30,828 nt of DNA. Source: a virus. The position numbers were made by a program, and so were the translations under genes. The DNA is taken from the IMG/VR virus record IMGVR_UViG_3300042691_023425, positions 1-30,828 of that record, one strand, 5' to 3'. This document shows positions 1 through 30,828 of the stretch, piece after piece (position 1 is the first letter of the stretch; each line of letters begins with the position of its first letter). The notes beneath the pieces are model-generated. The model saw only the letters and a program-made list of their open reading frames with translations. It did not search any database and was not told where the DNA came from.

Positions 1-329
1 GTAATAGAAGTTCAATATCTTCTGAAGTTGTTACAACAGACCAAATGGGAGGGTCTATAAAGAAAGCTCAAGTAGGTCACGTTATCATTTCCGTGGCGAA
101 AACATTACAACAAAAAGAAATGAAATTGGCAACCATTGCAATTACAAAATCAAGAATCGGTGATGATGGTATCGTATTTGAAAATTGTAAATTTGATAAT
201 GGTATGTTAGAGATTGATACTGAGTCTTCAGTAACTTTCTTAGGTCTTGAAGAACAAAAAGAAGAAAATAACAGGCAGAGAATCAAAGACCTGTTAGACA
301 AAAGAAAACAAAGAGAAGAAAAAAACTAA
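1..329 (+). CDS. Replicative DNA helicase, DnaB/T4 gp41-like, C-terminal fragment (5' end outside window)
   Basis: This is the last ~108 codons of a gene that begins upstream of the window; the frame is open from position 3. An ATG at 45 exists but is internal, because the residues before it (NRSSISSEVVTTDQ) continue the family pattern. The stretch 'SSEVVTTDQMGGSIKKAQVGHVI' is split here as SSEVVTTDQ, then MGGSIKKAQ. With 'KTLQQKEMKLATIAITKSR' and 'GIVFENCKFDN' it matches the end of the RecA-fold ATPase core of phage DnaB/gp41-type helicases (known family features). The last ~35 residues are charged and probably form a helical tail. The protein would unwind DNA at the replication fork. It lies 6 bases upstream of nrdB, so helicase and dNTP supply appear to be co-transcribed. 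The family is fairly certain; the exact subfamily is not. Confidence 0.8.
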   Translation, partial: NRSSISSEVVTTDQMGGSIKKAQVGHVIISVAKTLQQKEMKLATIAITKSRIGDDGIVFENCKFDNGMLEIDTESSVTFLGLEEQKEENNRQRIKDLLDKRKQREEKN

Positions 330-335
330 AAAATT

Positions 336-1286
336 ATGAACGAAAATATATTAAAGGAAAATCCTAATAGGTTTGTAATCTTCCCAATCGAACACAACGA
401 CATTTGGGAATATTATAAGATGCACCAAGCGGCGTTTTGGACGGCAGAAGAAGTTGATTTAACAAATGATATTAGGGATTGGGAAAATTTATCAGAGAAT
501 GAAAAATATTTTGTCAAAAACGTACTATCGTTTTTTGCCGCGTCTGATGGGATTGTTAACGAAAATTTGGCCGAGAACTTTTATAGAGAAGTACAGTACC
601 CTGAGGCTAAGTTTTTCTATGGATTCCAATTGATGATGGAGAATATACATTCCTTAATGTATTCATTATTGATTGATACATACATATCAAACCCAAATGA
701 AAAAGATGAATGTTTTAACGCTATTGATAGACTACCCGCAGTTCAGAAAAAAGCAAAATGGGCTCTTGAATGGATTGAAAACGCATCTTTCCAAGAAAGG
801 TTAGTTGCTTTCGCAGCGGTTGAAGGTATCTTTTTCTCGGGGTCTTTTTGTTCTATATTTTGGTTAAAGTCACGAGGTATTATGCAAGGATTGTGTAACG
901 CAAACTCTTTAATATTTAAAGATGAAAATTTACATTGTGATTTTGCAATTCACTTATTAAATAATCATTGTGAAAATAAACCATCAGAAAAAAGGATAAA
1001 AGAGATTCTACTTTCGGCTTTAGAAATCGAAAAAGAATTTATAACAGAATCGTTACCTGTTTCATTAATCGGGATGAATTCAAATCTCATGAAACAATAT
1101 CTTGAGTTTGTTGTTGATGGTTTATTAATCAAACTTGGTTGTAAAAAACATTTTAATGTTGAACAACCTTTTAAATTCATGGAACAAATTGCCGTAGAAA
1201 CTAAAGGTAATTTCTTCGAATCAAGAACCGTTGAATATCAGAAAGCGAAATTGAATGAAACAATTTCTTTTACTGATGATTTTTAA
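336..1286 (+). CDS. nrdB: Ribonucleoside-diphosphate reductase, class Ia small (beta, R2) subunit
   Basis: R2 holds the di-iron/tyrosyl radical cofactor and passes the radical to NrdA to reduce NDPs to dNDPs. All expected ligands are visible at E. coli R2 spacing: D71, E102, H105, E163, E197 and H200, with the radical tyrosine at Y109 (motif HSLMY). The helix '[17 protein letters not shown]' and 'DENLHCDFA' resemble eukaryotic and Bacteroidota-type R2 more than the E. coli/T4 type. The C-terminus ETISFTDDF is the kind of acidic-aromatic tail that docks on R1. At 316 residues it is a typical full-length R2. The ATG follows the helicase stop by 6 bases in an A-rich leader with no Shine-Dalgarno sequence. 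The gene order nrdB-nrdA is the reverse of T4. Likely expressed with early/middle replication genes. Confidence 0.96.
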
Positions 1287-1304
1287 TTAATTATTTTTTA
1301 GAAT

Positions 1305-3731
1305 ATGATGTCACTTAGAATTAAAAAAAGAAGTGGGGATGATGCGTCGTTTAACCCACAGAAAATCTACAATAGAATTAAACGAGCTTCAAAAGGATTG
1401 AACGTTAATTCAGATGAGATTTTTATTAAAGTAATTACTTCAGTACCAACTGAAGGTTTAATTACCACCAAAGAGTTGGATAAATTAATCTATGAGATTG
1501 CCGCGGCTTTCACAGGGAGTCACCACGATTACTCAAGATTAGCGTCTTCAGTTGCTATATCTTCTTATCACAAAGAAACCAATCCAAGTTTTAGTGAAAC
1601 TATGAATGTATTACATTTAGAAGGTATTGTTAATGACGAGTTTATTAACATGATTAATTCATATGGTCCTGAAAAAGTTGATGAGGTAATTAATCACGAT
1701 AATGACTATAATTTTGATTATTTTGCTTGGAGGTCTTTGCAAGAAATGTATTTACTTAAACTGTCAAATGGTAAAGTAGTAGAACGACCACAACATATGT
1801 ATATGAGGGTTGCCATTTGGGTAACAAAATCATTTGAGCAAGCGGTTGAATATTATAAATCATTATCTAATCAACTGATTTCACCCGCAACACCTATTAT
1901 GATTAATGCGGGTACAAAAGTACCACAATTAGCATCTTGTGTATTACATTACAACAACTCAGATTCACGTAATGGATTATTATACACATTAAATGACATC
2001 TCAACGTACTCGTCAGACGCTGCGGGTATCGGTTTATCTATGTCTAACATCAGAAGTAAAGAAAGTAGGATTTCTTCATCAGGAGGATTTGCAGGAGGTT
2101 TATTAAAATATTTAAAAATTGTAAATGAATCACTTCGATTCTTTAACCAACAAGGACGTAGACCTGGTAGTGCGGCGATATATCTTGAACCTTGGCATAA
2201 AGATATATTTGATTTATTAGATATTAAGAAGAATACAGGTGCTGAAGAATTAAGAGCTCGTGACTTGTTTACCGCACTTTGGATACCTGATAATTTTATG
2301 AGAGCGGTTAGAAATAATGACAATTGGTATTTATTCTGTCCTAACGACATTAAAAAGGCGGGATTAAAAGCGTTACAAGAATGTTATGGTGAAGAATATG
2401 AAGAAGTTTATAATCAAGCAGTAAAATTAGGTTTAGGTAAAAAAGTTAAAGCTCAGGATATTTGGACAAAAATAATTGAATCTCAAGTCGAAACTGGAGT
2501 ACCTTACTTATGTTCTAAGGATAATGCAAATAAGAAAACAAACCATCAAAATATTGGAGTTATTAAACAATCAAATCTGTGTAATGAAATTTACCAATAT
2601 ACTGATGAGGACACTACTGCTATTTGTACATTATCATCTATGGTTTTGAAAAATTTTATTATAGAAGGTAAATTTGATTTTAACCTATTATATTCAGAAG
2701 TTAGAAAAGTTGTAAAGGCTCTTAATAAAGTTGTGGATATTAATAACTACTCAACCGAAAAAGGTCGTAAAGGAGGTTTAGACCAAAGAGCAATTGCCAT
2801 TGGAACTCAAGGGTTGGCTGATGTTTTTTATCTAATGGATTATATTTTTACTTCAGAAGAAGCTCGTAAACTTAATAAGAATATATTTGAAACAATTTAT
2901 TTTGCAGCGATTACTGAAAGTATGGAATTGTGTAAATCAGGTGAATATAAACCATATGCACATTTTGAAGGGTCGCCCATGTCTAATGGAGTTTTTCAAT
3001 TCGACATGTGGGGGTTAAATGATAGTAATTTATTTTGGGATTGGGAAAAACTAAAAGAGGACGTTAAAGAATATGGTGTTTGTAACTCATTATTTACCGC
3101 TCAAATGCCTGTAGCGTCTTCGGCTAAAATAACAGGTTCTTTTGAAATGACGGAGCCAGCACACTCGGCTTTATTTAATAGACGAGTAGTTGGAGGTGAA
3201 ATTATGATTGTGAACAAATATCTAATTAGTGATTTTGAAAAAATTGGTATTTGGTGTGAAGATTTAAAAAATGAAATAATCCTTAATGAAGGGTCAATTC
3301 AAAATGTGAATTTTAATAATTACATCGATTTAGAAGATAAAAGATATAATTTTAAAGTTAAAAGAGTTGAACATTTGATTCAGAAATACAAAACAATTTG
3401 GGAAATTTCACAAAAAGAATTAATTGATATGGCGGCCGAAAGAGCACCATTCATTGACCAATCACAATCAATGAATATTTATATGGCTAACCCGACATTA
3501 TCTAAGATTACTTCATCACACTTCCATTCATGGGAAAAAGGATTGAAAACACTTTGTTATTACGTTAGAACTAAAGCAATCTCAACGGGGGCTAAACATT
3601 TGGCGGTTGATATTTCTAAAATTGAAAAACCAAAACCAACATCACAACCTTTAAAAGTTGAATATAATAATGTTAATTTACCACCAAAACCTGAAAATTC
3701 TGATTTCGAATGTTTTGGATGTTCATCTTAA
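1305..3731 (+). CDS. nrdA: Ribonucleoside-diphosphate reductase, class Ia large (alpha, R1) subunit
   Basis: This is the catalytic subunit, which reduces ribonucleotides in complex with NrdB. An N-terminal ATP-cone (about residues 3-95) indicates dATP/ATP activity control. Catalytic residues seen: C212 (SCVLHYN) and C441 (ICTLSS) as the active-site dithiol, N424-x-C426-x-E428 (SNLCNEI) with C426 the thiyl-radical cysteine, Y752-Y753 (LCYYVRTKA) for radical transfer, and the tail redox pair C803/C806 (CFGCSS) that is re-reduced by glutaredoxin or thioredoxin. At 808 residues it is full length and intact, with no intron or intein. Two adjacent ATGs (1305 and 1308) are possible starts; the first was used. 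The gene is followed at once by a hairpin terminator, so it closes the nucleotide-metabolism block. Confidence 0.97.
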   Translation: MMSLRIKKRSGDDASFNPQKIYNRIKRASKGLNVNSDEIFIKVITSVPTEGLITTKELDKLIYEIAAAFTGSHHDYSRLASSVAISSYHKETNPSFSETMNVLHLEGIVNDEFINMINSYGPEKVDEVINHDNDYNFDYFAWRSLQEMYLLKLSNGKVVERPQHMYMRVAIWVTKSFEQAVEYYKSLSNQLISPATPIMINAGTKVPQLASCVLHYNNSDSRNGLLYTLNDISTYSSDAAGIGLSMSNIRSKESRISSSGGFAGGLLKYLKIVNESLRFFNQQGRRPGSAAIYLEPWHKDIFDLLDIKKNTGAEELRARDLFTALWIPDNFMRAVRNNDNWYLFCPNDIKKAGLKALQECYGEEYEEVYNQAVKLGLGKKVKAQDIWTKIIESQVETGVPYLCSKDNANKKTNHQNIGVIKQSNLCNEIYQYTDEDTTAICTLSSMVLKNFIIEGKFDFNLLYSEVRKVVKALNKVVDINNYSTEKGRKGGLDQRAIAIGTQGLADVFYLMDYIFTSEEARKLNKNIFETIYFAAITESMELCKSGEYKPYAHFEGSPMSNGVFQFDMWGLNDSNLFWDWEKLKEDVKEYGVCNSLFTAQMPVASSAKITGSFEMTEPAHSALFNRRVVGGEIMIVNKYLISDFEKIGIWCEDLKNEIILNEGSIQNVNFNNYIDLEDKRYNFKVKRVEHLIQKYKTIWEISQKELIDMAAERAPFIDQSQSMNIYMANPTLSKITSSHFHSWEKGLKTLCYYVRTKAISTGAKHLAVDISKIEKPKPTSQPLKVEYNNVNLPPKPENSDFECFGCSS

Positions 3732-3737
3732 AAATTT

Positions 3738-3771
3738 AAAAACTCTCGATAATGTCGAGAGTTTTTTATTT
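3738..3771 (+). terminator. Rho-independent terminator after nrdA
   Basis: A 12-bp perfect stem is formed by AAAAACTCTCGA (3738-3749) and TCGAGAGTTTTT (3755-3766) with a 5-base loop TAATG, followed by ATTTT. It starts 7 bases after the nrdA stop. It separates the nucleotide-metabolism genes from the baseplate block, so a promoter for the next gene should lie in the 46 bases that follow. The A-rich 5' arm could also let it act on the opposite strand. Confidence 0.9.
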
Positions 3772-3805
3772 TAACACATAATACAAAAAAATTATAACGG
3801 TATTA

Positions 3806-3812
3806 TATTTAT
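3806..3812 (+). promoter_or_regulatory. TATTTAT element 5 nt before the gp25-like start (candidate late promoter)
   Basis: TATTTAT is followed by 5 bases (GGTAT) and then the ATG at 3818. It lies in the only 46-base gap between a strong terminator and the first gene of the baseplate block, where a promoter is required. The same heptamer at the same distance occurs before the genes starting at 25839 (-), 27782 (-) and 28851 (+). The reverse complement is ATAAATA, similar to the T4 late motif TATAAATA but in the opposite orientation. Promoter function is inferred; if it is a -10 element, the mRNA would have almost no leader. Confidence 0.5.
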
Positions 3813-3817
3813 GGTAT

Positions 3818-4276
3818 ATGGCAGAGGGTAGAACATACGGCATAAATTTTCCATTTAGAGATTCGTCTAAAGGTACTTACTTATCATTATCCGAAGATAG
3901 TGATGAAGAAATTAGGAGTAGTTTAGTACATTTACTTTTAACTAGAAAAGGTACAAGATATTATCTACCTGATTTTGGAACTAGATTATATGAATTTATT
4001 TTTGAGCCTATGGATGGTCCGACTTTTTCGGATATAGAGGCTGAAATTAGAGAATCCGTTGCTGAATATATACCTAATATTACAATTACAAATATAAGTA
4101 TTACAGACGCTTCTTTAGAAGAAGAGGATAAAGGTACATTTATAAATAGTAATGGACAAAGAGAATTTGTAGTACCTGGTATGGCCGAAAAAGAACATAC
4201 CGCAAAAATTAAAATTGATTATACTATCACTTCATCGGCATTTAATCCAAGTGATTTTGTAATTATTAATATATAA
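3818..4276 (+). CDS. Baseplate wedge subunit, gp25/GpW-like
   Basis: A 152-residue protein of the gp25/GpW family, which forms part of the baseplate wedge that joins the tail sheath in contractile tails and related injection systems. The family signature is visible at residues 26-64: 'EEIRSSLVHLLLTRKGTR' followed by LPDFGTRLYEFIFEP, with the conserved Pro-x-FG and final EP. The usual family length is about 130-150 residues. A later beta-rich section (about 85-150) contains a short acidic insertion (EEEDKG). It is the first gene of the plus-strand structural block, directly after a terminator and a candidate promoter, and 6 bases before the gp6-like gene, its normal structural partner. No Shine-Dalgarno sequence is present. 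Confidence 0.9.
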   Translation: MAEGRTYGINFPFRDSSKGTYLSLSEDSDEEIRSSLVHLLLTRKGTRYYLPDFGTRLYEFIFEPMDGPTFSDIEAEIRESVAEYIPNITITNISITDASLEEEDKGTFINSNGQREFVVPGMAEKEHTAKIKIDYTITSSAFNPSDFVIINI

Positions 4277-4282
4277 TAAATT

Positions 4283-6121
4283 ATGGCTAATAAAAAGATT
4301 TCATATACTACTAGAGACTTCCAACAGATAAGAACTGAGTTAATAAATTTCACAAGACTTTATTATCCCGAACTTATTGACAATTTTAACGACGCTTCAG
4401 TGTTTTCGGCATTATTAGATTTAAACGCCGCGGTAACAGACAACTTACATTTTAATATTGATAGAAGTATCCAAGAAACCGTACTACAATATGCACAACA
4501 AAGGTCATCAGTATTTAACATTGCTAGAACTTATGGACTTAAAGTGCCAGGTCAAAGACCTTCAGTTGCGTTAGTCGACTTTTCAATTACAGTACCCGCC
4601 TTTGGTGATAAAGAAGATTTAAGATATTGTGGTATCTTGAGAAGAGGTGCTCAAGTTAATGGTGCGGGACAAGTTTTTGAAACAGTATATGATATTGATT
4701 TTTCATCACCAATAAATGCCGAAGGATATCCGAACAGACTTAAAATACCTAATTTTGATTCAAATAATAAATTATTAAATTACACTATTGTAAAAAGGGA
4801 AACCGTAGTTAATGGGGTTACTAAAGTATTCAAAAGAACAATAACGGCAACAGATGTTAAACCTTTCTTTGAATTATTTTTACCTGAAAAAAATGTTTTA
4901 GGTGTTACAAGTGTTTTATTAAAAGACGGAACTCAATATGCTAATATACCATCACCACAAGAGTTTTTGGGTAATGATAATAGATGGTATGAAGTTAAGG
5001 CGTTAGTTGAAGATAGAGTTTTTGTTGAAGACCCTACTAAAGTTTCTGACCAACCAGGTATAAAAGTTGGTAAATATATCACAACAAGTAATAAATTTAT
5101 AACTGAATATACACCTGAAGGATTTTTAAAAATGACTTTTGGTGGTGGTAGTCAATCAGCAGACGAACAATTGAGAGAATTTGCAAGAAACGGATTAAAA
5201 TTAGATTTATATAAATATTCAAATAACTTTGCGTTAGGAAGTGTATTAAAACCAAATAGTACATTATTTGTACAATATAGAATTGGTGGGGGTGCTGGTA
5301 GTAATTTAGGTATTAACGTAATAACACAAATTGGTACTGTTTCTTTTTTTGTTAATGGTCCATCAGCATCTGTTAATACTAATGTAGTTAATTCTTTATC
5401 ATGTAATAATGTTACCGCCGCAATTGGAGGAGCTCCTTCACCAACAACTGAGGAGGTTAGAAATCTAGTAACATTCAACTTCTCAGCTCAAAACAGAGCG
5501 GTTACCGTTAACGACTACGATTCAATAATCAGAACCATGCCGTCTCAATTTGGTGCTCCTGCTAAAGTCGCTATTACTGAAGAAAATAATAAAATTAAAA
5601 TTAAAATGTTGTCATTTGACGAATCAGGTAATTTAACTGAAATAGTATCAAATACTCTTAAGAATAATATTGCTAATTATTTATCAAACTATAGAATGTT
5701 AAATGACTATATCTCAGTTGAAAGTGCTAATGTTATAGACTTATCAATGAACATTGACGTTGTGTTAGATAATAGTCAGACACAAGGTGCCTTAATTGCT
5801 CAAATAGTTAATTTAGTTACAGAATATTTTTCACCATCTAATAGACAAATGGGCAGTAATATTTATGTTTCAGAAATTAGACGACAAATACAATCACAAA
5901 ATGGTGTAATTTCAGTTTCCGACATTCAAGTGTTTAATAAAGTGGGTGGACAATATTCCTCATCACAAACATCACAAGGATATTTAGATGATGAAACAAA
6001 ACAAATAGGTTTAATTGATGACACAATATTCGCGGAACCAAGTCAAACATATCAAATCAGATATCCTAGCAAAGATATTAACGTAAGAATTAAAAACCTT
6101 TCCACCGTTAATTTTTCTTGA
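4283..6121 (+). CDS. Baseplate wedge subunit, gp6/baseplate-J-like
   Basis: A 612-residue protein of the T4 gp6/baseplate J family, the wedge component that dimerises to form the inner ring of the baseplate. Evidence: the N-terminus 'YTTRDFQQIRTELINF...YYPEL' with a helical section predicted for residues 40-90, and the characteristic SAQNRAVTVNDYDSI at 401-415, preceded by PSPTTEEVRN. A J-like alpha/beta section follows (about 420-540), containing NYLSNYRMLNDYISV. The neighbour upstream is the gp25-like gene, the usual pairing. It ends with TGA, the only TGA stop in the window, and is followed by a 73-base gap with a possible hairpin and a new TATTTAT element. The family call is strong; detailed domain boundaries were judged by eye. 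Confidence 0.88.
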   Translation: MANKKISYTTRDFQQIRTELINFTRLYYPELIDNFNDASVFSALLDLNAAVTDNLHFNIDRSIQETVLQYAQQRSSVFNIARTYGLKVPGQRPSVALVDFSITVPAFGDKEDLRYCGILRRGAQVNGAGQVFETVYDIDFSSPINAEGYPNRLKIPNFDSNNKLLNYTIVKRETVVNGVTKVFKRTITATDVKPFFELFLPEKNVLGVTSVLLKDGTQYANIPSPQEFLGNDNRWYEVKALVEDRVFVEDPTKVSDQPGIKVGKYITTSNKFITEYTPEGFLKMTFGGGSQSADEQLREFARNGLKLDLYKYSNNFALGSVLKPNSTLFVQYRIGGGAGSNLGINVITQIGTVSFFVNGPSASVNTNVVNSLSCNNVTAAIGGAPSPTTEEVRNLVTFNFSAQNRAVTVNDYDSIIRTMPSQFGAPAKVAITEENNKIKIKMLSFDESGNLTEIVSNTLKNNIANYLSNYRMLNDYISVESANVIDLSMNIDVVLDNSQTQGALIAQIVNLVTEYFSPSNRQMGSNIYVSEIRRQIQSQNGVISVSDIQVFNKVGGQYSSSQTSQGYLDDETKQIGLIDDTIFAEPSQTYQIRYPSKDINVRIKNLSTVNFS

Positions 6122-6155
6122 TAATTTATTTTATTAATTTATGAATTATCTTTTT
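6120..6155 (+). terminator. Possible weak terminator after the gp6-like gene
   Basis: A 10-bp stem with one G-U pair, GATAATTTAT (6120-6129) and ATGAATTATC (6141-6150), with an 11-base loop, is followed by TTTTTG. The stem is A/T-rich and so weak. It overlaps the stop of the gp6-like gene. Together with the TATTTAT at 6173 it suggests a partial transcriptional boundary before the 1696-residue gene. Confidence 0.4.
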
Positions 6156-6172
6156 GAAAATGGTATATAAAC

Positions 6173-6179
6173 TATTTAT
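6173..6179 (+). promoter_or_regulatory. TATTTAT element 15 nt before the 1696-residue gene
   Basis: TATTTAT lies in the 73-base gap after the gp6-like gene, preceded by GGTATATAAAC. The spacing to the ATG at 6195 is 15 bases, longer than the 5 bases seen at four other genes. It is a weaker candidate for the same promoter class. Confidence 0.35.
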
Positions 6180-6194
6180 CAAAAAAGATTACGA

Positions 6195-9100
6195 ATGTCA
6201 AATTCATATAGAATAAGAACCGAAGTAGGTGTAGATAAATCATTAAAGGTATTACTTGAACAAGAATATGAATATCTTGAAATTTTATCTTTAAAGGTTT
6301 TACAAAGTCAAATTTATACAAGACAATGCTCTGATTATGGAGTTATTATAGGTAGAGTTACCGCAAATAATGGATTTGGTATACCTAACGCTAAGGTATC
6401 GGTTTTCATACCTTTATCTACTGAAGACGAAAACAACCCAATTATAAGTGAATTATATCCGTATAAGTCTCTAAGTGATGTTAACGAAGATGGATATAGA
6501 TATAATCTTTTACCATATAAACAACAACATAGTGGACATAGCCCGACAGGTACATTTTTCGATAAGGGAGATGTTTTAACAAACCCAACCTTAATTGAGG
6601 TTTACGACAAATATTATAGATATACCGCAAAAACAAACGATAGTGGTGATTATATGATATTTGGAGTACCACTAGGGGAACAAACAATTCATGTTGATGT
6701 TGACTTATCAGATATTGGTGAATTTTCACTTTCACCGCAAGATTTGGTCAGAACAGGAGCCGCTACTGAAGCTCAAGTTGCAGGAACTCAGTTTAAAAGT
6801 TCATCAAATTTAAACTCACTACCACAAATTATCTCAATCAATAGAGTTGTTGAAGTTGAACCTCTTTGGGGACAACCTGAAGTATGTAGTATAGGTATTA
6901 TTAGAAGTGATTTTGATTTAACAAGTGAAGCCAACATTGATATAACACCCACCGCTATTTTTATGGGGTCGATTGTATCAACTGTTGACAATTATACTCA
7001 AAAAAGAAATTGTAAACCAAAAAATAAACATGGTAATTTATGTAGTTTAGTTGCAGGACCTGGTGAAATATTAGCGATTAGGCAGACAATACAACAGGAT
7101 GTGAATGGAAGACCTGTATTAGAAACCTTTGACTTAGAACAAGGAGGTCAAGTAATTGATGAAAACGGTACTTGGTTAGTCGATGTCCCAATGAACTTAG
7201 ATTATTATATAACAAATGAGTTCGGAGAAAAAGTTTTATCTAATGACCCTAAAAAAGGAGTTCCTACAAGAGGTAAATATAGATTCAAAGTTAAATGGTC
7301 ACAAGCACCAACATTATCTGAACCTGTTAAAAGAGGGTACTTTTTAGTACCTAATATAAAAGAACATGGATGGGTTATTAGTGGGGGAAATAGAATTGAC
7401 CCTTTAACTAATGGTTCTGCATCACCTTCAGATGTTGTACAAGCGATTAAATCTTATTCGTTTAGTTTAGATTGGAATGATTATCCTGATATACAAGGAG
7501 CTATTGATTGTGAAGATACATTTTATGATATGCAGTATAATAAAGTTTATACTGTCTCACAATTAATTGACCAATATCGAAAAGGGTTTCAACCAAGCAA
7601 AGTCATTGGGGTGAAACATATTCTTGATGATGTTTGTGAAAGTGAAAACGTCAAATTCCCAACAAACGATGCGTTTTTAAGGTTTGATTTACTCTACCTA
7701 CTATTCACAATTATGATGTATATATTTAAACCAATATTATACATCATATTGGTTATTGTTCACGTTTTAGCCTTTTTAATAAAATTCATATTAGGACCGA
7801 TATTAGCAATTGTTGTTGCGGTTGTATTTGTGATTGTCATAATAGTATGTCAATTTATTAATGGTATAATTTGGGTTATTAATTTATTTGCAAATGTTAA
7901 TAAATTAGATTGTCCTACCATCGATGATATGACAGAGTTAATTGATAAACTTTTAAATATTTGGAAATTATTTACTAAGATAAATTTACCAAATTTATCA
8001 TATAGCGATTGCGAGTTATGTAACTGTAAAGAACCTGATAGTGTTGAAAATAATGCGGCAGGACCGTCACCAACTAATATAGATACTGATGCAATTATAA
8101 ATAACGCAGGAATAAATTCTTATTTAACAAATTATTTAGATAATAGTAAATACACCGCAAATCCAGGTTTTTCTTACCCTAGTGCATTTGAAACTATGAT
8201 GGCTGGAGCTAGTTTTGATGGGTCAGGTCCTAAAACATACGCTCCCCAAATGGTTAAATATGGTGATGACGCTAATGGTGATAGACATTTATTTACTAGT
8301 AGTTTAACTCTACCTGAAAGAATAAATTTATTTAATAATAAAGCAAAATATTTTAATGATGGTGGAGGTACAAATCCTGGTGGTGGGTTTAACAGAATTA
8401 AAGTAACGTTTAATACTACTCTTAATAATCCTTTAGTTAAATCACATTTAGATAATGTAATCGTTGTGTCTATTAAAGATACTAAATTAGCAGAAATGCA
8501 GGCGGGGCAAATAATCGCTTTCCAAAACCCCACACTTTCAACAGATGTTAATTTAACAGGGTTTACACAGTTAAATCAATTTGCAACAAAAAGTATTACG
8601 GGTACATCAATCAATGATAATGGACAAATCACGGTTTATTATACCGACCCATCTGATTTATATGGAACATCATCACCTCAGTCAGTAATTTATGATGTAG
8701 AACAAAATCCTGATGATGCGACCTACGCTAAATTTGCTATGGATATGGAATATTTCCAAGTAATTACCGCTATGACGTATAACGATTTTAGTTCTTTATG
8801 TACCTCAAATCCATTGTCGTTAAGAGATAGATACCTATTCAATGACATGAGATTTGAATACCTTAAATCGTCAAGTAATTGTTGGTATGATGATTATTAT
8901 CAAAATCCATTGGCGTCATACGATAATTATGGAAGTCAAGTAATAACATTTTTAGTTAGAGGTGTCGACCCGTATAGTACTCGACAACAAAATTCATATG
9001 ATTTAAGTAGGTTGTTTGGATATACTACTTGGGGTGTACCAGGCTTAACAATAACGGGTGAGTATAAATTAAATCATCCTATTAGAGGTGGAGTTAAATC

Positions 9101-11285
9101 TGTTAAACATACTATGACAAGTGATGTTACTAATACAGACTCAAATAACTATAATCTTTATTATGATTCGTTCCATTTTGTTCCTGAATCTAATCCTGTT
9201 AATGCTGGTTTTACCGCTTTCACATCCACATTACCAAGTTATTATTCAAGTTTAGATACTTCAAATTTGACGTTTACTCCATCAGGAGCATTATCCTTAA
9301 ATAACGTATGTTACCCAACTCCATACGGATATGGGGCGGCTAGTGTAAGACCTTTTAATACTATAATATCAGATGGTAATGGATTTTTATTGGAATGGGA
9401 TGTAATAGTACCTCTTGGTTTACCACCTAACTGTACTGAAATTAGAACCGCTACACAAAATAGTTATCCTAATGAAAATAGAGGATATTTTCAAAATGAA
9501 ATTGTTGAAGGTGGTTCCGTAATGTTACAAAGAGTTAGAGTACAATATGGGGTATCAACCTATGCGGCGGGTTATACTTACGCACCTAAATACTCTACAG
9601 TATCATACGGATTTAATAATTTAGGACCAAATGGAAACCAAATTATAATGAGGTCGGATAGATTACCAACATCAACAAGTGTTAAAGAAACCTCTAATAA
9701 TAGTTTTGCATTACAAATGAACCCCGAGTTCGCAGTTTACTTAATTTCAGACGATGGGTCTGTCCCTACTGTAAACAATTCAACGGAACCATCAACCGCA
9801 ACAGGAGCTAATCAAGATAGTAGCGAAGAAAATAATGGTAATCCTGTTTTAGATTCATTTAACTGTCCTCAAATGGTACCTCTTGGGTGTTATTATGGTG
9901 CCGCACCTGGATGCGGAAACTCATTTACCACTTCAGAAATTGCGATAAAACCTGCGGGAGACGGATGTTATGAAAACGGAGTTAATAATGAATTAATAAT
10001 GGTAAACGGTTGTTACGTAACTGTTACAAGTATATTTTTATCTTTACCAAAAGATTTTGAAATTTTAACTGAATGGTCATCTAGACTATTAATTACGTTT
10101 GGTGCATGTAGAGACGTGTGGTCTCAAATGTTCACTAATAATTGGATTAATGGTACATTATACGCATTTGCATTTAAAAATGATAGATTCTTCACAGGAC
10201 CAACAGATACACCACCTAACTCACCGTACAGTTTATATTGTAGAGATACTGTATATCTACACCCAACAACTTTAAACTTTTATTATAGGTCTAGTCCATG
10301 GGATGGTAGTAATTTTATAGGTGCTGACCCACCAACAGGGTTTTTTGGTTCTTATGGCGGTAATAATAAAAATCTAAGATTCCCAACCACTATGTTAGAT
10401 ATGGGGCCTAGAACACAATATTTACAAGAATTAGTTATGTCTGACGATTTTGATGGATATGTTGTTAATAATTTAGGACCTACAACCTATACTGACATTT
10501 CTGAGATTTTAAATTTGTTCATTATTAGTAGACTATCAAACACTAACTTTTTACAACAATTATTTGGAACATCAGGAGCAAATATTTTAAGTTATTTTAA
10601 CGCAAGGTCTAAATTTATGGTTGATGCAGATTACGCTCAGGCCGTTTCTGTTAGTTCAGAATTAGGGGTTAATGAGTTTAATTCCGAAAACTACCCTCAA
10701 ATAACATGTGCACAAGACCCCGTTTATTTTAATGGTGCCGATTCTGCCGATGGTATAATCGGAATTTTCTTTTCATCGGATACCCAAGTTAGAGATTTTA
10801 TTACACCTAAAAGAACTATAATAGTTGAAGATGCTATGGTTACTGATGATTGTGCCTTTGGTAATTTTAAAGTATTCTCACAAGTGGTACCATTTTATCA
10901 GTGGAATATAAAACAAAATTCTGACCAAGATAGTATTTTTGGTTCTCAAAGTAATGATTGGTACACTAACCCATTGAGTAGTAGTTTTTATACTAATAGA
11001 TACCAATCTTTAGACAGATTAGAAACAACTTCTAGATATGTAAGAACAAGTACTAGTTCATTCATTAAGGATTTTAAAGGTTATATTTATTCGTATGACA
11101 CCTCAACTAACCAATATAACCCAAATCCTAACTCAATACAACCTAATGCCGCTCCTTATAGTTCTTCTAGTAGAATCTTTACAGTTGGTGCACCATTTCA
11201 TTTTTATTTTGGACTTAAAAAAGGAAAAACCGCATTTGATAGATTTGCAGCTAAATGGATTAAAACTGATATAATAACGGATTAA
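6195..11285 (+). CDS. Very large tail/baseplate structural protein with a carboxypeptidase-regulatory-like N-terminus and a long hydrophobic tract
   Basis: A 1696-residue protein. The N-terminal part (about 46-75 and 148-172: IIGRVTANNGFGIPNAKVSV, then TNDSGDYMIFGVPLGEQTIH) looks like a carboxypeptidase-regulatory or CnaB-type beta-sandwich, split by an insertion. Residues about 498-568 are almost entirely hydrophobic, with few breaks (FKP, GPI), enough for two or three membrane spans. A short Cys cluster follows (CELCNC at about 606-611). The remaining ~1080 residues are Asn/Ser/Tyr/Gly-rich, as in beta-structured virion proteins, and end with a conserved-looking HFYFGLKKGKTAFDRF. The exact function is not recognised. 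Its position after gp25/gp6 and at the head of a coupled series supports a baseplate or tail-tip role. The hydrophobic tract suggests contact with a membrane during assembly or DNA delivery (inference). Confidence 0.72.
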   Translation: MSNSYRIRTEVGVDKSLKVLLEQEYEYLEILSLKVLQSQIYTRQCSDYGVIIGRVTANNGFGIPNAKVSVFIPLSTEDENNPIISELYPYKSLSDVNEDGYRYNLLPYKQQHSGHSPTGTFFDKGDVLTNPTLIEVYDKYYRYTAKTNDSGDYMIFGVPLGEQTIHVDVDLSDIGEFSLSPQDLVRTGAATEAQVAGTQFKSSSNLNSLPQIISINRVVEVEPLWGQPEVCSIGIIRSDFDLTSEANIDITPTAIFMGSIVSTVDNYTQKRNCKPKNKHGNLCSLVAGPGEILAIRQTIQQDVNGRPVLETFDLEQGGQVIDENGTWLVDVPMNLDYYITNEFGEKVLSNDPKKGVPTRGKYRFKVKWSQAPTLSEPVKRGYFLVPNIKEHGWVISGGNRIDPLTNGSASPSDVVQAIKSYSFSLDWNDYPDIQGAIDCEDTFYDMQYNKVYTVSQLIDQYRKGFQPSKVIGVKHILDDVCESENVKFPTNDAFLRFDLLYLLFTIMMYIFKPILYIILVIVHVLAFLIKFILGPILAIVVAVVFVIVIIVCQFINGIIWVINLFANVNKLDCPTIDDMTELIDKLLNIWKLFTKINLPNLSYSDCELCNCKEPDSVENNAAGPSPTNIDTDAIINNAGINSYLTNYLDNSKYTANPGFSYPSAFETMMAGASFDGSGPKTYAPQMVKYGDDANGDRHLFTSSLTLPERINLFNNKAKYFNDGGGTNPGGGFNRIKVTFNTTLNNPLVKSHLDNVIVVSIKDTKLAEMQAGQIIAFQNPTLSTDVNLTGFTQLNQFATKSITGTSINDNGQITVYYTDPSDLYGTSSPQSVIYDVEQNPDDATYAKFAMDMEYFQVITAMTYNDFSSLCTSNPLSLRDRYLFNDMRFEYLKSSSNCWYDDYYQNPLASYDNYGSQVITFLVRGVDPYSTRQQNSYDLSRLFGYTTWGVPGLTITGEYKLNHPIRGGVKSVKHTMTSDVTNTDSNNYNLYYDSFHFVPESNPVNAGFTAFTSTLPSYYSSLDTSNLTFTPSGALSLNNVCYPTPYGYGAASVRPFNTIISDGNGFLLEWDVIVPLGLPPNCTEIRTATQNSYPNENRGYFQNEIVEGGSVMLQRVRVQYGVSTYAAGYTYAPKYSTVSYGFNNLGPNGNQIIMRSDRLPTSTSVKETSNNSFALQMNPEFAVYLISDDGSVPTVNNSTEPSTATGANQDSSEENNGNPVLDSFNCPQMVPLGCYYGAAPGCGNSFTTSEIAIKPAGDGCYENGVNNELIMVNGCYVTVTSIFLSLPKDFEILTEWSSRLLITFGACRDVWSQMFTNNWINGTLYAFAFKNDRFFTGPTDTPPNSPYSLYCRDTVYLHPTTLNFYYRSSPWDGSNFIGADPPTGFFGSYGGNNKNLRFPTTMLDMGPRTQYLQELVMSDDFDGYVVNNLGPTTYTDISEILNLFIISRLSNTNFLQQLFGTSGANILSYFNARSKFMVDADYAQAVSVSSELGVNEFNSENYPQITCAQDPVYFNGADSADGIIGIFFSSDTQVRDFITPKRTIIVEDAMVTDDCAFGNFKVFSQVVPFYQWNIKQNSDQDSIFGSQSNDWYTNPLSSSFYTNRYQSLDRLETTSRYVRTSTSSFIKDFKGYIYSYDTSTNQYNPNPNSIQPNAAPYSSSSRIFTVGAPFHFYFGLKKGKTAFDRFAAKWIKTDIITD

Positions 11286-11286
11286 T

Positions 11287-13074
11287 ATGGGTAATAGAAA
11301 TGATTTAAGAGTTGTTTTAGGGTCTTTGAGGTATAAGTCAGCCCCAAATACTAATTTGTTTTTTCAAGTACCTCTTAAACAAACGTATAAAGAAAATACG
11401 GAATTTGATAGAAGTGTTGATGTTGATTTAGAACAAGTCTTTATTAATGAAAGACAAGAGTCAGATACTTTTAGACCTACTGCAAAATTCTCGTTATTGT
11501 TTAAAAATTCTTATTCAGGGTTCACTAATTACCCTCCTTTTGAAAACAATTTATATTATTTAAATTCACAACAAGCGGCTATTGCTCAATGTTTAGGAGG
11601 AAATCCTGATGCGATAAGCTGGACAGGATTACCTCAATATAATGAGTTTGATTTCGTAAGAAATGATTATAATGTACCTGGTTATACACAATCACCTGAC
11701 GAACATATTATTTTTTCACCCAAAAGTGCATCATCATATAATTGGAATTTTTTTGTTAGTTATGCGTATGAAAATGACTATACAAAACAATTACAAGCAG
11801 TTGATTATAAAACAAACATAACATTAAATTGGGTGGTTGGTGATGGTATACCTTTTATAATTGAAAAAGTGGATACTGGCGGATTGGGTCAGATATCATT
11901 TAGGTGCCCAATAAAACATGGAATATCGGTCGGTGAGTTTGTTAAATTAAATTTGAGTTATAATGGAGATGACATATTCCAAGTAACATCGTTAGGGGCG
12001 GAAACTTTTGGTAGTGAAGAATACGTATTTAACATTGTTGACGTAGGATATACTAGTGTTTTCAATAATAATGTAACAGGGACCGCTAAAAGAGTTATTT
12101 TAAATGAAAATGAGTCCGATACTATTTCACAATATTATGTGAGACGACATAAAATATTAACAAATTCTGAAAATGCTATAATGACAAAGGCGGGATTTGA
12201 ACAAAATATATTTGGTGAATCTAAAAAATTTGAAAGTAGTGGATTTACACCTAACCAAGTTTCAAGAGTTTCAATTAAAGAAGGGTCACAATCATATACT
12301 TTATCTTTTAATAAAGATATAAAAATAAATCCTTTAAGAGACAATCAAACAAGACCAATAACTGAATTATTTTTTACAATTGTTTGGAAAGGTTTTTTTG
12401 GGTGGACGTTTGGATTACCTAACGGAAGTGGAGGTTTTAACGGATTAAAAGAAGGATGGGAATTTAATTTACCATTAAATTCTTCAGGACAACCAAATAG
12501 TTGGTGGAGTAATTCTAATTCGGACTCTAATACAAATATACCTGTTAGTGTGTATAATACTGCACAAGGGGTACCCCCAAATGTATCACCATCTTTTAAC
12601 GGGTTTACTTATATTGAGTCATTAAAAGAAGATGATATAATTGATGGGGATGTTTGTGAATGGAATAATTATGAACAAAAGGAGAGAGTGATATCTAAAT
12701 TATATCATAAAATAAAGTTTAACCCATTTGTATTCTCAATAGGAGGTAATCCGTCAAATCCTTTAGGGTATTATTATCAACCACATCATGGATTAACTAT
12801 AAGGGTTTTTTCAGATTATATTGAGGACGGAAACCCCCAAAATGTAATTGGGATACCCGACTATTCATATTTTTCAACAACTAAAAATTTATTTGTATGG
12901 AGAGATTTATACCCATATGGATACATTGATAGTTCATTTAATGGAGTTAATTATCCATTTTTAAACGGTGTTCACTATCCTTTCAGTGACTATATATTCA
13001 GAATAATACCTGAAGGAACTAATTATAATGAACAGACCATAATAGCGGAACCATTAATTGACGATTGTGAGTAA
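11287..13074 (+). CDS. Unknown tail/baseplate structural protein (595 aa)
   Basis: No family was recognised. The protein is soluble in appearance, with no signal peptide or membrane segment, and rich in Asn, Ser, Phe and Tyr as in beta-rich virion proteins. The N-terminus (NRNDLRVVLGSLRYKSAPN) and a central block around residues 320-375 (SQSYTLSFNKDIKINPLR, then TELFFTIVWKGFFGWTFG) stand out as compact, probably conserved sections. The ATG is one base after the stop of the 1696-residue gene (TAATATG), so translation is probably coupled. Its position between a giant baseplate-like protein and further structural genes points to the same particle substructure. Confidence 0.68.
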   Translation: MGNRNDLRVVLGSLRYKSAPNTNLFFQVPLKQTYKENTEFDRSVDVDLEQVFINERQESDTFRPTAKFSLLFKNSYSGFTNYPPFENNLYYLNSQQAAIAQCLGGNPDAISWTGLPQYNEFDFVRNDYNVPGYTQSPDEHIIFSPKSASSYNWNFFVSYAYENDYTKQLQAVDYKTNITLNWVVGDGIPFIIEKVDTGGLGQISFRCPIKHGISVGEFVKLNLSYNGDDIFQVTSLGAETFGSEEYVFNIVDVGYTSVFNNNVTGTAKRVILNENESDTISQYYVRRHKILTNSENAIMTKAGFEQNIFGESKKFESSGFTPNQVSRVSIKEGSQSYTLSFNKDIKINPLRDNQTRPITELFFTIVWKGFFGWTFGLPNGSGGFNGLKEGWEFNLPLNSSGQPNSWWSNSNSDSNTNIPVSVYNTAQGVPPNVSPSFNGFTYIESLKEDDIIDGDVCEWNNYEQKERVISKLYHKIKFNPFVFSIGGNPSNPLGYYYQPHHGLTIRVFSDYIEDGNPQNVIGIPDYSYFSTTKNLFVWRDLYPYGYIDSSFNGVNYPFLNGVHYPFSDYIFRIIPEGTNYNEQTIIAEPLIDDCE

Positions 13075-13873
13075 CAAATTTTTATTTACTATACCTAACG
13101 AAACCAAGGGGATTCAAATTCCTATAGAAATGAAATGGGATTTCTATGGTAGAACTGATAGTATTGAACTATATGAAGATGATGTTTTAGGTCAAATTAT
13201 AGGAGTGGCGAGTGATTTTGAAGTTGCTAGATTCTCACACAATTCTTATGGTAATAATGACATTACAAAATTAGATTATGAATTTTATTTTTATGATGGA
13301 CTCCCACCTACAAATCAAACAGTAGTTACATCCACTCTAACAGACTGGAAAAATAGTTATTTAGCTGAAGGGTTTACGGGTGATGAAATTTATTATTACA
13401 CAAAACCTTTTACAAAGTCATTCTTTAAGCTGGATTTTTATGATACAAATGATACTGTAAATCAAACTAATTACTTTAGCGTTATAATACCTGTACAACA
13501 AGGAGACACCGAAAGTATTAGTATATCACCATTAATACCGAATGTTAATATTAAAAAACCAAAATATTCTTTAGATTTTGTTGGAGATAAAGAAGGGTTT
13601 TTCTTGTATTGGTTAGCAAATACTGAATTTTTAGATATTAAAACTTTTTATATGTCTGTTAAATTTTTTGATGGTAAATTAGGAGTTTTTGTAAAAATGA
13701 TGAATGAACCACAATCATCACTACCTAATAAATTTGTTTTTGATAACTCAAGATACTTTTTCAATAAAGTAGTATTGGATTATGATACTAAAACATATGA
13801 AATTTTTGATTACTTAGATAACCGTATAGGTGCGGGAACACCAATAAAATGGTATGAATATATAAATCCATAA
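13067..13873 (+). CDS. Unknown tail/baseplate protein (about 268 aa), non-ATG start
   Basis: No family was recognised. No ATG lies near the end of the upstream gene. The chosen GTG at 13067 overlaps the upstream stop (GTGAGTAA); a TTG at 13058 in the same frame is the alternative and would add three residues. The next in-frame ATG (IEMKWDFYGR, about residue 25) would remove conserved-looking beta strands. The sequence is rich in Phe, Tyr and Asp with alternating strand-like patterns, for example FFKLDFYDTND and YSLDFVGDKEGFFLYWLANTE, suggesting a beta-sandwich domain. The stop forms a TAATG junction with the next gene, so it belongs to the coupled structural series. Confidence 0.68.
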   Translation: MSNKFLFTIPNETKGIQIPIEMKWDFYGRTDSIELYEDDVLGQIIGVASDFEVARFSHNSYGNNDITKLDYEFYFYDGLPPTNQTVVTSTLTDWKNSYLAEGFTGDEIYYYTKPFTKSFFKLDFYDTNDTVNQTNYFSVIIPVQQGDTESISISPLIPNVNIKKPKYSLDFVGDKEGFFLYWLANTEFLDIKTFYMSVKFFDGKLGVFVKMMNEPQSSLPNKFVFDNSRYFFNKVVLDYDTKTYEIFDYLDNRIGAGTPIKWYEYINP

Positions 13874-15060
13874 TGGACGAAAGATATTATAGTATAAGAA
13901 TATCCCCTGAAGTTATTAAGAATGATTTATTCTTACATCCTTATGATGCAGGTAATTCAGAACCAGATATTAATGACCCATGTTGTGAAGTAACAGGTAC
14001 AACAACAACACAACAATATACGGGATATACTTACGGGTATTCATCGATGACCCAAGTTTTAAGTGGAGGGACTAATGGAGATTCAATCTTGACAGGGTTG
14101 ACAGTACCAGTATTCTTAACTGAAACTACAGTTGATGTTGGGTATTATTCTGTATTTGATGGTATGGTTTTACAAAAAGATACTATGACTAACTTTTTGT
14201 TTTCGGCATCTACCTTTTCACCATACACTTATTATTTTTATAATACATCTGACACTGAATTTAAAAAATATTTACAATTTGCAACCTATAAAGTTGATTG
14301 GGGTGATGGGACACCAATAGATTTAATTACGACTACCGCACCTAATTTTTATACACATACTTATTCCCAAGACGGAGAATTTACTATAACTTTTTCGGGT
14401 ATGAGTCCGTGGGGTACAAACATTGTAGAAAAAACGGTATATGTACCATTCACAGGAGTTACAGTACCAAATCCAAACGGGACTGCTTATTTTATTCCTG
14501 CTGGTGGTAGTTGGTCGGGAACTCCTTTAATGTATGATTATTTATTTACGGGTGATTCTAATTGTGATGTATATGACCAAGCTAGTTACAATTATACAAC
14601 AGTTCCATTTTTAATTTCAGGGTTCACAACATCAAGTATGTCCGATTTACAACAGTACGGTAGTAAATTTAATCCTATGATGTTTGGAGGTAAGTATAAA
14701 ATAGGTGTACAAGTTACAGGAACATCTGGAAGTATTGGTACTTTTTGGGGACCATCACCTGATAATGTATATACCGCCTATACAATAAATGACATTGATT
14801 ATTATGATTATAATGATGGTACAACAGTGTTTATGACTTATTCATCAGGTATGACACCTGATATGATGGTTTGCTCGGCAATTACAAAAAATGAGGTATT
14901 ATTAAATGTAATTGATGAAGCAGAAATACAAACTAATGTATTTATAGAAAGGGGTAAAAATTCCGCATTAGAGAGAATCCAAAGATTAGGTGAAGTGGAT
15001 AATGTCGGAGACCTCGAAAAATATGGGTACAAATTTTTTAATGTAAAAAATACAGGATAA
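13873..15060 (+). CDS. Structural protein with a PKD-like domain (395 aa)
   Basis: The clearest domain is PKD-like at about residues 135-195: YKVDWGDGTP (139-148), then a gap, then HTYSQDGEFTITFSG. The WGDGTP loop and the HTY...G-x-[FY]-T-[IV] strand are hallmark features of PKD domains, which act as rigid beta-sandwich spacers or bind glycans and proteins. A Thr-rich segment near the N-terminus (TGTTTTQQYTGYTYGY) precedes it. The C-terminal ~60 residues look helical (NSALERIQRLGEVDNVGDLEKYGY) and could form an anchoring or oligomerising piece. It starts at a TAATG junction with the previous gene. Role in the virion is inferred from context only. Confidence 0.72.
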   Translation: MDERYYSIRISPEVIKNDLFLHPYDAGNSEPDINDPCCEVTGTTTTQQYTGYTYGYSSMTQVLSGGTNGDSILTGLTVPVFLTETTVDVGYYSVFDGMVLQKDTMTNFLFSASTFSPYTYYFYNTSDTEFKKYLQFATYKVDWGDGTPIDLITTTAPNFYTHTYSQDGEFTITFSGMSPWGTNIVEKTVYVPFTGVTVPNPNGTAYFIPAGGSWSGTPLMYDYLFTGDSNCDVYDQASYNYTTVPFLISGFTTSSMSDLQQYGSKFNPMMFGGKYKIGVQVTGTSGSIGTFWGPSPDNVYTAYTINDIDYYDYNDGTTVFMTYSSGMTPDMMVCSAITKNEVLLNVIDEAEIQTNVFIERGKNSALERIQRLGEVDNVGDLEKYGYKFFNVKNTG

Positions 15061-15061
15061 T

Positions 15062-15967
15062 ATGGCAACAGGAACATACGGAACAATAAGACCAGCGGAT
15101 GTCTCACCTGAAGATGTTGAGATAATTTTAAATTATACACCATCAAGAGATGAAACAAATAACTTTGTGTTAACTAAACTTGACGCAAAAACTTTATTAA
15201 GACCTTATTTTAATAATAATAGTACTGGAGGGTCAACTGTGGAAGTTTTAGGCGGTCTTTATAATTTAACATTACCGTCAGACCAATTTAATAGATTGGG
15301 TATATATACTCTATATATAAGACCTGCACAAATTAGAACAACTATTTTAGATTGTGGTGTTTTATCATCATTACCTAATGTTAGAGGGTTAATTATTGAT
15401 TTAAATTCAGTACCTTCTGAATATAGAAATAAGTTTATTAATCAAGGATTAGTTGGATTTAGAATCGAATATTTAAATAACGATGGGTCCAAGATACCTA
15501 ATTTTTTTAGAATTATAACATCATCATTTTTTTGTGAACCAATAGTACAAAACTTGACAAATACATCACAAAAAGCTATTAGATATAGATATACGGAGAA
15601 TAATACTAATTTAATATTTTGTACATTATCACCATCATCAGCACCTACAAACAAACCTAACGCAATACCATTTATTGGACAACCAAACCAAAAAATTGTT
15701 ATATCAAATACTTTTTTTAATCCGATTACTTTAGACATTGAAGTTGCGGAACACGACTTCTCAACATTAGCAATTGCACTATTTGGTAATCAAACTAAAT
15801 CTATTGATGATGGTATATATACCATGTACGATACTCAAAATAACATTTATAGACAATATAACCTTTATGAAATTAGAGACCAATTTAATGAATTATTATT
15901 TGAGGTTAGACAAGATAGAGGTGATAATATTGATTTTAGTAAAAACTTTACAAATATAACACAATAA
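15062..15967 (+). CDS. Unknown structural protein (301 aa)
   Basis: No family was recognised. The N-terminus (TYGTIRPADVSPEDVEIILNYTPSRDETN) precedes a Gly/Asn-rich section and a region with strand-like patterns (GIYTLYIRPAQIRTTILDCG). No signal peptide or membrane segment is visible. It starts one base after the previous stop (TAATATG) and ends in a TAATG junction with the 1006-residue gene, so it is probably made in step with its neighbours and used in the same tail substructure. It could be an adaptor between the PKD protein and the larger adhesion proteins, but nothing in the sequence proves this. Confidence 0.66.
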   Translation: MATGTYGTIRPADVSPEDVEIILNYTPSRDETNNFVLTKLDAKTLLRPYFNNNSTGGSTVEVLGGLYNLTLPSDQFNRLGIYTLYIRPAQIRTTILDCGVLSSLPNVRGLIIDLNSVPSEYRNKFINQGLVGFRIEYLNNDGSKIPNFFRIITSSFFCEPIVQNLTNTSQKAIRYRYTENNTNLIFCTLSPSSAPTNKPNAIPFIGQPNQKIVISNTFFNPITLDIEVAEHDFSTLAIALFGNQTKSIDDGIYTMYDTQNNIYRQYNLYEIRDQFNELLFEVRQDRGDNIDFSKNFTNITQ

Positions 15968-18900
15968 TGGCGATTAAAAAATATACTTGTCCTCCACAGT
16001 CGGCAACAGGTGCTGGAACTTTTTCGGATGATTTAGTTGGTTTACAATTAGTCGCGGGAGGTGGTTTAACGCAAGGAAATTTTGAGTTTGTTACATCTGC
16101 AACTGAAAAAACCAATAGAAATTTTATTACAGGTATATTTTCAGACCCTATTAATTTAGAATCGATTGGAATTAATAGTATTGAACAATCTAAAGCAATT
16201 TTAGAAAGTAATTTTAAAGTTTACCCAAATTTTGATTTAACCCAAGTTAATAATTTTACTTTATACGGGTCGATGGTCAAAAGAATATCCGCATCTGTAA
16301 CTAAAATCATAAGTTATTTCCCTGCGGCTATAGAGTCTACTTTTATGGGTATTAATTATGTTACAGGAGTAACTGCCGATAATGTTGTTTATAGTCAATT
16401 AAATGATTCTACGACTTTTACATTAGACATTGCTAGACTTAGAAACCCATTTGATGTTGATTTTACAAACAACTCAACAAGAAATTTAGAACTAAAGGAA
16501 ATACAAGTATCTCCATTGAGAGATATGAAAATACAGTACGCTAAGTATTCTTTATTTATTAATAATAATGAATATAAAGTAATAAATATAATTCCTACAG
16601 ATAGTTTAACTAATGGTAATTTAAGTATAACTGTTAGTGGAGACGCTTTTTCAGGTCAAACTGTAATATTTGATAATTTAGTAATTAGACCAAATGACCT
16701 TGAAGTTAACAGAGTATTTAAGGAAGTTTTCGATGAGGTTGAACAATTCCTTTTGAATAGAAACATCACACCAAAGTATACATCAACCTTTAAAGTCCCA
16801 AGAGAGGCTGAAGACGGGTCATATTATGTTGAGGACCTTAATCTAACATGGCCATTATATGGTACATGGAATATTGATATTTTAACTAAAGCGTTTGAAA
16901 GTTATATTGTTTCTTTAAATGATGTTAGTGAATCTTTTGATGGGTATAAAACTAATTTAGTATCGAGATTTTTAACAACGGGAGCATTTAAAGAGTTCGA
17001 TACTATCGGTCAAAAAGTTGAAAAAGTATTACAAATATTTGGAAAAAGTTTCGATGATACAAAAAAATATATAACCGCATTGTCGTTTATGACATCTGTA
17101 AATTATAATGTAGGTAATGATATACCATCTCAGTTACTAAAAAATTTGGCTCAAACTTTAGGGTGGACTACTAATATGTCCCCAATATCCAACGAAGAAT
17201 TATTATCTTCAGTTTTTGGTACAACTAAACAAGATAAAAGTAATTTTACTGGTATATCACAACCACAAACGCCTGATGAATTAAATTATCAGTATTTTAG
17301 AAATTTAATTTTAAACTCGGCTTTTTTATTTAAATCTAAAGGCACCAGAAAATCTATTGAAATATTATTAAGATTAATTGGTGCTCCTGAAGCGTTAGTA
17401 GAATTTAATGAATATGTTTATTTGGCGGACCAAAAAATAAATTTATCACAGTTTAATGAGCAGTTTGTACAAATTTCAGGAGGTACTTATATTGAAAATA
17501 CACCAATATTAGACCCGACAGATGTTTATTCTATTTTCGGTAATTCATATACAGGATTTACAACAAGTGCAACAATCAAAGATGTTAATGTTACTATTGA
17601 TGACTATCCTATGGATGAATTTGGATATCCTTATTCACCACCTGATAGTGAAGACTATTTTTTCCAAAAAGGTAGTGGATGGTTTGAACAAACACCACAA
17701 CACAGAGCCCCTGAACAAGTTGATTTAACAAATAGTGTTTTTGTTGGTAATAATCCTAATTATCAAACTGTTTTATTACCATACTCATATGGTCAAGAAT
17801 ATCTAAATAGATTTAGAAAATTCCCATTCATGAATTTAGGTTATCAGTTAACACCTGTAGTCGATAATAATAAAAGTTGGGTGGATAATGAAGTGGGGCT
17901 TAGAACCAATCTTGATGGTAATATAAATGCTAGATATTTTGTCGAAGATGATAGATTAGTTCTTAACGTTAAAAATGTTGATTTATTTTTAAATCCCGCA
18001 CAAGGACTTCTTTATGATGTATGGACTATGTCAAGAGAATTTAATTACCCAATACCTAACCAAGGATTAAATTATGTTCCACCAACATATTGTAATCCTA
18101 AACCTTATAGCCCATATCCTGGTAGAGGAGGTGTTGATTGGACTGAAATAGTCCCTTTACCAAAAAGAAAAACATTTTTTGAGTTTGCTCAAACATTTTG
18201 GCAAAACATGATTAATGTTAGAAACAGACAATATGCTACTAACGGAAAAACAGGAGGGTACCCCACATTAGATTCAATTTATTGGAGGTACTTAGAGTCT
18301 CAACAAACAATTAATATACCTAACGATAACTTTACGTATAAAACAATGATGGATTACGTAAATGGTTTAGGGGATTATTGGATTAGATTAGTTGAACAAA
18401 TGATACCCGCAACAACTATATGGAATACGGGAATTAAACTTGAAAATTCAATTTTCCACAGACAAAAATTTGTTTGGAGAAGACAAGAAGGTTGCCAATT
18501 AATACCAACCCCATGTAAACCATGTTCGTTAATTAGTAATATATTTACTTATGATTGTCCAATTGAAAGTGTTGAATGTTCGATATACCCTTGGACTAAT
18601 AATCCACAAATTCAGAGTTTAAATGCTGTTTTAGGTAAAACATTAGAGTCTTATTTAACAAATAACGGATACACATTAAATGATTGCGATTTTAATGGGA
18701 TGTCAACCCAATGGTTTGTTGATATAAGAGTTGACGATACTGTTGTTGTTAGTTATCCATTTTTTAACGGTGTTGGTTATAGTAGTCCTACTTATAGCTC
18801 ACCGACAACCGAAATGTGGGATACCGCATTAGAAAATGCTTTAGAGAGTTTAAAAGATTACGGATTTGATTATTATTTAACAGAAGAAGAAACTGTTATT

Positions 18901-18987
18901 GTTTACAATCAAGTATGTTCAGTTTCTGAACAAGGAATCAATTTTAAATTGAATATAGGAATAAACTTTGAAATATTATGTAATTAA
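15967..18987 (+). CDS. Large tail/baseplate protein (1006 aa) with a C-terminal domain shared with the next gene
   Basis: The main family is not recognised. At about residues 454-474 the stretch LFKSKGTRKSIEILLRLIGAP resembles in pattern the GT-x-[AK]-x-I-x-x-L-x-x-x-G segment of contractile-tail protein I and related baseplate proteins, which fits the position after gp25/gp6 genes but is weak evidence. A later section (about 725-840) is Trp/Tyr-rich (FAQTFWQNMINVRNRQY, IYWRYLESQ, FVWRRQEGC). A Cys-rich hinge follows (PCKPCSLI...YDCP...VECS). The last ~90 residues (915-1006) align by eye with residues 618-708 of the next protein. Start and stop both form TAATG junctions. Confidence 0.7.
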   Translation: MAIKKYTCPPQSATGAGTFSDDLVGLQLVAGGGLTQGNFEFVTSATEKTNRNFITGIFSDPINLESIGINSIEQSKAILESNFKVYPNFDLTQVNNFTLYGSMVKRISASVTKIISYFPAAIESTFMGINYVTGVTADNVVYSQLNDSTTFTLDIARLRNPFDVDFTNNSTRNLELKEIQVSPLRDMKIQYAKYSLFINNNEYKVINIIPTDSLTNGNLSITVSGDAFSGQTVIFDNLVIRPNDLEVNRVFKEVFDEVEQFLLNRNITPKYTSTFKVPREAEDGSYYVEDLNLTWPLYGTWNIDILTKAFESYIVSLNDVSESFDGYKTNLVSRFLTTGAFKEFDTIGQKVEKVLQIFGKSFDDTKKYITALSFMTSVNYNVGNDIPSQLLKNLAQTLGWTTNMSPISNEELLSSVFGTTKQDKSNFTGISQPQTPDELNYQYFRNLILNSAFLFKSKGTRKSIEILLRLIGAPEALVEFNEYVYLADQKINLSQFNEQFVQISGGTYIENTPILDPTDVYSIFGNSYTGFTTSATIKDVNVTIDDYPMDEFGYPYSPPDSEDYFFQKGSGWFEQTPQHRAPEQVDLTNSVFVGNNPNYQTVLLPYSYGQEYLNRFRKFPFMNLGYQLTPVVDNNKSWVDNEVGLRTNLDGNINARYFVEDDRLVLNVKNVDLFLNPAQGLLYDVWTMSREFNYPIPNQGLNYVPPTYCNPKPYSPYPGRGGVDWTEIVPLPKRKTFFEFAQTFWQNMINVRNRQYATNGKTGGYPTLDSIYWRYLESQQTINIPNDNFTYKTMMDYVNGLGDYWIRLVEQMIPATTIWNTGIKLENSIFHRQKFVWRRQEGCQLIPTPCKPCSLISNIFTYDCPIESVECSIYPWTNNPQIQSLNAVLGKTLESYLTNNGYTLNDCDFNGMSTQWFVDIRVDDTVVVSYPFFNGVGYSSPTYSSPTTEMWDTALENALESLKDYGFDYYLTEEETVIVYNQVCSVSEQGINFKLNIGINFEILCN

Positions 18988-21900
18988 TGTCTTGTCAATT
19001 AAGTGCAACAATTGGGGGATTAACAGGTGATTGTAGTAACACACAATCGGGAGCCTTTACTATAGATATACTTAATGGTGCCCCTGGTTACACTGTAAAT
19101 TGGATTTATCCACCATTTGGTAGTTTCCCTGTTACAGGTGACTTTACCGTAACTAATTTATCTGCGGGCACATATTCATTTACTATCACGGATTCTTGTG
19201 TGCCTGATAATGAAACGGTAACCGTCAATGTTAACATTTCTTCAGGAACTTGTGTTAGTTTGACAGGAGTTCAGAACACGTCTTGCGGTTTAAATAATGG
19301 TGGGTTAACTGCAACAACCACTAATTTTTACGGTACAGGTAAATTTTATCTTTACGAAACAACCGAAGGATACATTACTTCCGCAAGTACAATTAACAAT
19401 TTTTGTACGTTTGATAATTTAGATGATGGTATATATTATGTGATTGCTGATGATGGAGGAGGATGTACAGGAAAAACCGAGACATGTATCATATTAGACT
19501 CAAATGAAATAAGTGTTGATTTATTTGTGGTTAAAGCCTCATCGTGTTCACCAAATACAGGGGCAATTTATGTTACAGGAGTTACAGGTACACCACCATT
19601 TTCTTATTCATGGAATACAACACCTGTTCAAACAACAACATCAATAACAGGGTTGACACCTGGTAATTATATATTAACAGTAACCGATTCAACAGGGTGT
19701 GTAACTAGTAAAGGAACTGTTTTAACAACGGACCCACCTTTAGGTTTATTGGACATTTCTTTTACAAATCCAACATGTTTTTCTTCCGATGGAACGGTAA
19801 CAATAACCGCATCAGGAGGAACCGCACCATTTCAATATGTAGGTTCTAATGGATATATTGACACCACATTTAATGCGACCAACACATTTTTTAATGTGCC
19901 TGCAGGACCATTTACAATAATTGTTAAAGATGCGGGTAATTGTAGTTTTACCGCAACTACTACATTATTAACACCAGGCGGGTTGGGGGTTACGTCAGTC
20001 AATGTTACTAATTCAACGTGTAGTGGTAATGGAGGTCAAATATCTGTAAATATTTTTGGAGGTTCACCACCTTATGTTTATACATTAACTAATTCATTAG
20101 GTCAAAATACTGTAGTTAATGGAAATTTTACCAATTGGTCATTTAACGGGTTATCATCGGATACGTATACTTTAACAATATCAGATGAAGGACCATGTGA
20201 CTTTGTTAACACATATGTTGTAGATAATAATGAATTATTTGAATTAACTATAGAAACAACAGGGACTACTTGCGGTCAAGAAGACGGTTCGGTTTTATTA
20301 TCAATTACACCAGGAGGGACTCCACCATTCCACTATGAAATTGATGGGTATTCTGATTTCTCAAATAATTTAACATTCTTATACGAAAACTTATCAAGTG
20401 GTAATTACGTAGCAACAGTTACAGACGCTAATTTCTGTCAACAACAATTACCATTCACAATATCTGATTCAGGTAATGTAGATTTTTTATTAATAGGAAC
20501 GGATTCATTGAATGGTGATAATGGTACGATAAGTGCTTTAATAACTGACGGTACACCACCTTTTGTTTTAACTTGGAGCTCAAACGTAGGAGGTCAAACA
20601 GGGACTGAAGTGAATAACCTAAGTGCAGGAACTTATACATTAACGGTTGTTGATGATAACGGATGTTCAAAAACAAGAACAATCACATTAAATGGGTTTA
20701 ATAAATTAACATCATACGAAGTTTATAATATTTGTGATGAAGACTTTTTTAATACAGGTCAAACAGGTAGAAAAGGACCCCAAGAAATGTTAATTGAAGG
20801 ATTTCATGATTTAACTATTGGAGATACTAATTGTATTCTAAATAAAGCGATTTTCACAGTTGTTACCACAGTTAATAATGTTGTAAAAACACAATCATTC
20901 TATACAGGTACGACATTAACAGATTTCCCATCTGACAATGAATTTTACGATGTTGTTGAAGAATTATTATTAACTTATGGAGTAATTGGTGAAGTTTTGA
21001 TAGATGCGGTTAAAAATACTTTAACGGTTAATAGTGGTTGTGACGTTACAATTGAAACTTTAGATGCAACTGTAAAAGTGGAGTTAGATATATCTTATGA
21101 TATTAGTTGTGAAACCTGTGATGATTTCTGTAATTGTTTTGAAGTTTCAGGACCTAAAGGATGTGTGGTTTCATATACAAATTGTGATGGAAATAGAAGC
21201 TCAATAGCTTTATCGGGCACCGAAAACGAAAGAATATGTGGTAGAGAAATTTTAGGTAGTGAATGTGAAGAATGTACAACACCTTTAGATTATTTGTTTA
21301 AAATTGCTACAACATTATACAAATTAAATTTACCACCTGCAGGACTAATGGGGGCCGAAGCAGAAGAATCTGAAACATTTTCTGATATTATTAATTTAAT
21401 TTTAGTTAGAGGTTTGGTAATAACAAATGCTTCTGAAAGGATATGTTGTAGCGAATGTGGAATTGACGATTTTACTAATTTTTACATGTTATCGGATATT
21501 AAAATCGCTCAAAATCTTTATGTTGAAAATTACGGACAACCAAATTGTTGTAATAACTATAGTGGTAATACAACAGTTTATAATGAATTTGTTGAAGCTA
21601 TGGAAATAACCTTTGGGGATGCGCCTGAACAATGTGAAAGTAATTTTATAAATTGTTTAGAAAATTTAAAAAATTTGGTGGGGGTAGTATTTTTTGACAC
21701 TTTAATGTTTTCAGGAATTGTAGAAAACCCATTAAATACTACCCAAACATTACTTTGTTCTTTAGTAAATCAATTAGAAATTTTAGTTGATGAATACGGA
21801 TTAACTCAATCCGATTGTTATGATATAGTTTACACTTTATTATCTAAAGGTTTCTTTTCTATGTGTAAAAATGATACTGTCTTTATAGGTGGTTCTGATA

Positions 21901-22655
21901 ATTTTTATACTTTTTATGAAAGAGTTGAATCATTAGTTTTACCTTCGGCAGAATGTCCTGGTGTTATAATAGAAGAAATTGGACAATGTATATCAGAAGT
22001 GTGCCCAACAAGCACCGCTTGTACAAGCCCTATGGAATACTTATTTAGTATCATTCCTTTACCCGAAGAAGGAATGTTTGGAGCGGAAATTACTGAATCG
22101 GCAGAAGTTTATATTGAACAAATGTTGGCAATATTGAAAGACGGTATTATATTAGATATTGAACAAGAAACATTTAGTTTTTGTTGCCCTGATGGGTGTG
22201 TTTTTCCTAGTGAATCTGGGTCATTTGGTATAAACTATTATTTTTTAGGTACTCTTAGAGCTTTTGATACTCTTGTAGAAAGTAAAGAGGGTATAGGATT
22301 TCCACAATGTTGTATAAATCATTTTTTTGGTATTGAAGAATATGTCTCATATATTAATGATTTTAATATTGGTAATATAAATTTACCTATAGCGTGTTGT
22401 AATAGTTTTGAACCGTGTTCTGAAAATCTTATTGATAAGTATTTTTTGGGTAGAGGAGCAATTGAAGTTTCTAAAATAAATGGGTATTCAGAATTGTGTA
22501 ATTTAATAACTTCAGTAGATACATTACCATTTAACGATTTAGAAAAATCTGAAATTATTAATTCCTTATTTAATACTGGATTTAATGTATGGTGTTTTGG
22601 GAATCAAATATTAATCAGTAATACGACTAAATTTTTAGAATTAATTAATGGATAA
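18987..22655 (+). CDS. Modular adhesin-like tail protein: about seven SprB-type repeats plus duplicated Cys-rich domains (1222 aa)
   Basis: Residues about 13-570 hold some seven Ig-like repeats of ~75 residues. Each follows the pattern 'C..N.G.I...' then GGTPPF-Y-W, then NLSAGTY-TVTD-GC, as in the SprB repeats of the Flavobacterium gliding adhesin; clear copies include 183-250, 420-492 and 497-570. Residues 618-708 match the C-terminus of the preceding protein. Residues 763-985 and 1012-1222 are two diverged copies of one Cys-rich domain, with matching C, CC, CC, C-x6-C, C and C positions. About 33 cysteines lie between residues 708 and 1222. No signal peptide, membrane segment or type IX secretion tail was seen. 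It is the last gene of the plus-strand block and probably forms a host-contacting part of the tail; a metal-bound or disulfide-bonded C-terminal half is possible. Confidence 0.78.
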   Translation: MSCQLSATIGGLTGDCSNTQSGAFTIDILNGAPGYTVNWIYPPFGSFPVTGDFTVTNLSAGTYSFTITDSCVPDNETVTVNVNISSGTCVSLTGVQNTSCGLNNGGLTATTTNFYGTGKFYLYETTEGYITSASTINNFCTFDNLDDGIYYVIADDGGGCTGKTETCIILDSNEISVDLFVVKASSCSPNTGAIYVTGVTGTPPFSYSWNTTPVQTTTSITGLTPGNYILTVTDSTGCVTSKGTVLTTDPPLGLLDISFTNPTCFSSDGTVTITASGGTAPFQYVGSNGYIDTTFNATNTFFNVPAGPFTIIVKDAGNCSFTATTTLLTPGGLGVTSVNVTNSTCSGNGGQISVNIFGGSPPYVYTLTNSLGQNTVVNGNFTNWSFNGLSSDTYTLTISDEGPCDFVNTYVVDNNELFELTIETTGTTCGQEDGSVLLSITPGGTPPFHYEIDGYSDFSNNLTFLYENLSSGNYVATVTDANFCQQQLPFTISDSGNVDFLLIGTDSLNGDNGTISALITDGTPPFVLTWSSNVGGQTGTEVNNLSAGTYTLTVVDDNGCSKTRTITLNGFNKLTSYEVYNICDEDFFNTGQTGRKGPQEMLIEGFHDLTIGDTNCILNKAIFTVVTTVNNVVKTQSFYTGTTLTDFPSDNEFYDVVEELLLTYGVIGEVLIDAVKNTLTVNSGCDVTIETLDATVKVELDISYDISCETCDDFCNCFEVSGPKGCVVSYTNCDGNRSSIALSGTENERICGREILGSECEECTTPLDYLFKIATTLYKLNLPPAGLMGAEAEESETFSDIINLILVRGLVITNASERICCSECGIDDFTNFYMLSDIKIAQNLYVENYGQPNCCNNYSGNTTVYNEFVEAMEITFGDAPEQCESNFINCLENLKNLVGVVFFDTLMFSGIVENPLNTTQTLLCSLVNQLEILVDEYGLTQSDCYDIVYTLLSKGFFSMCKNDTVFIGGSDNFYTFYERVESLVLPSAECPGVIIEEIGQCISEVCPTSTACTSPMEYLFSIIPLPEEGMFGAEITESAEVYIEQMLAILKDGIILDIEQETFSFCCPDGCVFPSESGSFGINYYFLGTLRAFDTLVESKEGIGFPQCCINHFFGIEEYVSYINDFNIGNINLPIACCNSFEPCSENLIDKYFLGRGAIEVSKINGYSELCNLITSVDTLPFNDLEKSEIINSLFNTGFNVWCFGNQILISNTTKFLELING

Positions 22656-22658
22656 AAA

Positions 22659-22684
22659 AAATATCGGTCAATTGACCGATATTT
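22659..22684. terminator. Bidirectional terminator between convergent blocks
   Basis: A perfect 26-base palindrome with half-site AAATATCGGTCAA (22659-22671) sits 4 bases after the stop of the 1222-residue gene and 26 bases after the stop of the minus-strand resolvase gene. For leftward transcripts the stem is followed by a run of U (AAAAAA at 22653-22660 on the plus strand); for rightward transcripts by UAAUUUU. It should therefore end transcription in both directions. Confidence 0.85.
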
Positions 22685-22690
22685 AATTTT

Positions 22691-22708
22691 ATCGTTAAAT
22701 TAAACGAT
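22691..22708 (-). terminator. Small second hairpin beside the convergent terminator
   Basis: ATCGTT (22691-22696) and AACGAT (22703-22708) form a 6-bp stem with a 6-base loop directly after the stop of the resolvase gene on the minus strand. On its own it is too weak to call a terminator, but leftward transcripts meet it just before the 26-base palindrome, so it may form part of a tandem termination site. Confidence 0.35.
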
Positions 22709-22709
22709 A

Positions 22710-23309
22710 TTACCAAATTTGTTCTTGATTCATATAACCTAACACACAACAATATGCGTCAGTCATATCAAAGTTTTCTTTTTTAAGGGTATTGTTTTTA
22801 GTGTATGACCAAGTAATTTGAGGTTCTCGTTTTGCAACTAAATCCCATATAATTTGTTTTTTATCACAATCTTTTGGTTGACCACCAAACAACACAAACT
22901 TACCTTTGTCATTTTGTTGTACTAAATTAGGAAAGGCAAATTTTCTTGAGTTATAAGTTGAGATATATTCAGGAACAATACCTAAAACATCATAAATTTC
23001 TTTAGTGATTAAAGTGTTATATCTCATAAGAGTTTGAATAGTATAAACATTGTTACTATTCATTAAAGGTTCTTCAATTATAACCTTGGTAATACCTAAA
23101 TTTTTATATTGAACAAGTTTACTTCTAAAAATTTCACTTTTTAGTATTAACTCTTTAATTTTATTATCTTGCTTAGGTTTAGGGACAGGAGAAACATGGG
23201 TGAGTTCTAACAACTCTTTAGTCTCAATTTCAAATAACGCCCAACCAATAGTTTTAGTAGAAACGTCCAACCCCAATACCTTTGGAGTACTCTCAATAGA
23301 TTTTTTCAT
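22710..23309 (-). CDS. RuvC-like Holliday junction resolvase / RNase H-fold nuclease (199 aa)
   Basis: The protein has the RNase H-fold nuclease pattern: strand 1 VLGLDVSTKTIGWALFE with D15, a second acidic site VIIEEPL (E79/E80) after a strand, and a C-terminal helix DMTDAYCCVLGY with D181/D184. These fit the catalytic acidic residues of RuvC-type resolvases found in bacteria, poxviruses and some phages. The protein would cleave four-way junctions so branched phage DNA can be packaged. T4 itself uses endonuclease VII (gp49), which is unrelated. It starts one base after the stop of the upstream tail gene (TAATATG on the minus strand) and is the last gene of the leftward block. RuvC-like is well supported as a fold; junction resolution is inferred. 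Confidence 0.78.
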   Translation of the reverse strand: MKKSIESTPKVLGLDVSTKTIGWALFEIETKELLELTHVSPVPKPKQDNKIKELILKSEIFRSKLVQYKNLGITKVIIEEPLMNSNNVYTIQTLMRYNTLITKEIYDVLGIVPEYISTYNSRKFAFPNLVQQNDKGKFVLFGGQPKDCDKKQIIWDLVAKREPQITWSYTKNNTLKKENFDMTDAYCCVLGYMNQEQIW

Positions 23310-23310
23310 A

Positions 23311-25839
23311 TTAGATATCGAATTTAATCAAAAACTGCTGAATACCTTGTCTTAATACAGGTGACTGCATTTTTGATATAATCATAAGATTTTTGTTAGA
23401 ATCGTAAAGACCAATTTCACTAACATATGATGGTTTACCTTGAGTCCATGTTGGATTAGATGGTGATTGAAATTCTACCTGACTTAAATTTATTTTATAC
23501 CTCATTTCATAAATTGTTGCTTGAATGTCAGTTTCTAATGAACCATAGAAATAATATTCATCACCAAAATTTAATGTGGTACCAGTATCACCAACAGGCG
23601 TTAAAGGAATGTAGTTATCTAAATTATATGTTGGTGAGTTTTCATATAAGTCATCTGTAATTACAAAAGTAGTACTTGTTAAAGATTCTTCAGTTATATA
23701 TCCATTAACTAATAAATTTGAAATTTGGTCTGTAAAGTCAATGATTTTCCATTCAGAAGAGTTAGGCCTTCCTGTACCGTCAACTTTTTGACAGATAATC
23801 TCAAATTTATCAGCGTAAAATCCTGAAACTACATCACAACCTATAGGACAAGTTGTTGTGCTTGTTGTTATTGGGTCAAAAGTTGTTGTACTTGTTGTTA
23901 TTGGGTCAAAAGTTGTTGTGGTTGTTATAGGACTATATTCAGGTCTTAAACAAGGAAACTCAGCACCAAATCTAACCGCAACATTTTGGGAAGGTTGAGG
24001 GTTACATTCGATGTTAGGTCCTTGCATTACTGTGTAATAATTACAATGTAACGAATTTGTAAATATGTCACTATTACTTAATCTATAAGTAACGTGCATG
24101 TATTGAGACGAACCTGTTAAAACACCTGTAACTGAATTACTATCAGTACCACAAGTATTAGGTGTTACTAATGATGTTTTAGGCGCTGGTAAAGTCCAAT
24201 TTCGGTTTGCCTTATATGACATTGCAGCAACAATCTCTTCGTCATCAATTATTAGTAATTTAGAGTCAGGGAAAACTTTACCAATTCTGTTAGGTAGATT
24301 ATTTGTATTTCTATGAGTATCCCATAAATGATAGTACCTAATACCAGGGGAATTCATATCACTATTTTTAGTTGATTGAATATATTGAACTTTAAACAAC
24401 TCAAGGTCCTCAAACTCGGGAGGGTCAACCCAAAATGTTTCACCTAAACAACATTCAGGATTTTTATGCCACATTAACCAAGGAATGTGTAGTTTAAAAT
24501 TTCTTGCTTGTCCTGTCGTATCCGCAGGGTTTGAAACATCAAAAGGCTCAAGAGCAAATTTTTCACCATAGAAGAAATCAATTGTTTGATTTGTGTAATG
24601 AATTATTGCAATCGCCTTTTGTTCTTCAGGTGTTACTATCACTTTATCACCTAAAGAATCGTAGTGATAGGATGAACTAGTGTCAGTCTGACCACTACTT
24701 GATGCGTAACCAAAATATTCTTTTGACCCAAGATATTGTCTTGAACCAAAGTTAGTATAATCCTTATTAATTGATGAGAAGAGACCCGCAGGACTCTCAG
24801 ACCACGGAATATTCATATTCCAAACCTTAACATCAAACTCATCAGTATAACATACTGATTCATAATTAATAACATTATCTCTCCAATGAGGACGAGGAGT
24901 TATTGAATCATAAATCGTTTGCATATTTGGAGGATATACAATCATCCTTGCATAACACTCTGATGATATATTTGAAAAATCAGGTGTTGGTCTATCTAAT
25001 GTATATTCACCTAAACATATTGAAGTAATTCTATAAGTTAACATAGAATAACAACTACTAATAGGAACTAAACAATCTGGCGGTGGAGGCGGTGGACACG
25101 CTCTACTTGGAGTAGGTGTCGGACAAAATGTTGCCGATGGAGTTGGAGTAGGAGTTGGGGGTTCACAACTAAAAGTTGCTGATGGTGTTGGTGTAGGGGT
25201 AGGTGTTAATGTATTGTTACTTGAAGTAATACTTGGAGTTACTGTCATTGTTGGAGTTGGAGAAGGTGTTGGAACATTTACACAATTACCATTAATTAAA
25301 CCTTTACCATCATAAAAAATAGTCACAATATCACCAACTGAGGGTTCTCTTACTGTAACACCGTAATTAGATACCACAGGGGTTATTACTTTAGAACCAT
25401 TTAAAGAATTCATTTTAACAACATAGTTGGAATTAATCGCGTAAAAATTATTAGTTAATGCGCTCCAATTTATTGTTGTTGCGGTGGTATCACCTGTAAA
25501 AAAACCTCTCATAACCGCTCTGTTATAAACAGGGCTGACTATAGAATCCATAAAAGGAATACCATATGTATTCCCCGCAGACCCATCTACGTAATATGGG
25601 TATTTAATATTTTCTTTATTTGATTGTGGAGACCCACTCGAATTTTGAGCATTAAAATTTGGCTCAAGAATCATCGTATCAAATTGATTATAGGACACTG
25701 GTAATGTGTTATATGAAACTTCACTATCACCTATTTGAAAATAAGAAATATTAAAATTACCTTGTGATAATTTTTGTCTTCCTGTGTCGGTTAATCTTGT
25801 GTTTATTAACCCTGATGTATTTTTAATAATGTATCCCAT
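23311..25839 (-). CDS. Modular tail-fibre/adhesin protein with Pro/Thr linkers (842 aa)
   Basis: Residues 1-45 (TRLTDTGRQKLSQGNFNISY, then FQIGDSEVSYN) and 805-842 (VSEIGLYDSNKNLMIIS, then LRQGIQQFLIKFD) resemble the beginning and end of a phage tail-collar fibre domain, where 'LT..G...L..G....' and 'EIGLYD..G.L' are usual. Between them lie a linker at 188-250 (PTPSPTPT, TPTPTPTPSATF repeated, then PPPPPP), a Cys-containing globular region (250-630), a second linker at 636-664 made of a duplicated TTTFDPITTS unit, and a further domain. The arrangement suggests a fibre scaffold that has accepted inserted domains. A TATTTAT element lies 5 bases upstream of its ATG. The sequence is in frame throughout. 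Function is inferred as host adhesion. Confidence 0.72.
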   Translation of the reverse strand: MGYIIKNTSGLINTRLTDTGRQKLSQGNFNISYFQIGDSEVSYNTLPVSYNQFDTMILEPNFNAQNSSGSPQSNKENIKYPYYVDGSAGNTYGIPFMDSIVSPVYNRAVMRGFFTGDTTATTINWSALTNNFYAINSNYVVKMNSLNGSKVITPVVSNYGVTVREPSVGDIVTIFYDGKGLINGNCVNVPTPSPTPTMTVTPSITSSNNTLTPTPTPTPSATFSCEPPTPTPTPSATFCPTPTPSRACPPPPPPDCLVPISSCYSMLTYRITSICLGEYTLDRPTPDFSNISSECYARMIVYPPNMQTIYDSITPRPHWRDNVINYESVCYTDEFDVKVWNMNIPWSESPAGLFSSINKDYTNFGSRQYLGSKEYFGYASSSGQTDTSSSYHYDSLGDKVIVTPEEQKAIAIIHYTNQTIDFFYGEKFALEPFDVSNPADTTGQARNFKLHIPWLMWHKNPECCLGETFWVDPPEFEDLELFKVQYIQSTKNSDMNSPGIRYYHLWDTHRNTNNLPNRIGKVFPDSKLLIIDDEEIVAAMSYKANRNWTLPAPKTSLVTPNTCGTDSNSVTGVLTGSSQYMHVTYRLSNSDIFTNSLHCNYYTVMQGPNIECNPQPSQNVAVRFGAEFPCLRPEYSPITTTTTFDPITTSTTTFDPITTSTTTCPIGCDVVSGFYADKFEIICQKVDGTGRPNSSEWKIIDFTDQISNLLVNGYITEESLTSTTFVITDDLYENSPTYNLDNYIPLTPVGDTGTTLNFGDEYYFYGSLETDIQATIYEMRYKINLSQVEFQSPSNPTWTQGKPSYVSEIGLYDSNKNLMIISKMQSPVLRQGIQQFLIKFDI
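23851..23926. repeat. 30-bp tandem repeat, about 2.5 copies
   Basis: Positions 23851-23880 and 23881-23910 are identical except for one base, and a partial third copy follows from 23911. The unit begins AGTTGTTGTG and ends ATTGGGTCAAA. On the minus strand it encodes the ten-residue unit TTTFDPITTS inside the 842-residue tail protein. The length is a multiple of three, so copy number could change without a frameshift. Confidence 0.9.
25090..25278. repeat. Low-complexity GGTGTT-type tract encoding a Pro/Thr linker
   Basis: Plus strand shows repeated GGAGTTGGAGT/GGTGTTGGTGTAGG hexamer-like units, which encode PTPTPT and TPSATF on the minus strand within the 842-residue gene. Two near copies of TPTPTPSATF are visible. 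Confidence 0.75.
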
Positions 25840-25844
25840 TGATT

Positions 25845-25851
25845 ATAAATA
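25845..25851 (-). promoter_or_regulatory. TATTTAT element 5 nt before the 842-residue gene
   Basis: On the minus strand TATTTAT is followed by AATCA and then the ATG at 25839. It sits in the 26-base gap after the stop of the upstream gene. Spacing is identical to the elements before the genes at 3818, 28851 and 27782. Function as a promoter or a translation signal is inferred. Confidence 0.45.
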
Positions 25852-25865
25852 TTCTTATTTAATTT

Positions 25866-27782
25866 TTATGACGTAATTACTGAACAACAACTACAACCAG
25901 TAATTTTTAAATTTGATAAACTATACGTTTCATTACTTGTGCCTACATAACAATCTATAAATTCATTTCTTGTAACTGTTGTTATTGTAGTAATTTTAAA
26001 AACATTTGTGTTGTTAATAGTTATTGAATTCCATGATTCAGTTAAAGATGTTAACCATACATTATTAGATTGACAACCCGCAACTGTATTTATTATACTA
26101 TCATTGGTTATTGAACTTGTTGATGGTTCTATAACAATGTCATCTATTGTTAATGAAGTAATTGTCTCAGAAGATGATGAATCTTCATTTGGTGATGATT
26201 TAGATAAATTTAAGTGATTTAAGTTAAACGTTAATAAAACACCATCAGGTAATTCGGGTGTTACAGATAATGTGGTAATATATTCTTTAGATAATGTTGT
26301 GTTATTCGCCTCTAAAGTTTTAGGCAATGTAACTAGTTTTACATTATATGTTACAGGTTGTGAAGGTGGGTTCAGAATAACCGTGTTATTAACAGTTCTA
26401 CCACTAATATCGCTAATAATTACGTTATATGTACCTGAACATAGATTACTAAACATTGGTATATTTCTATATGTCAACCCTCCATTTATTGAGTATGAAT
26501 ATGGTGGGTCACCACCATTGGCTTTAATTGTTAAACCACCATCACAACCACATATTGTTTGATTTTTTGTGATTAAGGTAGTTAATGGTTGTACACCTTC
26601 TTCAGACATGGTTGAATAACGATTACCAAAAATACCTACTAATGGCTCACAAGGACCTTCATAAACTATAATACTTCCTGTACCACCAATAATAAACCAA
26701 CTACCATAGATTGGTGGGTATGTTGGATTTGTGTTAAATATGGTATAAGTGGTTGGAGTTGACGCAGAAACTTTCCATTGAGATAAAGAAGAATCCCAAT
26801 ATATAGATTGAGTTGAATCGTTAGATATCCAAGAAGGTCGAGAATTGAATAAACCGTTTGGTGTGAAATTTGTACGAGTCTCTACGTAACTACCACCTTT
26901 ACTAAGTATATTGGTAACTAAACATAAATCATATGTTAAATATGGAGAAGTCGGTGTTGGAGTTGGTGTAGGTGAAGGAGTTGGTGTTGAACCTGTTAAA
27001 GTACATTTAGTTGTTGCCGTAAAATCACCATAAGAGTCAATTACAGTTGCTTCGTAAATCCCTGCACTTAAATTATAAATTACGGGTGAAATATTACCAT
27101 TATTCCAAGAAATATAATAAGGAGGAGTACCACCTGTAATTGTTAATGAAATTGAACCATCTGACGATAACGGAGAAGGATGAGTAAGATTACACTCAAC
27201 ACCCATCGGAAATAAAGTGATTGGGTCACATTCATTAATAAATTTAGGGATTATTGGTTTTGATAAAGGGGTAGGTGTTGGTGTAGGTGTCGGAGTATGC
27301 GTTGGTGTTGGTGTAGGTGTCGGAGTTACACAAGGTCGACTTAATAAACATTCTGAACATGACTCGCCTTTATAACTATCTAATGGGAATTTAAATAAAC
27401 TAATAGGTTGTAATCCCGTAGTATCACCACCTTCATTATAGGTTAAACAAATATCACTACTACCTGAGTATAAAATACCATCAGTTGTTATAAAAAAACC
27501 AACACTAAATACAAATGGAAACCCTGGGTCATCTAAATAAAGAATACCTGAGAATCCACCACAACAATTATCAAACTTTAAATTTGACGGACTAAAACTA
27601 GGAAACTCGTCAATTTTTAAACCAATGGATGGTGGAGGTGGGTTTGTGGTGTCCGCAAAACAAACATAATCGGTGTTAAGTTCGGGTGTGAAAGTAATAG
27701 TACTCCCATTACAATCAACAAATGAGTAAGATGTTGGAATAGAGGGAGACCCAAAACTTAAATTATACTGTGAACAAGCCAT
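25866..27782 (-). CDS. Mosaic adhesin-like tail protein with two SprB-type repeats and two Pro/Thr linkers (638 aa)
   Basis: Domains in order: an N-terminal Cys-containing beta domain (1-150) ending in CSECLLSRPC; linker 151-177 (PTPTPTPTHTPTPTPTPTP); a SprB-like repeat at about 194-264 (ITGGTPPYYISWNNG, then NLSAGIYEATVIDS); a second linker 264-280; a Trp-rich domain at about 281-378 (NGLFNSRPSWIS, IYWDSSLSQWKVS); a second SprB-like repeat at about 401-473 (KANGGDPPYSYSINGG, then LCSGTYNVIISD); and a Ser/Thr/Asn-rich C-terminus ending CSCCSVITS. No signal peptide or membrane segment is present. The glycosyltransferase-like gene lies 15 bases upstream. It probably is a host-binding appendage protein. 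The Trp-rich domain might bind sugar, but it was not identified. Confidence 0.72.
   Translation of the reverse strand: MACSQYNLSFGSPSIPTSYSFVDCNGSTITFTPELNTDYVCFADTTNPPPPSIGLKIDEFPSFSPSNLKFDNCCGGFSGILYLDDPGFPFVFSVGFFITTDGILYSGSSDICLTYNEGGDTTGLQPISLFKFPLDSYKGESCSECLLSRPCVTPTPTPTPTHTPTPTPTPTPLSKPIIPKFINECDPITLFPMGVECNLTHPSPLSSDGSISLTITGGTPPYYISWNNGNISPVIYNLSAGIYEATVIDSYGDFTATTKCTLTGSTPTPSPTPTPTPTSPYLTYDLCLVTNILSKGGSYVETRTNFTPNGLFNSRPSWISNDSTQSIYWDSSLSQWKVSASTPTTYTIFNTNPTYPPIYGSWFIIGGTGSIIVYEGPCEPLVGIFGNRYSTMSEEGVQPLTTLITKNQTICGCDGGLTIKANGGDPPYSYSINGGLTYRNIPMFSNLCSGTYNVIISDISGRTVNNTVILNPPSQPVTYNVKLVTLPKTLEANNTTLSKEYITTLSVTPELPDGVLLTFNLNHLNLSKSSPNEDSSSSETITSLTIDDIVIEPSTSSITNDSIINTVAGCQSNNVWLTSLTESWNSITINNTNVFKITTITTVTRNEFIDCYVGTSNETYSLSNLKITGCSCCSVITS
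26943..26993. repeat. GGTGTTGGAGT-type tract encoding the second linker of the 638-residue protein
   Basis: The plus-strand sequence (GTCGGTGTTGGAGTTGGTGT and following) is a short run of near-hexamer repeats encoding TPTPSPTPTPTPT on the minus strand. Confidence 0.7.
27252..27332. repeat. Duplicated GGTGTTGGTGTAGGTGTCGG unit encoding a Pro/Thr linker
   Basis: The 23-base unit that starts GGTGTTGGTGTAGGTGTCGG occurs at 27274-27296 and again at 27304-27326, 30 bases apart. On the minus strand it encodes TPTPTPTP separated by THTP in the 638-residue gene. A similar tract occurs at 30608-30685 in another gene. Confidence 0.8.
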
Positions 27783-27787
27783 TTATA

Positions 27788-27794
27788 ATAAATA
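27788..27794 (-). promoter_or_regulatory. TATTTAT element 5 nt before the 638-residue gene
   Basis: On the minus strand TATTTAT is followed by TATAA and then the ATG at 27782. It lies in the 15-base gap after the stop of the glycosyltransferase-like gene. Same spacing as three other genes of the window. Confidence 0.42.
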
Positions 27795-27797
27795 CAA

Positions 27798-28778
27798 TTA
27801 TTGTTGAAATTTTATTACTCTTTTCATAATATCGATGTATTTTCTAGTTGCACTACTTTCCTCGATATACTCAAAAAAATTATCATCTGATTTTAATTTT
27901 TCTAATGGATTCACATTTATGTAATCACCTTTGTAAAATTTTTTATCTTTTAAATCTTGAGTGACACCTGCCATATGTAGTATAGGCCTTTTTTCATATG
28001 TTTTAATATCATCAGTTGCCCAAGAAAAACTTAAATCGTCAACCACTTTAGTTTCTAAACCAAAATACCAAAGGTTCCAAAGTAATGACCACATTTCGGC
28101 AGTCCAAAATTGTATTTCACCTGGACTTATCGGGTATCTTTTTTGGAAATCTAACATTTGGTCGTATAAAGGAGCACAATCATAATATATTTTAAACCAT
28201 AATTCCCATGGTGTGTTTTTTATTATATATTGACCACCACCTGAGTTAGGTTGGTTCTTTTTAACCTCATTAGTAGTTATACCTATAACATCAACCATTT
28301 CTTGTAAAAGTTGATTTTTTTCACAATTAGGATGTTGATTTTCGTATCTATCACAACAACTAACAATGTAATCATAACCTATATAACCAATGGTATCTGA
28401 AAGATATATTATATCATCACTAAGTAGTTTATCAAAATCAGGAAGTTCTCTAAATATAATGTCAGCATCATGTAAGAAAAAACACCTACCAAATTCAGGA
28501 TTTTGCTCCAACCATTTATAAACTAAAAAAGGTTTTATACTTGGTATATAATGTTTTCTTTGTCTATCATCTAAATAATGGTGAATATTAATACCTAATT
28601 CTTTAAGTTTTAAAGAATCTTCAGTAGGTTCTGTGTTACCTTGAACCATACCAAATATTACATGAATTTTACTTGGGTTGATACCTAAATCAACAAAGTT
28701 TTGTGTGTATACTCTTACTTGCCAATGAAAATATGGAACATCAGGTTGTGCCGTTACAAATACTAATTTTTCCTTCAT
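27798..28778 (-). CDS. Glycosyltransferase-like protein, GT-A type (326 aa)
   Basis: The pattern fits a GT-A fold enzyme of the kind related to peptidyl serine/hydroxyproline galactosyltransferases: strand 1 LVFVTAQPDVPYFHWQVRVY, a middle section with IKPFLVYKWLEQ, a DxD-type metal site FLHDADIIF (D104-A-D106), NSGGGQYIIKN (178-188), an acidic pocket AEMWSLLWNL (227-236) and a late ILHMAG (266-271) whose His often completes the metal site. It would transfer a sugar from a nucleotide sugar to an acceptor that cannot be named from the sequence. It lies between a fibre gene and two Pro/Thr-linker adhesin genes, so virion proteins are plausible acceptors (inference). It is intracellular in appearance, with no signal peptide. 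Family assignment is by motif only. Confidence 0.58.
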   Translation of the reverse strand: MKEKLVFVTAQPDVPYFHWQVRVYTQNFVDLGINPSKIHVIFGMVQGNTEPTEDSLKLKELGINIHHYLDDRQRKHYIPSIKPFLVYKWLEQNPEFGRCFFLHDADIIFRELPDFDKLLSDDIIYLSDTIGYIGYDYIVSCCDRYENQHPNCEKNQLLQEMVDVIGITTNEVKKNQPNSGGGQYIIKNTPWELWFKIYYDCAPLYDQMLDFQKRYPISPGEIQFWTAEMWSLLWNLWYFGLETKVVDDLSFSWATDDIKTYEKRPILHMAGVTQDLKDKKFYKGDYINVNPLEKLKSDDNFFEYIEESSATRKYIDIMKRVIKFQQ

Positions 28779-28838
28779 AATACTATTTGAAATTAAATAT
28801 AGATAACAATCATTTGTAATAAATGCTATTTTGGGTAA

Positions 28839-28845
28839 TATTTAT
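28839..28845 (+). promoter_or_regulatory. TATTTAT element 5 nt before the 56-codon gene
   Basis: TATTTAT is followed by AGTAT and then the ATG at 28851. The context AATATTTATAGTATATG is almost the same as TATATTTATGGTATATG before the gp25-like gene at 3818. It lies in the 72-base divergent gap between the glycosyltransferase-like gene and the small plus-strand gene, which must hold start signals for both. Confidence 0.5.
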
Positions 28846-28850
28846 AGTAT

Positions 28851-29021
28851 ATGAAATTACTAAAGACAGTTACAAAATTAGTTATGGAATCACAGAAGGC
28901 TTACGATGAGGCATGTGAAAGAGGTGTTAGTGAAAAAGAACTAGATAGACTTGAAAAAAATCTAAGAGAATCTATTAGACTAATGAAATTGATTAATAGT
29001 AAAGAACCACCTAAAAATTAG
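28851..29021 (+). CDS. Small charged helical protein (56 aa), unknown
   Basis: An ATG-to-TAG frame of 56 codons begins MKLLKTVTKLVMESQKAYDE and continues with CERGVSEKELDRLEKNLRES, ending NSKEPPKN. The heptad-like pattern of Leu and Ile with alternating Lys/Glu predicts a helical hairpin or coiled coil. A TATTTAT element 5 bases upstream matches the one before the gp25-like gene. It is the only plus-strand gene in the leftward module, and its stop overlaps the stop of the convergent fibre gene by 4 bases. Small charged phage proteins like this are often regulators or host-takeover factors, but no function can be assigned. Confidence 0.65.
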   Translation: MKLLKTVTKLVMESQKAYDEACERGVSEKELDRLEKNLRESIRLMKLINSKEPPKN

Positions 29022-29920
29022 TATAATTTAGTAAGTATACACATTGTACTGTAAATACTATTTGATGCACTTGCCGCTCCCCATTGAACGGTAAAATCTA
29101 AAGTATTTAAAATTGTTGTATTAAATGTGGTATTATTTAAAGTATTAAATCCTGCCCCATATATGTCACTACCAACACCATATGAAAAGGTCCCGTTAGA
29201 TAAAATAGAGGCAATCGTTATTGAACCAATAGACCTTATTGTAAAGTCACATTTAAATTCCCAAGCTCGGGAAGTAACACCATTTGTAAAAGTTATTGAA
29301 TCAGTTCCTAAGACTGCGGTACCTGATTTAACTTGAAATGTTAATGTTGCTCCGTTAAGAGCTGACACAATACCACCAATTTTTACATGAAAACTGTCAC
29401 CTACTTTAAAACCATTGGGGGGTACGGTTAAACTACCAAGACCACCATCTAAAATGCTGATTTCCGAAGTCGTGTTTACTACTGTTGCACTATCACCTGT
29501 TTGAACAAAAAAACCAAAGTTATAGTGAGATAAATCTTTTTCTTCAACAGTACCTGTCGATGAGTTCCTAACTAAAACTGAATTATCCGTGATATTTGTT
29601 GATGGGGCGTTATTTATAACTAATGTTTCAGTATGAGCGGTTGACGCTGATAATACATTAGTATTTGTTTGACCTGTTACATTTAAAGTACCAATTGTTG
29701 AGGTATTTGCGGTTAAACTAGTGACAGACAAAGGACCCGTCATAGTGTCACCTGTTAATTTAACAAATTCAGTATTTAATAAAAGAATTAATTGGTCAAC
29801 AGAACCTTTATATGACGACCCATCAGGGTTACCCTGGGATGTGTCGTTAATATCGACAATATGAAAAATATTTGACTTAGTTATACCTGTTATAGATGCT
29901 CTATCAGTAAGAAATCCCAT
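29018..29920 (-). CDS. Tail-fibre-like protein (300 aa)
   Basis: The N-terminal ~45 residues (GFLTDRASITGITKSNIFHI) look like a capsid/tail attachment piece. They are followed by VKLTGDTMTGPLSV (54-67), the 'L-TGDTMTGPL' motif typical of phage tail fibres, and a run of Ser/Thr/Asn-rich beta-helix-like triplets. The C-terminal ~150 residues (from about GFFVQTGDSATVVN) form a beta-rich head ending LDFTVQWGAASASNSIYSTMCILTKLY, a pattern seen in trimeric fibre tips. No chaperone gene is obvious next to it. The ATG is preceded by TATTTATAAATA 13 bases upstream. It probably forms a receptor-binding or decorating fibre. Confidence 0.75.
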   Translation of the reverse strand: MGFLTDRASITGITKSNIFHIVDINDTSQGNPDGSSYKGSVDQLILLLNTEFVKLTGDTMTGPLSVTSLTANTSTIGTLNVTGQTNTNVLSASTAHTETLVINNAPSTNITDNSVLVRNSSTGTVEEKDLSHYNFGFFVQTGDSATVVNTTSEISILDGGLGSLTVPPNGFKVGDSFHVKIGGIVSALNGATLTFQVKSGTAVLGTDSITFTNGVTSRAWEFKCDFTIRSIGSITIASILSNGTFSYGVGSDIYGAGFNTLNNTTFNTTILNTLDFTVQWGAASASNSIYSTMCILTKLY

Positions 29921-29933
29921 AATAATTTTATTT

Positions 29934-29940
29934 ATAAATA
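29934..29940 (-). promoter_or_regulatory. TATTTAT/TATAAATA element 13 nt before the fibre gene
   Basis: On the minus strand the 12-base palindrome TATTTATAAATA lies in the 28-base gap upstream of the ATG at 29920. It contains both TATTTAT and, overlapping, the T4 late -10 motif TATAAATA. Spacing to the ATG is longer (13 bases) than the 5 bases seen elsewhere. Confidence 0.4.
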
Positions 29941-29948
29941 GTCATTAA

Positions 29949-30263
29949 TTAACTTTGAAACGTATATTTAATTCCATCCATAAATAAAAATTCTTCACCA
30001 TTCATAAATGATTTAGGCTCAACTTCGATTGAATCACAAGTAATTGTTTTAAAGATTATACAACCATCAGTTTGAGAAATAATTTTTACACCTATTTTAG
30101 GCACATTATTAAATATTGAAGGTAATGGTGATATTAGTATCGGTGGAGCGACATTAGCATTAATTGTTGCAACCTCAACACATTGACCACCAAAAGAATT
30201 ACAAACATATACCTTATATGGAAAATTTGGACCTATTATTGATGTTATATCAATTCCGTTCAT
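29949..30263 (-). CDS. Unknown small structural protein (104 aa)
   Basis: No family was recognised. The start at 30263 was chosen because it forms a TAATG junction with the stop of the upstream gene, as at many junctions in this window; a longer frame from an ATG at 30287 would overlap the upstream gene by 25 bases. The protein begins MNGIDITSIIGPNFPYKVYV and has four cysteines in the pattern YVCNSFGGQCVEV and DGCIIFKTITCDS. It ends with GEEFLFMDGIKYTFQS. The strand-like alternation suggests a small beta domain. By position it probably is a cap or connector for the Cys-rich appendage protein encoded just upstream. Confidence 0.65.
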   Translation of the reverse strand: MNGIDITSIIGPNFPYKVYVCNSFGGQCVEVATINANVAPPILISPLPSIFNNVPKIGVKIISQTDGCIIFKTITCDSIEVEPKSFMNGEEFLFMDGIKYTFQS

Positions 30264-30828
30264 TATAGTGCTGGTTTTGATAAACAACTTTCACAAGTAC
30301 TGTAAAAAGTTGGGTTATTAATACCTGTAAAATAATTACCTGTATAGTTAATAATGTTAGAACCTGGGGGTAATGAAGATGAAGGATTTGATATGTAGAT
30401 ACTATAAAAACTCCAACAATTACCATCTAAATCTTGGAATATTTGATTAGAGTTTAATGACGGGCCTGGGAAATTTTGAATTAAATATTGGTTAACTACT
30501 GTTAATGAAAATGATTCAGCTCTTGCTCTAACATCCTTTGAAAAGGCTTCTTTAGACTCTACACTACTCACACTTTTCGTATCACAATTTTTATAAACAT
30601 AAAATTGTGGTGGTAACGAAGGTGTTGGGGTCGGTGTGTGAGTCGGAGTCATTGTTGGTGTTGGTGTTGGAGTTGGTGTCGGACTTGAATCAGGTAAACA
30701 CTCAATACATTGACCTAAGTTGAAGTAACCTACAGGACCTTCAGTTAAAATTATTTCAGTCATACCAATACTTTCAGGATTAACACCGACATATGAAATA
30801 CATTTAGAAACCCCGTCAACGGTGGCTT
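30263..30828 (-). CDS. Cys-rich appendage protein with Pro/Thr linker, 5' end outside window
   Basis: The frame is open to the right edge of the window: before the ATG at 30763 it continues as ATVDGVSKCISYVGVNPESIG, so the true start lies beyond the window. Visible parts: a domain ending QCIECLPDS; linker SPTPTPTPTPTMTPTHTPTP (about residues 27-52 counted from the 30763 ATG); then a domain with FYVYKNCD, DLDGNCWSFYSIYI and a final FYSTCESCLSKPAL. The CxxCL ending occurs both before the linker and at the C-terminus, which suggests two copies of one domain. A related ending precedes the linker in the 638-residue protein. The next gene starts at a TAATG junction. It is probably a virion adhesin, by similarity of layout to its neighbours. 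Confidence 0.7.
   Translation of the reverse strand, partial: ATVDGVSKCISYVGVNPESIGMTEIILTEGPVGYFNLGQCIECLPDSSPTPTPTPTPTMTPTHTPTPTPSLPPQFYVYKNCDTKSVSSVESKEAFSKDVRARAESFSLTVVNQYLIQNFPGPSLNSNQIFQDLDGNCWSFYSIYISNPSSSLPPGSNIINYTGNYFTGINNPTFYSTCESCLSKPAL
30608..30685. repeat. GGTGTTGGGGTCGGTG-type tract encoding a Pro/Thr linker
   Basis: Repeated GGTGTTGG/GAGTCGGAGT units on the plus strand encode SPTPTPTPTPTMTPTHTP on the minus strand. The order PTMTP-THTP resembles the linkers at 25090-25278 and 27252-27332, pointing to shared origin or exchange. Confidence 0.7.

Follow-up and report, generated by a model that had tools for sequence, protein, structure and literature searches.

The SprB repeat is most familiar as a building block of a gliding adhesin of bacteria. 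SprB of Flavobacterium johnsoniae is a protein of 6497 aa that is secreted by the T9SS and has a type B C-terminal domain, and the number of SprB repeats differs between bacteria (PMC9950754). Among viral proteins, A0A6J5LD72 of BFVD/UniProt (714 aa), named 'SprB repeat [uncultured Caudovirales phage]', was the closest structural match to the protein analyzed here and matched over its full length (724 columns, E 4e-63, 34% identity). A0A6J5LD72 is evidently a member of the same family, which has thereby entered the databases under an automatic name; no paper describing the seven-repeat family or the function of A0A6J5LD72 was found in the literature searched.

The DNA analyzed in this study is a linear virus record of 30,828 bases, referred to below as the window. 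An ORF on its plus strand (18987-22655) encodes a protein of 1222 aa, in which seven SprB-type repeats are followed by an alpha/beta module and a variable cysteine-rich tip. Related phages share the repeats and the module, and their tips are exchanged.

The seven-repeat array and its genomic setting

The 1222-aa protein as a whole matched the Pfam SprB model (PF13573) with an E value of 4.7e-14 and 52.2 bits, exceeding the curated gathering cut-off of 28. By position, five of the seven repeats (repeats 3-7) were matched, two of them (repeats 4 and 5) above the cut-off. A profile constructed only from bacterial SprB repeats detected exactly seven repeats (260.6 bits; aa 15-81, 93-169, 184-247, 257-330, 337-414, 420-494, and 509-569), and the top score among 1000 shuffles of the same residues was 5.9 bits. 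The members of this profile were recruited via viral repeats, and the Pfam model is the independent test. The array occupies aa 7-569. Repeat 1 (aa 7-88; 19005-19250) is diverged and repeat 2 (aa 89-175; 19251-19511) is the most diverged; both were delimited by the bacterial profile and the structural model described below. Repeat 3 (aa 176-253; 19512-19745) was delimited by these two and by a PF13573 match at 19539-19619. Repeats 4 (aa 254-334; 19746-19988), 5 (aa 335-417; 19989-20237), 6 (aa 418-497; 20238-20477), and 7 (aa 498-569; 20478-20693) were each detected by the bacterial profile and by PF13573, the latter at 19758-19850, 19998-20096, 20253-20345, and 20511-20588, respectively.

An AlphaFold2 model based on 44 relatives contained seven beta-sandwiches with a mean pLDDT of 83.5, followed by a linker and an alpha/beta domain. 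The array is thus predicted to adopt a tandem beta-sandwich (Ig-like) fold. The initial annotation had placed about seven SprB-type repeats at residues 13-570 and had suggested a Pfam search and a structure prediction. The Pfam score and the seven matches of the bacterial profile bear out the repeats, their limits were accurate to within a few residues, and the tandem Ig-like sandwiches were indeed predicted. In each of repeats 2 to 6 (19251-20477), one early and one late cysteine are invariant in all 44 aligned cores, and an early and a late cysteine were present in 1518 of 1540 bacterial SprB repeats. These cysteines may form a disulfide in each domain of this cytoplasmically made protein.

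Repeat 1 starts right at the N-terminus, and a classical anchor domain is absent. The protein starts with MSCQLSATIGGLTGDC, in which neither a hydrophobic stretch nor a signal-peptide-like segment was recognized by eye. As for a C-terminal T9SS sorting domain, no match to TIGR04131 was obtained, and the match to TIGR04183, located within repeat 3 and away from the C-terminus, was below the cut-off. The positive controls, proteins of LR756502 and L209, were detected in this search.

On the same strand, the array gene is preceded by genes for both chains of ribonucleotide reductase (RNR), a gp25-family baseplate wedge protein (3818-4276; Pfam GPW_gp25, E 8e-13, and PHROGs), a gp6/J-family baseplate wedge protein (4283-6121; Pfam Baseplate_J; PHROGs, E 6e-26; baseplate wedge of Flavobacterium phage immuto), five unassigned proteins, and a conserved protein of 1006 aa (15967-18987). 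The initial annotation correctly recognized that the repeat gene closes a phage baseplate/tail operon; the gene ends the run opened by gp25 and gp6/J. The nearest relatives of RNR are found in Cellulophaga and Tenacibaculum phages, and a Flavobacterium phage was among the best matches of gp6; together with the repeats, they suggest that the host is probably a member of the Bacteroidota. A contractile tail sheath is encoded by seven of the eight long related records. A cultured counterpart of the downstream genes was sought in Flavobacterium phage immuto and in LR756508, and gp6 alone was shared in this comparison, which used a partial gp6 profile and left out gp25 and the RNR small chain.

After the repeat gene, the minus strand encodes a RuvC-like resolvase, an 842-aa protein with PT-rich linkers, a 638-aa protein, a 326-aa protein belonging to an unnamed PHROG, and smaller ORFs. 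The 638-aa protein (25866-27782) is a second SprB-repeat protein with two repeats and PT-rich linkers (PF13573, E 3e-11; bacterial SprB profile); the initial annotation saw the repeats of the 1222-aa protein and missed this one. Further repeat-bearing ORFs were present in 94 of 153 related loci. Approximately 500 bases at the 5' end of the 638-aa gene (27283-27782) are missing from L012, a relative with 83% DNA identity. The block encoding the RuvC-like, 842-aa, 638-aa, and 326-aa proteins (22686-28825) is in the flipped orientation in L013 and similar relatives, and no clear inverted repeat was found flanking it. A site-specific inversion switch for a tip or fiber block was considered and rejected, since the inverted repeats were weak (arms of 14-35 nt with 73-94% identity) and formed no convincing pair.

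Conserved core and exchangeable tips

When viral contigs were scanned with the 1006-aa neighbor, 182 relatives were obtained, of which 80 were kept; a scan with the core of the repeat protein gave more than 500 relatives, of which 80 were also kept, the two sets overlapping in part. In approximately 150 uncultured viral loci, a core of approximately 711 aa, composed of seven predicted beta-sandwiches and a virus-specific alpha/beta module, was found directly downstream of the 1006-aa gene, always with seven repeats. The repeat number was seven and the repeat length was near-constant in all 65 non-redundant cores. Conversely, the 1006-aa gene was present in all 80 core-seeded loci, and the one-base overlap of its stop with the start of the repeat gene, seen in the window, was conserved in 66 of them. 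Profile searches of the 1006-aa protein against PDB and PHROGs gave no convincing known relative. The initial annotation had identified the array but not the longer conserved core, reaching to aa 711, to which it belongs.

The virus-specific module (aa 570-711; 20694-21119) consists in the models of a linker, of low confidence at aa 572-593, and an alpha/beta domain at aa 594-711. One full copy of the module was present in each of eight long related viral records (86 to 322 kb), whereas a search of 395 Bacteroidota genomes did not detect it. The same module also forms the C-terminal end of the 1006-aa protein (18600-18987, corresponding to 20766-21119 in the repeat gene), as indicated by hhalign (probability 94%, E 8.6e-8, one comparison) and by hmmsearch in family members (E down to 6e-9). 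In one long record, a partial match to the module was located in a 1064-aa frame immediately upstream. When a phage tail nozzle/sheath-type fold was considered for the alpha/beta domain, its top six structural neighbors were phage tail proteins, but these matches were weak (Z of 5.5 or less; best Foldseek E 0.2), and the likeness could be a common arrangement. No significant match of the module to PDB was obtained by sequence.

The tip of the window protein (aa 712-1222; 21120-22652) contains 31 cysteines in 511 aa and an internal duplication of approximately 30% identity, and it matched no Pfam family. Among 140 complete proteins, a total that includes some viruses repeatedly through redundant contigs, 60 end with the core or within 12 aa of it and 80 extend for 44-788 aa; the tips of the latter, 57 of them distinct, fall into 15 sequence clusters. 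Other tips showed weak matches to beta-propellers and a weak match of Hint type, and those at L025 15178-17199 and L096 12131-14494 are made of repeats of DUF285, a family named from Mycoplasma proteins.

A close pair of relatives allowed the boundary of the exchange to be mapped. The DNA of the window and that of L012 are 83% identical up to position 21121, the end of the core, and the identity resumes from 22581. Between these positions, the DNA is unrelated, with 1459 bases (to 22580) in the window and 786 bases in L012. L012 retains the final 23 codons of the tip type seen in the window, with 91% identity, at and beyond the end of its own reading frame. The tips of the window and L012 thus represent a clean cassette exchange, in which close relatives combine a conserved shaft with unrelated C-terminal tips.

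History of the repeats

In the initial annotation, it was suggested that the virus had adopted the surface-adhesin module of its own host. The repeats of the 65 cores do not agree with this suggestion. For all 455 repeats, the nearest match was the repeat at the same position in another virus, and when same-position matches were set aside, bacterial repeats and other viral positions scored alike. When 94 repeats were placed in a tree, those of each position formed one clade among the bacterial repeats with 97-100% bootstrap (six of the seven clades starred). The best bacterial arrays, nearly all from Bacteroidota, were only approximately 28-35% identical to the viral array. These results rule out a recent acquisition of the array from the host. 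The same-position matches and the single clade per position also indicate that the array predates the divergence of the virus family and has been inherited in register. Judging from the repeat sequences, the array is ancient, and its repeat number was fixed before the family diverged.

PF13573 matches were present in 50 of 198 sampled Bacteroidota genomes and in none of 14 controls, and an ancient origin of the array in the Bacteroidota pool is plausible. The deep order of the positions relative to the bacterial repeats was not resolved in the tree (77 columns), with which an array derived from one bacterial repeat or from several would be compatible.

A different case was found among 50,697 phage records, of which LR756502.1 alone, a 642-kb uncultured huge phage, had a significant match to the array. 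The matching protein of 1670 aa has more than 10 SprB repeats, a signal-peptide-like start, and a T9SS type B sorting domain, and lacks the alpha/beta module; its region, LR756502.1 514378-519387, is the same as L090 13861-18870. These features mark it as a host-type secreted adhesin outside the seven-repeat family, and its gene lies outside any recognized tail operon. A SprB-repeat match in a viral contig is therefore not in itself a sign of a captured host adhesin: the array in the family of the window is old, fixed, and viral, in contrast to the adhesin carried by LR756502.

Proposed role and comparison with known systems

With moderate confidence, we propose that the 1222-aa protein belongs to the adsorption apparatus of contractile-tailed phages whose hosts are probably Bacteroidota, and that it bears swappable tips on a fixed seven-sandwich stalk. 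The protein would be a baseplate-proximal fiber or whisker anchored at one end, and its seven SprB-type Ig-like sandwiches would form a stalk of fixed length. The alpha/beta module, held in common with the 1006-aa neighbor, probably docks or oligomerizes the protein in the virion. Contact with the host surface is probably made by the C-terminal tip, which some members lack and which related phages exchange as a cassette. For a widespread, uncultured group of contractile-tailed phages probably infecting Bacteroidota, this conserved protein is a candidate for adsorption whose boundary of tip exchange has been mapped, and it is a place to seek host-range determinants.

Since 43% of the complete proteins are tipless, the receptor may be bound by the repeats or by a different protein. 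The binding surface might be the seven repeats themselves: as an adhesive rod of Ig-like domains, they would adhere weakly to polysaccharides on the host or in its biofilm, with the tip as an accessory. Phage Ig-like proteins, once displayed, can confer adhesion (PMC13370021), and the closest solved structure to the viral protein was GhpA (PDB 9flp and others; fold E 9e-19, profile E 2e-12), the grappling-hook protein of Aureispira, which is likewise built of tandem sandwiches and belongs to a bacterial surface appendage. Nevertheless, the fixed number and position-specific conservation of the repeats throughout the family are the pattern expected of a structural rod, and no recognizable binding domain was found within the seven repeats. 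An adhesive rod is an unlikely alternative.

Less probable still is a decoration or neck-whisker (fibritin-like) protein located on the head or neck. The core profile matched the phage decoration proteins 5lxk and 8zvi and the neck whisker 9occ, which are Ig-like sandwiches (E 6e-6 to 4e-5), and the C-terminal domain of T4 fibritin is also swapped (PMC3797505). However, matches to single Ig-like domains inform on fold more than on place, and the repeat gene ends a baseplate run and is coupled to the 1006-aa gene, whose product has the C-terminal module in common with it.

The initial annotation had further envisaged that the repeats bind the same surface as the host adhesin, mimic it, or make contact with the SprB track as it moves. 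The repeat family is homologous, and gliding and T9SS proteins of Bacteroidota affect phage adsorption, with SprB as a possible receptor (PMC13288928). On that basis, it might be speculated that the SprB-homologous stalk engages the gliding/T9SS surface machinery of the host during adsorption and that the tips are tuned to strain-specific receptors, so that the homology would be functional beyond a shared spacer fold; we regard this as a long shot. Display of the repeats for mimicry or track riding seems slightly more doubtful even than that, because identity to bacterial repeats is low, no position is nearest to a bacterial repeat, the T9SS sorting domain is absent, variation lies in the C-terminal tip and not in the repeats, and no sign of host matching was seen. 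Similarly improbable is an early or secreted, non-virion protein whose gene closes the tail operon by chance, for which the secreted adhesin of LR756502.1 is a precedent, given that no signal-peptide-like N-terminus was recognized by eye, that the sorting domain is absent, and that the coupling to the tail operon is constant.

The 5lxk, 8zvi, and 9occ matches are single domains, whereas the viral protein combines a seven-repeat SprB array with an alpha/beta module. T4 fibritin resembles it in being a conserved protein with an exchanged C-terminal part; sequence and shaft are unrelated, and the likeness is an analogy only. With GhpA, only the repeated domain is comparable, since whole-chain superposition was poor (rmsd above 60 Å) and uninformative on the arrangement; GhpA is a bacterial appendage protein of 5898 aa with 16-17% identity. 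SprB of F. johnsoniae belongs to the same repeat family, PF13573. Unlike SprB, the viral protein has no T9SS domain, holds its repeats at a fixed number of seven, and is encoded by a gene of a tail operon.
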